Positions 1-64,000 of a DNA stretch of 64,000 nt are shown here, one piece after another; within the stretch, counting starts at the first letter, position 1, and each line of letters begins with the position of its first letter. The position numbers and the translations under genes were made by a program. This DNA is from Cyanobium sp. Tous-M-B4 (GTDB lineage Bacteria; Cyanobacteriota; Cyanobacteriia; PCC-6307; Cyanobiaceae). The notes beneath the pieces were generated by a model, which saw only the letters and a list, made by a program, of their open reading frames with translations, did not search any database and was not told the origin of the DNA. Location of the stretch: contig NZ_JAGQBA010000004.1 of NCBI RefSeq assembly GCF_024345395.1, positions 62,001 through 126,000 on the forward strand. Reading direction: 5' to 3'.

Positions 1-282
1 ATGCTCAGGGCTTGACCTTCTCGGTTGTGATCCAAACCCGGGTTATGCAGCCCGGTGAGGTAAGGCTGGGAAACAAAACTGGCGTATCGCTCTCTGCTGT
101 TACGGGATGACGCTCGAGCTGCCTCATCGCGTTCACTCTGATGAAACATTCGTACCTCCGTTGCGTACACCGGCTCAGGTTGGCTCCCTAGTCTCCCCTC
201 AACTTAAAAGTAAGCCGCTTTCAAGCGGTGGCTGGTTTTGGGAGTACCTGTTCCCGTATTCCCGGTCCCACAGTCAGCGCAC
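1..282 (-). mobile_element. Candidate 5' end of a group II intron (partial)
   Basis: This stretch has no convincing gene. On the minus strand a GTGCG pentamer at 282-278, the group II intron 5' consensus (GUGYG), begins a run of purine-rich, hairpin-forming sequence that resembles, from memory, domain I of cyanobacterial group II introns. A CCGCTT/AAGCGG hairpin lies at 215-228. The element would start 28 nt beyond the stop of the SGNH hydrolase gene and continue past the left edge, so the reverse transcriptase and domains V/VI are not visible. An alternative is a coding start: the minus-strand ATG at 149-147 has a GGAGG five bases upstream and stays open to position 1 (49 codons) without a recognisable family. 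The hairpin could also be a terminator for the hydrolase gene. Confidence 0.38.
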
Positions 283-309
283 GAATTCGCAGGCCTCCCC
301 ATTGCCATA

Positions 310-960
310 TCAGGCTATATCACCTATTAAATCCTTCACTACCGGCACAAGTGCTAAGGCCAATTTGCGATGTCCATGGGCATCCAAGTGAATCCCATCT
401 CCTGCTACGGCAACTACCTGATTACTGTCGATAAAGCTGCAGTTATATTGGGCGCATGACTGCTCGTATTGAGCAGGCAGCTCAGCGGAACGAGTTATTG
501 CATCCTTGAAATGATGGGTCATGAGCTCGGACATATATCCAAACCTTGGTGGCGCAATCACTAAAATCTTTGGTGAACCCTTGCTGAAGCTGGTGGTGCT
601 ATTGGTTGCTATCTGCAAGAGTGCGCTAATGCCCCGTGCTGATTCATGAGCCGATGCATTTAGGTGGTGCTTTAAATCATTAGTGCCAAGCATTATTATT
701 AACAGATCAAGCGGCGCATGGCTTTCGAGAACGGCCAGTATTGTGGTGCGAGCATTTCGACCGTCTCGATATGGTTCATCGAAAACAGTCGACCTCCCAT
801 TGAGACCCTCTTCAATAACGTAATACGACTCTCCTAGCGATTCTTGCAGAACTCCGGGCCATCGTTCCTTGCGAAGAAGGCGACCTGCAGTGAGGGGTAT
901 ATATCCCCAAGTATTCGAGTCGCCAAAACAGAGTACCGATTTTTCTCTTGTCACAATCAT
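310..960 (-). CDS. SGNH/GDSL-family hydrolase (esterase/lipase-like)
   Basis: Predicted 216-residue cytoplasmic serine hydrolase. All SGNH blocks are visible: GDSN at residues 13-16 (nucleophile Ser15), the block II glycine near residue 52, GTND at 92-95 (Asn94), and DGIH at 188-191 supplying the catalytic Asp and His. It has no signal peptide. The layout resembles the arylesterase/acyltransferase branch rather than secreted lipases, but the substrate cannot be told. Codon use is visibly AT-richer than in the neighbours (runs of ATT, AAT, TTA), and the gene sits next to a possible mobile intron, so acquisition by transfer is plausible. The 235 nt upstream (961-1195) show no gene, only a short direct repeat of agtagtcag at about 1173-1190. 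Confidence 0.85.
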   Translation of the reverse strand: MIVTREKSVLCFGDSNTWGYIPLTAGRLLRKERWPGVLQESLGESYYVIEEGLNGRSTVFDEPYRDGRNARTTILAVLESHAPLDLLIIMLGTNDLKHHLNASAHESARGISALLQIATNSTTSFSKGSPKILVIAPPRFGYMSELMTHHFKDAITRSAELPAQYEQSCAQYNCSFIDSNQVVAVAGDGIHLDAHGHRKLALALVPVVKDLIGDIA

Positions 961-1195
961 TCCAAGTCGTGGCCTGACGATCGCTTAGACGCATCCGCAT
1001 CAATTGGCAGCGATAGCTTCACAAACGACAAAGTTGCAGGCTTCTGGCTGAGCCTATCCCGGGGACTGCAGCCGCAAAGGCACCACCTTCACGGGGTTGG
1101 CCCCTCCACCAGCTCCTAGATCATCACCAAGGCAGAGGGATTTGGGCCCGAGGTAATAGGTTCCCACCACGGAGTAGTCAGTAAGTAGTCAGGCT

Positions 1196-2731
1196 TCAGC
1201 GCACCAGCTCCAGCTCCTCCAGCAAGCGCCGTTGGGCCGCAGCGGGCACAAAGCGGTGGGCCGCCATGGCTCCGCTCACGGCTACAGGCGGCACGCCAAT
1301 TCCAGGGAATACGCCCGCACCACAGAGCGCCAAGCCTTTGATCGGGGTGCCGCCGCCGGGGAAGGCTCCGCGGTTGGCGGGCCAGGCGGGGCCATAGCTG
1401 CCCTGGTGCACCCGCAGAAAATCGCGATGGCTCAGGGGGGTTCCCTGCAGCTCAAGCACCACGCGCTCGCGCCAATCGGGCACCAGTTGATCGAAAACGC
1501 CATGGAACACATCGCAACGCTCGCGGCGCAGCTGCTCATAGGCGGGGCTGCCCCGCTCCAGATCCTTCCAGAGCTCCCAGGGTTCGTTGGCTGGCGTGTA
1601 GCCGTGCAACACCTGGTGGCCCGGCGGCGCCAGGGAGGGATCCAGCCGCGAAGGCATCGATAGGACCACCATATTGCGCTCAGCCCTGATGCCCCGCTGC
1701 CAATCCCCCACCCACACATGGTGGATCGGCAGCTCGGCCAGGCCTTGATCTTTGAAAGCCAGGTGCCAGTGCAGAAAACTGGGACAAGCCGGCGCAGCCA
1801 GAAGCTTCTGGCGCCAGCGCTCCGGCGCACTGCCCTTACCCAGCAGGGCGGCCGTATCCCATGGGCTGGCATTACTAATAACTCCGTGGCGGGCGTGCAG
1901 CCGTTCGCCGCTGACCAGGCGCACCCCCGTGGCTCGCCGGCCCGACAGTTCGATTTCAGCAACAGCCGCGCCCGTGCGCAGCTCGCCCCCATGGCGGCGG
2001 ATGCCCCGCACCAATGCGTCCACCACGGCGGGGCTGCCCCCTAACGGGTAGTCCAACCCTGCATCGGGCTCAAACCACTCGCCAAACAGGGTGGCCATGG
2101 CGGCGGCACTGGTCTGATCAGGCTCCAGGCCGGAGATTAGAAAACACAGCATCTCCACCCAATGGAGCAGAAAGGGATCGCGCAGATGGCGGCGGGCAAT
2201 AGGCCCAAAAGCTCCGCCCAGCGCTGCCAGCTTGCCCGCCTGGCCGATTAGTTCCCAACCCTGGCTGCCAAGAGTGGTGAGAAGGCCAGCGCCGGGGCGC
2301 AGGGCCAACAGCGGCAGCGATCCGGCGGCGCGGCAAAACGGGGCCATTGCCACCAAAAAGTCCTGCCATTCAGTGGCAACCGCTGGCCCCCGCAGGCTGC
2401 GGAGCACCTCCAAAAATGGATCCAAACCCACGCCAATTCGAAGATTGCCCTCGGGCAACAGCAGGCCCCACTCCGAGTAGCGCACCACCGGCACGCTTTC
2501 ACCCACGGCCCGCAGCACCTGGGCCAGGGGGTTGGCACTAGGCCAGCGACCCAGCCCGCTCCAAAGCGAAGGGCCAGACTCGAAGTGGAAGGGTCCCCGT
2601 CGAAAACCATGGGCGGCGCCGCCGGGCTGGCTGTGGGCCTCCAGCACCTGCACCTCTAGCCCGTGACGCGAGGCGATGGCGGCGGCACAAAGGCCCCCCA
2701 GGCCACTGCCGATCACGATTAGATCCGGCAT
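1196..2731 (-). CDS. Carotenoid isomerase/phytoene desaturase-family FAD oxidoreductase
   Basis: 511-residue flavoprotein starting at ATG 2731. An upstream open extension exists but reads into the divergent selO start, and the Rossmann motif begins directly after this ATG. The N-terminus has the dinucleotide-binding motif GSGLGGL followed by the PGGAAHGF signature of the CrtI/CrtISO/RetSat superfamily. The C-terminus has a second FAD contact around LCGAGVFPGIGV, as in phytoene desaturases and carotenoid isomerases. The family acts on polyene chains at membranes, in desaturation, cis-trans isomerisation or saturation. Whether this is CrtH itself or a paralogue (retinol-saturase-like) cannot be decided by eye. 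It is divergent from selO, with a 118-nt shared upstream region. Confidence 0.75.
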   Translation of the reverse strand: MPDLIVIGSGLGGLCAAAIASRHGLEVQVLEAHSQPGGAAHGFRRGPFHFESGPSLWSGLGRWPSANPLAQVLRAVGESVPVVRYSEWGLLLPEGNLRIGVGLDPFLEVLRSLRGPAVATEWQDFLVAMAPFCRAAGSLPLLALRPGAGLLTTLGSQGWELIGQAGKLAALGGAFGPIARRHLRDPFLLHWVEMLCFLISGLEPDQTSAAAMATLFGEWFEPDAGLDYPLGGSPAVVDALVRGIRRHGGELRTGAAVAEIELSGRRATGVRLVSGERLHARHGVISNASPWDTAALLGKGSAPERWRQKLLAAPACPSFLHWHLAFKDQGLAELPIHHVWVGDWQRGIRAERNMVVLSMPSRLDPSLAPPGHQVLHGYTPANEPWELWKDLERGSPAYEQLRRERCDVFHGVFDQLVPDWRERVVLELQGTPLSHRDFLRVHQGSYGPAWPANRGAFPGGGTPIKGLALCGAGVFPGIGVPPVAVSGAMAAHRFVPAAAQRRLLEELELVR

Positions 2732-2849
2732 CGCCCCTCTCGCTCGTGGCAGCAAAGCAATCGACCTTAGTAAGTGGAGATAGGCCCTCGGGCTTAAGCC
2801 TCCATCCCTAGCCTCGATTGATACCTCTCGGCGAGAACCCGCGAGCACC

Positions 2850-4535
2850 GTGACCACTACACCGATCACATCCTTCGCTGAGTTCGCGCAACGGGCTGAT
2901 TATTCGCTGCTGGAGGGCTTGCAGCCAGATCCCCAGGCCACGCTGGATGGCCACGATCACCGGCCCCGCCAGGTTTTTTCAGGCCATTACGTGCCGGTCA
3001 CACCCACGCCCCTGCCAGTGCCCGCCTACCTGGCGCACAGCTCCGCCCTGTTCCAGGAGCTGGGCCTGAGCGACGCCCTGGCCCACGATGAGGCCTTCCT
3101 GCGGCTGTTTTCCGGCGACATCAGCGTGGCGCGGCAGCCGATGCGCCCCTACGGCTGGGCCACCGGCTATGCCCTCTCGATCTACGGCGCTGAATACATC
3201 CAGCAGTGTCCGTTTGGCACCGGCAACGGCTACGGCGATGGCCGGGCCATTTCCGTGTTTGAAGGCGTGTTCAATGGCCAGCGCTGGGAGCTGCAGCTCA
3301 AGGGCGGCGGCCCCACGCCTTACTGCCGCGGCGCCGATGGTCGGGCCGTGTTGCGCTCCAGCGTGCGCGAATTTCTGGTCCAGGAGTTCATGCACGCCCT
3401 GGGGGTTCCCACCTCCCGCTCCTTGACCCTATGTGGGTCTGGCGCTGAAATCGTGCGCCGGCCCTGGTACACCCCGGGTTCCCGGTCCTTTGATCCCGAC
3501 GTGCTGGTCGATAACCCAGCGGCGATCACAACCCGAGTGGCGCCATCGTTTCTGCGGGTGGGCCAGCTGGAGCTGTTTGCCCGCCGCGTTCGCCGCCAGG
3601 CCCATCCGGAGGCGCTGAACGAGCTGCGCCTGATCGTGGCCCATCTGATTGAGCGCAACTACCGGCCGGAGATCGATCAGAACCTGGCGTTCAGCGACCA
3701 GGTGCTGGAGCTGGCGCGCTTGTTTCGCACGCGGCTTATCGCCCTTGTGGCCCATTGGATGCGGGTGGGCTACTGCCAGGGCAATTTCAACAGCGACAAC
3801 TGCGCCGCCGGTGGTTACACCCTCGACTACGGCCCGTTTGGTTTCTGTGAACGCTTCGATCCCGGCTTCCAGCCCTGGACCGGTGGCGGCGAGCACTTCA
3901 GCTTCTTCAACCAACCGCTGGCGGCCGGAGCTAATTACCAGATGTTCTGGTCGGCCCTGCGGCCGCTGCTGTCTGACAACAGCGAGGCCCTGGCGCAGCT
4001 GGATTCCATCCGCGACGGCTTTGCCGGCGCGATGAACCAGGAGCTCGAGGCGATGTGGGCCCGCAAACTGGGCCTAGCCGCCCCTGATGCCGCCCTGGTG
4101 AACGAGCTGCTGGAGCTGATGCTGCGCTCCCAGGCCGATTACACGATCTTCTTCCGGAAGTTGTCGGAGCTTCCTGCCACCACCCCCGAGCACCTCTCAG
4201 CCCTCAAGCAGAGCTTTTATGAGCCGTGTTCGGAAGGCCTCGACGCGGCATGGAGCGGCTGGCTGGAGCGTTGGCGTGCCCAGATTGGCGACCTGCTCGA
4301 GACATCAGCAGCGATGAAACGCTGCAACCCAGCCATCACCTGGCGCGAGTGGTTGGTTGCGCCCGCTTATCAACAGGCGGATCAGGGTGACACCAGCCTG
4401 ATCCAGGAGCTGCAGGCCGTATTCAGCCATCCCTACGAGGAACCTTCCCTAGAGCTGGCGGCGACCTACGACCGCCTCAAGCCCAGAGAGTTCTTCAACG
4501 CCGGTGGGGTGTCGCACTACAGCTGTTCGTCGTGA
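2850..4535 (+). CDS. selO: SelO/YdiU family protein adenylyltransferase
   Basis: 561-residue pseudokinase-fold protein of the SelO (UPF0061, YdiU) family. Characterised members bind ATP in an inverted orientation and transfer AMP to Ser/Thr/Tyr of target proteins, linked to redox stress. Visible family signatures are the N-terminal FSGHYVPV segment, the glycine-rich [28 protein letters not shown]-type region (split here: [10 protein letters not shown], then [12 protein letters not shown]) and the metal-binding [21 protein letters not shown] region around residues 315-335 (key residues N and D). The length is typical for cyanobacteria. The start is GTG 2850. The last 19 nt overlap the convergent L,D-transpeptidase-like gene. 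Confidence 0.9.
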
Positions 4536-5188
4536 ACACACTTGCCGCCAGTGGCGTTGATCACCACCTGATCGCCAAGCTTCACGGCCGAGAGCAGGAG
4601 CTTCAAATCTGGTCCGGCCACGTTCACGCAGCCGCCGGTCACCTTCTGGCCGATGCGGTTGTCGTTGTTGCTGCCGTGAATTGCGAAGCTGTACCAGCGA
4701 AATTTGCCGTCATAGGTGTTGAAAGCGAAGGGCTGCTTGACGCTGTCCACCGGCTCCAGGCTCACGTAGCCGCTGCCGTATTCGCCGCTTTCGCCATCGC
4801 CGTCGAAGTCGATGGCGTTCATGTTGCCAAAAAGCATTTTGCGCAGCTCGGCCTCGCTCTTGCCTGACTTGGCGATCAGGGCGGGATCCATCACAAAGGT
4901 GTTGCCGCTGAGGATGGCATTCACCCGGAAGCGGCCCAGGGGTGTGTAGCCCTCCTCGAAGCGGCTGCCGGCGCAGGTGATGCCGTTGCGGCCGAAGCCC
5001 ACCTTAAAAATGGTGCGGTCCTCGCCCCGTGGCAACACCCCGAAGCTCCTGGAGGGATCCTTTGGGTCGAGCTCGATTCGGATGGGACCAGTAACGCCGG
5101 CCGGTACTGGTTTGGGTTGCTTGTTGGTGCCGCAGCCGAACAGCTCCGTAGCTAGAGCGAGCAGAGCGAGTGTGGAGAAAGGGCGCAT
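4517..5188 (-). CDS. Putative L,D-transpeptidase-like lipoprotein
   Basis: 223 residues from ATG 5188. The N-terminus is a lipoprotein signal peptide: basic start, hydrophobic ALLALATEL, then a lipobox LFGC with the lipidated Cys near residue 19, so the protein should be anchored in a membrane facing the periplasm. The C-terminal part has an AIHGSNN histidine block followed about 14 residues later by TGGCVNV, matching the YkuD-type His...(S/T)xGC arrangement of L,D-transpeptidases that cross-link peptidoglycan or attach lipoproteins. The middle section is longer than in minimal YkuD domains. Its stop lies inside the 3' end of convergent selO. A neighbouring NTF2-like gene lies 19 nt upstream on the same strand and may be co-transcribed. 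Confidence 0.72.
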
Positions 5189-5207
5189 CACGGTTCCTGC
5201 TGCTGCC

Positions 5208-5696
5208 TCAGCCCACAAAGCGCTTGTATAACCAGCGCACAAAGCCACCGAGCACAGGCACCGGCCCGAAGGTGGGGCCCACGAAGTCGAAATAGTCGCG
5301 GTGGTCGCAGATCTTGCCCTCGCTGTTGAGCAGCAGCCGGGAGGTGCCTGGATACACAAACTCAATGCCCTTGATCTTCAGACCCATCTCCCACTCCACA
5401 AAGGCCGAATTGGCTTCAATCGCGATCGCGCCGGGGGTGAGGTAGGTGTCGTCACAGCGCTTCAGCAGGCCCTCCTGGGCTTTGATGTAAGCCGAAATGC
5501 CATCTCGCTCCTGGGTGGGATCGCTGAAGTGCACGTCCTCGGCGTAAAGCTGCCGCCATTGCGCTTCGCTTGGGCCGGGGGCGCCGTAGGGCTTGTTGAA
5601 CAAGGCGCGCAGCTGGGCACTGTCCACCGCGGGTAGATCAAGGGCTGAACCCAGGATGCCGCAGGCCCAGTGGTGAGCAAAGTCCCAGGGCGACAT
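5208..5696 (-). CDS. NTF2-like/SnoaL-type small protein
   Basis: 162-residue protein with the signs of a cone-shaped NTF2-like fold: an N-terminal helix, the segment LYAEDVHFSDPTQERDGI near residues 50-67 that starts many SnoaL/ketosteroid-isomerase-like domains, and alternating strands to WLYKRFVG. Polyketide cyclases, small isomerases and non-enzymatic binding proteins share this fold, so no substrate is proposed. The N-terminal 25 residues may be partly artefactual; start sites inside them are possible. It precedes the L,D-transpeptidase-like gene by 19 nt on the same strand. The divergent upstream region 5697-5852 is AT-rich and probably holds promoters for this gene and for the glycosyltransferase gene. 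Confidence 0.65.
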   Translation of the reverse strand: MSPWDFAHHWACGILGSALDLPAVDSAQLRALFNKPYGAPGPSEAQWRQLYAEDVHFSDPTQERDGISAYIKAQEGLLKRCDDTYLTPGAIAIEANSAFVEWEMGLKIKGIEFVYPGTSRLLLNSEGKICDHRDYFDFVGPTFGPVPVLGGFVRWLYKRFVG

Positions 5697-5852
5697 CCGT
5701 GCTGTGGGCCTTTGCGCTCAAGTTTTTTGAAAATTTGATTTGATCAGTTTCATGCTCAAATCTTTCGGATTTTGCCTATTTGGGCAGTGAGCAACGGTCT
5801 TAGTGTCTCCAGAGTCGACTAGGATGAATGGGCTCGCAATAATTCAACTAAT

Positions 5853-6608
5853 TTGACGACAGTTAGCGTCATTACTCCGACCAGGCTTTTGCCCGATCGA
5901 TTGTCTATGCTGAGCAACCTGAATCGCAGTCTGGCTGATAATAGCTGCAATATCGAACATGTGATTGTCGTTGATGGCAACGACCTCGAAGCCCTGCCTG
6001 CCGAGCTTGCAGCCAACGCCACTGTGATTGCTTCTGCCCGGCCGATTGGTCAGGCGGCTGCTCGCAATCTTGGCCTGCTTGTTGCTCGGGGGGAGTGGAT
6101 CACCAGCGCCGACGACGACGACTGGCTTTACCCCCATTCCATCGACAAGCGCCTGGCCGCAATTAATGGCCAGGCAGGGGCCCTGTGGGCGGCCGGTTAT
6201 TGCACTGACGATCTCAAAAACGATCCTGCAATTGTGGCCGCTGGGCCATGTCTGGCAGGTGATGTTTGGCGAGCCTGGCCATCCCCCCATGACAGCATTC
6301 CCCTGGGGCCAACCACCCTGCTTGTGCAGGCCGCCCTACTCAAGCGTGTCGGTGGCTGGATGGGCCTGCCACAAGGTGAAGATGTAGGCATGATGATCGC
6401 GGTTACAAGTAGTGCAGCAGGCGTACTAATTTCTGATTATGTCTATCACATACGCCTCCATGTTGGTCAGATGACAAAATCGGCGTGGTTTGATGATTTG
6501 GAGCTTTTATCGCGTCGATCTGCTTGGGAGCGCGGTCAAACCATCCTTTCGCAGCAACTTGCAAGTTCCTCAGTGCCGCTGATTCGGCAGCGCATTGCCA
6601 CGCTTTGA
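5853..6608 (+). CDS. Family 2 glycosyltransferase
   Basis: 251-residue GT-A fold enzyme. It begins with SVITPTRLLPDRL, the usual first strand and loop of GT2 enzymes, followed by HVIVVDGND and then ARNLGLLVARGEWITSADDDDWL, in which the acidic DDDD cluster corresponds to the DXD nucleotide-sugar and metal site. A later segment, LPQGEDVGMM, fits the ED acid/base motif. No membrane helix is seen. The only in-frame start is TTG 5853, since two upstream ATGs run into stops. It overlaps or touches the following GH57-like gene, suggesting coupled translation and a shared role in building and trimming a glycan. Donor and acceptor are unknown. Confidence 0.85.
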   Translation: MTTVSVITPTRLLPDRLSMLSNLNRSLADNSCNIEHVIVVDGNDLEALPAELAANATVIASARPIGQAAARNLGLLVARGEWITSADDDDWLYPHSIDKRLAAINGQAGALWAAGYCTDDLKNDPAIVAAGPCLAGDVWRAWPSPHDSIPLGPTTLLVQAALLKRVGGWMGLPQGEDVGMMIAVTSSAAGVLISDYVYHIRLHVGQMTKSAWFDDLELLSRRSAWERGQTILSQQLASSSVPLIRQRIATL

Positions 6609-6621
6609 CTATCTCAAACCT

Positions 6622-8073
6622 GTGAGCAACCCCTCCTTGCCGCCGATCGCTGGCCGCGAAGCTGAAATCCTCGCCCTTGTGCAGCAGCAGCAGCCGGTAT
6701 TTCTGCCCGCTACGAATCTGGAGTTGGAGCAGCTTCGTTCAGGCTTCGCCTGTGCCCTGCACATGCACCAGCCCACGATTCCAGCCGGTGCCAATGGAGA
6801 GCTGATCTCCCACCTCCAATACATGGTTGAGCATCCCGGCGAGGGGGACAACCACAACGCTGAAGCCTTCGCCCATTGCTATCGGCGTTTGGCTGACATC
6901 ATCCCCCAGTTGATTGCTGAGGGCGCCAATCCGCGGATCATGCTGGATTTCTCCGGCAATTTGCTGTGGGGATTCCAGCAGATGGGTCGCCAAGACATCC
7001 TCGAGGCGTTGCAGCGGCTGGCCTGTGATCATGCCCTTCAACCCCATGTGGAGTGGCTCGGCACCTTTTGGAGCCATGCCGTGGCCCCCTCCACGCCAAT
7101 CCCCGATCTCAAGCTGCAGATCCTGGCCTGGCAGCATCACTTTGCGGCGATGTTTGGTGATGCTGCCTTGCAGCGGGTGAAGGGGTTCTCGCCGCCGGAG
7201 ATGCATCTGCCCAACCACCCAGACACGCTTTACGAATTCATCAAGGCCCTGCGGGAGTGCGGCTACCGCTGGCTGCTTGTGCAGGAGCACAGCGTTGAGA
7301 ATCCCGATGGTTCCGCCCTCAGCCAGGAGCAGAAACTGGTGCCCAACCAATTGGTGGCACGCAGCTCCAGTGGTGAGGTGGCGTCGATCACGGCGCTGAT
7401 CAAAACGCAGGGCTCCGACACCAAGCTGGTGGGTCAGATGCAGCCCTATTACGAAGCCCTGGGGCGTGGCCCCATACTGCTTGGCGGCGTGTCTGTGCCG
7501 GCCCTCGTCTCCCAGATCGCCGATGGCGAGAACGGTGGCGTGATGATGAACGAATTCCCCCAGGCCTTCATCCAGGCTCATCAGCGCATCGCCGCCGAGG
7601 ATGGTGGCGCTGGCACGGTGGCGATTAATGGCAGCGAATATCTCGAGATGCTTGAGGCCGCCGGTGTGTCTGCCGGCGACTATCCGCCGATTCAGGCGGT
7701 GCAGCAACACAAGCTTTGGCAGCAGCTGGGCGACTCACCCAGCGCTGCAAATGTGGAGGTGGCCATCGCCGAGCTCCAGGCCCGTGATTCCTCCTTCTCG
7801 ATGGCCGGTGCCTCCTGGACCAACAACCTCAGCTGGGTAGAGGGCTACTCCAACGTGTTGGAGCCGATGACCAGCCTAAGCGTTGCCTTTCACCAGCATT
7901 TCGATCCCCTAGTGGAGGCCGATCCCTCAGTTACCCATACTCAGTCCTACCAGCAAGCGCTGCTGCATTTGCTGCTGCTGGAAACCAGCTGCTTTCGCTA
8001 CTGGGGCCAGGGGGTCTGGACCGACTACGCCAGCGAGATTCACCGGCGCGGCGTCGTCAGCCTGGGTGCTTGA
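6622..8073 (+). CDS. Glycoside hydrolase family 57-like protein
   Basis: About 483 residues from GTG 6622; a TTG at 6595 would give nine more residues and a 14-nt overlap with the glycosyltransferase. The HMHQP motif near residue 47 is the first conserved GH57 motif. Downstream GFSPPEMHLP is a fair match to the nucleophile-Glu motif and GSDTKLVGQMQPYYEA to the motif carrying the acid/base Asp. GH57 enzymes are retaining amylases, branching enzymes and amylopullulanases. This one is shorter than the 1,4-alpha-glucan branching enzymes and has a divergent C-terminus, so the specificity is open. It is convergent with the SDR gene, with 6 nt between the stops. Confidence 0.72.
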   Translation: MSNPSLPPIAGREAEILALVQQQQPVFLPATNLELEQLRSGFACALHMHQPTIPAGANGELISHLQYMVEHPGEGDNHNAEAFAHCYRRLADIIPQLIAEGANPRIMLDFSGNLLWGFQQMGRQDILEALQRLACDHALQPHVEWLGTFWSHAVAPSTPIPDLKLQILAWQHHFAAMFGDAALQRVKGFSPPEMHLPNHPDTLYEFIKALRECGYRWLLVQEHSVENPDGSALSQEQKLVPNQLVARSSSGEVASITALIKTQGSDTKLVGQMQPYYEALGRGPILLGGVSVPALVSQIADGENGGVMMNEFPQAFIQAHQRIAAEDGGAGTVAINGSEYLEMLEAAGVSAGDYPPIQAVQQHKLWQQLGDSPSAANVEVAIAELQARDSSFSMAGASWTNNLSWVEGYSNVLEPMTSLSVAFHQHFDPLVEADPSVTHTQSYQQALLHLLLLETSCFRYWGQGVWTDYASEIHRRGVVSLGA

Positions 8074-8079
8074 GCGGCA

Positions 8080-8745
8080 TTACCAAGGCAGCAGCGTGCC
8101 GTTGGCGTGCCAGAAGCCACCGCTGGTTGCCAGGCTGAGAGCATCAATCCGGGCCAGCAGGCCCCGCACCGCCTCCTCGGGGCTGATGCCCTGGGGGTTG
8201 AAGTTGACCATGCGGGTGCTCACCAGCCCAGGGTGCAGCAGTGCCACGGCGATGCCGCGGGGTCGCAGGTCGATCGCCAGGGATCGCCCCGCCATGTTCA
8301 GCGCCACCTTTGACATCCGGTAGCCGTAGGAGGAGCCGGAGCTGTTGTCGTCAATCGAGCCCATGCGGCTGGTCATCAGCGCCAGTTTGGAACCGGGCTG
8401 CAGATTCGGCAGCAGGGCGGCCACGAGCAGCAGGGGCGCCATGGCATTCACCTCAAACTGGCGCCTGAGGCTGTCGCTGTCGAGATGCTCCAGGCGGTTG
8501 GTTTCAAGGATGCCGGCGTTGAGGATCACCCCGTCAAGCGGCTGGCCAGCTAGCCGTTGCTGCAGAGAATCAAGATCTGCTTCGGCGGTGAGCTCGATCC
8601 CCGCCTCGAGGCGCACCCCCAGCGCCTCCAGTTCCGGCGACGGCGTGCGGCAGACGGCGATCACCTGATCGCCGCGGCCCTGTAGTTGTCTGCAGTACTC
8701 GAGGCCGATGCCGCGGTTGCTGCCGGTAACGAGGAATGTTGGCAT
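8080..8745 (-). CDS. Short-chain dehydrogenase/reductase (SDR)
   Basis: 221-residue classical SDR from ATG 8745 (an ATG five codons upstream is less likely). The Rossmann motif TGSNRGIG stands at residues 7-14, ILNAGIL marks the NAG motif, the catalytic Ser lies in LALMTSRMGS, and the YxxxK pair is in YGYRMSKVALN. The short length and the final LATSGGFWHANGTLLPW resemble the C-factor/CsgA-like SDR group. Substrate and NAD/NADP preference are not evident. It is convergent with the GH57-like gene and separated from the prohibitin gene by 45 nt on the same strand. Confidence 0.85.
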   Translation of the reverse strand: MPTFLVTGSNRGIGLEYCRQLQGRGDQVIAVCRTPSPELEALGVRLEAGIELTAEADLDSLQQRLAGQPLDGVILNAGILETNRLEHLDSDSLRRQFEVNAMAPLLLVAALLPNLQPGSKLALMTSRMGSIDDNSSGSSYGYRMSKVALNMAGRSLAIDLRPRGIAVALLHPGLVSTRMVNFNPQGISPEEAVRGLLARIDALSLATSGGFWHANGTLLPW

Positions 8746-8790
8746 TGCTGGCCTGTGCAATTGCTCAAGACTGACTGATATCAGCCAGCA

Positions 8791-9600
8791 TCAGCGCCGT
8801 CCGTTGACGATCACCGAGTTGCCGCTCCCCCCAGCAGTACCCGGCAGGGCAGGCACCACGGAGGTCTGGCCATCCCACTTGTCGAGGAAGAGCTTGTAGA
8901 GCACCTGGTCATCGAGGCTTGAGTTGAGCGTTTCGTAGCGCTTGGCTTCCTGCTCGGCGATCAAGACCTCGGTTTGGGCGCGCAACAGCTGCTGTTCAGC
9001 AATCTGCTTCTGTTCAATCGCGGCGCGGTATTCCTCGGCGATTTGCAGACCAGTGAGATCGAGTCCCTGCACGCTCACGTAGTCAAACTTACGCAGCTCC
9101 TCCGCCACCTTCTCCTGCACCAGTTCCGAAATGGAGTTCCATTCGGTGGCGATTGTCACCAGCTCGTATTGCGAAAAGACTGATTTGAGTGCCTTCAGTA
9201 GCGATGGCTGGATCACGCGGGGATAGATCTGCTGGTCGTCGGTAGCGATCGTCTCGTAAATCCGCCCCGCTTCTGCGGGCTTCATGGCGTATTTCACTGT
9301 GGCAGTGGCCTGGATCACCTGGAGATCCTTAGTGAGAGTCGAAAACTGCTCTGGTCGCACCTGGGTGCGTACGTCAAATAGCGAAGTGTTCTGCACCAGG
9401 GGGGCCTTGATGTTGGCGCCTGGGCTGCGGGGGGTACCGGTGACCTTGCCCAGGGTTGTGACTACGGCCACGTTGCCGGCCGGCACGATGAACACGGTTT
9501 GGCTGAGCAGAATCGCGATGCCCACCAATACGGCCGCAATCAGGCTGAGGGTTGCTCCAGGACCATCGGGACTGCCAGCTGAGCGAAGGGGCGACTGCAT
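8791..9600 (-). CDS. Prohibitin/SPFH (band 7) family membrane protein
   Basis: 269 residues from ATG 9600. One N-terminal transmembrane segment (about residues 15-37, SLIAAVLVGIAILLSQTVF) is followed by an SPFH domain beginning VPAGNVAVVTTLGKVTGTPRSPG, and then by a charged helical region (ISELVQEKVAEELRKF, AAIEQKQIAEQQLLRAQTEVLIAEQEAKRYE) that would form the coiled coil by which prohibitins assemble into rings. Cyanobacterial prohibitins lie in thylakoid or plasma membranes and often associate with FtsH proteases. The acid-free C-terminal tail SVIVNGRR is low-complexity. It is transcribed in the same direction as the racemase-like gene, with a 26-nt gap. Confidence 0.9.
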   Translation of the reverse strand: MQSPLRSAGSPDGPGATLSLIAAVLVGIAILLSQTVFIVPAGNVAVVTTLGKVTGTPRSPGANIKAPLVQNTSLFDVRTQVRPEQFSTLTKDLQVIQATATVKYAMKPAEAGRIYETIATDDQQIYPRVIQPSLLKALKSVFSQYELVTIATEWNSISELVQEKVAEELRKFDYVSVQGLDLTGLQIAEEYRAAIEQKQIAEQQLLRAQTEVLIAEQEAKRYETLNSSLDDQVLYKLFLDKWDGQTSVVPALPGTAGGSGNSVIVNGRR

Positions 9601-9626
9601 GAACGGGTCTGAACCAATTGCGAACC

Positions 9627-10706
9627 CTAGGCAGGTCCTCCGATGAAGCAACGGCTCACAAATGGAGATGTCATCGACCGCAGCAGGGTGCTGTAGCTGA
9701 TCTGGAAGCGCTGTTCATCGCCCGGCACTAACGCCTCTGCCGCTCCGCTCACCACCAAGTGGTCGCTGGATGCGCCCTCGATGCTGATCCCAGGGGCACT
9801 AAGACCGGCCGGGTCGGCATCCTGTTCGCCCAGGGCAAGTAGGGCTCGCATCGCCATGGCTTGGTCTGGTTGTTTTTGGGGAGCAACTGGCTCTTTGGCA
9901 AAACTGGTGCAGTGACGGGTTCCCCAGGCACGGCTTGGCTTGCGCTTGGACTCGATCACCTCTGCCACCAGGGTGATGGCATCTGTGTACAGCCCTGGTA
10001 TGGCTGTGCGGGTGAGGGGCTCTCGCCCCAGCAGTAGGGCCTCGCCGAGTCGCAGGTGGTTGATGCGGCCCGGATCGCCGCCACCAGTCAGCCAGGGAAG
10101 ATTGGCCGAATTACCTCCAGAGCACCACTCGAGCCTGATGCCAAAACGCCTTTCCAGGGAATCGATCAGACGCGATAGCTCGGCCATATTGGCTTCATCT
10201 GGGGCAACGCCGTTTTGACAGCCCAGATTGGTGCCGATGCCAACCAGCAGCAGGTTTGGCAGGGCCAGGGTTAGTAACACCATCGCCTCAAGATCTGCCG
10301 CGAGAATTCCCTCGCGCAGGTCCCCTAACTCCACCATCAGCAGCACTCCGTGGCGCACCCCCTGGCAATGGGCTGCAGCTGCCAAGGCCTTGAGCACCAC
10401 CGCCTCGCTGTTGCAGCTAACCGCCGCATGGGCCACTACCCGATCCACCTGGCTGAGCATCGGTGAGCGAACCAGCAGCAGGGGCACGCCAAGCTCGCAA
10501 CGGCTAAGCGATTCGATTGATTCGATTCGCGATTCACCGATGGAATGCACCCCTGCCGCCACCCAGGAGCGCACAATTTCTGGCAGTCCCAGGGTTGCCT
10601 TGCTGACCCCGGTCACCTTGATTCCTTGGCGGGCAAGCCGATTCACCATGGTGGTGGCGTTGTGCTGCAGGTGCTCGAGATGGATCTCAAGCCGCGGTGC
10701 GCTCAA
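9627..10706 (-). CDS. Alanine/ornithine racemase-family PLP enzyme
   Basis: 359-residue fold-type III (alanine racemase N-terminal) protein. The Schiff-base lysine is in VTGVSKAT at residue 36, and SGGNSANLPWL and HLRLGEALLLGRE supply the usual cofactor-phosphate and arginine contacts. The late segment EGASSDHLVV is a hallmark of the ornithine racemase-like (Orr/YhfX) subgroup rather than of Alr or the YggS group. An insertion rich in Lys, Gln and Ala lies around residues 250-290. It overlaps the upstream DgcN-like gene by 4 nt (ATGA), a sign of translational coupling. A role in D-amino acid handling is inferred; the substrate is not known. Confidence 0.75.
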   Translation of the reverse strand: MSAPRLEIHLEHLQHNATTMVNRLARQGIKVTGVSKATLGLPEIVRSWVAAGVHSIGESRIESIESLSRCELGVPLLLVRSPMLSQVDRVVAHAAVSCNSEAVVLKALAAAAHCQGVRHGVLLMVELGDLREGILAADLEAMVLLTLALPNLLLVGIGTNLGCQNGVAPDEANMAELSRLIDSLERRFGIRLEWCSGGNSANLPWLTGGGDPGRINHLRLGEALLLGREPLTRTAIPGLYTDAITLVAEVIESKRKPSRAWGTRHCTSFAKEPVAPQKQPDQAMAMRALLALGEQDADPAGLSAPGISIEGASSDHLVVSGAAEALVPGDEQRFQISYSTLLRSMTSPFVSRCFIGGPA

Positions 10707-11845
10707 AGCTTCCCGTCAGTTGATCCGCACAACTCGGGGAAAGCCCGCAGCACCATTGCCACCAGAGCAGAGGGTGCACGGCTCACCGCATCGGTGACAG
10801 GAATGGCGAGCTCGGCGGCATAGAGGGCGATTGCGGCACTTACCTCGGCGTCATCCATGCCCTCATGATTCAGGGTTAGGCCGATTACCCGCGTTGGCGC
10901 GAAGGATTCGATCAGGCGAATTTCACTGGCAGGCGTGGGCATCGGCATAAACGGAAAGTCGCTGAGCTGCCGGCGTGCTGGCGCGTGCTGCAGCACCACC
11001 GCTTGGGGCTGGCTGCCCCGCAGGATGAAGCCGGAAGAGAGGTAGGCGGGATGGCTGAGGGCCCCTTGGCCTTCAATCACGATCACCGCAGGTTTTTCCG
11101 TGCAGTAGGCCTCCACCACTGCGCCCTCCACCTCCCCTGAGCAAAACTGCGACGGAATTGCATCAAGAGGAATGCCATAGAGGCCCCCTTGAATTAATCC
11201 GGTTTGGCCCGTGCTCACCAAAACGGCGCGGATACCACTGGCGTTTAGGGCTTGAACCAGAAGCGTGGCCGTGGTGCGCTTACCGATAGCGCCATCGGTG
11301 CCGAGCACGGCGATTCGAATGCAGCGTGCCTTGGCGATCGAACCATTGAATAGGCGAAGATCCTTCAAAGAGGGTGGACGACGCACATCCCGAATTGACA
11401 CTTGATGACGAATAGCCGCCAGCGCAAATTCACTGTCGTCATTAAGGAATTCGCGCATGCCGCTGACCAGATTCAGGCCTGCTGCCATGGCCAGCAGCAG
11501 CGCTTGACGATCCTCTTTGCCATACAGGCCATCTGCAGGCGCCATGCCATAGATGAAGGTGCTGGCGCGGGGCCCTGGCAAGGCAAGGGCCTGTTCTAGA
11601 TCAGCCACGATGGGAATGCCGTTGCTGATGCCGTCTAGTAGCAGACCTGCATCATTCCCAGCTGATTGGCTGTCAATAATTGCTCTAATCTCGAAGGCTT
11701 CACAGAAGCGTACGAGTCCGTGGGCGGTTTTGCCGTCGAGCCCCGCGAAGTTTCCTTCGCAATAAACGACTGCAGCCGATTTTACCGCTACTTGATGCGG
11801 TGAAATCGAAATGGTCAGGTCATTGACCTGTTTTAGAAATGCCAA
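10703..11845 (-). CDS. DgcN-like (DUF1611) P-loop protein
   Basis: 380 residues. An N-terminal Rossmann-like part (SAAVVYCEGNFAGLDGKTAHGL...AIIDSQSAG) precedes a P-loop domain with GTDGAIGKRT at residues 182-191, VSTGQTGLIQGG, VVIEGQGALSHP-type switch segments and LTLNHEGM. This is the layout of DUF1611, the family of DgcN, reported as an N-acetyltransferase acting on D-glutamate together with the dipeptide-epimerase-like DgcA. Here the partner is not DgcA but an ornithine-racemase-like PLP enzyme, overlapped by 4 nt. The first 18 residues are of uncertain status. The reaction is inferred only from the family. Confidence 0.72.
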   Translation of the reverse strand: MAFLKQVNDLTISISPHQVAVKSAAVVYCEGNFAGLDGKTAHGLVRFCEAFEIRAIIDSQSAGNDAGLLLDGISNGIPIVADLEQALALPGPRASTFIYGMAPADGLYGKEDRQALLLAMAAGLNLVSGMREFLNDDSEFALAAIRHQVSIRDVRRPPSLKDLRLFNGSIAKARCIRIAVLGTDGAIGKRTTATLLVQALNASGIRAVLVSTGQTGLIQGGLYGIPLDAIPSQFCSGEVEGAVVEAYCTEKPAVIVIEGQGALSHPAYLSSGFILRGSQPQAVVLQHAPARRQLSDFPFMPMPTPASEIRLIESFAPTRVIGLTLNHEGMDDAEVSAAIALYAAELAIPVTDAVSRAPSALVAMVLRAFPELCGSTDGKL

Positions 11846-11938
11846 ATAAGCCAGGACCCATCGTTTGCCCAGGCTTGAAACAAGTCTGAGGTGGTGATTT
11901 CAGGGCTCAGAATTGGCCGCTGGAGGGCGTGGATAAGT

Positions 11939-12958
11939 TCACCCTAGGGCGCTTTCTGCTTCTAGGGGGTCAGCCAGTATTTCGGCGATCTGGTTTTGGC
12001 CATTGCCCTGCGCCAGACATAGGGCCCGTTCGGCGCGAAGCAGGGCATCGACGGGATGGCGATCGGCGGGGGCCAGCAGGGTCATGCCGCCACTGGCCGT
12101 TAGCTGGTGGCCGCTGGCCGAAAAGGCTCCCCGCAGCTCGTTGATGCCAGCGCGGATGGCATCAGCCCGTTCCATGGCTGTGTCAGTGTCAACGTTCACC
12201 ATCAGCAGGGCGAATTCATGGTCGCCGATTTGACCTACAAGGTCCTGCTCGCATTGCTGGGAGCGCAGCAGGGCGGCAACGTCCATTACCGCCTGATCCG
12301 AGGCCTGCAGACCCCAGCGGTTTTTGATCTGGTCGAAGTGGTCGAGCTGCAGGGCCAGCACGGCCAGGTTTTCGCCTGCCTGGCGTGCCCGCAGTAGCTC
12401 AGGCTCAGCTTGCTCCAGGAAGTTTGCTCGGTTTGCTAGGGCGCTGACTGGATTCACCGTGGTGAGTCGACGCAGTTCAAGTTCACGCAGCACCAGCTGG
12501 GCCAGATCCTCGAGCAGTCGCACCTGGCTGGAGCTGAAGTGGCGCGGCAACCTGTCGATCACGCACAGGGTGCCGAGGTTGTGGCCGTCGCGACTCTGCA
12601 GCGGTGTGCCTGCGTAGAAGCGCACCTTTGGGTCTTGAATAACCAGGGGATTGGTGCAGAAACGTGGATCCTGGCGGGCATCTGGCACCACCAGGGTTTC
12701 ATCACCGGCAATGGCGTGGGCGCAAAAGGCCATCTTCCGCGGCGTTTCGGTGCTGTCTATGCCGTGGTGGGCAAGGAACCACTGGCGGTCGCCATCCACA
12801 AGCGAGATGAGCGCGATCGGGGTTTCCAGCACAGTCGAGGCGAGCCGCACCAGCCGCTCGAAATGCTCATCGCCTGGATGGTTAAGTACCCCCAAGCGCT
12901 CTAAATCCCTTTGGCGTTGGGATTCGTCCGCCGGAATCGGGTAATCGGGATACGGCAT
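11939..12958 (-). CDS. GAF protein with degenerate GGDEF domain
   Basis: 339 residues from ATG 12958; an ATG 22 codons upstream reaches almost to the divergent dehydratase gene. A GAF domain spans about residues 20-160 (MAFCAHAIAG, VPDARQDPRF and FYAGTPL are typical of the subgroup that precedes GGDEF/histidine kinase domains). A second domain, residues 165-335, follows the diguanylate cyclase pattern, but the opening motif reads NPVSALANRANF rather than DxLTGLxNRRxF, and the active-site loop reads GDHEF (245-249) instead of GGDEF. It is therefore probably not a working cyclase; it may sense or bind c-di-GMP or GTP, or be a regulatory relic. No membrane helix is seen. Confidence 0.8.
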   Translation of the reverse strand: MPYPDYPIPADESQRQRDLERLGVLNHPGDEHFERLVRLASTVLETPIALISLVDGDRQWFLAHHGIDSTETPRKMAFCAHAIAGDETLVVPDARQDPRFCTNPLVIQDPKVRFYAGTPLQSRDGHNLGTLCVIDRLPRHFSSSQVRLLEDLAQLVLRELELRRLTTVNPVSALANRANFLEQAEPELLRARQAGENLAVLALQLDHFDQIKNRWGLQASDQAVMDVAALLRSQQCEQDLVGQIGDHEFALLMVNVDTDTAMERADAIRAGINELRGAFSASGHQLTASGGMTLLAPADRHPVDALLRAERALCLAQGNGQNQIAEILADPLEAESALG

Positions 12959-13052
12959 GGACTGATCCGATAATGCCAATCCTAGGAAGTCTTCGGCGCG
13001 CCAACCGGGCTTCGCTAGGGCCATGATTTAGTTGTTGCCAACAGCACTTCCC

Positions 13053-13373
13053 ATGGCCCTGCACCAAGAAAGCTGTCTCCCCTGCCGCGATGGGGCGCCG
13101 CTCCTGGATGCGGCTGAACTAGCCGAATTGTTGACCCAGTTGCCCGGTTGGCTGGTTGTGGATGGACACCACTTGCAAAAGGCCTGGAGCTTCGCTGATT
13201 TTCAGCAGGCGCTCGATTGGCTCAACCGGGCTGGGGCGATCTGCGAAGCAGAGGGTCACCATGCCGAATTCAGCCTTGGCTGGGGTCACGCAAGCGCTGA
13301 GGTGTACACCCACAAGGTGGATGGCCTAACCAGAGCTGATGCGGTTTTGGCCGCCAAACTTGATGGGGCTTAG
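13053..13373 (+). CDS. 4a-hydroxytetrahydrobiopterin (pterin carbinolamine) dehydratase
   Basis: 106 residues from ATG 13053. The family core is clear: LPGW followed by W.F..F..AL.WLNRAG, then the catalytic block GHHAEFSLGWGHASAEVYTHKVDGLTRAD, shown here by its key residues HH..E and THKVDGLT. The enzyme dehydrates 4a-hydroxytetrahydropterins; in bacteria lacking phenylalanine hydroxylase it may serve molybdopterin or pterin recycling. The canonical HHP is HHA here. It is divergent from the GAF gene (94-nt gap) and convergent with the mutarotase-like gene, which it overlaps by 4 nt. Confidence 0.88.
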   Translation: MALHQESCLPCRDGAPLLDAAELAELLTQLPGWLVVDGHHLQKAWSFADFQQALDWLNRAGAICEAEGHHAEFSLGWGHASAEVYTHKVDGLTRADAVLAAKLDGA

Positions 13374-14221
13374 CAGGCGCTAACGGCGTAATGAGTCTGC
13401 AGCCGGCAGGTTTCGCTGGGACCAATCTCAAGTTTGCCATCGCCACTGATCAGAGCCTGGCGAGGTCCAGTCCAGGGCTCTAGGCAGACCATTGGACGGG
13501 GCGGTTCGGTCCAGAGCACCACCAGGTTGAACGGGGCGCTGAGCTGCAGATCAAGGGCCAGGCCGGCATCCGGATCCAGCAAGCGGACGTCTCCACTGGG
13601 ACGGACCAACAGGTCAATGCCGTCGTCCATTCGCTTGATTTGTTCTGCTGTGTCAGCGTCGGCCATTGATAGGTGGTTTAAGCAGCGCTCCGGTAGCCCC
13701 TCAAAGCGGGGAGATTTGAGGTTGCTGAGATTGAAGTAGGGGTGGAGGCCGAAGCTGAAAGGCATCGGCTCCTGGCTGCGGTTGTGCACCGAGGTGTCGA
13801 TCTCGAGGGCCCCTGGCACCAGGCGCAGCTCAAGCCTCAGCAGAAAGCTGAAGGGATAGCTCGTCAAGGTGGTCTCGCTGTCTTTGAGCTCCAGGGCGAT
13901 GCCTTGGCCATCCTCGAGAGCGCTCAACTGCCATGGCAGCTGCCGGGCGAAGCCGTGCTGAGCCAGGGGAAAATTCCCCTGGGGTAGGGGCAAGGTGTTG
14001 TCCGGCAGGCCGCCGCAGATCGGGAAGAGGATGGGAATACCGCCTCGTACTGATTTGGCGGGGTCGAGGAAGCGTTCAAGATCGAGGTAGATCAGCTCCT
14101 TGCCGTTGCAGCGCCAGCCGGTCACCAGACCGCCGCGTTCAGGCACCACCCTCAGCAGATCCCCTGAGTCGCTTGCGAACTCCCAATGTGGATAGGGGGC
14201 ATCGCGGTGTATCAGGGCCAC
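13370..14221 (-). CDS. Aldose 1-epimerase/hexose-6-phosphate mutarotase-like protein
   Basis: 283-residue beta-sandwich protein of the galactose mutarotase-like superfamily. Seen in order: GGLVTGWRCNGKELIYLD, SVRGGIPILFPICGGL (the RGGIP.LFP motif of the YeaD subgroup), AQHGFARQLPW, FSFGLHPYFNLSN (with the active-site His) and VCLEPWTGPRQALISG (with the catalytic Glu). These point to the D-hexose-6-phosphate epimerase-like group, which interconverts anomers of sugars or sugar phosphates. It is convergent with the pterin dehydratase gene, and 146 nt separate its start from a small plus-strand gene. The exact substrate is not determined. Confidence 0.85.
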   Translation of the reverse strand: MALIHRDAPYPHWEFASDSGDLLRVVPERGGLVTGWRCNGKELIYLDLERFLDPAKSVRGGIPILFPICGGLPDNTLPLPQGNFPLAQHGFARQLPWQLSALEDGQGIALELKDSETTLTSYPFSFLLRLELRLVPGALEIDTSVHNRSQEPMPFSFGLHPYFNLSNLKSPRFEGLPERCLNHLSMADADTAEQIKRMDDGIDLLVRPSGDVRLLDPDAGLALDLQLSAPFNLVVLWTEPPRPMVCLEPWTGPRQALISGDGKLEIGPSETCRLQTHYAVSAC

Positions 14222-14367
14222 GGAGCTCGAGCGGAGTTGGCCTATTTAGGCCTGCGGTCGGCCTCTGGGCGGGTGTTCCTTCACACAATCTTCCATTGAT
14301 AAAGATCAGCACCGGTCTCGATACCCTTATCAATTCCATAAGGTTTTGCAAACAGCGAGTACCAGTT

Positions 14368-14544
14368 ATGAATCGCTCAGAGGAAAGACTGCCTAGCCGG
14401 GAATTATTTGAGCCCCGCAGCCTGGAGTGGCAAGAAAATGGCGAGTTGGCAAGCACCGAGATGTTCGAGCTGGTCAAGCGTCTGCGGGCTGTGGAATCAG
14501 GAAAAACTGTCAACGAGCTTTGGCGGCTCAGCCAGAAAGCCTGA
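14368..14544 (+). CDS. Small hypothetical protein (58 aa)
   Basis: Unrecognised 58-residue protein from ATG 14368. It is charged and probably helical (SREL FEPRSLEWQENG, then STEMFELVKRLRAVESGKTVNELWRLSQKA). The pattern of the second half, an amphipathic helix followed by VNELWRL, is protein-like and suggests a small binding partner or regulator. A longer in-frame extension runs back antisense to the mutarotase-like gene and is not believed. A second small gene in the same direction follows 77 nt downstream. The evidence is the good reading-frame character only. Confidence 0.55.
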   Translation: MNRSEERLPSRELFEPRSLEWQENGELASTEMFELVKRLRAVESGKTVNELWRLSQKA

Positions 14545-14621
14545 GGCTGGTTGTCGCGCCAACACGCCCCCTTGCCATTCCAGGCCAGCTTTGGTTGATT
14601 CAAGTGGTCGCAGCGCGTGTC

Positions 14622-14825
14622 ATGTCTGATCCTTCTGCCATCGCAGAGTGGCGACATCGTGGCTGCAGCGTGCGCTTGATCAGGCGCTGTCCAGCTGCAG
14701 AGGCCTACCGCATTCAGCACTGCAGTGGCATGCCCATGGGTTCGGTAGCCAGCCTTGAAGAGGCACGCACCCTCATCGACGACCACATTCATTTACTTAG
14801 GCAGCGGCTTGTAGCCAGCGCTTAG
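14622..14825 (+). CDS. Small hypothetical protein (67 aa)
   Basis: 67-residue protein from ATG 14622, not assigned to a family. It reads as a short alpha/beta protein: AEWRHRGCSVRLIRRCPAA, EAYRIQHCSGMPMGSVASLEEARTLIDDHIHLLRQRL (key features: two to three cysteines, a strand-like central part and a final amphipathic helix). The order of a small beta hairpin followed by SLEEAR..ID.HI suggests a conserved domain of unknown function. The longer frame starting at 14427 overlaps the preceding small gene in another frame and is rejected. It is convergent with the small membrane protein gene, whose stop lies 3 nt beyond. Confidence 0.55.
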   Translation: MSDPSAIAEWRHRGCSVRLIRRCPAAEAYRIQHCSGMPMGSVASLEEARTLIDDHIHLLRQRLVASA

Positions 14826-14828
14826 TTT

Positions 14829-15005
14829 TCAAGGCAAAACCCCGACTAAGCCGCGGCGGCGCAGTTCCTGCTGGAATTCATTGCTGAGTGGATCCAGGCG
14901 CCATTGCCGCTGAGTCCACTGCCACAAGGCCTGTAGCCGCCAGCCCAACCACAGCAGGCACAGCACCAAGCCCAGCCAACGCATCGAAAGGTCCACGTAG
15001 ACCAC
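14829..15005 (-). CDS. Small single-pass membrane protein (58 aa)
   Basis: A short minus-strand frame from GTG 15005 (or ATG 14984) to TGA 14829. It begins VVYVDLSMRW, followed by the hydrophobic stretch LGLVLCLLWLGWRLQALWQW, then a polar Gln/Arg-rich tail (RQWRLDPLSNEFQQELRRRG) ending GVLP. This makes a typical tiny tail-anchored or signal-anchored membrane protein with a cytoplasmic helix. The tryptophan-rich, well-balanced composition and the alternation of hydrophobic and charged parts argue for real coding. Function is unknown. It is divergent from the DUF4912 gene, with 292 nt between the starts. Confidence 0.6.
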   Translation of the reverse strand: MVYVDLSMRWLGLVLCLLWLGWRLQALWQWTQRQWRLDPLSNEFQQELRRRGLVGVLP

Positions 15006-15155
15006 CCTTGTTTAAGAACGGACCTCGCTCCTGGCGATGGGCACGGCCATCCATTGACACAAGTCGCCAAGGGCCATGGCCTCCACCCCGATTGGCGGAT
15101 CGGTTGATTTGCTCCCCCTGACAGGGCTAGGTCCGCGGTAGCCCTAACTGCCCGC

Positions 15156-15214
15156 CGGGGAGCGCCTGGAATCGGCTCTTGCCGGCAATACCTGCCGGGG
15201 CCGCTTGCTCCCCG
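15156..15214. other. Nested inverted repeats in the leader of the DUF4912 gene
   Basis: In the 292-nt gap between the small membrane protein gene and the DUF4912 gene there is an 8-bp perfect inverted repeat, CGGGGAGC at 15156-15163 and GCTCCCCG at 15207-15214. Inside it is a 6-bp one, CCGGCA at 15182-15187 and TGCCGG at 15193-15198. Together they could fold into a two-tier stem-loop in a transcript of either strand. It ends 83 nt before the ATG at 15298, so a structured 5' leader or a small RNA is possible. No T-tract follows, so it is not a simple terminator. No coding frame was found in the gap. Confidence 0.35.
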
Positions 15215-15297
15215 AGAGTGGCGATCTGCTGACACGGCTCCGAAAACAGGCTCGGAATCCCTGAAAATCGACCGAGTTTCTTCGGAAAGCAGCGGTC

Positions 15298-16425
15298 ATG
15301 ACTACGTCAGGTTTTCCGATGTCAGGTGATGACGACGCCAACGACCTGACCTTGCGTCAACTGCGCCAGATGGCGAGCAACCTCGGCATCGGTCGCTACA
15401 GCCGGATGCTGAAGGATCAGCTGTTGCGGGCTATTGAGCGCAGGTCAGACTCCCAGCCCGCACCTAGCCAGCCCGGAGGCGATGCGCCTGAGGGTGCGGG
15501 TCTGCTCAGCATTGAAGCTGAGATGAGCTCTGCTCCCCGGCCCGCCTCCGAAACGGCAGTTGTATTTCTGCCCAGGGATCCCCAGTGGGCCTACGTGTTT
15601 TGGGAGCTCTCCGACTCCGACCGCCGCCAGGCAATGGCCGACGGTGCCAGCCAGCTGGTACTCCGAGTTGTTGATGTGACCGGTCTCGGTGCTGGTGCTG
15701 CCCACCAGCACACCATGCAGGAAGTAGTGGTTAACAGCCATGCCACCGAGTGGTATCTGCCTGTTCCCCTCAGCGATAGGGACTACCGGGTTGAACTTGG
15801 CTACCGGCTTGCTGGTGGCGGTTGGCGTTCATTGGCCTTCTCCTCGGTGGCTCGGGTACCGGCCCTCCATCCCAGTGAGCAGATCCTTGATCAGTTTGTG
15901 CCCTTCTCCTTAGATGCCGCTGCTCCTGCTGCAGCTAGTGGTGCAGCCGTTATGCCGACTGCAGCTCCCGGTATTCACGAGCGCGTATATCAGGCTGCTA
16001 CCACCACTTGGCGGGCCGTCGGCCGCGGATCCGAGGCTTTCCACGAGGTGGATGCCAATTCCGACCACAATCAGGGTCTGAATGCTTCCGGTGCCGGTCT
16101 TTGGGCCAGCGGCCGCAACGAGTCAGGTGCTGGTGGTGTGGCTACTCGTCAGCGGGCCTTCTGGCTAGTAGCCGACGCCGAATTGATTGTTTATGGCGCT
16201 ACTGATCCGGCGGCAACCCTGCGGATTGGCGACGAAGTCGTGCCCCTTGGCGAAGACGGCACCTTCCGGCTTCAGGTTCCCTTCCGTGATGGACAGCAGT
16301 TGTACCCGATCACTGCAGTAGCAGCTGACGGCGAACAACGGCGCAACATCACTCTTGAATTCGTCCGCACAACCCCGGACGCCAATGTCAACACCTCTGA
16401 GGAAGCGGTGGCTGAGTGGTTCTAG
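15298..16425 (+). CDS. DUF4912 domain protein with N-terminal SAP/Rho-N-like motif
   Basis: 375 residues. The segment [30 protein letters not shown] (residues 17-46; key pattern L..LR..A..L.I..YSR..K..L) is a Rho N-terminal/SAP-like helical motif, which often binds nucleic acid. After a Pro/Ala-rich linker, a DUF4912 domain runs from about residue 85 to 200 ([45 protein letters not shown]). A C-terminal conserved part ([38 protein letters not shown]) looks like an immunoglobulin-like beta domain. This arrangement is common in cyanobacteria and its role is unknown. A second ATG is at 15319. It is convergent with leuS (4-nt overlap). Confidence 0.85.
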
Positions 16426-19052
16426 GGCACCAGATTCACCAGCTTTCCAGGCACCACGATTACCCGGCTGGGGGGCTTGCCCTCCAGCCATTTTTGTGCG
16501 ATTTCGCTGTTGAGTGCCAGCTGTTCAAGGGTTGCTTTATCAGCGTTGGCGGGCACCGCCAGGCTGCCTCGCATCTTGCCCTTGACCTGAATAACCAGGT
16601 CAATTGTTTCGCGCACTAGGGCTGCAGGGTCTGGCTGCGGCCAGCTCTGAGCGTGGATGCTGCAGTTTTCGTCTGGATTGGCGCCCAAACGCAGCCAAAG
16701 CTCCTCTGCCAGATGGGGAGCAAATGGAGCTAGGAGAACCAACAAAGTGTGCAATGCCTCTTTAGCTACAGGCGCAGAGGCCGCTTCGAGATGTTCAGCC
16801 ATCACATTGCTGAGCTTCATTAACTCAGAAATGGCGGTATTGAACTGATATTCACCATCGAGGTCCTCGCTGATCTCGGCTATGGCCGTGTGCACTGCCC
16901 GGCGCAGCTCCAGCTCAGATGCCGTCAGGGTCGTGTTGGCAAACTGGGCCGCAGCTAGCTCAACCACAGATGACAGTTGCAGGCCCCGGGCGCAGGCTCC
17001 ATCCACGAGCCGCCAAAGGCGCTGCAAAAAGCGGAACTGGCCTTCCACATCGGCGTCTTCCCATTCTAGATCTTTTTCCGGTGGGGCCTTGAACAGGATG
17101 AACATCCTGGCCGTATCAGCGCCATACTTATCAATTACCTGGGCAGGATCGACGCCGTTGTACTTCGATTTCGACATTTTTTCGTAAAAAGTCTCTAGCA
17201 CTTCGCCACTGATTGGATCACGGGGGTCGCTTGGATCGGCAACATCGCCCGGAGCGATGTATTTGCCGGAGTGGGGGTTCTTGTAGGTAATGCCCTGAAC
17301 CATCCCCTGGGTAAGTAGGTGGGTGAAGGGTTCATCGAATCCCAGCAGGCCCCGGTCACGCAGCACTTTGGTGAAGAAGCGGGCATAGAGAAGGTGGAGG
17401 ATCGCGTGCTCGATGCCACCCACGTATTGATCAACCGGCAGCCAGCGGTCCACGGCCTCGCGAGTAAACGGAAGGTCCGTGTTGTGGGGATCGCTGTAGC
17501 GCAGGAAATACCAGCTGGAGCACATGAAGGTGTCCATGGTGTCGGTCTCACGCTTCGCCGCCTTGCCGCAGCAGGGGCAGTCCACGTTCACCCAGCTATC
17601 TAGTTGGGCGAGGGGCGATCCGCCTTTGCCCTCAAGGTTGGCCCCCACCGGCAGCTCCACCGGCAGCTGTTCGGCCGGTACGGGCACCACACCGCAGCTC
17701 TCGCAGTGGATCACCGGGATCGGACAGCCCCAGTAGCGCTGGCGGGAGATCAGCCAGTCGCGCAGGCGAAACTGCACCTTGGCATTGCCCCAACCCTGAC
17801 CCGCAGCGGCCTCGGTGATCGCCCTTTTGGCTTCACCGCTTGGTAAACCATCGAAGCAACCGGAGTGGATCAAAACCCCGGCTTCTGTCCAGGCACCACC
17901 TTCGAAGGCGTGCTCGTCGCTGCCCTGGGGAATGATCACCTGCTGCACCGGCAATTCGTACTGCCGCGCGAATACAAAGTCGCGCTGGTCGTGGGCAGGG
18001 ACCCCCATCACTGCGCCGGTGCCGTAGTCGGCGAGGACGTAGTCGGCGATCCAGAGGGGGATAAGGGCGCCATTGGCTGGGTTGCGCACCCGGGCACCGA
18101 TCGGCACACCCCGTTTGGGTTTGTCGTCGGCCGTGCGCTCAAGTTCGCTCTGGCGGCTCACCAGATCACAGAAGGCCTGCACGTGGAGCTCCTGCTCGGC
18201 GGTGGTCAGCCCAGCTACCCGGGGGTGTTCGGGTGCCAGCACCAAGTAGCTGACGCCAAAGATGGTGTCTGGGCGAGTTGTGAACACCGTGATCTGTTCA
18301 CCGGTGCCAGCACCAGATGAATCCACAACCTCAAAGTGCAGCTCGGCGCCCGTACTGCGGCCAATCCAGTTGGCCTGCATGGTGCGCACCCGCTCCGGCC
18401 AACCCTCGAGCTTGGTCAGATCGTCCAGCAGTTGGTCGGCGTAGGCGGTGATCTTGAGAAACCACTGGCGCAGCTTGCGTTTCTCTACCAGGGCTCCGGA
18501 GCGCCAGGAGCGGCCCTCGCCGTCCACCTGTTCATTGGCAAGCACCGTTTGGTCGATGGGATCCCAGTTGACGCTTGCGTCTTTCTGGTAAGCGAGACCA
18601 GCATCTAGAAATTGCAGAAATAACCACTGGGTCCAGCGGTAGTAGTCGCTATGGCAGGTAGCCAGCTCTCGATCCCAGTCGATGGAGAGGCCAAGCCGCT
18701 TCAGCTGCTCCCGCATCGAGGCGATGTTTTGATCGGTCCAGATGCCGGGTTCAATTCCCCGCTCGATGGCCGCATTTTCAGCTGGTAAACCAAAGGCATC
18801 CCAACCCATCGGATGCAGCACCTGCTTGCCACGTAAACGTTGGACCCGGGCGATCACATCGGTGATCACGTAGTTGCGTACATGACCCATGTGCAGGTTC
18901 CCCGATGGATAGGGGAACATCGACAGGGCGTAATAGCTGTCGCCGCAGGATCCATCCAGCTTGGCTGGCGTGCGGTGCTGAGCCACGCTCTCCCAGCGCT
19001 GCTGCCAGCGCGATTCAAGGGCCTGAGGTTGGTAGCGGGGGGCGTCGCTCAC
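16422..19052 (-). CDS. leuS: Leucyl-tRNA synthetase
   Basis: 876-residue class I aminoacyl-tRNA synthetase charging tRNA-Leu. The catalytic HIGH motif is HMGH at residues 54-57, within [17 protein letters not shown] zinc-ribbon-like CESCGVVP...CPCCGKA segment and an editing (CP1) domain lie in the middle. [12 protein letters not shown] near residue 622 is the KMSKS loop, followed by the anticodon-binding helices and the C-terminal domain ending [11 protein letters not shown]. The length is normal for the bacterial family. It is convergent with the DUF4912 gene and upstream, in the same direction, lies hfq with a 58-nt gap. Confidence 0.97.
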
Positions 19053-19110
19053 GGCAGCCAGGCTGGATCAGGGCTTTGATCGTGCCATAGCCCAGTTGGA
19101 TGCCTGCCGC

Positions 19111-19350
19111 TCAGCCGAGCGCACGGATCGTCGCCGCGGCCGCACGACTGATAAGGGTGAGGGGGCGGTTTTCGTCCTGCTTGAGCGCCAGGTAGTGGAT
19201 GTCCTGCCAATGCAGGATTCCCTCAAGCTCCCCCACACCCAGCACCTGGACCGCCACAGGGGTTTTATGGCGAATCAGATCCTGCAAATGCCGAATGCTG
19301 GGTTGCGAGGTATCGAGGGCGGTGGTCCGCTTCTCGAAAAAGCTCTGCAT
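19111..19350 (-). CDS. hfq: Hfq-like RNA chaperone (cyanobacterial type)
   Basis: 79-residue Sm-fold protein. The pattern SIRHLQDLIRHKTPVAVQVLGVGELEGILHWQDIHYLALKQ (key points: the N-terminal helix, then V.V.....L.G.L.WQD.H.L.L) matches the divergent cyanobacterial Hfq, including the WQD.H motif seen in Synechocystis and Anabaena proteins. From established work, cyanobacterial Hfq lacks several RNA-contact residues of enterobacterial Hfq, and in Synechocystis it acts with the pilus ATPase PilB1. Its start is only 11 nt from that of divergent dapF, so the two genes must share or overlap their promoters. Confidence 0.8.
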   Translation of the reverse strand: MQSFFEKRTTALDTSQPSIRHLQDLIRHKTPVAVQVLGVGELEGILHWQDIHYLALKQDENRPLTLISRAAAATIRALG

Positions 19351-19361
19351 AAGATCTAGCT

Positions 19362-20495
19362 ATGGCTGCGCTCGCCCCCATCGTGCTCCAGTTCAGCAAA
19401 TATCAAGGCCTGGGAAATGATTTCCTCATGCTTGATGGCAGGGGAGCCTCCAGCACCGACGCCAGCTACGGCCTCACTCCGGATCGAATCCAGCGCCTGT
19501 GCGACCGCCGCTTCGGGGTTGGCGCTGATGGTGTGATCCTGGCCCTGCCGCCCCGGCAGGGCGGTGAGTTGCGCATGCGGATCTTCAATGCCGATGGCAC
19601 GGAACCGGAGATGTGTGGCAATGGCATGCGCTGCCTGGCCCGCTTTCTGGCCGATAGCGATGGCGATGTTCCCGGGCGTCAGTGGCAGATCGAAACCTTG
19701 GCGGGGCGCATCGTTCCCGAGCTGCGTCAGGACGGCAGGATCCGAGTCGACATGGGAGCCCCCTTTCTCGATCCTGAATCCATTCCGACCACCTTGCCTT
19801 GCGGCGATAACGGGCTGGCCCAGGGCAACTTGGAAGTCGCTGGCAACTCTTTTGCGGTCGGGGCGGCCGGTATGGGCAATCCCCACGTTGTAATCCCCGT
19901 TGACGACGTTGAGGCGGTGGATTTGGAGCGTTACGGCGCGGCATTCGAGGTTCACCCCGCATTTCCCGCCCGCACCAACGTTCATTTCGTTCAGGTAATC
20001 AGGCCCACTCACCTGGTGATGCGGGTTTGGGAGCGCGGAGCGGGCCCCACCTTGGCTTGCGGCACCGGCGCTTGCGCCACCCTCGTGGTGGCCCATCTGC
20101 TGGGGCTGGCTGAACGCTGCGCGCGCCTCGACCTCCCAGGAGGGCCCCTGGAAATCGATTGGGATGAAGCCAGTGGTCATGTGTTTATGGCGGGCCCCGC
20201 TGTGGCTGTTTTTGACGGCGTCGTGACTCCCGAGCTCTGGGGTGATGAGCCCTTCGAACTCGAGGCGGCCACCCCGGTGCAAAAGCAACCACACGCTTCG
20301 CCTGCAGTCGACTGCGCCAGCGTTTGCACCAATGGCTGCATCCGACCTGAAGCCTGCCCATCAGCCGAAGCGCGGGCCCGGGTTGATGCCCTGCTCAACA
20401 GCAGCTCCCTCGATGACCTAGTGGCCTTGGCGACCAATTCCCTTGAATCGCGGATTCGCTCTCGCTTTGAGCGGGATCCAGCCCAGGGAGGCTAG
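19362..20495 (+). CDS. dapF: Diaminopimelate epimerase with Cys-rich C-terminal extension
   Basis: Converts LL- to meso-diaminopimelate for lysine and peptidoglycan synthesis. The core is complete: FSKYQGLGNDF at 11-21, MCGNGMRC with catalytic Cys85, and ACGTGACA with catalytic Cys233. The usual enzyme ends near residue 288 (VAVFDGVV). This one is 377 residues long. The extra part has four closely spaced cysteines (318, 322, 326, 332) with spacing C-x3-C-x3-C-x5-C, then a helical ARVDALLNSSSLDDLVALATNSLESRIRSRFE segment (key features: amphipathic, LDDLVALA). A metal site or small separate domain is possible. The next gene, a cysteine desulfurase, starts at the base after the stop. Confidence 0.93.
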   Translation: MAALAPIVLQFSKYQGLGNDFLMLDGRGASSTDASYGLTPDRIQRLCDRRFGVGADGVILALPPRQGGELRMRIFNADGTEPEMCGNGMRCLARFLADSDGDVPGRQWQIETLAGRIVPELRQDGRIRVDMGAPFLDPESIPTTLPCGDNGLAQGNLEVAGNSFAVGAAGMGNPHVVIPVDDVEAVDLERYGAAFEVHPAFPARTNVHFVQVIRPTHLVMRVWERGAGPTLACGTGACATLVVAHLLGLAERCARLDLPGGPLEIDWDEASGHVFMAGPAVAVFDGVVTPELWGDEPFELEAATPVQKQPHASPAVDCASVCTNGCIRPEACPSAEARARVDALLNSSSLDDLVALATNSLESRIRSRFERDPAQGG

Positions 20496-21680
20496 GTGGG
20501 TTATTCCGGCAGTCAGGTGCCAGCACTGGCTGGCTACTTCGACACCAGCGCCACCACTCCCATCGCTACTGAGGTGCTGGAGGCAATGGCCCTTGCCCAG
20601 GCCACGGCCTGGGCTAACCCCTCAAGCCTCCATGCCCCTGGCCTTGCAGCAGCAGAGCAGCTTGAACGCTCGCGGCTGAGCCTGGCCGCTGGGCTGGGCT
20701 GCGAGCCAGATGAACTGGTGGTGACCTCTGGTGGCACCGAGGCCATTCATCTGGCCCTGCTCGGTGCTGCTGCTGGCCTCAGCCCCGGCCGGCTGGTGAT
20801 ATCGGCGGTCGAGCATCCCGCCACGCTGGCGGCAGCTGCCCAACTGCAGCAGCGCGGCTGGAGCGTCCAAACCGTGCCGGTAGATAGGCAGGGATTGCTT
20901 GATCTCGACGCCCTCGATGGCTTGCTGGTGCCTCCAACCCGTCTGGTCTCGGTGATCTGGGGGCAAAACGAGGTTGGTAGCCTCCAGCCGATTGAGGCGA
21001 TCGGGGCACGCTGCCGGCGGGCGGGGGTGCTGCTGCATGTTGATGCGGTGCAGGTTCTGGGCCACCTGCCGATCAGTTTTCGCCAGCTGCCCATGGATTT
21101 TTTAAGTGGGGCAGCCCACAAGCTGCAGGGCCCCAGGGGGGTTGGGTTGCTGCTAGTGCGTCGTGACCTCGCCCTCCAGGCCCAGCTTGGTGGTGGTGGC
21201 CAAGAGGGCGGCAGGCGTGGTGGCACCGAACCGGTGGTGCTGTTGAGCGGCTTCGCCAAGGCCCTGGAGCTCAGCTGTGCTGCGCCCTCGCTGGCACCCC
21301 TGCGCGACTCCCTGCTGCAGCGGCTTTTGAGCCTTCCCGGGGTGCGGTTGAGCGGTCCGCCCCCGGGCGACTCCCGCTTGCCTCACCACCTAAGCCTGCT
21401 GGTGGCTAGCGAGGCTGGCCAGCCGCTTTCCGGCCGCAACCTGGTGCGTGAGCTCTCCCGCCAGGGCTTCGCCCTGAGCAGCGGTTCCGCCTGCAGCAGC
21501 TCTGGATCGGCTGCCAGCTCCGTGCTCCGGGCCCTGGGCTATGGCGAGGCCGACGCCGCAAGTGGCCTGCGCATCAGCCTCGGTCCCTGGCACCGCGCCG
21601 CCGATCTTGAGGCCCTGGTCCAGGCGTTGCAGATGGCGCTTGCGGCCTCGGTAGCGTCGGAGCATCCGTTGACGGCCTAA
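20496..21680 (+). CDS. Cysteine desulfurase (NifS/IscS-like aminotransferase class V)
   Basis: 394-residue PLP enzyme that takes sulfur from cysteine as a persulfide for Fe-S clusters, thiamine or tRNA thiolation. Visible are YFDTSATTP, the cofactor-site TSGGTEAIHLAL, ISAVEHPA, the lysine motif GAAHKLQGPRGVG and the catalytic loop SSGSACSSSGSAASSVL carrying the active Cys. The short loop and the SGSAC signature put it in the group I IscS/NifS class. The start is GTG 20496, directly abutting dapF. It is followed with a 1-nt overlap by the DUF1995 gene, so dapF, this gene and DUF1995 probably form one operon. Confidence 0.92.
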   Translation: MGYSGSQVPALAGYFDTSATTPIATEVLEAMALAQATAWANPSSLHAPGLAAAEQLERSRLSLAAGLGCEPDELVVTSGGTEAIHLALLGAAAGLSPGRLVISAVEHPATLAAAAQLQQRGWSVQTVPVDRQGLLDLDALDGLLVPPTRLVSVIWGQNEVGSLQPIEAIGARCRRAGVLLHVDAVQVLGHLPISFRQLPMDFLSGAAHKLQGPRGVGLLLVRRDLALQAQLGGGGQEGGRRGGTEPVVLLSGFAKALELSCAAPSLAPLRDSLLQRLLSLPGVRLSGPPPGDSRLPHHLSLLVASEAGQPLSGRNLVRELSRQGFALSSGSACSSSGSAASSVLRALGYGEADAASGLRISLGPWHRAADLEALVQALQMALAASVASEHPLTA

Positions 21681-22372
21681 TGCTCCCCCCCGATCTGCGC
21701 AGCGCCGAAGCTGAAGCACTGGCAGCGATTCAGAGCGCCTTGGCAGCTGGAGCCAAGGGGCTGTGGAGTGTCGAGCTTCGGTTTGAGGGTCTGCGATTAC
21801 TCCCCTTGGCCCTGCGATTGCAGGCTGGTCTCAATTCCGCCGCACCCAGCCTGAGGCTGCTTTGTGCCGATGCCGGCGCCACCGCCCTTGCCCAGCGCGA
21901 TGCCCCTGATTTCGCGACCCGAATTGCCAGCCTGCGCGATCAGATGCGCCTTCAGCAGGCTGATGGCGGCAGCGAGGGCGTGCTGCTGCTGGTGGCACCT
22001 TCCCCCGCCGACTACGAGGAGGTGGAGCAGGTATGCGCCCTGCACCGCGGTGTTGTCCTGCTGTTAAACGGCAACCTCGAGGATGCGGCCATCGGCATCG
22101 GCAGCGTGGCTCGGGAGCGCCGTAAGGGTTTTCTTGCCGGCTGGCAGAGCGCCTATGCCCTGATACCAACTGGCGATGGGGCCCTGCGTCGGGCCTGTCC
22201 GGGGATGTGGGAGCTGTATCGCTGCGATGCCGATGGCTATCGCTTTGTTTGCAATTTCGACCAGAAGCCAGACATGGAGCAACGGGCGTTAGCCATGGCG
22301 GGTGAAGCCGGCCTGGGGCTCGGCGCCAACCTCAAAGTGATGGACGCTTTCATTGAAGGCCTGCGCAACTAG
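21680..22372 (+). CDS. DUF1995 domain protein
   Basis: 230-residue protein of the DUF1995 family, found in cyanobacteria and plastids; some plastid members are annotated as low-PSII-accumulation (LPA3-like) or adenylate-kinase-linked proteins. Seen are the opening PPDLRSAEAEALAAIQSALAAGAKGLWSVELRFEGL (pattern LP.....A...A..A...G....VEL.FE), LLLVAPSPADYEEVEQVC, VVLLLNGNLED and the ending ...FICN/FVCNFDQKPDMEQ-like part. No signal or membrane segment was found. It overlaps the cysteine desulfurase stop by 1 nt. The biochemical function is unknown. Confidence 0.8.
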   Translation: MLPPDLRSAEAEALAAIQSALAAGAKGLWSVELRFEGLRLLPLALRLQAGLNSAAPSLRLLCADAGATALAQRDAPDFATRIASLRDQMRLQQADGGSEGVLLLVAPSPADYEEVEQVCALHRGVVLLLNGNLEDAAIGIGSVARERRKGFLAGWQSAYALIPTGDGALRRACPGMWELYRCDADGYRFVCNFDQKPDMEQRALAMAGEAGLGLGANLKVMDAFIEGLRN

Positions 22373-22445
22373 CCCCTTGCGGCCCCACTTGCACTGGATC
22401 TAACCGGCCAGCCTCCGTACACTTCGCCAAACGCAGACCCTGCCG

Positions 22446-22985
22446 ATGGCTTCCGAGAGCGACCAAAGCCCTGCAGCAAAAGGACGCTCCTGGAGCCTTG
22501 TTGACATCGGCGCCGGATTTGCGGTGCTCCTGGCTGCCGCAGGGGTGATCTGGAGCCCCAAGCTGAGCGGAGCGGTGGCTCAGGCCACCGGTGGCCTCAC
22601 CCCAGTCACCGTGCTGGTGGATGTGCGAGGTGTGCCGGTGGCTGATCCCGGGGCCTTGATTCAGGCCGCCCAGGAGGAGGGCAAGGTTGCAATCGTGATC
22701 CGTAACCAGCCCCATGGCTCGGTGGCGCTCAAGCGGGTATTGCCCCTGCAGCGACGCCTGGTGGCGGTCCAACCCAACGGATCGGTGGTGACGGCTGTTG
22801 ACCCCAACCAGGCAACTCTGGGCAGCCTCGATGCTCGTTTTGTGCTCCAGGGCCAGGGCCGCAAGAGTGCTGGTGGTGTGGTTTTTGGTAACCAAACCCT
22901 CAAGATTGGTGCCCCAGTGGAAATTGAGGGGGAGCAGTTCCGCGTTGGCGGCACGGTTAGCGGCCTCCAGGTTGGAGGTGGCTGA
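22446..22985 (+). CDS. DUF4330 domain protein, single-pass membrane
   Basis: 179 residues from ATG 22446. After a charged leader the segment SLVDIGAGFAVLLAAAGVIWSP forms one membrane helix (about 18-38), followed by a soluble beta-rich domain (VTVLVDVRGVPVADPGALI, VAIVIRNQPHG, LKIGAPVEIEGEQFRVGGTVSG). This fits DUF4330, widespread in cyanobacteria and of unknown role, probably facing the periplasm. The stop is 1 nt before the start of the D,D-carboxypeptidase gene, which suggests a joint role at the cell envelope. Confidence 0.78.
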   Translation: MASESDQSPAAKGRSWSLVDIGAGFAVLLAAAGVIWSPKLSGAVAQATGGLTPVTVLVDVRGVPVADPGALIQAAQEEGKVAIVIRNQPHGSVALKRVLPLQRRLVAVQPNGSVVTAVDPNQATLGSLDARFVLQGQGRKSAGGVVFGNQTLKIGAPVEIEGEQFRVGGTVSGLQVGGG

Positions 22986-22986
22986 G

Positions 22987-24297
22987 ATGGCCCCTCTCAA
23001 AACCCCTGCTAAGCGTCAGCTTCTGCTGCGCCTTTCTGGTGTGCATGCCCTTGGGCTCGTTTTGGCGGTTGGGCCAGCCACTGCCTTGGCCCAGCAGGTG
23101 CCCTTGGCCCAGCAGGTGCCCCTGGCGTCCCTACCGCCCCTGCCCCCACCGGTTGGCCTGCCCCAGCTGCAGGCTCAGCTGAGCTGTCCGGCCCTGCAGC
23201 AGCGGCTGCTTGCCACCGTGGCTGGCGAGGCTTCTGTGTGGAGCATCACCATTGCCGATGGGCAGGGCCGCCTGCTGGCCGACCTCAACGGCAACCGGCC
23301 CCGCATTCCAGCTTCCAACCAGAAGTTGGTGAGCACGGCCTATGCCCTGGACAGATTGGGCCCTGACTATCGACTTAATACCCAGCTCTGGCGGCTGGGT
23401 GATGGCAGCTTCCGACTCACCGGTGAGGGTGACCCCGACCTGGCCCTGCCCCAGCTGCAGCGATTCGCCATGTTGGCGCTGGGATCGGGTGGCAGCAGTG
23501 GTGAGACGCCTTCGCTGGTGCGGTTGCAGATCGCCGAGGAGCCACGCCAGGCCTGGTGGCCCCAAGGTTGGCACCCGGACGATCGCTACTACGCCTACGG
23601 CGCCCCGATCACCCGGCTAGCTGTCACCAGCAATGCAATTAACGAGGCGGTGATGAATCCGCCTTCGCGGCTGCAGACCCTGCTGCAGAAAACCATGGTT
23701 CAGCGGGGAGCCAAGGTGCAGGTGTCGCTGGTCTCGTCCCGCGCCCCCCTGCCCGGTGATGCGGTGCTGCTGCATCAGGAGCCATCGGCGCCGATGCACA
23801 ACCTGCTGAGCCTGGCCAACACCGAAAGCCACAATTTCACCGCCGAGGTACTGCTGCGACAGGGGGCTGGCACCTGGGATTTGGCCCGAGCTGCCCAGCT
23901 TCAGATGCTTTGGCTCACCGAACAGGGCCTGCCGATGCAGGGGGTTCGAGTTGCCGATGGCAGTGGCCTCGACCGCGCCAACAGACTCACCAGCCGCTTC
24001 TTGGCTGCGTTGCTTTTGCGCATGGATCAGCACCCCTACGGCCGCGCCTATCTGGCGTCGATGGCGGTTGCGGGCCAGCGGGGCACCTTGCGCAACCTTT
24101 ATGTGGGCACACCCCTGCAGGGACAGTTCTATGGCAAAACAGGCACGATCAGCGGTGTGCGCTCCATCAGTGGCGTGCTGATGACGGGGGCCGGGCCCCG
24201 CTACGTAAGCGCCATTAGCAATGGCGCCAGTTCGCCCAACGTCACTATTGGCAGGGTGCTGCGTCAAGCGCAAAACAGCCAGCTGTGCCCCCCCTAG
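22987..24297 (+). CDS. dacB: D-alanyl-D-alanine carboxypeptidase/endopeptidase (PBP4, S13 family)
   Basis: 436 residues from ATG 22987. A signal peptide (LGLVLAVGPATALAQQ) is followed by two copies of AQQVPL coded by an 18-nt tandem duplication. The penicillin-binding motifs are in order: SNQK (SxxK; IPASNQKLVST), SHN (SxN; NTESHNFTAEVLL) and KTG in YGKTGTISGVRS. These show an active-site serine enzyme of the periplasm that trims peptidoglycan stem peptides or cuts cross-links. The length is shorter than E. coli PBP4, as is common in cyanobacteria. It is convergent with the coiled-coil gene (4-nt overlap). Confidence 0.9.
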   Translation: MAPLKTPAKRQLLLRLSGVHALGLVLAVGPATALAQQVPLAQQVPLASLPPLPPPVGLPQLQAQLSCPALQQRLLATVAGEASVWSITIADGQGRLLADLNGNRPRIPASNQKLVSTAYALDRLGPDYRLNTQLWRLGDGSFRLTGEGDPDLALPQLQRFAMLALGSGGSSGETPSLVRLQIAEEPRQAWWPQGWHPDDRYYAYGAPITRLAVTSNAINEAVMNPPSRLQTLLQKTMVQRGAKVQVSLVSSRAPLPGDAVLLHQEPSAPMHNLLSLANTESHNFTAEVLLRQGAGTWDLARAAQLQMLWLTEQGLPMQGVRVADGSGLDRANRLTSRFLAALLLRMDQHPYGRAYLASMAVAGQRGTLRNLYVGTPLQGQFYGKTGTISGVRSISGVLMTGAGPRYVSAISNGASSPNVTIGRVLRQAQNSQLCPP

Positions 24298-25166
24298 CCC
24301 GCTAACTGCTTGAGAGTGTTTGCGACCCGGCGGCGGCGACCCGGCGTCTCCTCGCCAGCTGGTGCGGTGGCTTCTGGCCCCTGGAGTCGCACCAGCTCGC
24401 GGCGGCCTCCTAATACCACCTGGCTCATCTCCTTCAACCTGCCCTCGAGTTCGCCCAGCACCTGCTCGGCGTAGCGGTTGGCACCCTCTTGAATGGCGGC
24501 CGACTCCTGGCGGCTGCGGCTCACAAGGGCGTCGCATTGCTGCTGGGTCTGCTGGCGGAACTGCAGGGCGTCGTTGTGCACCCGCTCCGCTTCTGCCTGG
24601 CTATCGCGCTGCACCCTCACTCCCTCTTGGCGGATCTGCTCAAGTTCAGCCATCGCCTGTTGACGATTGCGATCGTGCTGTTCGAGCAGCTGGCGATTGC
24701 GCTCGGCTGTTTCCTGTTCGAGCTGCTGACGACGGAGCGCAAATTGCTGCTCCATCTGGGCCATGCGGGCTTGGTGCTCCTGTTCAGCCTGGGCAACCTG
24801 CTGGCGGGCTTGCAACATCAGCTGCTCGCATTGCTGGCGGGCCTGATCCCGCAGCTCACCCACCTGCCGCTCCGCCTCCTGACGTATGGCGGCAGAGTTG
24901 ATCAGCTGCTCCCGCTCCCTTTTGCCAGCAGCAATAATTTCGTCGGACTGCTGGCGGGCCTGGCCAATAAATTCCTCACGCTGGCGGATTAGAGCTACGG
25001 CCTGCTGCAGCTGGCCTGGCAACGATTCCCGCAGGGCATCCATCACTTCAATGGCGTCCTGCTCATTGACCAGCCTTCCGCCGCTGAACGGAATGCGGCT
25101 GCCCTCCAGCACGATCTCCTCCAGCTGATCGAGCTGATCCAGCACGGTGATGGTGGGCTCGGCCAT
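24294..25166 (-). CDS. Long coiled-coil protein, DivIVA/ATP-synthase-b-like in appearance
   Basis: 290 residues. The first 60 residues are a conserved globular cap (TVLDQLDQLEEIVLEGSRIPFSGGRLVNEQDAIEVMDALR; key motif IPFSGGRLVNE). Residues 65-255 are an almost unbroken Gln/Glu/Arg/Ala-rich coiled coil, and the tail is basic (GRRRRVANTLKQL). Automatic annotation often calls this family DivIVA-like or ATP synthase subunit b-like because of the coiled coil; it is not the b subunit, having no membrane helix. It is conserved in cyanobacteria, and a scaffold or cell-division role is a guess. It is upstream of nothing on its strand but follows coaD, with 8 nt between. Confidence 0.75.
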   Translation of the reverse strand: MAEPTITVLDQLDQLEEIVLEGSRIPFSGGRLVNEQDAIEVMDALRESLPGQLQQAVALIRQREEFIGQARQQSDEIIAAGKREREQLINSAAIRQEAERQVGELRDQARQQCEQLMLQARQQVAQAEQEHQARMAQMEQQFALRRQQLEQETAERNRQLLEQHDRNRQQAMAELEQIRQEGVRVQRDSQAEAERVHNDALQFRQQTQQQCDALVSRSRQESAAIQEGANRYAEQVLGELEGRLKEMSQVVLGGRRELVRLQGPEATAPAGEETPGRRRRVANTLKQLAG

Positions 25167-25174
25167 GTACAGCT

Positions 25175-25660
25175 CTAAACAGATGCCCGATTAAAAAGCC
25201 TGCACAGGTCTTCCGCCACTCCGGGGGGCACCATGTGACGCACATCGCCGCCAAAGCGAGCCACCTCCTTCACCACTGAACTGCTCAGGAAGCTGTGGTG
25301 CACAGCAGTAGCCAGAAACAGGGTTTCCACCTGGGGGGCCAGGCTTTTGTTGGTGTGGGCGATCTGCAATTCGAATTCAAAGTCGCTCAGGGCCCGCAGG
25401 CCCCGCAGAATCACCTGGGCCTGGCAACGACTGGCGAAATCGACGGTGAGGCCATCAAAACTGCCCACTTCAACCCCCGGGAGATGGGCCGTGGCAGTGC
25501 CGATCTGCTCCAGTCGCTGCTCGAGGCTGAAGGCCGGCTGTTTGCTGGGGTTCTGCAGCACGGCCACCACCACGCCATCAAACAGGCGTGCTGCCCTCTC
25601 GATCAGGTCGAGGTGGCCCAGGGTGAGGGGATCGAAGCTGCCGGGGTAGAGGGCGCGCAT
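25175..25660 (-). CDS. coaD: Pantetheine-phosphate adenylyltransferase
   Basis: 161-residue nucleotidyltransferase of coenzyme A synthesis (4'-phosphopantetheine + ATP to dephospho-CoA). The family pattern is complete: [19 protein letters not shown] with the TxGH nucleotide motif, [29 protein letters not shown] carrying the substrate-contact Arg, and the [17 protein letters not shown] motif (ISSTxxR-like, with SSS here). The length is standard. It is divergent from the flavin reductase gene (66-nt gap) and followed by the coiled-coil gene. Confidence 0.96.
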
Positions 25661-25725
25661 CGGGCCAGCCTATGGGTGCCCGGGGCGTTTCTAGGGTGGG
25701 TGTAGTTTCCCGAGCCCTTGCCGCC

Positions 25726-26220
25726 ATGGCCCTTAACACCGCCCTCAACGCTGAAGCCAAGAAAACCCTGCTGCGCAAAATTCCCCATGGCGTGTTCATC
25801 TGCGGCGTAGCTGAGGGGGATGAGGTCAATGGCTTCACCGCCAGCTGGGTGACCCAGGGCTCCTTTGAGCCGCCATTGGTGGTGATGGCTGTGCGGGCCG
25901 ACAGCACCAGCAACGGCATCATTCAGCGCACCAAGAAATTTTCCCTGAACGTGCTTGCCGCTGACCAGAAGGACCTGGCCGCAGTTTTCTTCAAACCCCA
26001 AAAAGGCATGGGCGGTCGCTTCGATGCAGCACCCTTCAGCCTCGGTGAGCTGGGCTTGCCGATTCTCGACAACGCCTTGGGGGCGGTGGAATGTGAGCTG
26101 GTGGGTCAGGTGGCCCATGGCGACCACACCGTGTTTGTGGGCGAAGTGAAGACGGCCACCCTGCACCGCGATGGTGCTGCCCTTGAGATCGGCAGCACCG
26201 GCTGGCAATACGGCGGTTGA
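25726..26220 (+). CDS. Flavin reductase-like FMN-binding split-barrel protein
   Basis: 164 residues from ATG 25726; an upstream start at 25672 would reach into the coaD promoter area. The flavin reductase domain is seen from [39 protein letters not shown] (the G.TASW..Q.S..PP pattern), then [10 protein letters not shown] and TVFVGEV. Such proteins reduce or carry FMN and often pair with flavodiiron proteins in cyanobacteria, where the same domain is the third module. As a stand-alone protein its partner is unknown. Its stop overlaps the uvrC start by 4 nt. Confidence 0.85.
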
Positions 26221-28178
26221 GCTTGCCCCTGCTGCAGCAACCCGAACGCCTCAAGGTCCGGCTTAAGGAGGTGCCCTCCGAGCCGGGCTGCTATCTGCTG
26301 CGCGACGCCAGCGATCGCATCCTCTATATCGGCAAGGCCAAGGTGCTGCGCAATCGGGTGCGCAGTTATTTCCAAAGTGGTAGCGGCCATGGCCACAGCC
26401 CGCGCATCTCCCTGATGGTGCGCCAGGTGTGTGAGATCGAATTCATCGTCACCGACAGTGAAGCCGAGGCGCTGGCGCTTGAATCCAACCTGATCAAGCA
26501 GAACCAGCCGCATTTTAATGTGCTGCTGAAAGACGACAAGAAATATCCCTATCTCTGCATCACCTGGAGTGAGGCCTACCCGCGCATCTTCATCACCCGG
26601 CGGCGGCGGTTTCGCTCGCCCCTGGATCGCTTTTACGGGCCCTATGTGGATGTGGGCTTACTGCGCCGCACCCTCACCCTGGTGAAGCGGGTTTTTCCGC
26701 TGCGCCAGCGACCCCAGCCGCTCTACAGGGAGCGCACCTGCCTCAACTACGACATCGGCCGCTGCCCAGGCGTGTGCCAGGAAAAGATCAGCTCCGAGGC
26801 CTACCACCTCACCCTGCGCCAGGTGGCGATGGTGTTTCAAGGGCGCAACGAGGAGCTGCTTGAGCTGCTGAATGAACAGATGGGTAAATACGCCGAGCGG
26901 CTTGACTTCGAGAGCGCCGCGCGGGTGCGCGACCAGCTGCAGGGCATCGACACCCTCACCGCTGACCAGAAAATGAGCCTCGGCGACAGCTCGGTGAGCC
27001 GTGATGTGGTGGCATTAGCCGCGGATGAGCGGGTGGCGGCGGTGCAGCTGTTCCAGATGCGGGCCGGCAAGCTGGTGGGGCGGCTTGGCTTCACCGCTGA
27101 TGCCGTAGGCGCCGATGGCCAGCCTTTGGAGCCCGGCCGCATCCTGCAGCGGGTGGTGGAGGAGCACTACAGCCAGGTGGAGCCGGTGGAGATTCCCCCC
27201 GAGCTGCTGCTGCAGCACGCCTTACCCCAGCAGCCCCTGATTGAGGAGTGGCTGGCGGAGCGCCGCGGCCGCAAGGTGAAACTTGCCGTGCCCCAACGGC
27301 AGCAGAAAGCCGATCTGATCGAGCTGCTGGAGCGCAATGCCAGCTACGAGCTGCAGCGGGCCCAGCGTGGCGCCGAGCAGCAACTGCTGGCCACTGAAGA
27401 CCTGGCCCAGCTGCTGGAGCTGCCAACCCCCCCCCGTCGCGTCGAGGGCTACGACATCAGCCACATCCAGGGCAGCGACGCCGTTGCCTCCCAGGTGGTG
27501 TTTATCGATGGTCTGCCGGCCAAGCAGCACTACCGCAAATACAAGATCCAAAGCAGCTCGATCCGCTCCGGCCACTCCGACGACTTCATGGCCATGGCCG
27601 AGATCATGCGCCGCCGCTTCCGCCGCTGGGCCCAGGCCAAGGCCGAGGGTGCCGACTTGGGCGAGCTCAGGCGGGCCACCAACACCACCCTCCACACCGC
27701 TGGCCTCAATGATTGGCCCGATGTGGTGATGATCGACGGTGGTAAGGGTCAGCTCTCGGCGGTGATGGAGGCCCTGCGGGAGCTGAATTTGCACGAAGAG
27801 CTGGTGGTGTGTTCCCTGGCCAAGCAGCGGGAGGAGGTATTTATGCCAGGGGCCAAGCAGCCCCTGGAGAGCGAGCCCGACCAGCTGGGTGTGCAGCTCC
27901 TGCGCCGCCTGCGCGATGAGGCCCACCGTTTCGCTGTGAGCTTCCATCGCCAGCAGCGGGGCGAGAGGATGAAGCGCTCGCGTCTCTCCGATATCCCCGG
28001 CCTGGGACCGAAACGGGTCAAGGAGTTATTGGCCCACTTCCGCTCGATTGATGCCATCCAGTTGGCCAGTCCAGAGCAGATCGCCGCTGCCCCGGGAGTG
28101 GGGCCGGCCCTGGCCCGCCAGGTGTGGGATTACTTTCATCCGAGTGACGAGCCCGCCGGCGAGGAGTTGGCCAGTTGA
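26217..28178 (+). CDS. uvrC: UvrABC system protein C (excinuclease subunit)
   Basis: 653-residue nuclease of nucleotide excision repair. The domains in order are: GIY-YIG nuclease (GCYLLRD...[17 protein letters not shown], residues 20-55), Cys-rich middle ([13 protein letters not shown]), UVR helix hairpin that binds UvrB ([24 protein letters not shown], around 218-240), the RNase H-like endonuclease domain ([25 protein letters not shown]) and tandem helix-hairpin-helix motifs at the end ([29 protein letters not shown]). The start is TTG 26217, overlapping the previous stop. It is followed by a 4-nt overlap with a small secreted protein gene. Confidence 0.96.
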
Positions 28179-28486
28179 GGCGTCTGGCTTCCCTGCTGCT
28201 ACTGCCCTTGGCCCTGGGGCTGATGCTGTTTTTTTCACCTGCCCTAACGCCGCCGGCCCTTGGCGCCCCCGGCATCTGCGTTGGGCCCGTCTGTGGTGAT
28301 GAGATCCACCGCAGCGCTAAGCATCACTGGCAGCTGCGGCTGCGGGTAAACGACCAGCAGGGTCAGCATGAGCGTCTGGTGGTGGATTGCCGCAATGGGG
28401 TGCTCAGCCCCCTGGCTGGTCCGGTGGAGCGGGGCTATGCCGCGGCCGTAGCCCGCCGTGCCTGCCGTCTGGCTGGGGAGGCCTAA
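28175..28486 (+). CDS. Small secreted protein of unknown function (103 aa)
   Basis: 103 residues from TTG 28175, overlapping the uvrC stop by 4 nt. The N-terminus is a clear signal peptide ([32 protein letters not shown], cut probably after ALG/A). The mature part is about 70 residues with three cysteines ([24 protein letters not shown]) and a [20 protein letters not shown] segment. Disulfide-stabilised periplasmic or thylakoid-lumen location is inferred. No family is recognised. The photolyase gene begins 2 nt after the stop, so it is in the uvrC-photolyase operon. Confidence 0.65.
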
Positions 28487-28488
28487 GT

Positions 28489-30000
28489 GTGATTGGCATC
28501 TGGGTGCTGGGCGACCAGCTGGACCCCCTCCAGGCAGCTTTGGCTGCCCACACCCCCGCAACCGCCCGGGTGCTGCTGATTGAGAGCAGCTCGGTGCTGC
28601 AGCAACGCCGCTATCACCGCCAGAAGCTGGTGCTGGTGTGGAGTGCCATGCGCCACTTCGCGGCCGAGTTGCGCCAGCGGGGGTGGACGGTAGACCTGCT
28701 TGAGTCCCCGACCTTTGCTGAGGCGCTGAAGGATTGGCTGGCTGAGCACGAGATCAGCGAGCTGCACCTGATGGAGCCAGCCGAGCGCCCCTTTCGTGAA
28801 GCGATTGAACAGCTGCCCCTGCCTGCGCCCCTGGTGTGGCACCTCTCCAATGCCTTTCTATGGAGCCGGGATGATTTCGGCGCCTGGGCTGCTCCCTACA
28901 AGCAGCTGCGCATGGAATTGTTCTACCGGGAGGGCCGCAAGCGTTTTGGCGTGCTGATGAGCGATGACGGCCAGCCGCTTGGTGGCCAGTGGAACTACGA
29001 CCAGGAGAATCGCAAGGCACCGCCCAAGGGGCTGGTGGGGCCAGAGCCCTTGGTCTTTGAGCCCGATGCAATCACCCTGGCCGTGATTGCCAAGGTGGAC
29101 CAGCTGGCCCAGGAGCTTGAGGCCGCTGCAGAACCTGGCTTACCAGGGATTAGTGCGCCGTTCGGCTGGGCAGTTACCCGCAGCCAGGCGCTGGCGGTGC
29201 TGGAACATTTCATCGATACGCGGCTCGATGGCTTTGGCCCCTTCCAGGACGCCATGGTCAGCGGCCAGCCCACCCTGTGGCACGCCCTGCTCTCCCCTTA
29301 TCTCAACATTGGCCTGTTGCAACCGCTTGAGGTGATCCGCCGGCTGGAGCAGGCAGGCCTGGAGCGGGGTACGCCCCTTGCCTGCCTTGAAGGGGTGATT
29401 CGCCAGATCCTGGGCTGGCGCGAATACACCCACGGCCTTTACTGGTGGTTTGGCGCCGACTATCCCGCCCGAAATCACTTCGGCGCTAATCGTCCGTTGC
29501 CCGAGTGGCTGGAGCAGCTGGGCGGCAGTGGCATGGCCTGCATGGACACGGTGCTGGCCGAGCTTGAGTTCAACGGCTACGCCCACCACATCCAGCGCTT
29601 GATGGTGCTAGCCAACTACGGCTTGATCGCCGGCCTCGATCCCCAGGCCTTCACCGCCTGGTTTCACCGCATGTTTGTTGACGGCTACGACTGGGTGATG
29701 CAAACCAACGTGCTCGGCATGGGGCTGTTTGCCGATGGCGGCATGCTGGCCAGCAAGCCTTACGCCGCCAGCGGTAATTACATCAATCGGATGAGCAGCT
29801 ACTGCAAGGGCTGCCGCTACAACCCGAAGCAGCGCACTGGAGCGGATGCCTGTCCCTTCAACTCGCTCTATTGGGATTTCCTGGCTCGGAACCAAGAGGG
29901 TCTGCGCCGCAATCACCGCATGGGGCTGGTGATGAAGCAGCTAGAGAAGATCCCCGCCGACGAGCTGGCGGCGATCCGGGCCACCGCTTCAGCCCACTGA
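28489..30000 (+). CDS. Iron-sulfur bacterial cryptochrome/photolyase (FeS-BCP, (6-4)-type)
   Basis: 503 residues from GTG 28489. It follows the prokaryotic cryptochrome/(6-4) photolyase (PhrB/CryB) pattern: IGIWVLGDQLDP opening, the conserved ILGWREYTHGLYWW helix, and a C-terminal FAD-binding region with NVLGMGLFADGGMLASKPYAASGNYINRMS-type sequence (key: SKPYAASGNYINRM). Four cysteines at 351, 439, 442 and 455 have the spacing of the [4Fe-4S] ligands known for Agrobacterium PhrB (350, 438, 441, 454). It repairs (6-4) photoproducts in known relatives. It is in one run with uvrC, which supports DNA repair. Confidence 0.92.
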   Translation: MIGIWVLGDQLDPLQAALAAHTPATARVLLIESSSVLQQRRYHRQKLVLVWSAMRHFAAELRQRGWTVDLLESPTFAEALKDWLAEHEISELHLMEPAERPFREAIEQLPLPAPLVWHLSNAFLWSRDDFGAWAAPYKQLRMELFYREGRKRFGVLMSDDGQPLGGQWNYDQENRKAPPKGLVGPEPLVFEPDAITLAVIAKVDQLAQELEAAAEPGLPGISAPFGWAVTRSQALAVLEHFIDTRLDGFGPFQDAMVSGQPTLWHALLSPYLNIGLLQPLEVIRRLEQAGLERGTPLACLEGVIRQILGWREYTHGLYWWFGADYPARNHFGANRPLPEWLEQLGGSGMACMDTVLAELEFNGYAHHIQRLMVLANYGLIAGLDPQAFTAWFHRMFVDGYDWVMQTNVLGMGLFADGGMLASKPYAASGNYINRMSSYCKGCRYNPKQRTGADACPFNSLYWDFLARNQEGLRRNHRMGLVMKQLEKIPADELAAIRATASAH

Positions 30001-30043
30001 CCGCTTCAGCCCTAGCTTGTGAGCCCCTGCTTGAATTGCCGCC

Positions 30044-30634
30044 ATGCCTTTATTGACCCTGAGCTGGCCCGCCGAGGCCTACCTCTGGTTCAAGACTCTC
30101 CACATCGTGGGGGTGGTGGTGTGGTTTGCCGGGCTTTTCTATCTAGTGCGGCTGTTCATTTATCACCGCGAGGCTGAGGAGCTGGAGGAGTCCCTGCGGC
30201 CGGCTTTCCAGGCTCAGTACGGCTTGATGGAGCGCCGTCTGGCCAACATCATCACCACCCCCGGCATGGTGGTCGCATTGGTATGTGCGGCTGGCTTGCT
30301 GAGCGTGAATCCCGCCTGGCTGCAGCAGGGCTGGATGCACGCCAAGTTGGCCTTCGTGGCTGCCCTGCTGGCCTACCACGCCTTTTGCTATTTGTTGATG
30401 GGCCAGCTCAACAGGGGAGTCTGCAGCTGGAGCCCTAAGCAATTGCGGGCTCTAAACGAGCTTCCCACCCTGCTGCTGGTGATCGTGGTGATGCTGGTGG
30501 TGTTCAAAAACCAATTCCCCACTGGTGCTGCCACCTGGTTCATCGTGGCCTTGGTGGTGTTCATGGCCGCTTCGATTCAGTTCTATGCCCGCTGGCGGCG
30601 GCTGCGGGCGGAGCGGTTATCCCCGAGTGCCTGA
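30044..30634 (+). CDS. hemJ: Protoporphyrinogen IX oxidase HemJ
   Basis: 196-residue membrane protein of the HemJ (UPF0093) family that oxidises protoporphyrinogen IX in heme and chlorophyll synthesis. It has four to five membrane helices; the first carries the conserved His at residue 20 in WFKTLHIVGVVVWFAGLFYLVRLF. Other family segments are YGLMERRLANIITTPGMV, WMHAKLAFVAALLAYHAFCYL (with the conserved Lys) and ALNELPTLLLVIVVMLVVFKN. The length is typical. It overlaps the start of the next gene (PHP protein) by 8 nt. Confidence 0.93.
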   Translation: MPLLTLSWPAEAYLWFKTLHIVGVVVWFAGLFYLVRLFIYHREAEELEESLRPAFQAQYGLMERRLANIITTPGMVVALVCAAGLLSVNPAWLQQGWMHAKLAFVAALLAYHAFCYLLMGQLNRGVCSWSPKQLRALNELPTLLLVIVVMLVVFKNQFPTGAATWFIVALVVFMAASIQFYARWRRLRAERLSPSA

Positions 30635-31292
30635 TCCCCCGGTGCCTGATCACCCCTTGCGGCAGGTGCTCCGTCAGCTGACGCCGGCCTGCTGCCCTAG
30701 TCGGGTCAATTTCCACTGCCACACCATCTGCAGCGACGGCAGCCTGAGCCCCCTTGAGCTGGCCCAGCAGGCCCTAGACCTCGGCCTGGAGCACCTGGCC
30801 ATCACCGATCACCACAGCCTGGCCGCCCACGGGCCTGCCATGGAGGTGTTTGAGGCGGCGGCTAGCGAGGGTCGTGCCGTGCCCAGCTTCTGGCGAGGGG
30901 TGGAAATCAGCTGCTTACTCGAGGGTTGTTTGGTGCATGTGCTGGTTCTTGGTTTTGATGCCGATCACCCCAGCCTTGAGCCCTATCTGCAGGGGCGGGC
31001 GCTGGTGGGGCCAGCGCTCCAGGCTGAGGCGGTGCTGGAAGCGGGGCACCAAGCGGGGGGCCTGCTGCTGCTTGCCCATCCCGCCCGCTATCGCCTGCCC
31101 TTCCAGCGGTTGATCGCCGCAGCCGATCGTCTCGGTTTTGATGGCGCCGAGGCGTGGTACGACTACCAGATGCAGCCGCGCTGGACACCAACGCCTCTGG
31201 TGTGCGATGCGATTGCCGCTGAGTTGCAGCAACGTGGTCTTTTGATGAGTTGCGGTACCGATACCCATGGACTAGCGCTTCTCGGCCGCTAG
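30627..31292 (+). CDS. PHP-domain phosphoesterase
   Basis: 221 residues from GTG 30627 (GTG 30642 is also possible). The metal-ligand motifs of PHP domains are present: NFHCHTICSDGSLSPLELA (HxH...D), LEHLAITDHHSL (DHH), GVEIS (E), LLAHPARYR (H) and CGTDTHG (DxH). Metal-dependent hydrolysis of a phosphoester is expected; relatives include 3',5'-nucleoside bisphosphate phosphatase and histidinol-phosphatase-like enzymes. It begins inside the hemJ gene and is followed after 29 nt by an unrelated-looking hypothetical gene in the same direction. Confidence 0.85.
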   Translation: MPDPPVPDHPLRQVLRQLTPACCPSRVNFHCHTICSDGSLSPLELAQQALDLGLEHLAITDHHSLAAHGPAMEVFEAAASEGRAVPSFWRGVEISCLLEGCLVHVLVLGFDADHPSLEPYLQGRALVGPALQAEAVLEAGHQAGGLLLLAHPARYRLPFQRLIAAADRLGFDGAEAWYDYQMQPRWTPTPLVCDAIAAELQQRGLLMSCGTDTHGLALLGR

Positions 31293-31321
31293 GGTTTGCT
31301 AACGCTTACCCCTGGCAGACG

Positions 31322-31864
31322 ATGGGTTTGTTTGATCGCCTGTTCGCTACCCGCACCGGCAACGCCACCGCCCCGAAGACCCCCCAGCCCAAGAAGGAGG
31401 TCGAATCCTTCTTCCTCGATGCTGACGCTTCCAGCAGCATGGGCAACGTTGATTTCATGCGGCGCTCCAACACCATTCGCCGCACTTTCCCGGGCACGGC
31501 TGACAGCCCCGGCAATAAGGAGATGGTGGCTGAGGTGGCTTCGATGGAGTCGCGGCTGGAGCGGGTCTCGGAAGGCTTGGGTGGCCAGAGCAGCCAGCCT
31601 GAACAAGCCATTGATCTCACCGGCGGTATCCCAAAACCTGTCAAGAAGACCTTCGCCCAAACCATGTCCCAGGCGGAGCTTGATCAGCGCAAGAAGGGTT
31701 CTGCCATGGGCGTGAATGTGCCTGGTGGTATTGCAGCGATCAAGCAGGAGCAGGCTCAAGCTGGCGCCATGGGCCAGAGCCAGCCCCAGATCAGCCAGCA
31801 GGCCAGCGGCAAAGCTGGCGCCATTGATCCCTTCAAGCAGATGGTCAGAGATCTCAATAGCTAA
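31322..31864 (+). CDS. Conserved-looking hypothetical protein (180 aa)
   Basis: 180 residues from ATG 31322. It begins MGLFDRLFATRTGN, like small proteins with an amphipathic membrane-touching N-terminal helix. It then runs through a polar, Gln/Ser/Ala-rich and probably disordered protein with a conserved-looking MGNVDFMRRSNTIRRTFPG segment (residues ~40-58) and PVKKTFAQTMSQAELDQRKK. No catalytic motif or membrane helix was found. The family is not recognised. A strong intrinsic terminator sits 53 nt after its stop, inside the convergent cobN gene, so this is the last gene of the transcript. Confidence 0.65.
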   Translation: MGLFDRLFATRTGNATAPKTPQPKKEVESFFLDADASSSMGNVDFMRRSNTIRRTFPGTADSPGNKEMVAEVASMESRLERVSEGLGGQSSQPEQAIDLTGGIPKPVKKTFAQTMSQAELDQRKKGSAMGVNVPGGIAAIKQEQAQAGAMGQSQPQISQQASGKAGAIDPFKQMVRDLNS

Positions 31865-31883
31865 ACAACCTGGCTGGGTTTCC

Positions 31884-34800
31884 TTAGCGCTGCTCAATTA
31901 GACTTTCGCTGTCAAGAACCAGCTGGCGCAACTGCTCCAGCTGGTTTTTTTGTGCCCCTTCCCATAGACCCCTGTTGTGGGCTTCCAGTAGCCGTTCAGC
32001 CATGTCGCGCAGGGCCCAGGGATTGCTCTGCACCAGGAAATCACGCACTGTCTGATCCCCGAGCCACTGGTCGCAGATGGCGCCGTAGCCCCAGTCAGGG
32101 ACTCGGCCGGTACTGGCGTCGTAGGCAAACAAATAATCGAGGCTGGCAGCCATTTCGAAGCCGCCTTTGTAGCCGTGGCCTTTCATCGCTTCGATCCAGC
32201 GGGGGTTGAGTACGCGGCTGCGCAGAACCTTGTCAAATTCCCGCTCCAGCCGGTGCAGCCGAGGCCGGGCAGCTCGGGAATGGTCGCCAAACCAAAGCGC
32301 TGGGCGCTGCCCTGAGACCCGCTCCACAGCCGCACTCAAGCCTCCCTGAAACTGGTAGTAGTCGTCGGAGTCGAGCAGGTCGTGCTCCCGGTTGTCCTGG
32401 TTGTGCAACACCACCTGAACCGCCTTCAGCCTCTGCTCCAGGCCGCTCCGGTCGGCCTGGGCTTCGATTTCAGCCTGCCCAGAAGCCCCGGCCTGGCTAT
32501 CGTAACGCCAGCTGCTCCAGTTCAAAAAAGCCTCGCCCAGGTCAGCCCGCTCCTCCCAGTGGCCGCTGTCGATCAGGCCCTGCAGTCCTGCTCCGTAGGC
32601 GCCTGGCGCTGAGCCGTAGACGCGGGCGCTGTGGCCTTCGCGGCGATAGGCGGCGGCGAGGGGGTTGTCTTCTTCTGGCTCGGTTAGAGCGGCTACCAGT
32701 TCAGTGGCCCGGTTAACCCACCCCACCAGTTGGGGGAAAGCGTCGCGGAACAGTCCTGAGATGCGCAGGGTCACGTCCACCCGGGGACGGCCCAGCAGGC
32801 TGAGGGGAATCACCTCCAGATCCACCATGCGGCGGGTGGGTCCATCCCAAACCGGTCGTACGCCAAGAAGGGCTAGGGCTTGAGCGATGTCTTCGCCGCC
32901 ATTGCGCATCGTTGCCGTGCCCCAAACCGAGAGGGCCAAACTGCCCAGGTGCTCCCCCTGCTCCTGTAGGTGCAGTTCCAGCAGCAGTTCGGCGCTGCGT
33001 CGGCCCAGGTCCCAGGCCGCTTCAGTGGGTAGCCCGCGCAGGTCGACGCTGTAAAAATTGCGCCCCGTTGGCAGCAGGTCTGGTCGGCCGCGGGTGGGGG
33101 CGCCGGAGGGTCCTGCGGCAATGCGCTCGCCCTCCAGGCCCCGCAGGAAGGCTTCCCGCTCGGCACGGCCGCAGGCCAGTAGTGGGGGCATCAGGGCCTG
33201 GCGCAGGTGCATCAGCGCCTGCTGCAGCCTGGGTCCAGGCAATGGCGAAGGCTTGGCTTGGCTTGGTTGCTCACCGGCCAGCTCCTGCTCCACCAGGGTC
33301 AGAGCTTGCGCCTCCAACAGCGCTACCCCATCTCCCACCAGGCGCGGCAGCTCTCCGCCAAAGGCGGCCTGGAGCCGTTGCTGGTCAGCCTGGGCCAGGG
33401 GCTTGCCGTCTTCATCGCCCCAGGGGTCGAAGCTGAGTTGGAGGTCTTGTGCCAGGGCCTGGGTGAGGCCGGGTTGCGCTGCCAACGGACAGCGGGCCAA
33501 GCAGAGCAGCAACTCCGCCAGGCGACCGGGCTCCGGCAAGGTGCCGAAGGTGTGAAGCCCTAGACGGATCTGGGCCTCCTTGAGCTCGCAGAGGTAGCCA
33601 TCGGCAGCATCGAGCCGGCTATCAAGCTCCGCGCCGCCGCCGAGGGGTAGCTCCAGATTCTCGAGCTGCTCGGCCAGGGTCTGGCGCAGGGGGCCGGCCC
33701 GTTCACTGCCGAGCTGACATGCCTCCCAATACTCATCCAGCAAAACCTCAAGTCGTTGCAGCGCCCCATGCAGGCCCGCCCGTCCGAGGGGCGGTGTCAG
33801 GTGATCGAGGATTACTGCCTGGCTGCGTCGCTTGGCCTGGGAGCCCTCGCCTGGATCGTTGACGATGAAGGGATAAAGGTGAGGCAGCGGCCCTAGGGCC
33901 CACTCCGGAAAACAGCTGGCGGACAGCCCCAATCCCTTGCCAGGCAACCATTCCAAATTGCCGTGCTTGCCCACATGCACCACCGCATCGGCGCCGAACT
34001 CTTGGCGTAGCCAGAGGTATTGGGCCAGGTAGGCATGGGTTGGGGGCAGATCAGGACTGTGGTAACTGAGGGCCGGATCCCTGTCGTAACCGCGGTCAGG
34101 CTGGATCAACACGCTCACATGCCCCAGCTGCAAGCCCCGGATCGGGAAGCCGGCTGCAGCTCCGGCGGCGCTAACCAGAGCGACATCGAGTTCAGGCGGC
34201 CCCCACACCGCCTCGAGCCTTTGGCGGCCCTCGCTGGGGAGGCAGGCATACCAGGCCTGGTATCTGGCAAGGGGCAGCAGGGTCAGGGCGGGTCGGTGCT
34301 CGCTTTCCGGATCGTTGCTGCGTCCAGCCAGCAGCATCTGGATCAGGGCCTCGCCATCGACAGGCACTCGACCCTCCAGCTTGTAGCCAGCCCCGGCCAG
34401 CCACTGCAATATCAAGGCCGTTGAGGCCGGCGTATCGAGTCCAACACCATTGGCGAGGCGGCTGTTGCGGGTTGGGTAATTGGCCAGCACAAGCGCAACT
34501 CGGCGTTCGGCGGCTGGGGTCTGGCGCAGGCGGATCCAGTTGGCACAGAGCTGGGCGATCCAGGCCAGCCGCTCCGGATCCGGTTGGTAGCGCTGCAGGG
34601 CCGAGGCAAGACTCTCGCTGGCACCCACGGTCTCCTTAAAGGCGCCAATGCGGGTAGTGAGCCGCCCGTCCAACTCTGGCAAGGCCACTTGGAGGGTGAG
34701 GTCGGTTGGGCCCAAGCCGATGCTGCTGGTCTGCCAGCGGCTGCGGGGCTGGCTACTGCAAAGCAGCTGCAGCACCGGCACACCGAGTTGCTCCCATAGC

Positions 34801-35612
34801 GGCGCCCCTAGTCCGGCTTCCTCAAACTGCACAGAGGCAAAGGAGGTGCTGCACAACACGGCCTGAACTCCTTCCCGCTGCAGCAGGTCGGCCACACCCC
34901 GCTGCACCGCCCGATCCCGTAGGCCGCTTACCCACAGCGCCCGCGGGCATAGTCCCGCCTGGCGCAGGGCTAGCAGGGTGGCGTCCATCATGGCCAGGTC
35001 ACCGGCCTGCAGCAGGGCCCTGTAAGCGATCACGCCTACGCGAGGGCCTTGCTCCTGCTGCCAGTCATGGGGTAGTGGATCGGCGAGGGGCTCGGCTCGT
35101 GGCGGCGCTGGGGACCGACCTTCAAGCAGACCCTGCAATACCTGCAGCACCTGGCGCAGGTTGGCCGGTCCCCCCTGCCGCAGGCAGCGGGCCAGGCCGA
35201 TTGCTAATTCAGGGGCGACAGTGCCCAGCTCCGCCAGCACCTGCTCCTCATCAGCCGTGCCAGCCAGCACAAGCAATTGCCGCTCAGGGGCTGAGCCTGC
35301 CCAGCTCTGGAGCTGCTCTAAGCCGTAACTCCAGTGGCCCCTGCTCCCCAGTAATCGCACAACCACAAGCCGGGCGTGGCGCACCGTGGAATTGAGGTAG
35401 TGGTCGATCTGGGCCGGGTGAGCCAGGGCAGCCAGGTTTAGGCCGCGCAGCTCCGCTGTCAGCAGCTGAGGTTCCCGCTCAAGCAATTGGTCAATCGCCA
35501 GCAGGTCGGTGTCGGCACTACTGAGCAGCAGTACAGGCGCGGCAGGCTGCTCCACCAGAGCGCCGATATCGGCTGCTGCTCCTCCCCCAGGTACCGATGC
35601 CAAGCGATGCAT
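31884..35612 (-). CDS. cobN: Cobaltochelatase subunit CobN
   Basis: 1242 residues from ATG 35612. This is the large subunit of the ATP-dependent aerobic cobaltochelatase, which inserts cobalt into hydrogenobyrinate diamide with the AAA+ subunits CobS/CobT or their ChlI/ChlD-like stand-ins. The signature DAVVHVGKHGNLEWLPGKGLGLS lies in the middle (HxGKHGNLEWLPGK), and conserved blocks such as PTGRNFYSVDLRGLPTEAAW and SGLFRDAFPQ follow. The length fits CobN rather than the slightly longer ChlH. No other subunit is in the window. It is divergent from ilvE-metH with 85 nt between. Confidence 0.93.
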   Translation of the reverse strand: MHRLASVPGGGAAADIGALVEQPAAPVLLLSSADTDLLAIDQLLEREPQLLTAELRGLNLAALAHPAQIDHYLNSTVRHARLVVVRLLGSRGHWSYGLEQLQSWAGSAPERQLLVLAGTADEEQVLAELGTVAPELAIGLARCLRQGGPANLRQVLQVLQGLLEGRSPAPPRAEPLADPLPHDWQQEQGPRVGVIAYRALLQAGDLAMMDATLLALRQAGLCPRALWVSGLRDRAVQRGVADLLQREGVQAVLCSTSFASVQFEEAGLGAPLWEQLGVPVLQLLCSSQPRSRWQTSSIGLGPTDLTLQVALPELDGRLTTRIGAFKETVGASESLASALQRYQPDPERLAWIAQLCANWIRLRQTPAAERRVALVLANYPTRNSRLANGVGLDTPASTALILQWLAGAGYKLEGRVPVDGEALIQMLLAGRSNDPESEHRPALTLLPLARYQAWYACLPSEGRQRLEAVWGPPELDVALVSAAGAAAGFPIRGLQLGHVSVLIQPDRGYDRDPALSYHSPDLPPTHAYLAQYLWLRQEFGADAVVHVGKHGNLEWLPGKGLGLSASCFPEWALGPLPHLYPFIVNDPGEGSQAKRRSQAVILDHLTPPLGRAGLHGALQRLEVLLDEYWEACQLGSERAGPLRQTLAEQLENLELPLGGGAELDSRLDAADGYLCELKEAQIRLGLHTFGTLPEPGRLAELLLCLARCPLAAQPGLTQALAQDLQLSFDPWGDEDGKPLAQADQQRLQAAFGGELPRLVGDGVALLEAQALTLVEQELAGEQPSQAKPSPLPGPRLQQALMHLRQALMPPLLACGRAEREAFLRGLEGERIAAGPSGAPTRGRPDLLPTGRNFYSVDLRGLPTEAAWDLGRRSAELLLELHLQEQGEHLGSLALSVWGTATMRNGGEDIAQALALLGVRPVWDGPTRRMVDLEVIPLSLLGRPRVDVTLRISGLFRDAFPQLVGWVNRATELVAALTEPEEDNPLAAAYRREGHSARVYGSAPGAYGAGLQGLIDSGHWEERADLGEAFLNWSSWRYDSQAGASGQAEIEAQADRSGLEQRLKAVQVVLHNQDNREHDLLDSDDYYQFQGGLSAAVERVSGQRPALWFGDHSRAARPRLHRLEREFDKVLRSRVLNPRWIEAMKGHGYKGGFEMAASLDYLFAYDASTGRVPDWGYGAICDQWLGDQTVRDFLVQSNPWALRDMAERLLEAHNRGLWEGAQKNQLEQLRQLVLDSESLIEQR
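31917..31952 (+). terminator. Intrinsic terminator inside the 3' end of cobN
   Basis: Perfect 10-bp stem AACCAGCTGG (31917-31926) and CCAGCTGGTT (31937-31946) with a 10-nt loop, followed by six further T bases. It reads as a Rho-independent terminator on the plus strand, 53 nt after the stop of the gene at 31322-31864. It lies within the last codons of convergent cobN, where the T-tract is an A-tract on the coding strand and so does not stop cobN transcription. Confidence 0.75.
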
Positions 35613-35697
35613 CGCCCCATCCTGCTTGCTGCGGTGAGAAGATCGGTTCAACTCGGCCCAAGGCCGCCGCGCCAGCACAGCCCGCTTCGCCCTCACC

Positions 35698-36615
35698 ATG
35701 CACCAGTTCCTGCCCTACGCCTGGTTCGGTGGCCGATGCGTGCCCTTTGCCGAAGCCACCCTGTCGGTGGCCACCCACGCCCTCCACTACGGCACTGGAG
35801 CCTTTGGCGGCATGCGGGCCCTGCCCAATCCCAGCGACCCGGCTGAGATTCTGCTTTTCCGCGCCGATCGCCACACCCGCCGCCTCAGCCAGAGTGCCAG
35901 GTTGCTGCTCACTGAGCTAGCCGAAGAAACCATTCACGACGCGATCGTGACCTTCTTGCGGGCAAATAAACCAACCTGCCCGGTTTATTTGCGCCCGTTT
36001 GTGTACACCAGTGATTTGGGTATCGCACCCCGGCTGCACAACATTGAGACCGACTTTCTCATCTACGGACTGGAGCTGGGCGACTACCTCTCTCCGGAGG
36101 GTGTGAGCTGCCGCATCTCCTCTTGGACCCGCCAGGAAGACCGCTCCCTGCCCCTGCGCGGCAAGATCAGTGGCGCTTACATCACCAGCTCCCTGGCCAA
36201 GACAGAAGCTGTAAAAAGCGGTTTTGATGAGGCCCTGCTGCTCAATAGTCGCGGCAAGGTGAGTGAAGCCAGCGGCATGAATCTTTTTATTGTTCGAGAT
36301 GGCGTACTTATCACCCCCGGGGTTGATCAGGACATCCTTGAAGGCATCACCCGGGCCAGCGTGCTGGAACTGGCCCAGGCCATGGGCATCCCCACCCTGG
36401 AGCGTCCTGTCGATAAGAGCGAGCTGTTTGTGGCCGATGAAGTGTTCCTCAGTGGCACCGCCGCTAAGGTCACTCCGGTGCGCCGGGTGGAGACCACCGA
36501 CATGCCTGGCCAGCGGCCGGTAATGACCGCGATTCGCGAGCGCCTAACGGCAATCACGGAAGGCCGCGATTCCGCCTATGACCACTGGGTAACCCGGATT
36601 CGCGTAGACGGTTGA
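35698..36615 (+). CDS. ilvE: Branched-chain amino acid aminotransferase
   Basis: 305-residue fold-type IV PLP aminotransferase, last step of Ile/Leu/Val synthesis. Features are [22 protein letters not shown] at the N-terminus, the PLP lysine in [16 protein letters not shown] (residue ~155), [20 protein letters not shown] with the conserved Glu, and [14 protein letters not shown] with the GTAA phosphate loop. The usual length is about 305. The start ATG 35698 is 85 nt from the start of divergent cobN. The downstream metH starts 5 nt after its stop, so both are likely one transcript. Confidence 0.95.
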
Positions 36616-36620
36616 TCAAC

Positions 36621-39600
36621 ATGACTGCGGCAGTAGCACCCCAGCCGGTTCAGCGAATCGGCTTTCTTGAGCGCCTGCATGGGCCTGAGCGGCCGGTGCT
36701 GGTGTTCGACGGTGCGACAGGCACCTCGCTGCAGCAGATGGATCTGGGCCCCGATGATTTCGGCGGCGCTGCCCTTGAGGGCTGCAATGAAAATCTGGTT
36801 TTCACCCGTCCCGATGCGGTGCAGGCAGTGCATCGCCAGTTTTTGGAGGCGGGCTGCGATGTGATCGAAACCGACACCTTCGGGGCCACCTCGCTAGTGC
36901 TGGCTGAATACGACATCGCCGACCAGACCTTTGCCCTCAACAAGAGGGCCGCAGAGCTGGCCCGCGAAGTGGCCGCTGCCTACTCCACCCCAGAGAAGCC
37001 GCGCTTCGTGGCTGGCTCCATGGGGCCGACCACGAAACTGCCGACCCTGGGCCACATCGACTTCGACACGATGAAGGCATCTTTTGCTGAGCAGGCCGAA
37101 GGGCTGCTGGCGGGAGATGTGGATCTATTTATTGTCGAGACCTGCCAGGACGTGCTGCAGATCAAGGCGGCCCTGCAGGGCATTGAGGACGCCTTCGCCA
37201 AGACCGGCCAGCGACGGCCGTTGATGGTGAGCGTGACGATGGAGACCACCGGCACAATGTTGGTCGGCTCCGATATAGCTGCGGTGGTGGCAATCCTGGA
37301 GCCATTCCCGATTGATGTGTTGGGGCTCAACTGCGCCACGGGACCGGAGCAGATGAAGGAGCACATCCGCTATCTGAGCGAGCACAGTCCGTTTGTGGTG
37401 AGCTGTATCCCCAATGCCGGCCTGCCAGAGAACATCGGCGGTGTAGCCCACTACCGCTTGACACCGCTCGAAATGAAGATGCAGTTGCTGCACTTCGTTG
37501 AAGATCTAGGTGTGCAGGTGATCGGTGGCTGCTGCGGCACCACCCCTGCCCACATCGCCGCATTGACCGAGTTGGCAGCCGAGCTGCATCCAGCTGCTCG
37601 ACCTGTCCGCACCCCCCAGACCCAGCACGCACGCCCCCTGCTGCAGGGTGAGCCTGCCGCGGCCTCGATCTACAGCACCACGCCCTATTACCAGGACAAT
37701 TCCTTCCTGATCATTGGTGAGCGACTTAACGCCAGCGGCAGCAAGAAAGTGCGCGAGCTGCTAGCTGAGGAGGATTGGGATGGCTTAGTGGGAGTAGCGC
37801 GGGGTCAGGTGAAGGAGAACGCCCACGTGCTCGACGTCAACGTCGATTACGTCGGTCGCGATGGTGAACGGGACATGCATGAGCTGGTGAGCCGTCTTGT
37901 CACCAACGTCAACCTGCCGTTGATGCTTGACTCCACTGAGTGGCAGAAGATGGAGGCCGGGCTCAAGGTGTCCGGTGGTAAATGCATCCTCAATTCCACC
38001 AACTATGAAGATGGTGATGAGCGTTTCTTCAAGGTGCTGGAGCTTGCCAAGGCCTATGGCGCCGGGGTGGTCGTGGGCACCATCGATGAAGAGGGAATGG
38101 CACGCACAGCGGAGCGCAAATTTGCCATCGCCCAGCGCGCCTACCGAGACGCGGTTGAGTTTGGAATTCCTGCTCATGAGATTTTCTACGACCCCCTAGC
38201 CCTACCGATATCCACGGGCATTGAGGAAGATCGGCTTAATGGTGCGGCCACGATTGAGGCAATTCGCCGCATTCGCACCGACTTACCAGGGGTGCATGTG
38301 GTGCTGGGCGTCAGCAACGTGAGTTTTGGACTGTCGCCGGCGGCCCGGATCGTGCTCAATTCGGTATTTCTGCACGACTGCTGCGAAGCCGGCATGGATG
38401 CGGCGATCATTAGTCCTGCCAAAATTCTGCCCCTAGCAAAGATCAGTCCAGAGCATCAGCAGGTGTGCCGCGATCTGATCTACGACCGGCGTCGCTTTGA
38501 GACCAATGAGCCGGGTTCTATTTGCAGCTACGACCCTCTGACCGTTCTCACCACCTTGTTTGAAGGGGTGAGCGCCAAGGAGGCTAGGGCCTCAGGCCCT
38601 TCTCTTGCCGACCTAAAGGTGGAGGAGCGTCTCAAGCAGCACATCATTGATGGTGAGCGAATTGGGCTTGATGCCTCCCTAAACGAAGCGCTTGCTACTT
38701 ACCCGCCACTGCAGATCATCAATACCTTTTTGCTCGACGGTATGAAGGTGGTGGGCGAACTCTTCGGCTCCGGCCAGATGCAATTGCCCTTCGTACTCCA
38801 GAGCGCTGAAACCATGAAGGCTGCGGTAGCCCATCTAGAGCCCCACATGGAAACGGCCGAGGGAGAAAGCTCGGCCAAGGGTAAATTCCTGATCGCCACT
38901 GTTAAAGGTGATGTGCATGATATCGGCAAAAATCTTGTAGATATTATTCTCACCAATAACGGCTATGAGGTTGTCAATCTAGGCATCAAGCAGAGCTGCG
39001 AGGCTATTATCGATGCCCAGCAGCAGCATCAGGCCGACTGCATCGCCATGAGTGGCCTGCTGGTGAAGTCGACTGCCTTCATGAAAGATAATCTGGAAGC
39101 CTTTAATCAGGCTGGTATTGCTGTGCCGGTAATACTTGGCGGAGCAGCCCTTACGCCTAGGTTTGTTAATGGTGATTGCCGGGCCGCCTATCAAGGTCAG
39201 GTTATCTACGGTCGCGACGCATTTGCCGACCTGCGTTTCATGGACGCCCTGATGGAAGCAAAAGCAGCCGGTGCCTGGGACGACCTTCAGGGTTTCCTTG
39301 GACCGATTCCGGAGGGGCTTGGCATCGCTTCCCCTGAGCCCCCCGCAGAAGAGTCTGCCAAGGCGGATGGTGCAATTGCAGCCGTAGCTATTTCCACTAC
39401 AGAAGCCACTACAAAAACCACTTCAAAAGCTACTGTCAGCGCCGAACCAAATGATCAGCGCTCTACGGCTGTGGCCGAAGAGAGCGCCCTTGAGCCACCT
39501 TTTTGGGGTAGCCAGGTTTTGACTGAGCATGAGATCGACCTGCAGGAAGTATTTGCCTACCTAGATCGCAACGCCCTGTTTGCGGGCCAGTGGCAGCTGC

Positions 39601-40307
39601 GTAAGACCCAGCAGCAGAGCCGCGAAGACTACGAAGCAATGCTGGCCGAGAAGGCGGAGCCTGTTCTGCAGCAATGGATGGGGCGCTGTCTAGAGGAGCG
39701 CCTGCTTTCACCCAGGGTGGCCTACGGCTATTTCCCCTGCGGCCGTAGTGGCAACGCTGTGGTCTTGTTTGATCCTGCTAAGCGCCAGCAACAACTAGGA
39801 CGCTTTGAACTGCCCCGCCAGCGCTCAGGCAACCGCTATTGCATCGCTGATTTCTACCGCGATCTCGTTATCTCAGCCGATGGCTCGTCGCTGCCAACCG
39901 ATGTGTTGCCGATGCAAGCCGTAACCATGGGCGAAGGCGCCACCAGCTTTGCCCAGCAGCTTTTCAAAGCCGATCAATACACCGATTACCTCTATTTCCA
40001 TGGACTCGGAGTCCAGATGGCTGAGGCTCTGGCCGAATGGGTGCATGCGCGCATCAGGCGTGAGCTTGGCTTTGCTGACCCCGCCGCGATGCCGCTGCGC
40101 GACGTGCTGGCCCAGCGCTATCGCGGTAGCCGCTATTCATTTGGTTATCCCGCCTGCCCAAACGTGGCCGACTCCCGTCAGCAGCTCGCCTGGCTCGGTG
40201 CTGAGCGGATTGGTCTGTCGATGGATGAGAGCGACCAACTCGAACCAGAGCAGAGCACCACTGCCCTGGTGGCCCTAAACAGCCAAGCCCGTTACTTCTC
40301 CGCCTGA
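36621..40307 (+). CDS. metH: Cobalamin-dependent methionine synthase
   Basis: 1228 residues from ATG 36621. Modules in order: homocysteine-binding barrel ([20 protein letters not shown] and [11 protein letters not shown] supply the three zinc Cys), pterin/methyltetrahydrofolate domain ([11 protein letters not shown]...[26 protein letters not shown]), the cap plus cobalamin domain ([14 protein letters not shown] near residue 764, with the cobalt-ligand His), and the AdoMet activation domain ([25 protein letters not shown]). Between the cobalamin and activation domains is an unusual Thr/Ala/Ser-rich linker, residues ~905-957. It lies beside cobN, which is needed to make its cofactor. Confidence 0.97.
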
Positions 40308-40356
40308 CCAGGGGGGCGGCGGCTTCTAGCCTGGCCAATCACCTTGCAAAACGGCT

Positions 40357-40629
40357 ATGGCCATTGCCGGACCTGGCGGCGTTGATGCCGCAATCGCCTC
40401 GGGCATCGACCTGGATGGCACCCCGATCCCCTCAGAGATGATCGCTCTCTACACGGAGGTGATGGATCTGGAAAGCCAGCGGGCCCGCAGCGGCGTCAAG
40501 AAATCAATGCGCAATCGCATCGTCAAGACAGGCTCGAAGCATTTTGACCAAGCCAGCCTTGATGCCCGGCTTAAGGCTGCCGGATGGGATGGCTTGAAAG
40601 CTAAGGAGATTGCTTTTTTCTACTCCTGA
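40357..40629 (+). CDS. Small hypothetical protein (90 aa)
   Basis: 90-residue soluble protein from ATG 40357, 49 nt after metH. It has a Gly/Ala-rich beginning (GGVDAAIASGIDLDGTPIPSEM), a helix IALYTEVMDLESQRARSGVKKSMRNRIVKTGSKHF with many basic residues, and a C-terminal RLKAAGWDGLKAKEIAFFYS. The basic central part suggests nucleic-acid or anionic-partner binding. I do not recognise the family. Convergent with the next small gene, 3 nt away. It may be co-transcribed with metH. Confidence 0.7.
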   Translation: MAIAGPGGVDAAIASGIDLDGTPIPSEMIALYTEVMDLESQRARSGVKKSMRNRIVKTGSKHFDQASLDARLKAAGWDGLKAKEIAFFYS

Positions 40630-40632
40630 GCT

Positions 40633-40860
40633 CTAGCTGCACAGCTCTTCGAGAGCGTCGATCACCTCCTGCTGAAACTCCTCCAGGTTGGAGGAGTCGC
40701 TCAGGTCGATGCCTTCGCCGGCGGCGTTCTGGGTGAGTTCCTGGAAATGGAAAGCCCCTTCGCCGTGGGCGAGGAATTCCATGGCGGAGGGTTCACCGCT
40801 TTCTTTGTACGCGTCGCAGAGGGCCAGAAAGGCCGCGTCTTCGGTGAATTCCCAGCTCAT
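40633..40860 (-). CDS. Small acidic hypothetical protein (75 aa)
   Basis: 75 residues, strongly acidic (about 17 Asp/Glu), helical throughout: SWEFTEDAAFLALCDAYKESGEPSAMEFL, then FHFQELTQNAAGEGIDLSDSSNLEEFQQEVIDALEELC. Such compact acidic proteins are often inhibitors, adaptors or binding partners. It is convergent with the basic 90-residue protein beside it, and the opposite charge is suggestive only. No family recognised. The 199 nt upstream (40861-41059), divergent from the DUF2237 gene, hold no further gene that I can support. Confidence 0.68.
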   Translation of the reverse strand: MSWEFTEDAAFLALCDAYKESGEPSAMEFLAHGEGAFHFQELTQNAAGEGIDLSDSSNLEEFQQEVIDALEELCS

Positions 40861-41059
40861 GAAGGGGGCCGCGCTGAAAGACAGGGTGAACGCGCTCTTC
40901 GACCTTTAACGCCTCCCCCCCGGAATCCGTCAACCACCCAGCCCAACTTTGTGCGGGTGTGTTGCCTTTGACATAGCTCTGAAGCTTGACCTCAGAGCAG
41001 TGCTGCAACCTCCGAACTGCCTGGCCAGACTGGAGCTATCCACATTTTCCCCGGTTCCC

Positions 41060-41443
41060 GTGAGCGATTCCAGCCTGCCTGCTTCCGCTTCGCTAAATGT
41101 GCTGGGTGAACCCTTGGTGGTGTGCGGTTGCCAACCAATGACAGGTTGGTTCCGCGATGGTCATTGCCGTACAAATGCGGCCGACCTGGGTCGTCACAGC
41201 GTCTGCTGTGTCGTTAGCGATGCCTTCTTGCGCTACAGCCAGGCCCAGGGAAACGACCTCAGCACCCCGGCGCCTGCCTATGGCTTCCCCGGTCTCAAGC
41301 CTGGAGACCATTGGTGTGTGTGTGCGCCGCGCTGGCTTGAGGCCTACGAGGACGGTATGGCGCCACCTGTGCGCTTAGAGGCCACGGAGGATTCCGCTCT
41401 GGAGGTGATTTCCTTAGCAATCCTGCAAGCAAACGCTGCTTGA
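41060..41443 (+). CDS. DUF2237 family protein
   Basis: 127 residues from GTG 41060; an in-frame ATG at 40949 would add 37 residues of unlike character. The family pattern is strong: NVLGEPLVVCGCQPMTGWFRDGHC, then DLGRHSVCCVVSDAFLRYSQAQGNDLSTP, FPGLKPGDHWCVCAPRWLEAYEDGMAPPV and LEATEDSALEVI. Six cysteines occur in paired positions (CGC, CC, CVC), suggesting a metal or disulfide role. DUF2237 proteins are widespread in bacteria and lack a known function. Convergent with an SDR gene, 8 nt between stops. Confidence 0.85.
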   Translation: MSDSSLPASASLNVLGEPLVVCGCQPMTGWFRDGHCRTNAADLGRHSVCCVVSDAFLRYSQAQGNDLSTPAPAYGFPGLKPGDHWCVCAPRWLEAYEDGMAPPVRLEATEDSALEVISLAILQANAA

Positions 41444-41451
41444 TTTGAGAG

Positions 41452-42207
41452 CTACCAGGCGATTTGCTGCCCATCCCAGGCCCAGAACTGCCCAGTCTGT
41501 TGCGGCCCAAGCGCCGCCAATACGTTGAGCAGCTGCTGAGCAGCGCGCTCTGGACTGAACAGCCGATCTGGCGGCACACCGGCCTGGAAGGGGGCGGAGA
41601 GGCCCGTGGCCGTGGTTCCGGGGTGTAGCAGACTCACACACCCCTTTGGCTTTCTGCGAGCCCATTCCAGGGCCAGGGTGCGCAGCATCTGATTTTGGGC
41701 AGCCTTGGCGGCTCGGTAGGCGTACCAGCCACCAAGGTGGTTGTCGCCGATGCTCCCCACTCGGGCCGAAAGGCTGGCGAAATGAAATGGGTCTGCGGGG
41801 CTAAACAGGGATTCGATCGCCTGGGCCAGCAGCAGGGGCGCAAAAGCATTCACCGCAAAGCTGCGCTCTAGGGCCTGGCGATTCACCTGACTGAGGCGCT
41901 TTTCCGGGTAGAGCAGGGGCCCATGCAGCAGGCCGGCCGTATTGATCACCAGCCGCAGGGGGGGGCGATTCTCCAGGCTTGCTGCCAACGCCGAGAGGCT
42001 GGAGTCGTCGGTGAGATCCAGCGGTAAAAACCCGACCCCGCGCCACAGGGGATCCCCCGGCAAACGCCAGTCCTGGCGTGAGGCTCCCACAAGCTGCAGC
42101 CCCGGGGCGATTCGTCCCAGCTCCTGGAGCAGGGCCTGGCCGATACCGCCACACCCCACCACTAGGCCTGTGCCATGCCAGTGCTGCCAGGGCGAAGCTG
42201 AGCTCAT
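41452..42207 (-). CDS. Short-chain dehydrogenase/reductase (SDR), C-factor-like
   Basis: 251 residues from ATG 42207 (the longer frame to 42495 runs into gpsA). The Rossmann motif is VVGCGGIGQAL, less canonical than TGxxxGxG; VINTAGLLHGP replaces NAG, LSARVGSIGDN holds the catalytic Ser, and YAYRAAKAAQNQM the YxxxK. It ends with a GQFWAWDGQQIAW tail, similar in position to the tail in the SDR at 8080-8745, suggesting related proteins. Substrate unknown. Divergent from gpsA. Confidence 0.83.
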   Translation of the reverse strand: MSSASPWQHWHGTGLVVGCGGIGQALLQELGRIAPGLQLVGASRQDWRLPGDPLWRGVGFLPLDLTDDSSLSALAASLENRPPLRLVINTAGLLHGPLLYPEKRLSQVNRQALERSFAVNAFAPLLLAQAIESLFSPADPFHFASLSARVGSIGDNHLGGWYAYRAAKAAQNQMLRTLALEWARRKPKGCVSLLHPGTTATGLSAPFQAGVPPDRLFSPERAAQQLLNVLAALGPQQTGQFWAWDGQQIAW

Positions 42208-42291
42208 TGCCACAAAAATTTCAGAGCTGAAGCCGCACCCATGGACCTGCCGCATGATGGCAGTGCCTACCTGCCTGCTGCTTCGGAGTCG

Positions 42292-43215
42292 ATGGGCATT
42301 CGCATCGCCGTGTTGGGCCTGGGGGCTTGGGGGCAGACCCTGCTTGAGCGCTGGGGTCAGCAAGGTCACATCGTTACGGGTTGGTCCCGGCGCTCTGGCA
42401 CCAATCCAGTGGAGCTGCTTGCCAACCAGGATCTGGTGGTTTCGGCGGTAGCCATGGCAGGGGTCCAGCCCCTGGCTGAGCAGCTGGCTCCCCATTGGCC
42501 CGCCGGATTGCCCCTATTGAGCTGCAGCAAGGGGTTGGATCTCCAGCTGCTGGCAACTGCCACCCAGCTCTGGTCAAACCAGTTGGCGGGTGCCCCCTTG
42601 CTGGTGCTGAGTGGGCCGAATCTGGCAACCGAGGTGCGCCAAGGGCTACCAGCGGCCAGTGTGATCGCAGCTGCGGATCAGGATCTAGCCCGCCGCTTTC
42701 AGCAACAGCTCAGCGACACTTCGCTACGGCTTTACACAAACACAGATCCGATTGGCACCGAGGCCGCCGGGGCACTCAAAAACGTTATGGCCGTAGCGGC
42801 CGGCATCTCCGACGGTCTGGCTTTAGGTGCGAACGCCAAGGCATCCCTGCTCTGCCGGGGCCTAGCCGAGATTGGTGTGGTGTTGGAGGGTTTAGGTGGT
42901 GCCACCAGCACTCTCTATGGCCTGGCTGGCTTGGGTGATTTGTTGGCCACCGCCAACAGCAGCCTCAGCCGCAACTATCGCTGCGGCGTGCTTCTGGCCG
43001 AGGGCTGCAGCGAACAGCAGGCAAGTGAGCGCATCTCAGCAACAGTTGAGGGTCCGCGCACGGCCAGAGCAGCCCTGCAGCTTGCAATCCGTAAAGGCTG
43101 GCATCTGCCGATCTCTGAACAGGTTGTGCTGGTGCTCGAAGGCCGCACCACCCCTGCCGCCGCCGTCAAGGCTCTGATGGAGCGCGATCTGCGGCCGGAG
43201 TGGCAGCAAGCATGA
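42292..43215 (+). CDS. gpsA: Glycerol-3-phosphate dehydrogenase [NAD(P)+]
   Basis: 307 residues from ATG 42292, preferred over ATG 42241 because a GGAG stands five bases before it and the Rossmann motif IAVLGLGAWGQTL follows at once. The enzyme makes sn-glycerol 3-phosphate for phospholipids and glycolipids. Conserved parts are VVSAVAMAGV, LSCSKGLD, VLSGPNLATEV, the catalytic Lys in GTEAAGALKNVMAVAAGISDG, and GGATSTLYGLAGLGDLLATANSSLSRNY. The next gene starts within its stop (ATGA overlap), so it is translated together with the PhzF-like protein. Confidence 0.94.
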   Translation: MGIRIAVLGLGAWGQTLLERWGQQGHIVTGWSRRSGTNPVELLANQDLVVSAVAMAGVQPLAEQLAPHWPAGLPLLSCSKGLDLQLLATATQLWSNQLAGAPLLVLSGPNLATEVRQGLPAASVIAAADQDLARRFQQQLSDTSLRLYTNTDPIGTEAAGALKNVMAVAAGISDGLALGANAKASLLCRGLAEIGVVLEGLGGATSTLYGLAGLGDLLATANSSLSRNYRCGVLLAEGCSEQQASERISATVEGPRTARAALQLAIRKGWHLPISEQVVLVLEGRTTPAAAVKALMERDLRPEWQQA

Positions 43216-44144
43216 GCTTGCCTGGCTCTGCCGTCGTGCCACTTGTCGCCCTGCCAGCTGTGCTGGTTGAGGCTTTTGCTGATGGGCCCTGTTGCGGCAA
43301 CGGCGCGGCCGTGGTGCATCTAGACCAGCCCATGGGCGATGTTGCCCTGCAGGCCATTGCCCGCAGTCTCAACCAGTCTGAGACGGCTTTTTTGCTGCAG
43401 CAGCAAGGCCGCTGGACGCTGCGCTGGTTCACCCCCAGCTGCGAAGTCCCCCTCTGCGGCCATGCCACCCTCGCCGCCCTGCTGGCCTTGGGCCACTGGC
43501 AGCAGCTGGCGCCCGGCAGGAGATTGGAGCTGTTCACCCGCAGTGGCCCCCTGGCGGTAGCCCTTGATGCCAGCGGCAGCTCAGGGCAGCTGGTGCTGCC
43601 CAGCGCTGGTCTGCTGCCGGCCGAGCCATCGCCAACGCTTATCCGGTTACTGCATGAACGTCTAGGAGCCTCACCCCTGGCCTACTGGAGCTCAGGCCTC
43701 GGTTATCGGGTGGCCTTGCTAGCGCCAGAGGTCGCGCTGGCCCAGTTGCCTGGCCTGGCTGCGGAATTAGAGGGTTCTGATCGGGCCGGCTTGGTGTTGA
43801 TGCAGGCCATCGAGACCGCATCGATAAACGACGGTCCCTGCGTGCTTGGACGGCCAGCGGACTACCAGCTGCGTTTCTTCGCTCCAGGGCTTGGCATTGA
43901 TGAGGATCCAGTTACTGGCTCTGCCCACGCGCTGGTTGCCCCTTTTTGGCTCGATCGCCTAGGCCGCTGCTCCGTAGTGGGTTGGCAGTGCTCGCCGCGG
44001 CCGGGGGGGTTGGTGTGCGATGGCGCTTCTTCGGGCATGATCCGACTTAGCGGTTCGGGCCATCTCCTTTGGAACGGCACATTGCAGGTGCATGCCGATG
44101 GCTCCGGAGCCGAGTCCTGGGCTTCCCTGGTCGCCTGCGCCTGA
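43212..44144 (+). CDS. PhzF-family isomerase/epimerase-like protein
   Basis: 310 residues from ATG 43212, sharing ATGA with the gpsA stop. PhzF-fold (diaminopimelate-epimerase-like) features are FADGPCCGNGAAVV at the N-terminus, the catalytic-Glu motif NQSETAFLL, TPSCEVPLCGHATLAALLAL and the phosphate-like loop GIDEDPVTGSAHALVAPFW. PhzF of the phenazine pathway and many uncharacterised relatives share these. No phenazine genes are nearby, so a metabolic isomerase of unknown substrate is the honest call. Confidence 0.88.
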   Translation: MSLPGSAVVPLVALPAVLVEAFADGPCCGNGAAVVHLDQPMGDVALQAIARSLNQSETAFLLQQQGRWTLRWFTPSCEVPLCGHATLAALLALGHWQQLAPGRRLELFTRSGPLAVALDASGSSGQLVLPSAGLLPAEPSPTLIRLLHERLGASPLAYWSSGLGYRVALLAPEVALAQLPGLAAELEGSDRAGLVLMQAIETASINDGPCVLGRPADYQLRFFAPGLGIDEDPVTGSAHALVAPFWLDRLGRCSVVGWQCSPRPGGLVCDGASSGMIRLSGSGHLLWNGTLQVHADGSGAESWASLVACA

Positions 44145-44221
44145 ATCAGGGGTTACTCCAGAAAAGAGATTTACTCCCAAAGAGAGGACTACGCCTGGAT
44201 GGTCTCTTCAGCCGGCGACTG

Positions 44222-45175
44222 ATGCTGGCTGGCCCAATGGCTGTTGTGGCGGTGGCGGTGGGATTTGCGGCCCAGGGCCTAGCTCCCCGACCCTATGGGG
44301 CCGCCCATGGCGAGTTGCTGGATGCCCTTGTTGATTCGCCGCCCCCGGCGCAAGACACGACTACCGCAGCTGAGCAATTGCGCCGTCTCGAGGCGCGCCG
44401 GGCAACCCCTCAAGCAGCTGCCAATGCCACTGCCAGCCTCGGCCTGGCTGAGCCCGAAGCGGGTCCGGGAGTTGATCTGGAAATCCGCGTCGCCCTACTT
44501 GGCGCCGGCGCCAACCCCGATCTCTCCGCCAGCGGAGCCTGGCAGGTTGTCAGCCGAGACGGCCAGCTGCTCCAGCAGGGTGGCGCCGGCAGTTCGGTGA
44601 ACCTCAGTGAACTCTGGCTCCAGGGGCCAGAAGCCTGGCTTCAGACCAGTGGGAGCTCCCTATTGGTCAACGGCCGCCCCTATGGAGGTCGCCTGCGTTT
44701 GATTCCGGATAGTGGCGGGCTCAGGGTGGTCAATCACGTTGGTCTGGAGACCTACATCGGTGGCGTGGTTGGAGCTGAGATGCCGAGCAGCTGGTCGCTA
44801 GATGCTCTGCGCGCCCAGGCCGTAGCCGCCCGCTCCTATGCCCTCGCCCACATGGCTCGCCCAGCCAACCGCCACTGGCATCTTGGTGACACAACACGCT
44901 GGCAGGCCTACAAGGGCCTATCCAGCAGCAACGAACGCACCCGCCAGGCTGCCGCTAGCACTGCCGGCATGATCCTCAGCTATCAGGGCGCCATCGTGGA
45001 AAGTCTTTATGCCGCTAACCGCCAGATATCCCTGGAAGCCCACGGCCATCTCGGCGCAAGCATGAGCCAGCACGGCGCCCAGGATCTGGCTAAGCAGGGC
45101 TATCGCTACAACCAGATTCTTGGTCACTACTACCAGGGAGCATCTCTGGCGCGCCTCAAGGCTGGTGCGAGCTGA
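44222..45175 (+). CDS. SpoIID/LytB domain protein (putative lytic transglycosylase-like)
   Basis: 317 residues from ATG 44222; earlier in-frame starts overlap the PhzF-like gene by up to 76 nt and are doubted. A hydrophobic N-terminal segment (GPMAVVAVAVGFAAQGL) acts as signal or anchor. The SpoIID domain is plain: GLETYIGGVVGAEMPSSWSLDALRAQAVAARSYAL (catalytic Glu in GAEMP), GDTTRWQAYKG, and GHLGASMSQHGAQDLAKQGYRYNQILGHYYQGA near the end. In Bacillus SpoIID cuts glycan strands; cyanobacterial homologues probably remodel peptidoglycan. The next gene starts 11 nt before its stop. Confidence 0.85.
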   Translation: MLAGPMAVVAVAVGFAAQGLAPRPYGAAHGELLDALVDSPPPAQDTTTAAEQLRRLEARRATPQAAANATASLGLAEPEAGPGVDLEIRVALLGAGANPDLSASGAWQVVSRDGQLLQQGGAGSSVNLSELWLQGPEAWLQTSGSSLLVNGRPYGGRLRLIPDSGGLRVVNHVGLETYIGGVVGAEMPSSWSLDALRAQAVAARSYALAHMARPANRHWHLGDTTRWQAYKGLSSSNERTRQAAASTAGMILSYQGAIVESLYAANRQISLEAHGHLGASMSQHGAQDLAKQGYRYNQILGHYYQGASLARLKAGAS

Positions 45176-46004
45176 GCGCATCTGGCAGCAGGCGCTGCAG
45201 TTATCCAGCCAGGCGCAGGCCAGCGGCTCCCTGGTTCCCCTAGCTACCGAGGTCCTGGCTGCCCCACAGCACCAGCCATTTGTGTTGCGGCGTTTGCTGA
45301 GCACCACCCCCAAACACCTACGCCGTGGTGGCCCTAAGCCCAATCCCTTTTTGCCCTGGGAGCAAGCTCTGGAAGTGGAACGGCTCAGCAGCGGCCATGT
45401 GGTGCTGCTCAACAAATATCCAGTGCAGGCGGGCCATCTGCTCCTGATCACGGACTCCTGGCAGCCGCAATGCGGCTGGCTTTCTGCGGACGACTGGCGC
45501 GGGGTCTCTCTCCTGGCCAGTGACACCGGTGGGCTGTGGTTCTTCAACAGTTGTGCCGCCTCTGGCGCCAGCCAGCCCCACCGGCATCTACAGCTGCTGC
45601 CCCGCCGAGTTGGAGAAGCCAGCACACCCCTGTCTGCGGCAATCCAGGCTCAGCTGGATAGGGGCGAGCGGCCCTGGCCTTGGGCCTATCGGCTGAGTCG
45701 CCGCACAGATGCCCTCGGGGGTAGGGATCTACCCGCCCTTTACCTGGAGCATGCCGAGCAGCTGGGCTTGGGCCATCCCCACCAGGACTCCCAGCCCAGG
45801 CACCCATACAACCTGCTCTTCGACGACAACTGGCTGCTTACTGTGCGGCGCACCCAGGAACATTGCGCTGGCTTCAGCCTCAATGCCCTCGCCTTTGCTG
45901 GCTATCTGCTGGCCACGGAAAGGTCCGATCTCGAGCTGCTGGAGCGAGAGGGCCCTTGGTACTTACTGCAGGCGGTTGCCGCTGCTCCCGACAAGGGCTT
46001 GTGA
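45165..46004 (+). CDS. Ap4A phosphorylase/ATP adenylyltransferase-like protein
   Basis: 279 residues from GTG 45165, overlapping the SpoIID gene end by 11 nt. The HIT-superfamily (GalT-like) motif is in ASGASQPHRHLQLLP (HxHxQ), preceded by VVLLNKYPVQAGHLLLITD. A C-terminal part (YNLLFDDNWLLTVRRTQEHCAGFSLNALAFAGYLLA) matches the ATP adenylyltransferase C-terminal domain. These enzymes split diadenosine tetraphosphate with phosphate to ADP and ATP. The length agrees with the cyanobacterial family. Confidence 0.87.
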   Translation: MRAERIWQQALQLSSQAQASGSLVPLATEVLAAPQHQPFVLRRLLSTTPKHLRRGGPKPNPFLPWEQALEVERLSSGHVVLLNKYPVQAGHLLLITDSWQPQCGWLSADDWRGVSLLASDTGGLWFFNSCAASGASQPHRHLQLLPRRVGEASTPLSAAIQAQLDRGERPWPWAYRLSRRTDALGGRDLPALYLEHAEQLGLGHPHQDSQPRHPYNLLFDDNWLLTVRRTQEHCAGFSLNALAFAGYLLATERSDLELLEREGPWYLLQAVAAAPDKGL

Positions 46005-46099
46005 TCGACATTCCGTAATTTTTCGGTTGCGCAGTAGGGCCCCGCCGCGGCTGGTTGGAAAGGAAGGGAACAAACACCCTGCCAAACCAACTTCAGCCC

Positions 46100-46900
46100 A
46101 TGACCCAATCGATCAAAAACAAATCCCTCAGCCGCCGAGCCCTGCAACAACGTAATCAGAGGGTGAACCAGTACCGCGGTCTGGTGACGCCAATTGCTGT
46201 GCACTACAGCCGCCGCTGTCCCGAGCCCCTCGACGACCTGGTTCAGGTGGGTCTGATGGGCCTGCTACGAGCAGCTGAGCTCTATCAACCGCAAACAGCA
46301 ACTCCTTTCGAGGCCTTTGCCAGACCCCACATCCGGGGCGCCATCCTGCATTACTTGCGCGATTCGGCATCAGCCGTGCGGTTACCGCGCCGGCAGATGG
46401 AGCTGCACGACAAGCTGCGTCAACTGAAGGCCAGCTGGAGCAGTGGCCATGGGCAGGAGCCCAGTGCCGAAGATCTGCGCCTAGCTCTGGAGCTCAGCCT
46501 TGAACAATGGCAAGAACTGCTACGTGGACAAGCGCTGGCCAGGCCTCTTGAGCTGGAGACTGGCTATGAGGAAACCAGACTTCAGGAGGGTTGTAGCGGC
46601 AGGTCCTGGGAGTCTGAATTCACCGGCGCGGATGGCTGGGACTATCAGGGAGCTGAAGTGCGTCAGCAACTGGCTTGCCTTGAGCCCGGATTACGTCATG
46701 TGATCCAGAAGGTAGTGCTCTCGGGCTGGAGCTACCGGCGCACGGCAGCGCTGCTTCAGGTGAGTCCGATGACCGTGCAGCGGAGGCTCAAGCAGGGCTT
46801 GGCACAGATGCGCGCCGCCCTGCTCAATGCAGACGCGTTTTCAACTCTCAGCTGCCAGCCGAGGTCGCATCGCGCTCCATCTGTCGCTCCAGCGTGCTGA
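46100..46900 (+). CDS. Group 3 RNA polymerase sigma-70 factor (SigF/FliA-like)
   Basis: 266 residues from ATG 46100; a GTG/TTG start further upstream is less likely. Sigma region 2 is seen as YRGLVTPIAVHYSRRCPEPLDDLVQVGLMGLLRAAELY and FEAFARPHIRGAILHYLRD, region 3 as VRLPRRQMELHDKLRQL to LSLEQWQELL, and region 4 at the end as LACLEPGLRHVIQKVVLSGWSYRRTAALLQVSPMTVQRRLKQGLAQM with the helix-turn-helix. The missing region 1 and weak similarity to housekeeping sigmas put it in group 3, an alternative sigma factor for a stress or surface/pilus regulon. Its 3' end overlaps a small antisense frame. Confidence 0.88.
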   Translation: MTQSIKNKSLSRRALQQRNQRVNQYRGLVTPIAVHYSRRCPEPLDDLVQVGLMGLLRAAELYQPQTATPFEAFARPHIRGAILHYLRDSASAVRLPRRQMELHDKLRQLKASWSSGHGQEPSAEDLRLALELSLEQWQELLRGQALARPLELETGYEETRLQEGCSGRSWESEFTGADGWDYQGAEVRQQLACLEPGLRHVIQKVVLSGWSYRRTAALLQVSPMTVQRRLKQGLAQMRAALLNADAFSTLSCQPRSHRAPSVAPAC

Positions 46901-47042
46901 TCGAGGCATTCATGGCTGCCAGCTGGCGTTCCACACCGTCCCGCCAGAACTGAAGCATGCGCAGCTTGCGCTCTTGGTGACGCCTCCAGCTAACAGCACC
47001 ACCGTCATCAACGCTGCCACAGCAGCCCAGGAGGGGAAGCAT
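46848..47042 (-). CDS. Possible small protein (64 aa), antisense to sigma gene end
   Basis: 64-residue frame from ATG 47042. The C-terminal half (RHQERKLRMLQFWRDGVERQLAAMNASISTLERQMERD) looks like a well-formed amphipathic helix or coiled coil, with a protein-like composition not expected for noise, while the first 20 residues are less convincing and the start may be elsewhere. It overlaps the end of the sigma factor gene by 53 nt on the opposite strand. No family recognised. The rest of the gap 46901-47116 holds nothing else that I can support. Confidence 0.42.
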   Translation of the reverse strand: MLPLLGCCGSVDDGGAVSWRRHQERKLRMLQFWRDGVERQLAAMNASISTLERQMERDATSAGS

Positions 47043-47116
47043 GAGAAAGTAGGAAAGGTCATTAAGGTTCTAGCGAGCCTGACGGGCTTGCCGAGTGTCG
47101 TGTTTCTCCCCCAGCG

Positions 47117-48871
47117 ATGGCCCCGAAACACCCTTCGGTCAGTTCCCTTCCAAGCCCCTGTAAGAGCTCTCAATCTGGGTTTGCAACCGACTGCCCGTCA
47201 TACCCTTGTGGAGTCGGGGCCATTGCACTCAAACCCAACCCCCTGATTTCCAGATTTCCGTTGCGGCCGTTCAAACTGCTGATAGCAGCTGCCTTGGGGG
47301 TTCCCCTCGGCTTATTGCAGGCGTTGCCAGCGGCCGCTTACGTAGCTCTAATGGCGGGCCAGCAGGCCCGTCCCCTAAACGGCACCTTCAACAAGGTGCC
47401 GGTTCTGCACTCGAACCAGCCTGAGGAGGTTGAAGGCCCCGGGATCCTGATCAGCACAGCGCCGGGTTATGCCTACGCCGAAGAGACTGGCCGGCCCTTG
47501 CGCAATGCCGAATTCACCTTCAACGGTGATTTTGGGGTGCACATGCACCACAAGTATTTTCCCCCCAACCGCCGCCAGCTATCGCCCACTGCCAGGCGTC
47601 CAGAACTCACCCTAGGGCTGATTCTGATCAATCCCGGCCTGCGGGCAGTGCACATCCGCTTTGAGAACGGTGCAGTTCGCAACAGCTTTGAGGCGCCCTA
47701 TCTTGTCAATTACAAGATGGGTGTAAGACCTCTCGGGCCTCGTCCTTGGAATACCGGCCCTGGAGATGCAACCGCTGTGCAGGTTCTGCGCGGTCGCCTA
47801 GATCCCAAACTTAATCAGGAAATAACTATTCCTGCTCGCAGCCGCATTGTCCTATTTCAGACCCAGTTGCCTGCGCTCGGCATTGCTAACGCCCTGTTGA
47901 AAGGCAGAAGTGATGGACCTTTTCAGATGGCTGTTGTTGCGGCTAAGGACCCCAATAGCGACTGGGATCTAATCTCTATTTTGGATCAGGGCCGTCTTGC
48001 CCCGGGCAGGGTTTATCTGAACCGCATTGCTGACATCAAAAGCCGCCGCATTTTCTCCCGTGTGGGAGGTGTCGCCATAGGTGATGCATACCAAGCCACC
48101 CTCACCCACAATCTCGCGCAGCAAGGCCCATTACATATTCCCCTAACCAGTACTAATCGCCATAATTTTGGTACCCGCGAGATCCAGGTAAATCCTCTTG
48201 CAAGCCGCATGCTGGATTCATCCTTAGACAATGTGGGCACCTACGGCGTTCGCTTTGATGTCGATCTGAATCTCAAGGGTGCTGGCCCCTATGAGTTGGT
48301 TCTCAGCCACCCCACCGCCTCAGGCACTGGTAAACCTTTCACCGCCTTCAGGGGATCACTGCAAGTGCGCACAGAGGAAGGACTTCAAGAAATGCACGTT
48401 GGCATGCGCTCTGGCCAAAGTTTGCCTCTCACCTCTTTGAATCTTCGGGGGGGTGTATCCAACCCAGTTCGGATCAGTTTGGTATATCCGGCCGATGCCA
48501 CCCCTGGTCACCTACTCAGCATCGTGCCAGCCAGTCAGGTAGCCATGGTCAAGGAGCGAGAACGTTTGCTTGAGCTGGCTCGCAACACAGCCTCCCCCGC
48601 GGCGATGAGGCCCCCCCAGTCCCTGCCTGCGATTCCTGATCAAGATCTTGAGGGTCAGGATGGATCAGAAGAAATGACCCCGTTGGTGCTGCAACCACGT
48701 TTCCCCAGCCTGCCGCCCCTCAGAACAAATCCACCGCCACCACCGCCTATTTCACAGCCGCGTTATTCCCCCAACCAGACTTCAACACCTGGGAATCAAT
48801 CCTTGGTTGATCGCTACCAGCAGGCCCTGGAAGCGCAGCAGGAGATGATGCGCGGCCTTATTGGCCGCTAG
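47117..48871 (+). CDS. DUF3370 domain secreted/envelope protein
   Basis: 584 residues as read from ATG 47117, but the first ~45 residues look unlike the rest and the signal peptide (RFPLRPFKLLIAAALGVPLGLLQALPAAAY) begins near residue 46, so the real start may be downstream at a non-ATG codon. The mature part follows DUF3370, a cyanobacterial family: GQQARPLNGTFNKVPVLHSN, LRNAEFTFNGDFGVHMHHKY, LGLILINPGL, HNFGTREIQVNPLASRMLD, GVSNPVRISLVYPADATPG. A Pro-rich linker and a short helix QALEAQQEMMRG close the protein. Secreted or outer-envelope location inferred. Two nt separate it from the next gene. Confidence 0.78.
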   Translation: MAPKHPSVSSLPSPCKSSQSGFATDCPSYPCGVGAIALKPNPLISRFPLRPFKLLIAAALGVPLGLLQALPAAAYVALMAGQQARPLNGTFNKVPVLHSNQPEEVEGPGILISTAPGYAYAEETGRPLRNAEFTFNGDFGVHMHHKYFPPNRRQLSPTARRPELTLGLILINPGLRAVHIRFENGAVRNSFEAPYLVNYKMGVRPLGPRPWNTGPGDATAVQVLRGRLDPKLNQEITIPARSRIVLFQTQLPALGIANALLKGRSDGPFQMAVVAAKDPNSDWDLISILDQGRLAPGRVYLNRIADIKSRRIFSRVGGVAIGDAYQATLTHNLAQQGPLHIPLTSTNRHNFGTREIQVNPLASRMLDSSLDNVGTYGVRFDVDLNLKGAGPYELVLSHPTASGTGKPFTAFRGSLQVRTEEGLQEMHVGMRSGQSLPLTSLNLRGGVSNPVRISLVYPADATPGHLLSIVPASQVAMVKERERLLELARNTASPAAMRPPQSLPAIPDQDLEGQDGSEEMTPLVLQPRFPSLPPLRTNPPPPPPISQPRYSPNQTSTPGNQSLVDRYQQALEAQQEMMRGLIGR

Positions 48872-48873
48872 GC

Positions 48874-49932
48874 ATGGCTAAGCCGGCGGACCCCAATCGT
48901 CGCCGCTTCAGTCTGGAGCTGCCGGTCGATTTGCTCGATAAAATTGATGCGCTGCGGGCGGAGTGGGGCATCCGCAGTCGCGGAGACACTTTTGAGCGTT
49001 TGCTACAAGAGATCTTCCCAAATAGTGAGGAGGTCGAGACCTCAGTTCTTGCCGACGACGGCAATCACTTGCCTGATGGCTATCTGAGCGGACAAACCAG
49101 CCTGGAATCAACCTTCAACGAACAGGGGGCGTTGGTGTTGATGACCAGAGGCTCCGGGGGAGACCTATGCCTGGATCGGGAATCAGCTGATCCGGAATTT
49201 GCCTTCAACTTCGACGTTGATGCGTCGATGGCAGCGGAAGTGCGCCCTCGTCAGAGCGGCATTGACTTACCTGGCTTTGTGAGGCGTCAATCTGACCAGC
49301 TCAAGCGCAGTCTGCAGCCCCTACGCCAACCCATGGATCTGGCGCAAGAACCCCTCCCCCATGTAGGCGGTGATGTGCTCAAACGCTCCCTGGCCAGAGC
49401 TCGTGACCACTGGCTTGAGCTCTACGGCAAGGTTGCCAATGAGGCGGTACTGGAAGCCGCAATGGTGTGGTTAGCTCAGGACATTTGGGCCCAGAGTGAT
49501 CAGAGTGAGGGGCGCCCTTTTACTTGGTCGCTTGCCTGCGATGTGGTGGCTAATACGGCTCCCAGCTGGGGCAGGGAACCCGCAACTTTTGAGCGAGTCA
49601 TGGTGATGGCAGGTTTGCTGGAGGATCCCTTCAGCACTTCCACCCTGGAACTTCGCTTACCAACGCTGATCAGGCGCTTTGTTCATCGTTTCCGCAAGCG
49701 ACGTAAAGGCACATCGTTCCAGACTCTGGAACACACCATGACCCTGCATGGAGCCTTGAAGCTGCTGCAACTGCCAACGGCACCAGGCCAGCGTCTCACC
49801 TTGCGACAAATACGGGAGGCTTACCGCGAGTTGGCGATGAGCCATCACCCCGACTCTGGCGGCACGGAAGAAACCATGCGGCGCCTAAACGAGGCCTACC
49901 AGCTGCTGAAAGAGCTGTACCGCAACGAATAG
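48874..49932 (+). CDS. Ribbon-helix-helix-like protein with C-terminal J domain
   Basis: 352 residues. The first 48 residues (RRRFSLELPVDLLDKIDALRAEWGIRSRGDTFERLLQEIF, pattern of one strand and two helices) resemble ribbon-helix-helix DNA-binding proteins of the Arc/MetJ type. The middle 50-300 is of unknown fold, with a helical core (WLELYGKVANEAVLEAAMVWLAQDIW). The last 45 residues are a J domain: LTLRQIREAYRELAMSHHPDSGG with HPD at 325-327, then RRLNEAYQLLKELY, so it could activate a DnaK. This combination is not one I know. It follows DUF3370 by 2 nt, so the two may act together. Confidence 0.72.
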   Translation: MAKPADPNRRRFSLELPVDLLDKIDALRAEWGIRSRGDTFERLLQEIFPNSEEVETSVLADDGNHLPDGYLSGQTSLESTFNEQGALVLMTRGSGGDLCLDRESADPEFAFNFDVDASMAAEVRPRQSGIDLPGFVRRQSDQLKRSLQPLRQPMDLAQEPLPHVGGDVLKRSLARARDHWLELYGKVANEAVLEAAMVWLAQDIWAQSDQSEGRPFTWSLACDVVANTAPSWGREPATFERVMVMAGLLEDPFSTSTLELRLPTLIRRFVHRFRKRRKGTSFQTLEHTMTLHGALKLLQLPTAPGQRLTLRQIREAYRELAMSHHPDSGGTEETMRRLNEAYQLLKELYRNE

Positions 49933-50740
49933 ACGCGTATATCAAGTCCTGGCTGAGACGCGTAATGGGTCTTGAATTGATTCTTGCGTGAGACTAGTGA
50001 TCTGTGGCTTTGCGTCTTGCTTGGCTGCAGCATCTCTATAGGCCAAGCGTTTGATTGCCCAGATGCTGGACGGAAATCTATCTAGCTGTTCTCATAAGAG
50101 ATTTATTATTGGTCTCGTCAAAAGTCTCGGCCGAGGAGGGTGGGAATATGGATTCGTGGCCTGATTAGCTTGGTCTTGGGTTTGGACTAGTAATCAGTCT
50201 TGGATGAGATAGCTGAGCCGGCTGCAGGCGAGCATTTCCCCTGGTGATCGTGCCTAGTTGGGCTGATTTCCAATTTTTCCGTATTTCTACTTGTATGTCC
50301 CTAGGGGATAGCCCTCTATGGCTTCCTTATTGCTGCGGCCAGAAAATGGGCTGAACAGCTTGTCCAGTCACCTGATGTGGGCTGGTCCAGATGGCCTGTC
50401 TCGTTTCAAAGTCATTGCAGCAGCTTGCTTGAAGTGCTTGCGTCACTGTGTCATACACAGGTACGCAGACATTTCTGGCCACTCGTGAGGCTTGTTGAAG
50501 CTCCAGAACTTGCTGGCTGTGGATGGCGCCAAGCAGCTGGCTGACGGGATCACCAGTTATCTCAACAAGGACACATGCTAAGACTTAAAATGCGTCTTGA
50601 ATGAGACTATGCAGAAGGGTGCTGGTTGGGGTTCGAGCTCGGCCGCCAGAGATCAAAACTTGAACAACGCCCTGCCGCTCCATCCGTGCGGGCAAGCGGT
50701 GATTCTCTTGCATCCCGGCTGGGACGCATTAATAGTCCAA
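49933..50740. other. Long intergenic region with no supported gene
   Basis: 808 nt between the J-domain gene and the apcD terminator, visibly less GC-rich than its surroundings. It contains four degenerate copies of GTCYTGNNTGAGAY (listed separately), a 9-bp direct repeat agacgcgta (49931-49939 and 49956-49964), an 11-base near-repeat gactagtRatc (49992-50002, 50185-50195) and a 10-bp palindrome ctcggccgag (50126-50135). A minus-strand stretch open for 85 codons (50584-50327) has no start codon and could be a decayed gene. A plus-strand 56-codon frame from 50319 is not convincing. Promoter or small-RNA content is possible. Confidence 0.6.
49946..50609 (+). repeat. Four dispersed copies of a GTCTTGNATGAGAC-like motif
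   Basis: Copies are at 49946-49961 (gtcctggctgagacgc), 49981-49996 (ttcttgcgtgagacta), 50197-50212 (gtcttggatgagatag) and 50594-50609 (gtcttgaatgagacta). The best copies contain the inverted pair GTCT...AGAC with a 6-base centre, so each could be a binding site for a dimeric protein or a tiny hairpin. Spacings are irregular (35, 216 and 397 nt). I did not see the motif in the neighbouring genes by eye. Their presence in a non-coding region downstream of a putative ribbon-helix-helix gene is suggestive only. Confidence 0.4.
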
Positions 50741-50779
50741 TAAAAAGACCCGGACGAGACAGGCGCTCCTCCGGGTCTT
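50741..50779 (-). terminator. Intrinsic terminator of apcD
   Basis: Perfect 10-bp stem (AAGACCCGGA at 50745-50754 with TCCGGGTCTT at 50770-50779), 15-nt loop, followed on the minus strand by TTTTTATT. It lies 24 nt after the apcD stop. It marks the end of a monocistronic apcD transcript. Confidence 0.85.
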
Positions 50780-50802
50780 GCGGCTGGTTTGGATTGTCTG
50801 AA

Positions 50803-51297
50803 TCAGGTGCTGGTTTGCATGCCCTGGATCAAAAAGTCGAAGTAAGGCCCGGCAAGGGAGGCCTGGTCTGTGCTCAGCAAGGCAAGCGAGGCTTCCTTCA
50901 TGGTGCGCATTGCGTCCACCATTCCTGGCATGGGTACGCCCAGGCTGTTGTACATCTCACGGGCACCGACCAGGCCAATCTGTTGAATCATCTCGGTGCT
51001 CCCGGCGAGAACGCCGTAGGTCACCAAGCGTAGATACCAGCTGTAGTCCCGCAGGCACTGGGCCCGCTGCTTTTGGCCGTAGGCATTGCCACCGGGGGCC
51101 ACGTAGTCGGGGTTGCGCTGGAAGAGCTGCTTGGCCGACTCATCAACAATTTTTTTCTCGTTGTCGGTAAGAACCCGAACAACCGCCAGCCTTTCGGCTC
51201 CCCGGCTGAGGTACTCCACCATGGAGCGCAACTCGCCGCCACTGGGATACCGCAGCTGATCATCAGCCTGAAGGATCAGATCCCGAACGACGCTCAT
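50803..51297 (-). CDS. apcD: Allophycocyanin alpha-B chain
   Basis: 164-residue phycobiliprotein of the phycobilisome core, a terminal emitter that passes energy to photosystem I or II. It starts MSVVRDLILQADDQLRYPSGGEL, typical of ApcD rather than ApcA (which has NADAEARY). The chromophore Cys is at position 81 in QCLRDYSWYLRLVTYGVLAG, and the globin-like helices follow to FDFLIQGM. The start at 51297 is preferred over an ATG four codons earlier. It has its own terminator. Divergent upstream region to rlmD is 154 nt. Confidence 0.93.
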   Translation of the reverse strand: MSVVRDLILQADDQLRYPSGGELRSMVEYLSRGAERLAVVRVLTDNEKKIVDESAKQLFQRNPDYVAPGGNAYGQKQRAQCLRDYSWYLRLVTYGVLAGSTEMIQQIGLVGAREMYNSLGVPMPGMVDAMRTMKEASLALLSTDQASLAGPYFDFLIQGMQTST

Positions 51298-51450
51298 CGC
51301 AGCGACCACACGCGTGCATCACTGTATCGACTCCGCAGCAAGATCACCGTGCCCCGCCGCAAGGTGTAACGCCCCTTTGCACGACGTAGGGTGAAGGATT
51401 GGTATGCGGGCGTGGGCACTAAAAGCTTTGGCAACGGCGCAGGTGGTGGC

Positions 51451-52863
51451 ATGGGCAGTGGCGTCGAGCTGTCCACCGGCATGACCGTGACGGTGGCCAT
51501 CACTGGGCTATCCCATGACGGGCAGGGCGTAGCCCGCCTCGCAGATCGGGTCCTCTTTGTAGCTGGTGCCTTGCCTGGGGAGCAGGCGAAGGTACGCCTC
51601 ACCCATAAGGCCCGTCGCCACTGGTTGGCTGAGCTTCAGCAGGTGCTTGAGCCGGCACCGGAGCGGCGAAGACCTCCGTGCATCCTTGCTGAAGATTGTG
51701 GTGGTTGCAGTTTGCAGCACCTCGACGACTCGGCGCAGCAGCACTGGAAGCACCAAAAAGTCGTTGATGCCCTGCGGCGTATTGCCCACCTTGATACCGA
51801 TGTTGCGCCGTTAATGGCTGCGCCAGAAGGGCTCGGCTATCGCAATAGGGCGATTATCCCGCTTGAGCGCTGCGAGGACGGGCGGTTGCGGGCTGGCTTT
51901 TATCGCCCTGGCACCCACAAGATTGTCAATATGAACCGGTGCCCGGTGCTTGATCCGCGCCTGGACGCGTTGATCGCACCGCTTAAGTCGGATCTTGAGA
52001 CCAGTGACTGGCCCGTTGATCGCGACTGCCGCGAGGGGGGTGGCCTGCGCCATCTGGCCCTGCGAATCGGCAGCTATACCGGCGAGTTGCTGATCACCCT
52101 GGTAAGCAGCACCCCAGACCTGGAGGGCATCGAGATCCTGGCCGCCCAATGGATGCACCGCTGGCCAGACCTTGTGGGGGTCTGCCTGAACCTGCAACCC
52201 CTAGCTACCAACACCCTGATGGGTCCCGAGACACGCGTGGTGGTTGGTCGGGGCTGGGTGCAGGAGCGTTTCTGTGACCTCGAGCTGCGCATTGCAGCAG
52301 ACACTTTTTTCCAGGTCCATACCAGGCAGGCTGAACGAATTGTGCCCCTGGTGCTTGCCGCCCTTGCGGGCTCTGCGCCTGGCGTGATGGTCGATGCCTA
52401 CTGCGGCATTGGCACTTACAGCCTGCCGGTGGCTGCGGCTGGCTGGCACGTTCACGGCATTGAACTAAGCCCCGAGGCCGTGCACCAAGCCAAGGCCAAT
52501 GCCCGCGAAAACGGCCTAAGTGAATCAGCCACCTTTGAGACCGGAGTGGTGGCCGAGTGCCTGGCTGAGCACCTGGTGCACTGCGATGCGGTCTTTCTCG
52601 ATCCCCCCCGCAAGGGACTGGAGCCCGCCACCCTGCAGGCGATCATCGAACGCCCCCCTGCCCACCTGCTCTACCTCAGTTGCGACCCCGCCACCCTGGC
52701 CAGGGACCTGGCTCTTCTGGTTGGCGGCGGTAGTTATCGCTTGGAGAGCGTTCAGCCGATCGACTTTTTCCCCCAAACAAGCCACATAGAGACTTTGACC
52801 GTTCTGAGCCGTATCGGAGCCGGCATCCCAACCCCGCAGCCTGAGGCAGCGGAGCCGGAGTAG
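51451..52863 (+). CDS. rlmD: 23S rRNA (uracil-C5)-methyltransferase RlmD/RumA-like
   Basis: 470 residues from ATG 51451; a GTG at 51391 would add a glycine-rich leader. A TRAM domain (TVTVAITGLSHDGQGVARLADRVLFVAGALPGE) is followed by the iron-sulfur cysteines (CILAEDCGGCSLQHL, and a later NRCPVLD), the SAM domain (DAYCGIGTYSLPVA, DPPRKGLEP) and the catalytic Cys in YLSCDPATLARDL. These mark the TrmA/RlmD class of uridine C5 methyltransferases. The exact rRNA or tRNA target is inferred from the cluster-binding cysteines. Confidence 0.9.
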   Translation: MGSGVELSTGMTVTVAITGLSHDGQGVARLADRVLFVAGALPGEQAKVRLTHKARRHWLAELQQVLEPAPERRRPPCILAEDCGGCSLQHLDDSAQQHWKHQKVVDALRRIAHLDTDVAPLMAAPEGLGYRNRAIIPLERCEDGRLRAGFYRPGTHKIVNMNRCPVLDPRLDALIAPLKSDLETSDWPVDRDCREGGGLRHLALRIGSYTGELLITLVSSTPDLEGIEILAAQWMHRWPDLVGVCLNLQPLATNTLMGPETRVVVGRGWVQERFCDLELRIAADTFFQVHTRQAERIVPLVLAALAGSAPGVMVDAYCGIGTYSLPVAAAGWHVHGIELSPEAVHQAKANARENGLSESATFETGVVAECLAEHLVHCDAVFLDPPRKGLEPATLQAIIERPPAHLLYLSCDPATLARDLALLVGGGSYRLESVQPIDFFPQTSHIETLTVLSRIGAGIPTPQPEAAEPE

Positions 52864-52888
52864 GGGTGGACCTGCTGCCGCCTGGATA

Positions 52889-55339
52889 TCAGCTGCGCAA
52901 CAGGGCGCCTAGCTGCTTTTCCAGGGCTGCCCGGATTGAGGAGTGGGCAACTTCCACCTCTTCATCGGTCAGGGTGCGGCTGGCATCGCGGTAGCGCAGC
53001 CGGAAGGCTTGACTGCACTGGCCTGCAGCAAGTTGACCACCCTCGTAGCGGTCTACTAATTCCGCGTGCTCCAGCAGCGGCTTGCCGGCCTTGCGAATCA
53101 CCTGAAGCAGCTCAGCTGAATTCGTGCTGGCTGCCACCACTACGGCCAGATCTCGCTCCGAAGCGGGAACGGTGGCATAGGGGGCAAAGGCTGGCTGCCA
53201 GCGGTTGCGGCGGGTGGCGGCGATGAGCAAGGCATCGAGTTCGAGCTCGAAGATGATGCTTGTTTGCGGCAGGTCGAGCTTTTCGGCCTGCTCCGGGTGC
53301 AGCTGGCCAAACCAGCCCTGGGGCCGTCCCTCCACTACCAGCTGGGCGGCTCGGCCCGGGTGTAGCAACGGGTGCTGGCTAAGGGGGCGATCTTCGATTG
53401 GAATCGCCAGCGACACCAAGGCTTGCTGCAACAGGCCGCGGGCCTGGTGATAGCTGGGAGGCTGGGGTTTGCCACTGCTGCTCCAGCGCTCACCTCGCCG
53501 TTCGCCACAGATAACCCCAGCCAGCAGCTGGCGATCAGACCTGGCGGCATCGCTGCTGAACACCTGGCCGATCTCAAAAGCCCAGAAACCTGGCTGCCCA
53601 CTTTGCAAGTTGCGGCGTGCAGCGGCGAGCAACTCGCCATGCAGGTTGTCGCGCAGGTAGCCGTAATCAGCTAGCAGGGGATTAGCCAGGGGTATGCGCC
53701 CAGCTGCAGCCGGCACCAGGGAAAAGCTGCAGGCCTCCTGCAGCCCGGCAGCGCACAGTTGGCGGCGTAGGCGGCGCTCCACCTGCTGGGCTGGAGTTAG
53801 GCCCCCAGGCTCCAGTGGGTCGGGTAGGTGGCAGGCGAAGTGGTCGTAACCAACCAGACGGGCCACCTCCTCGATTAGATCGACTTCCCGCTGCAGATCC
53901 ATCAACCGCGAGGGGGGCACGGTGACGCGCCAACCCTCACCATCTAGCTCCTCTGCCAGCTGGCAACCAAGGGCCGTCAAGGTCTGGACGATTCTGTCGT
54001 CACTTAGGTCTGAATAGCCTTCGCCGTCTTGGACAGGTCCGAGCAAATTGTGCAGGGCGTCACGCCTCAGTTGCAATGGCTCGATTGGCTGCTCGTCTCG
54101 TTGATGCAGCCAGCGGCCGGAAACCTTGGCATCGCAATGTTGCTTAAGCAGGGCAACGGCCCGATCTGCAGCAGAGAGGGTGGCCTCCCTGGGCAACCCC
54201 TTCTCAAAACGGCTGCTTGCTTCAGTGCGTAAGCCAACGCTGCGGGCGGAGCGGCGCACCGCCTGGGGAGCAAATACAGCAGCCTCAAGCCATATAGTGG
54301 TGGTGGTTTCATTTACGGCTTCATCCGCACCACCCATCACGCCAGCCAGGGCGATGGGGCGGTTGCTGTAAGTAACCACCAGGGCTTCGGGGCTGAGTTT
54401 GTGTTCCGTAGCGTCCAGGCTGGTGAATTCCTCACCGTCAAGCGCCTGGCGTAGCCCCAGGCTGGCTAGCTGGGGCTCGCTATGTCCAGCGATTACAGCT
54501 AGGCGCTTGCTGTCGAAGGCGTGCAGGGGCTGTCCCGTCTCCAGCATCACCAAGTTGGTGATGTCAACAATGTTGTTGATTGGGCGAATGCCGGCCTTTT
54601 GCAGGCGCTGTTGCAGCCAGAGGGGCGACGGGGCGACCTTCAGCCCGTCGAGGGCTGTGATGCTGAATAGCCCCCCAGCCTCAACTGCGAGCCGGTCACT
54701 GGCGGAAAGAGGCAGCGGCTGGCTTGGTGCGGCAACTTCAGGGGCCTTTATCTGGGTTTGGCCGCCCACCAGGGCCGCCACCTCCCTGGCGATGCCTTGC
54801 ATGGAGAGGCCATCAGGTCGGTTGGCGGTAATCGCCAACTCCAAAACCTGGTCATCTAGCCCCAGGCTTGGTCCCACCGCTGCCCCCAAGGGGGGCACCT
54901 GCTCCAGCAGCTCATCAAGAATGGCGATTCCTTCCCCATCTGCCGCCTGGCCAAGCTCGGCAAGGGAGCAGATCATGCCGCTGCTGGCCACACCGCGAAG
55001 TTCGGCTGGTTTGATCGTGAGGTTGACCGCCGGCAGAGTGGCGCCCACCAGGGCAACGGGCACATGGATGCCAGCCCGCACATTCGCTGCCCCGCAGACG
55101 ATCTGCAGGGTTTCGGCGGCGCCGATATCTACTGAACAGACGCTGAGCTTGTCTGCGTTGGGATGGGCCTGGCGGTCACGCACGAAGCCCACCACGACAC
55201 CGCCGGCCTGGGCGGCCAGGTCTTCTATGGCATCTACCTCAAAACCAGCCAAAGACAGACGCTCGGCTAGCGGCCCTGGAGCGAGGGCTTGTTCGGGGCC
55301 GGTCACCAGCTCCTGCAGCCATTGGAGCGAGACCCGCAT
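52889..55339 (-). CDS. pheT: Phenylalanyl-tRNA synthetase beta subunit
   Basis: 816 residues. The tRNA-binding (EMAP-like) domain lies at residues ~40-150 (VVGFVRDRQAHPNADKLSVCSVDIG), B3/B4 editing and B5 domains follow (TANRPDGLSMQGIAREVAAL; the DSKRL/LDGEEFTSLD region), then the catalytic-like core and the C-terminal FDX-ACB anticodon domain (FAPYATVPASERDLAVVV...GKPLLEHAELVDRYEG). The length is usual for bacteria. It functions with PheS as a heterotetramer; pheS is not in the window. Convergent with rlmD and divergent from rpmG. Confidence 0.96.
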   Translation of the reverse strand: MRVSLQWLQELVTGPEQALAPGPLAERLSLAGFEVDAIEDLAAQAGGVVVGFVRDRQAHPNADKLSVCSVDIGAAETLQIVCGAANVRAGIHVPVALVGATLPAVNLTIKPAELRGVASSGMICSLAELGQAADGEGIAILDELLEQVPPLGAAVGPSLGLDDQVLELAITANRPDGLSMQGIAREVAALVGGQTQIKAPEVAAPSQPLPLSASDRLAVEAGGLFSITALDGLKVAPSPLWLQQRLQKAGIRPINNIVDITNLVMLETGQPLHAFDSKRLAVIAGHSEPQLASLGLRQALDGEEFTSLDATEHKLSPEALVVTYSNRPIALAGVMGGADEAVNETTTTIWLEAAVFAPQAVRRSARSVGLRTEASSRFEKGLPREATLSAADRAVALLKQHCDAKVSGRWLHQRDEQPIEPLQLRRDALHNLLGPVQDGEGYSDLSDDRIVQTLTALGCQLAEELDGEGWRVTVPPSRLMDLQREVDLIEEVARLVGYDHFACHLPDPLEPGGLTPAQQVERRLRRQLCAAGLQEACSFSLVPAAAGRIPLANPLLADYGYLRDNLHGELLAAARRNLQSGQPGFWAFEIGQVFSSDAARSDRQLLAGVICGERRGERWSSSGKPQPPSYHQARGLLQQALVSLAIPIEDRPLSQHPLLHPGRAAQLVVEGRPQGWFGQLHPEQAEKLDLPQTSIIFELELDALLIAATRRNRWQPAFAPYATVPASERDLAVVVAASTNSAELLQVIRKAGKPLLEHAELVDRYEGGQLAAGQCSQAFRLRYRDASRTLTDEEVEVAHSSIRAALEKQLGALLRS

Positions 55340-55351
55340 AGCCCGTGGTGT

Positions 55352-55377
55352 GTTGATCGTCGATCTTAGGGATCAAC
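55352..55377. promoter_or_regulatory. Inverted repeat in the pheT-rpmG divergent region
   Basis: GTTGATC (55352-55358) and GATCAAC (55371-55377) form a 7-bp perfect inverted repeat with a 12-nt centre, about 13-38 nt upstream of the pheT start and 74 nt before rpmG. It may be an operator or a leader hairpin; nothing more can be said without comparison. Confidence 0.25.
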
Positions 55378-55450
55378 CGGGGGGTGGGACTACCGCCAGG
55401 TATGGTGTCAACTTGTCCTTTCGCATCGCTCCAGCGGCGCAACGTCCTTC

Positions 55451-55645
55451 ATGGCTAAAAACAAGGGCGTCCGGATCGTGATCACTCTCGAGTGCACCGA
55501 ATGCCGGTCCAACCCCGCAAAGCGTTCTCCAGGTGTGTCCCGTTACACCACTGAGAAGAACCGCCGTAACACCACCGAACGGCTTGAGCTGAAGAAGTTC
55601 TGTACCCACTGCAACTCCTCGACGGTTCACAAGGAAATCAAGTGA
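55451..55645 (+). CDS. rpmG: 50S ribosomal protein L33
   Basis: 64 residues. The pattern [19 protein letters not shown]...[23 protein letters not shown] is the bacterial/plastid L33 with both CxxC pairs (zinc-binding form, C+ type). It is followed by rpsR (113-nt gap), as in most cyanobacteria. Located in the large subunit near the E site. Confidence 0.97.
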
Positions 55646-55758
55646 TTCAGGCTTGGGCCCCAGCTTTGGAGCTCATTCATCAGTTTCAACTTGATTTGCC
55701 CCAGCCCCGTCAGGTACTGGTCAGATCCAGCTTCATTCACCACTCGCCTTCGTAATCC

Positions 55759-55980
55759 ATGTCCAGCTCTTTTTTCAAAAAGCGCCTGTCGCCAATCAAG
55801 CCTGGCGATCCGATCGACTACAAAGATGTCGATCTGCTCAAGAAGTTCATCACCGAGCGCGGCAAGATCCTGCCCCGCCGGCTCACTGGCCTGACAGCCA
55901 AACAGCAGCGTGACCTGACCAACGCTGTTAAGCGTGCACGCATTGTGGCCTTGCTGCCTTTTGTGAATCCCGAAGGCTGA
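55759..55980 (+). CDS. rpsR: 30S ribosomal protein S18
   Basis: 73 residues from ATG 55759. [61 protein letters not shown] follows the S18 consensus (key motifs IDYKD..LL..FI.ERGKI.PRR.TG...K.QR.L..AIKRAR..ALLP). It binds S6 on the small subunit platform. The RNase II/R gene begins within 44 nt after its stop and is probably translated from the same message. Confidence 0.97.
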
Positions 55981-56023
55981 GGCCTCTCCCCTGGCGGCTG
56001 CAACCTTCCAAGTTGGCGATCTG

Positions 56024-58024
56024 GTGGGACTGGGCGATGAGCGCGGTCCCCAGCTTGCTGTTGTATTGGCTGTGGCCTCAAATAAGGCCTCTTTAGCTAT
56101 TGGTACAAGCGCGAGGCAGCAGATCCAGCCGCTGCGACAACTCTTGTTGCTTGCTGCGTTTTCTGGCGAGTGCGACCCACCCCAGCGCCTTAGTCAAGCT
56201 CCGTGGTCGATCAGTGACGACGCTTTGATGGCAGTGCTGCCTGCTCGAAGCGATTTCGCGGCAGCTTGGAACCTGATGCAGGCTGAACCTCAGGGATTGC
56301 AGCTGAGCGACTGGGTTGATCTGGTGTCTTCGCGACGGGATGGCCTAGCTATTGCTGCCTGCTGGCGCTGGTGTCTCGGTCCCCAAACCCTGTTTCGTCT
56401 GCGCCAAAACCTTGTAGAGGCCAGGCCCCTGGCGGATCTGCGCCGTCTGCGGCGAGAACGCAGGCTGCGGGTGCTCCAGGAGCAGGCTGAAATGCGCTGG
56501 CAGCAGCAGCTGCGCGAGCGTCAGCCGCTTGATCTGCAACTGCTCAGCGCCGAGCAGCGCCAGCAGCTTGAGCTATTGATTGATTGGGCTGGAGGTGAGT
56601 GCACAACTCCCCTACCCCTTCCCCTGCGCCAGGCTTTGCAGGCCGCCAAAGTCACGGTTGATACGGGTTCAATTCGCCACCTGTTGGTTGATCTGGGCCA
56701 GTGGCAAGCCCACAATTTGCCGTCTCTACGAGCCACGGTCTGGGAGCAAGGTTTTTCCGCTGAGCTACTGGCTGATGCCGAACGCCTGCTAGCTAGCGCT
56801 GAGACTGAACAACCAGGCGATGCCGAGCGTCTGGACCTCAGCGGCCAGCGCAGCGTCACCATTGATGACGCTGATACCTGCGACATAGACGACGGCTTGG
56901 CGTTGGAAACAACTCCGGCCGGCCAGGTGAAGATTTGGATCCACGTGGCGGATCCAGGTCGCTTGATTGCGCTGGATTCGCCCCTCGACCTAGAAGCAAG
57001 ACGGCGGGGCAGCAGTCTTTATCTGGCATCAGGAATTTTGCCGATGTTCCCGGAGGCGCTTGCCACCGGCCCCATGAGCCTGCGGGCAGGCCATCGCAGT
57101 GCCGCCTGGAGCATCTGGGTTGAACTCGATGGCGATGGGGCTGTTAAGGCTTCGGGTATGCAGCGCAGCTGGGTTAAGCCCACCTACCGGCTCAGCTATG
57201 GCGACGCCGATGATCTGATCGATCTTGCCCCGCCTCAGGAGCGCGATCTTGCCGACCTGCACGACCTGCTGCTGCGCCGCCGCCAATGGCGTGTGCGCCA
57301 GGGTGCCATGCTGCTGGATCAGCCGGAGGGTCGGATTCGGGCCCAGGGAGACGCTGCCCAGCTTGAGATCACCGAACCCAGCCCCGCCCGATTGATGGTG
57401 GCCGAAGCGATGATTCTGGCGGGCGCGGTGGTGGCCGGTTTCGGCCAAGAGCAAGCACTAGCCCTGCCCTATCGCAGCCAACTGACCGCAACTTTGCCGC
57501 CGGAGGCCGAGCTGGCAGCCCTGCCGGCTGGCCCGGTACGCAATTGCGCCATTAAGCGGTGTCTTAGTCGCGGTCATACCGGCACCGAGCCAAGCCCCCA
57601 TTTCAGCCTGGGCTTGCCGGCCTATGTCCAAGTCACCTCGCCGATTCGCCGCTACGCCGATCTTGTGGCGCAACGGCAACTGCTGGCAATTCAACAGGCG
57701 CGCCAGCCCATGGTTGCCGCCGATCTAGCCGCCCTGCTCTCCGACCTAGACGGTCCGCTCAGGCAGGGGACGCAGATCAGCCGGGAAGACCAGCGTCACT
57801 GGCAGCAGGTGTGGTTTGCGGCCCACGGGAGTGAGCATTGGCAGGCCTGTTTCCTGCGCTGGCTGCGGCCCCAGGACCGGCTGGGGCTGGTGCACGTTGA
57901 TGCCCTGGCCATGGATCTGGCAGCCGAGTGTCCAGCCCGCTCGTCCCCAGGCGATCTGCTGCAACTGCGAGTTCAGGCGGTAGACCCCCTGCGCGACCAA
58001 CTGCGACTGCAGGCCACGGGCTAA
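56024..58024 (+). CDS. RNase II/R-family exoribonuclease (RNB domain)
   Basis: 666 residues from GTG 56024. The RNB catalytic segment is RSVTIDDADTCDIDDGLALE (four acidic metal ligands), followed by HVADPGRLIALDSPLDLEARRRGSSLYL, a MFPEAL-type loop and YVQVTSPIRRYADLVAQRQL. An N-terminal winged/OB-like part precedes it, and an S1-like end closes it. It degrades RNA 3'-to-5'. Homology-like residues FQVGDLV lie before GTG 56024 in frame, yet no ATG/GTG/TTG occurs there before the next stop at 55964, so translation may begin earlier at a rare codon. Cyanobacterial RNase II/R are about this size. Confidence 0.88.
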   Translation: MGLGDERGPQLAVVLAVASNKASLAIGTSARQQIQPLRQLLLLAAFSGECDPPQRLSQAPWSISDDALMAVLPARSDFAAAWNLMQAEPQGLQLSDWVDLVSSRRDGLAIAACWRWCLGPQTLFRLRQNLVEARPLADLRRLRRERRLRVLQEQAEMRWQQQLRERQPLDLQLLSAEQRQQLELLIDWAGGECTTPLPLPLRQALQAAKVTVDTGSIRHLLVDLGQWQAHNLPSLRATVWEQGFSAELLADAERLLASAETEQPGDAERLDLSGQRSVTIDDADTCDIDDGLALETTPAGQVKIWIHVADPGRLIALDSPLDLEARRRGSSLYLASGILPMFPEALATGPMSLRAGHRSAAWSIWVELDGDGAVKASGMQRSWVKPTYRLSYGDADDLIDLAPPQERDLADLHDLLLRRRQWRVRQGAMLLDQPEGRIRAQGDAAQLEITEPSPARLMVAEAMILAGAVVAGFGQEQALALPYRSQLTATLPPEAELAALPAGPVRNCAIKRCLSRGHTGTEPSPHFSLGLPAYVQVTSPIRRYADLVAQRQLLAIQQARQPMVAADLAALLSDLDGPLRQGTQISREDQRHWQQVWFAAHGSEHWQACFLRWLRPQDRLGLVHVDALAMDLAAECPARSSPGDLLQLRVQAVDPLRDQLRLQATG

Positions 58025-59841
58025 TCCGCGGCCAGTCGCGAGGCCCGCAACCACGGCCCCCATGGATTGGCACAGCCAATCAACTTGGCCTGGGTCGGCT
58101 TATCAAGGTTCTGCAGCCAGCGGTTCAGGCCTGGCTCCAGGCTGATTAGGGGCCACTCCCTTTTGGCGTTATCACTGCTGAGATCGGTTTCGCTCACAAA
58201 GGTGTAGCCGCCCTGGCCGTCTGGCAGCACCCTTCCTTGCCACAGAGACTCCCTGGGTTCGGGATGGCCCTGGCTCGGACTTAGGGGTCTTTGAAATGGG
58301 CGCCCAATTTGGCCATTGGCCTGGAGGAGTTCGGGATTGGCAAGCAGCTGCAGCTGGCGGGCTAACCAATCGCTGGCATGCCAGGGGGTGTCCCAGAGCG
58401 GCACTACCGCCGCTGGAGCACGGTGATCGTGGATCAGGCACTGCTGAACTGCCAGGGGAGCAAGCTCAGCTGGGGGGATGCCCCGCTGTACCGCCAGGGC
58501 CGCTGCCGCACCGGCCGCCTGGCCGATGTTCAGAATTAGGGGCTGCAAACGGGTGGCCCCATTGGCCATGTGGCTGCTGCCGAAGGCCTTGTCAGCTACC
58601 AGCAGGTTGTCGATCTCAGCGCTCAGCAGGGCGCCGTAGGGAATGCAGAAGGGAGTGCCGCTCCAGCGCCCGCCCCAGCGAATGCTTTTAGGTGCCAGGG
58701 GCCAGTCAGGCCCGGGGTAGTGGTGGTCGTTGGCGTAGTTGCCCACCGCTATCGACTCCAGTTCGCCGCTGGCATTGAGCGGCAGTGGCCCTTGGGATTC
58801 AGCGCTGCCTAGGGGGAGCAGGTGCTGTTCCAGCACCAGCGAGCGGCCCACCAGCCTTCGACCCTCTCGCCAATAGGGCATGGCAGCCAGCCAGGGGGCA
58901 GGACTGCCGGCTTCAGCAGGAAAGGCATGGCCCAGTTGAAGCCACCCCCCACTTGCCTGCTCAAGGGCTCTTGCAAATTGCAGGCTGTAGGACTGCATTT
59001 CGGCCGCTAATGCAGCTTGCTCCGCTTCATCAGCGCTGAAGGCGCGTTCCAGCCCTTGGTGCCAGTCATTTCCGTGCAACGGCCAGTTGAGCATCACCAG
59101 GCCGCCTGGCAGGCGCCCGTAGTTGATCGTGCGCTCTAAACCGAAGGCCTCGCTGGCCAGTTCAAATGGCGCAGCCAAAGGCGGGGGGGCAGCAGCTGGC
59201 GGCAACACTTCGCTCTGGAGTTGACCCATCACCACCCAGGTGGGTGATTGCACGGGTTGTTGCTTGAAAAAAGCTTCCGTTTGCAGCCGTTGCAGGCTGG
59301 GGGCACTGGGTTCGCCCCATTGCTCCTGGGCTTCCCAGCCGAGTCGAAATGGAGCCTGCGCTAGCGGCAGCAGGTCGCCGCGGTCGCTGCCATCGACCAC
59401 AACTTTGCAGGCCAGCCATTGGCTTTCACCCTTGTGCTCCAGCTGTATTGCTGTGATGCGGGCCCCCTGACGCTGTACCGCCAGCAGCCTGCTGTTTGGC
59501 CACCACTGCAGATTGGCCAGTTCGCTTACCCAGCCCTGCAGGATCGCTTCTGCGCTGGCGGGCCGGTAACCAAAGCAACTCACCCAGTTTTGATCCAGTC
59601 CCTCCGGCTCGGCCTGTTCAAGGGCGCGCAGAAAGGCTCCCCAGAGACCTGTCTGCCAGGGGGTGAGCTCATTGCCATCGGGGCAGCAAACGCCGGCGGC
59701 GCTCACCATGCCCCCAAGCCAGTTGCCAGGGGTGAGCAACAGCGTGCTGGCACCGCCGCGGGCCGCCTGGATTGCTGCGGCCACGCCGCCGGTGCCGCCC
59801 CCCCAAACCAAAACATCCACTGCTTCTGAAGGCAGGGTCAT
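58021..59841 (-). CDS. FAD-dependent oxidoreductase (FAD_oxidored family)
   Basis: 606 residues from ATG 59841. N-terminal FAD motif VDVLVWGGGTGGVAAAIQAARGGASTLLLTPGNWLGGM (GGGTGG.AAA, with the conserved LGGM) is followed by DGSDRGDLLPLA and a C-terminal second FAD contact (RLQPLILNIGQAAGAAAALAVQRG), the layout of the FAD_oxidored family. Members oxidise or hydroxylate varied substrates; no specific reaction can be given. It is convergent with the RNase gene (4-nt overlap) and divergent from metG. Confidence 0.85.
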   Translation of the reverse strand: MTLPSEAVDVLVWGGGTGGVAAAIQAARGGASTLLLTPGNWLGGMVSAAGVCCPDGNELTPWQTGLWGAFLRALEQAEPEGLDQNWVSCFGYRPASAEAILQGWVSELANLQWWPNSRLLAVQRQGARITAIQLEHKGESQWLACKVVVDGSDRGDLLPLAQAPFRLGWEAQEQWGEPSAPSLQRLQTEAFFKQQPVQSPTWVVMGQLQSEVLPPAAAPPPLAAPFELASEAFGLERTINYGRLPGGLVMLNWPLHGNDWHQGLERAFSADEAEQAALAAEMQSYSLQFARALEQASGGWLQLGHAFPAEAGSPAPWLAAMPYWREGRRLVGRSLVLEQHLLPLGSAESQGPLPLNASGELESIAVGNYANDHHYPGPDWPLAPKSIRWGGRWSGTPFCIPYGALLSAEIDNLLVADKAFGSSHMANGATRLQPLILNIGQAAGAAAALAVQRGIPPAELAPLAVQQCLIHDHRAPAAVVPLWDTPWHASDWLARQLQLLANPELLQANGQIGRPFQRPLSPSQGHPEPRESLWQGRVLPDGQGGYTFVSETDLSSDNAKREWPLISLEPGLNRWLQNLDKPTQAKLIGCANPWGPWLRASRLAAD

Positions 59842-59942
59842 GGCTGGCGGATACGGCTGACATAAGACTCGCAGGGGATGATCTGAGCTGGCGTACTCGT
59901 GGTCAGCCTTTCTGTCCGTCGCCGCTCCGTAGGATCAAAAGG

Positions 59943-61529
59943 ATGACTTACACGCTCACCACCCCCCTTTATTACGTCAACGACCGCGCCCATCTCGGCA
60001 GTGCTTACACAACGCTTGCCTGCGATGCGGTGGCACGCCACCAGCGGCTGAGGGGTGAATCGGTGATGTTTATCACCGGCTGCGATGAACACGGCCAGAA
60101 GATCCAACGCACGGCCGAAGCGGCTGGACTTAGTCCGCAGGCCCATTGCGATCTAATCAGCGAGGGATATCGCGATCTTTGGAACCGTTGGCAAATCAGC
60201 AACGACCGCTTCATTCGCACCACCGACCCTCGCCACCGCCAATTGGTGGCTCAATTTTTTGACCGCGTGCAGGCCAATGGCGACGTGGTTGAGGGGCGTC
60301 AGCAGGGCTGGTATTGCGTTGCTTGCGAGGAATTCAAAGACGACGCACCGGGCAGTGAGGATCCCGAATGCCCGATCCATCGCAAGCCGTTGGAGTGGCG
60401 CGATGAGGTCAATTTGTTTTTCCGCCTTTCCCGCTATCAGGCCCAGATCGAGGCCCTGATTCGTCAGCCGGGCTTCATTGCCCCCGCCACCAGGCAAAAG
60501 GAGGTGGAAAACTTTGTGGCCCAGGGGCTGCGCGATTTTTCAATTTCCCGGATCGACCTGCCATGGGGCATTCCGGTGCCCGGCCATGAAGGCCATACCT
60601 TTTATGTGTGGTTTGACGCCCTGCTCGGCTATCTCACGGCCCTGCTCGACCCGGCGGAGCCAGTGGTGCTGGAGCAGGTGCTGGAGCGTGGCTGGCCGGC
60701 CCAGCTACATGTGATTGGCAAGGACATCCTGCGCTTCCACGCGGTTTATTGGCCGGCGATGTTGCTGTCTGCGGGGTTGCCGCTGCCAGAGCGCGTATTT
60801 GGCCACGGCTTTTTGACCCGCGAAGGCCAGAAGATGGGCAAGTCCCTTGGCAATGTGCTCGACCCTGAAGTGCTACTTGAGCGCTGTGGCCGCGATGCGG
60901 TGCGCTGGTACTTGCTGCGCGACATACCCTTCGGCGAGGACGGTGATTTCCAGCAGCAGCGCTTCACTGATCTGGTCAACAACGATTTGGCAAATACCAT
61001 CGGCAATCTGCTGAACCGCACCTCCTCGATGGCACGGCGCTGGTTTGCAGATGCCGTGCCACCGGCCGGAGCCGCCGCCCAAGCCGATCACCCCCTGGCC
61101 GTTGCTGCCCTCGCGGCCGGCAACAGCGTCAATACGGCCTTAGACGACCTGGACTTCCGTCGCGCCGCTGAAGTGTCGCTGCAGCTAGCAATCGCTGCAA
61201 ATGGCTACCTCAACGACCAGGCCCCCTGGAAGCAAATGAAGCTCGAGGGTCAGGAGAGTTTGGTGGCGGCGGATCTTTATGCCGTGCTCGAGGCCACCCG
61301 CTGGGTGGCGGTGCTGCTGGCTCCGCTCCTGCCTGAGCTTTCTGATCGGATGTTGGTCCAGCTCGGTCAGGAACCATTTGCCAGTGGCCCGCTGGCTTCT
61401 GCCTGCGACCCTGGCAGCCAAGCTTCTCCTTGGCTGCTAGCCCAGCGATGGGGTCAGCTAGAGCCAGGACTGGCCCTGATTGAGCCGCAGCCGGTGATGT
61501 TGCGACTTGAGCTCGAGTCACCTCTGTGA
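59943..61529 (+). CDS. metG: Methionyl-tRNA synthetase
   Basis: 528 residues from ATG 59943. TTPLYYVNDRAHLGSAYTTL carries the HLGS form of the HIGH motif, the zinc part is YCVACEEF and PECPIHRKPL, the KMSKS loop reads KMGKSLGNVLDP, and NLANTIGNLLNR with ALEATRWVAVLLAPLLPELSD are anticodon-domain segments. It is the short bacterial form without the C-terminal dimerisation domain. Its GTGA overlap with lptC at 61526-61529 indicates one transcript. Confidence 0.95.
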   Translation: MTYTLTTPLYYVNDRAHLGSAYTTLACDAVARHQRLRGESVMFITGCDEHGQKIQRTAEAAGLSPQAHCDLISEGYRDLWNRWQISNDRFIRTTDPRHRQLVAQFFDRVQANGDVVEGRQQGWYCVACEEFKDDAPGSEDPECPIHRKPLEWRDEVNLFFRLSRYQAQIEALIRQPGFIAPATRQKEVENFVAQGLRDFSISRIDLPWGIPVPGHEGHTFYVWFDALLGYLTALLDPAEPVVLEQVLERGWPAQLHVIGKDILRFHAVYWPAMLLSAGLPLPERVFGHGFLTREGQKMGKSLGNVLDPEVLLERCGRDAVRWYLLRDIPFGEDGDFQQQRFTDLVNNDLANTIGNLLNRTSSMARRWFADAVPPAGAAAQADHPLAVAALAAGNSVNTALDDLDFRRAAEVSLQLAIAANGYLNDQAPWKQMKLEGQESLVAADLYAVLEATRWVAVLLAPLLPELSDRMLVQLGQEPFASGPLASACDPGSQASPWLLAQRWGQLEPGLALIEPQPVMLRLELESPL

Positions 61530-62716
61530 CCACGACTGCTGTGACCACGACTGCCCGGCTGCAGTGGTGCCCCCTGCTGACCCTGAGCCTGGGTGCGGCA
61601 GTAACCCTGCCCGTGCTGTTGGTTGGATGCCGCCCCCAGGTGCCTAAGGAGGAGCCGGCCCAGCCTTTTGTCTTCCGCTCCCTCAACCTGCGCCAGAAGG
61701 ATTCCAGCGGACGGCCCCTGTGGGAATTGACCAGCCCGGAGGTCCGCTACGACCTTGGTCGCCGTGTTGCCCAAGCCCGTGACCTGCGCGGCACCATCTA
61801 TGCCAAGGGCCTACCCCTGTATCGAATAACGGCCAGCAGTGGCACCGTCATCAACGATGGTGAAGTGGTGCAGTTGGAGGGCCCGACCCGGCTGCAGCGA
61901 CTTGGGCCCAAGCCACTTGTTGTGACCTCTACTCGTGTGCGTTGGTATCCCAAGCAGGAGCGGATGGAATTGGACCGCAGTCCGCGCGCTTCCCAGGGGG
62001 AGTTGCTCTTGTCCGCTCGGCGGGCCCGCTTCTGGATCAAGCAGGACAAGTTGGAGTTGCGGGGTCTGCCCCTGTTGGAGCGTTCAGGGGCCGTCGGCTT
62101 GAAGCTGGCGCTGAGTTCTGCAGATTGGTTCCCAACGACTGGCCAACTGATCGGTCGAGGACCAGTTCGGGGAGAACGGCGTCTGGCCGCTAGTGGAGTT
62201 CAAACACTTTCGGCCCCTTCCCTCAGCGGTAATTCCCTGCTTCAGCTGATCGACCTACAGGCGCCGGTGCAGGTGCTTGATCCTGGCCGCAAGGGCCGTC
62301 TTGATGCCAGCCATACCCGCCTAGACCTGGCACGGGAGCGCATTAGCAGTGCCCATCCATTCACCGCTGTGCTGGACCAGTCCCGGCTTAGCGGCACTGG
62401 CTTTGAAGCGATTGGTCCTAGTCACACCTTGGTGGTTCCACTTAATTGCCGCCTAACCCAACCGACGGATTCCCTCGTCGCCAATAGCTGCAGCTGGAAT
62501 TGGCAGACAAATCAGATTGAGGCCCTTGGTGCTGTCGAGCTGCGCCGCACCGCTCTAGCCCAGGTCACCCGCTCACAGAGGCTTCAGGGCGTGCTCACTA
62601 AGCAGGGGATGGCTGTATTCAGCAGTCCGGGGGCACGGGTGGAAACTCGGGTGACTTTGCCCCCCCGGGCCCGATCAGGTCCTGATTCCCGCAAGCTGGC
62701 TCCATTCGCTCTCTAA
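61526..62716 (+). CDS. lptC: LPS export periplasmic lipoprotein LptC-like
   Basis: 396 residues from GTG 61526. A lipoprotein signal (TLSLGAAVTLPVLLVGC; lipobox LVGC) is followed by the LptC/OstA-like beta-jellyroll: QKDSSGRPLWELTSPEVRYD, ITASSGTVINDGEVVQLEGP, VTSTRVRWYPKQERMELDRSP, and a second half that repeats the pattern. LptC links the inner-membrane LptBFG ABC transporter to LptA. At 396 residues it is about twice the enterobacterial size, as known for cyanobacteria. The last 98 nt overlap a convergent gene. Confidence 0.85.
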   Translation: MTTTAVTTTARLQWCPLLTLSLGAAVTLPVLLVGCRPQVPKEEPAQPFVFRSLNLRQKDSSGRPLWELTSPEVRYDLGRRVAQARDLRGTIYAKGLPLYRITASSGTVINDGEVVQLEGPTRLQRLGPKPLVVTSTRVRWYPKQERMELDRSPRASQGELLLSARRARFWIKQDKLELRGLPLLERSGAVGLKLALSSADWFPTTGQLIGRGPVRGERRLAASGVQTLSAPSLSGNSLLQLIDLQAPVQVLDPGRKGRLDASHTRLDLARERISSAHPFTAVLDQSRLSGTGFEAIGPSHTLVVPLNCRLTQPTDSLVANSCSWNWQTNQIEALGAVELRRTALAQVTRSQRLQGVLTKQGMAVFSSPGARVETRVTLPPRARSGPDSRKLAPFAL

Positions 62717-63317
62717 GCCGCTGGGACCAACCCTCGAGCCAGGTCAAATCGCTGCGGTTAAAGCAGCGTGGCGACCAGCCGGCAAGCACTACCAAGCCCC
62801 TTGAGTCAATCGGCTGAACCACCACGGCTGGCACCCCAGGCAGCAGGCTCTCAAATTCAGCACGGCCTGGATAGAGGTTCAGATCTACAAGTGAGATGGC
62901 GGCCCCTTTTTCCTGGGCTCGCTGGCAGATTGCCCCTGGTTCAAAGGCCACCGGCGCCAGCAGGCCGCGGCGCAGCAAACACTTGTTTTGCCACAGCACC
63001 ACCACCGCTGCCGCTGGGGTGGCGGTGAGCAACATCTGGCTACCCCAGCCCAATTCTTCTGCCAACTCTTCAGGTAGCCCATCTGCGAGCTCAACTCCCT
63101 GTACCCCTTCGAGGGCAACTCGGGCAGCCGCTTCGGGCAAGGCCCGGGTCCAGAGCACACCCACCAACATCAGAGCCACCGCCAAGAAACTGGCCAATAC
63201 GGCGGCTCGCTCAAGGGCGGGATCGATGCTGGTAGCGGTTGTTTGATTCAGTACAACCAGGGCTAGGGAGGCCACCCCAGAGAGAAAACAGACCCTTGCG
63301 GGTGTGGAGGGGGCCAT
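62619..63317 (-). CDS. CCB-type cytochrome b6f heme-assembly protein (complex C subunit B-like)
   Basis: 232 residues from ATG 63317. Two hydrophobic helices (PARVCFLSGVASLALVVLNQ, then AAVLASFLAVALMLVGVLW) are followed by a soluble domain (ELGWGSQMLLTATPAAAVVVLWQNKCLLRRG, VDLNLYPGRAEFESLLPGVPAVVVQPIDSRGLVVLAGWSPRCF, YLEGWSQRLRE). This matches the cyanobacterial/plastid CCB2/CCB4 family, needed for covalent attachment of heme ci to cytochrome b6. The C-terminal ~33 residues are coded within the lptC 3' end on the other strand. Confidence 0.75.
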   Translation of the reverse strand: MAPSTPARVCFLSGVASLALVVLNQTTATSIDPALERAAVLASFLAVALMLVGVLWTRALPEAAARVALEGVQGVELADGLPEELAEELGWGSQMLLTATPAAAVVVLWQNKCLLRRGLLAPVAFEPGAICQRAQEKGAAISLVDLNLYPGRAEFESLLPGVPAVVVQPIDSRGLVVLAGWSPRCFNRSDLTWLEGWSQRLRERMEPACGNQDLIGPGGAKSPEFPPVPPDC

Positions 63318-63403
63318 GGGGGTTAAGCAGGAGGCGACAGCTGGGCCCGCAGGCGGCAAACTAGATCCATGTTGGGCCTGAACCGTTGCCCCCTTCCCTG
63401 CGT

Positions 63404-64000
63404 GTGACCCGTCGGTTTCCCTTATTGGCAGTTGTGGCAGCCCTGTTTATGGGCTTTGCAGCCATTTGGATGCCTGCCCCGGCTCTGGCAATTGCCGCAA
63501 GTGGTTTACCGGCCTCCGCTCCCGAGGAACGCATCCTTGACACCGCCGATGTGTTGAGCCGAGCAGCCATCGGCGAGCTCAGCAAAACCCTCGAAAGCTT
63601 TTCAGCAGAGCGGGTGGATGCCCACTTGATCACCGTTAACCGCCTTGACTACGGGCTGAGCCTTTCCCAGCTCGGCAATTCAGTCCTGGAGCGTTGGTCC
63701 GAGTCTGGGGGCGAGCCCAACCAGGTGCTTTTTTTAATTGACAGCCAGACGAACAGTGCGGCGGTGGTGACCTCCCCAGGTCTGGTTACCCAGCTTGATG
63801 CCAGCCTGCTGCGCAGCACGGCCCGAACCACGATGGCCCAGCCGATCCGAGATGGTGGTCGCTATCGCCAGGGCAGCCTCGATGCCATGACTCGCCTGCT
63901 CACAGTGCTGCAGGGAGGTGAGGATCCCGGCGAACCAATCACCGCTGAGGTTGTCAGCCAGCCCACCAATATCCCCACGAAGGAGGAAACGAAGTCAAGC
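63404..64000 (+). CDS. TPM-domain protein, Psb32/TLP18.3-like (partial, 3' end beyond window)
   Basis: The first 199 codons from GTG 63404 are open to the right edge. A signal peptide (RFPLLAVVAALFMGFAAIWMPAPALA) is followed by the TPM domain: RILDTADVLSRAAIGELSKTLESFS, DAHLITVNRLDYG, VLFLIDSQTNSAAVVTSPGL. Psb32/TLP18.3 is a thylakoid-lumen or membrane protein that supports photosystem II repair. Start codon alternatives upstream (ATG 63369) are in another frame. Divergent from the CCB-like gene (86 nt). Confidence 0.85.
   Translation, partial: MTRRFPLLAVVAALFMGFAAIWMPAPALAIAASGLPASAPEERILDTADVLSRAAIGELSKTLESFSAERVDAHLITVNRLDYGLSLSQLGNSVLERWSESGGEPNQVLFLIDSQTNSAAVVTSPGLVTQLDASLLRSTARTTMAQPIRDGGRYRQGSLDAMTRLLTVLQGGEDPGEPITAEVVSQPTNIPTKEETKSS

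Follow-up and report, generated by a model that had tools for sequence, protein, structure and literature searches.

What does a DUF1611 protein do when its gene is coupled to that of a PLP racemase? In the stretch of DNA analysed here (64,000 nucleotides of Cyanobium sp. Tous-M-B4, hereafter the window), an upstream DUF1611 gene overlaps by 4 nt the downstream gene for an Orr-type racemase (Table 1), both open reading frames being exactly as an initial annotation of this DNA had described them. The families themselves are known, as is the coupling of DUF1611 with DgcA, and the coupling of DUF1611 with a racemase is a distinct variant. The annotation had proposed the pair as a candidate undescribed module, and our search of the open literature found no description of it. 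We know of only one kind of DUF1611 member, DgcN, that has been assigned a reaction. DUF1611 is widespread, and the assigned reaction sits on a fold that resembles an ATP enzyme; that it partners either a racemase or an epimerase, and that one genome holds both of these mutually exclusive versions, makes its function a directly testable biochemical question.

Table 1. Positions in the window of the DUF1611-racemase pair, its motifs and the adjoining SPFH gene.
Feature	Position	Strand	Remarks
DUF1611 gene	10703..11845	-	380 aa; DUF1611_N Rossmann-like and DUF1611_C P-loop domains; remote DgcN relative
Walker A-like P-loop GTDGAIGKRT, DUF1611 residues 182-191	11273..11302	-	No variation at core positions in either DUF1611 subfamily
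EGQG motif, DUF1611 residues 258-261	11063..11074	-	Near-invariant
Stop/start overlap, 4 nt, TTGA	10703..10706	-	Kept at all same-family loci checked
Orr-type PLP fold-type III amino-acid racemase gene	9627..10706	-	359 aa
Lys36 of racemase	10599..10601	-	Invariant; expected PLP Schiff base
Variable loop holding the supposed K/Q-rich insertion	9852..9929	-	Low confidence, pLDDT 58-71
SSDH motif, racemase residues 313-316, C-terminal domain	9759..9770	-	Orr-family characteristic
SPFH/Band_7 gene	8791..9651	-	Directly 3' of racemase; recurrent neighbour of the module

The overlapping genes and their products

At each same-family locus that was checked, the overlap is retained together with a TTG or GTG start, and in more distant cyanobacteria the two genes are instead separated by a gap of roughly 4-24 nt. 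The probable ATG of the SPFH gene, at 9600, lies 26 nt past the racemase stop on the same strand, and this gene is possibly co-transcribed with the pair. No larger conserved operon was found around the pair at the window-family loci, 20 of 20 of which keep just the DUF1611 and racemase genes, and NtcA sites upstream of the DUF1611 gene were merely sporadic. Just 5' of the pair, on the same strand, lies a GAF-GGDEF gene (window 11939-13024) that is retained beside it in the same genus only.

The window DUF1611 protein passes the gathering score for both of its domains (PF07755, 214 bits, E=1.6e-63; PF17396, 75 bits). Against the DgcN equivalog (NF041892) it scores 142 bits, where the cut-off is 480 bits, and its partner belongs to PF01168, whereas this equivalog requires an adjacent DgcA of the enolase superfamily. 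The P-loop GTD..GK, TGQ, EGQG and H265/H287 are common to the racemase-paired and epimerase-paired branches of DUF1611; Q219, Q286, R291, E308 and H327, in contrast, are specific to the racemase-paired branch and differ in the other. The predicted structure (pLDDT 91) is closest among solved folds to the DUF1611 structures 2obn, 2g0t and 7xrj (titled N-acetyltransferase DgcN), followed by cyclic 2,3-DPG synthetase, MeaB, dethiobiotin synthetase (BioD) and HypB, which are P-loop enzymes that use ATP or GTP, and no GNAT fold was present among the 50 structure matches listed. As modelled, the fold is of the SIMIBI P-loop type. With BioD and cyclic 2,3-DPG synthetase the protein shares this fold type and the GTD..GK motif, but the resemblance is one of fold only (TM about 0.2-0.35 by query length), and DUF1611 has the extra N-terminal Rossmann-like domain. 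Its EGQG also resembles the motif EGxG found in dethiobiotin synthetase. DgcN, a distant relative of the window protein, is the only one for which acetyl transfer is known.

The racemase matches PF01168 (8e-23) and, over its full length, the Orr equivalog (NF040742), with 290 bits against a cut-off of 480 bits. Its AF2 model (pLDDT 91) has Alr as top PDB matches (TM about 0.75), and the similarity to alanine racemases, D-threonine aldolase and hydroxyaspartate aldolase extends across both domains; a PDB sequence search for an Orr structure gave no close match. K36 and R219 are invariant, and by transfer of roles from Alr we take them to be the PLP lysine and the pyridine-binding arginine. With these residues, a TIM barrel and a C-terminal beta domain, the predicted structure is that of an Alr-like fold-type III PLP racemase. 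The window protein shares its whole-length architecture and the SSDH motif, whose S314, D315 and H316 are retained also in an unpaired relative, with the Orr of amino-acid-fermenting Clostridia, but it belongs to a distinct, DUF1611-paired clade and has no ornithine-fermentation genes nearby. To our knowledge, assays have yet to be reported for any member of the paired subfamily. The lysine/glutamine-rich insertion that the annotation had singled out dissolved into a 4-residue length variation within an unconserved, low-confidence loop.

Pairing, co-inheritance and a parallel module

Is the coupling more than a local accident? A genome collection was scanned and the best 80 racemase loci were retained; in 77 of these a DUF1611 gene lies upstream on the same strand, in 76 directly adjacent at less than 200 bp. 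The 80 loci span about a dozen phyla (Cyanobacteriota, Nitrospinota, Planctomycetota, Pseudomonadota, Bacteroidota, Thermodesulfobacteriota, Bdellovibrionota, Acidobacteriota, Armatimonadota, Actinomycetota, Ignavibacteriota, Zixibacteria and Cloacimonadota, together with one Thermoplasmatota archaeon). Because many of the source genomes are MAGs, single phylum assignments may be binning errors, but the breadth over several phyla is confirmed by isolates and finished plasmids (Muricauda, Geothermobacter, Ruegeria, Phaeobacter and Vibrio). The pairwise distances of the DUF1611 proteins and of the racemases are closely correlated (r = 0.956 over 106 pairs; permutation maximum 0.07). In a tree of 73 rows, the paired racemases fall into one clade (support 99/98) that includes three unpaired members, and other Orr relatives, namely the Bacteroidota Orr and an arginase-fused type, lie outside it and are unpaired. 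The two genes are co-inherited and travel as a unit. The window racemase is nearest to Acidimicrobiia and Pseudomonadota forms, not to filamentous-cyanobacterial ones, which suggests transfer between phyla.

Of 201 genomes of the window family, 108 contain DUF1611 and 37 contain the racemase, and a DUF1611 gene adjoins the racemase gene at all 30 racemase loci fetched. The annotation had proposed a phylogenetic profile as a check, and the pair is indeed conserved together, both here and among the best 80 loci; its idea of a functional unit in amino-acid stereochemistry gains support from this pairing and co-inheritance, and joint function of DUF1611 and the racemase is well supported. Some copies are irregular: DUF1611 is broken into two frames at three loci (L016, L100 and L123), and one racemase match (L010) has an internal TGA, these being either decaying copies or assembly errors. 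At the remaining one of the 77 loci with an upstream DUF1611 gene (L097), an M20 peptidase gene lies between the two genes.

Could the racemase nevertheless simply serve the cell as alanine racemase, or else carry PLP, with its coupling to DUF1611 incidental? Its Alr-like fold-type III structure would agree with such a role, and the annotation had named a mere PLP carrier as an outcome that would refute its reading. A PLPBP/YggS carrier is a single-domain barrel of about 230 aa, whereas the window protein has 359 aa, a C-terminal Alr-fold domain and the expected lysine and arginine. A separate canonical Alr (PF00842) was present in 34 of 34 genomes tested, one in each, and because of this we conclude that the paired racemase is not the housekeeping alanine racemase; its candidacy as a replacement of Alr was rejected on the same count. 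Given also the pairing across phyla, we consider an incidental coupling extremely improbable.

The annotation had further supposed that the racemase replaces DgcA. This does not hold, because the same genome carries on another contig (L002) a second DUF1611 gene, which overlaps an enolase-superfamily gene of the dipeptide-epimerase/DgcA-like kind (155 bits with the DgcA model and 225 bits with the DgcN model, both below cut-off); the window pair is therefore a parallel, paralogous module. All 31 window-family DUF1611 loci examined have a partner, an epimerase at 18 (the genome's own copy included) and a racemase at 13, and none stands alone. The racemase-type and epimerase-type modules are thus parallel and mutually exclusive in partner.

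How does the window pair relate to the DgcN-DgcA pathway for D-glutamate? In the primary study, DgcN is said to be an acetyl-CoA-dependent D-Glu N-acetyltransferase. A PLP racemase requires a free alpha-amine, whereas DgcA-type enzymes require an N-acylated substrate. Both systems (EC 2.3.1.312 / 5.1.1.25 in the known pathway) couple an amino-acid stereo-enzyme to a DUF1611 protein with the same core motifs, but the partner in the window is a PLP racemase and DgcA is an enolase-type N-acyl-amino-acid racemase, so that the logic is opposite, one enzyme acting on the free amine and the other on the acylated substrate. Moreover, the window DUF1611 protein belongs to a separate subfamily, and a DgcN/DgcA-like pair coexists with it in the same genome. 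N-acyl substrates of enolase-type racemases have been listed (PMC8142540).

Peptidases and stress genes beside the pair

VanX-like M15 peptidase genes accompany 22 of the loci. A VanX/VanY-like gene lies 3' of the racemase gene on contigs of Bacteroidota, Zixibacteria, Cloacimonadota, KSB1 and Armatimonadota, and at three loci (L128, L129 and L167) a single open reading frame of 579-592 aa encodes the PLP racemase together with a D,D-dipeptidase domain of the VanX-like M15 type. Of the zinc-ligand motifs that are expected, SxHxxGGAxDA is present in nearly all 22 copies and EYWH in all of them; being fused to a PLP enzyme, the dipeptidase is probably cytosolic. One copy (L130) lies upstream on the opposite strand. 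Neither in cyanobacteria, the window genome included, nor in Pseudomonadota does the module contain M15; in the window family the phylogenetic profile of PF01427 (M15) is near universal and so uninformative. An M81 (MlrC-type) peptidase gene, mostly divergent, adjoins eight loci in Thermodesulfobacteriota and proteobacteria (e.g., L151:6707-8191).

The three clade racemases that have no DUF1611 partner occur with an amidohydrolase (L141), a Ddl-like ATP-grasp protein (L139) and an ornithine aminotransferase (L163). The amidohydrolase gene, 37 nt upstream of its racemase, may be read from its sequence as D-aminoacylase-like, though it is assigned only as an amidohydrolase. On a Shinella plasmid (L210:6001-7788), an Orr-type racemase is fused to an arginase-family domain and neighbours a D-amino acid dehydrogenase, RidA and 5-guanidino-2-oxopentanoate decarboxylase, which looks like an arginine racemase route; the long racemase reading frames of L229-L231 group with it in the tree. 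Together, the peptidases, the amidohydrolase and the ornithine- and arginine-linked genes suggest peptide-derived D-amino acids, which may be basic.

A further kind of neighbour is the SPFH gene (Band_7, HflK/HflC), found beside the pair in the window and also in Bacteroidota, another cyanobacterium, a gammaproteobacterium, Ruegeria and a Vibrio-like genome, a recurrence that includes Roseobacter and Vibrio plasmids. With loci clustered at 80% identity, 9 of 63 clusters have it at a distance of up to 6.5 kb and none at 6.5-13 kb, against about 0.9 expected within 6.5 kb at an assumed density of one per 800 kb (the window's own genome has two in 2.74 Mb). Within the window family, SPFH genes occur at 7 of 19 racemase-type and 0 of 18 epimerase-type loci (Fisher p = 0.008), four of the seven being the window and its close relatives. 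GroEL/GroES and Hsp20 genes lie near the pair on plasmids. We regard the link between SPFH/HflKC and the pair as suggestive. On a Vibrio coralliilyticus plasmid (L206:8899-12152), DUF1611 is followed directly by hflK-hflC, without a racemase.

A candidate D-amino-acid module and its alternatives

How might the two enzymes work together? As regards substrate, direction and the chemistry of DUF1611, we infer the following scheme. The PLP racemase would interconvert the D- and L-forms of an amino acid in its free state, which may be basic (ornithine, for instance), and the DUF1611 P-loop enzyme would modify the amino group of one enantiomer, either by acetyl-CoA-dependent acylation, the reaction reported for DgcN, or, in line with the fold, at the expense of ATP. 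This modification would be the irreversible step that turns a reversible racemisation into a one-way process. Because the racemase needs a free alpha-amine, racemisation would precede alpha-N-modification, or else DUF1611 would act on the side chain. The D-amino acid may come from the turnover of peptidoglycan or other D-peptides, and its supplier in several other phyla would be a VanX-like dipeptidase, cytosolic and encoded next to the racemase or fused to it. For such a self-contained module of a racemase and a DUF1611 trap, we favour salvage or detoxification as the likeliest role because of the peptidase partners and because the sister DUF1611 module has been reported to be catabolic, serving D-Glu use (PMC10845958; PMC11747546); we would give this reading somewhat less than an even chance. 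Simple salvage does not explain the stress and proteostasis neighbours (SPFH, GroEL and Hsp20), the predicted fold is a SIMIBI-type P-loop and not GNAT, cyanobacteria and Pseudomonadota have no M15 in the module, and the Ddl-like ligase at the DUF1611-less locus L139 fits synthesis as well as breakdown.

The last of these points leads to the opposite direction, in which the racemase makes a D-amino acid, DUF1611 builds from it, with ATP or acetyl-CoA, an envelope derivative or dipeptide, and M15 edits the competing D-Ala-D-Ala, as in the VanT-ligase-VanXY arrangement of vancomycin-resistance clusters. Some phyla do share with the VanT/VanXY-type D-Ser clusters a fold-type III racemase and an M15 D,D-dipeptidase, even fused, and such synthesis would accord with the Ddl-like ATP-grasp gene in the place of DUF1611, with the resemblance of DUF1611 to ATP-dependent BioD and cyclic 2,3-DPG synthetase, and with the position of the pair in plasmid stress islands. 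The module differs from those clusters in having DUF1611 instead of a Van ligase and regulators, and no M15 in the window genome. A ligase, however, occurs at one locus only, no conserved peptidoglycan-synthesis genes lie beside the pair in the window family, and the sister module is reported as catabolic, so that we consider biosynthesis a serious but rather unlikely alternative. We give the same weight to the alternative that DUF1611 is here a carboxylase, ligase or kinase driven by ATP and not an acyltransferase, its substrate being the amino acid that the racemase has acted on, e.g., ornithine or another diamino acid. The intact GTD..GK.T and EGQG motifs, the nearest non-DUF1611 folds, the five residues that set this branch apart from the epimerase-paired one, and the link of Orr relatives to basic amino acids would all agree with such chemistry, yet the relative 7xrj, titled an N-acetyltransferase, has the same core motifs.

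The pair might instead be an accessory of protein quality control, serving SPFH/FtsH-linked proteostasis by clearing D-amino acids or D-peptides of stress-damaged proteins. The SPFH excess over the expected count and over the epimerase-type loci, and the GroEL/GroES, Hsp20 and HflK/HflC genes on plasmids, are consistent with this, but SPFH is missing at most loci, its background rate is assumed, four of the seven family loci are closely related, and stress islands gather unrelated genes; we think this role improbable. A broader form of the D-amino-acid module, which we put forward tentatively, would be horizontally mobile and stress-linked, comprising DUF1611 and the Orr-clade racemase with, in places, a fused VanX-like dipeptidase and SPFH, DUF1611 proteins in general being locks, driven by ATP or acetyl-CoA, on the product of a racemase or epimerase. 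If so, DgcN-DgcA would have a second counterpart, based on PLP, in about a dozen phyla. Through this pair, picocyanobacteria and marine bacteria, as well as the plasmids of these organisms, may possess a D-amino-acid turnover route that has so far gone unrecognised, and the pair may have an unexpected link with SPFH/HflKC proteostasis genes.

Two further arrangements were observed. A Cyclobacteriaceae contig (L138:2647-6900) carries a racemase gene and an M15 gene flanked by two DUF1611 genes. Just 5' of the pair on Rhodobacterales plasmids lie three hypothetical genes, two of which have no Pfam match and the third only a weak EGF-like match on one plasmid (L202:7356-8849); their size and order are similar on the others (L201:7273-8782 and L203:7267-8841).
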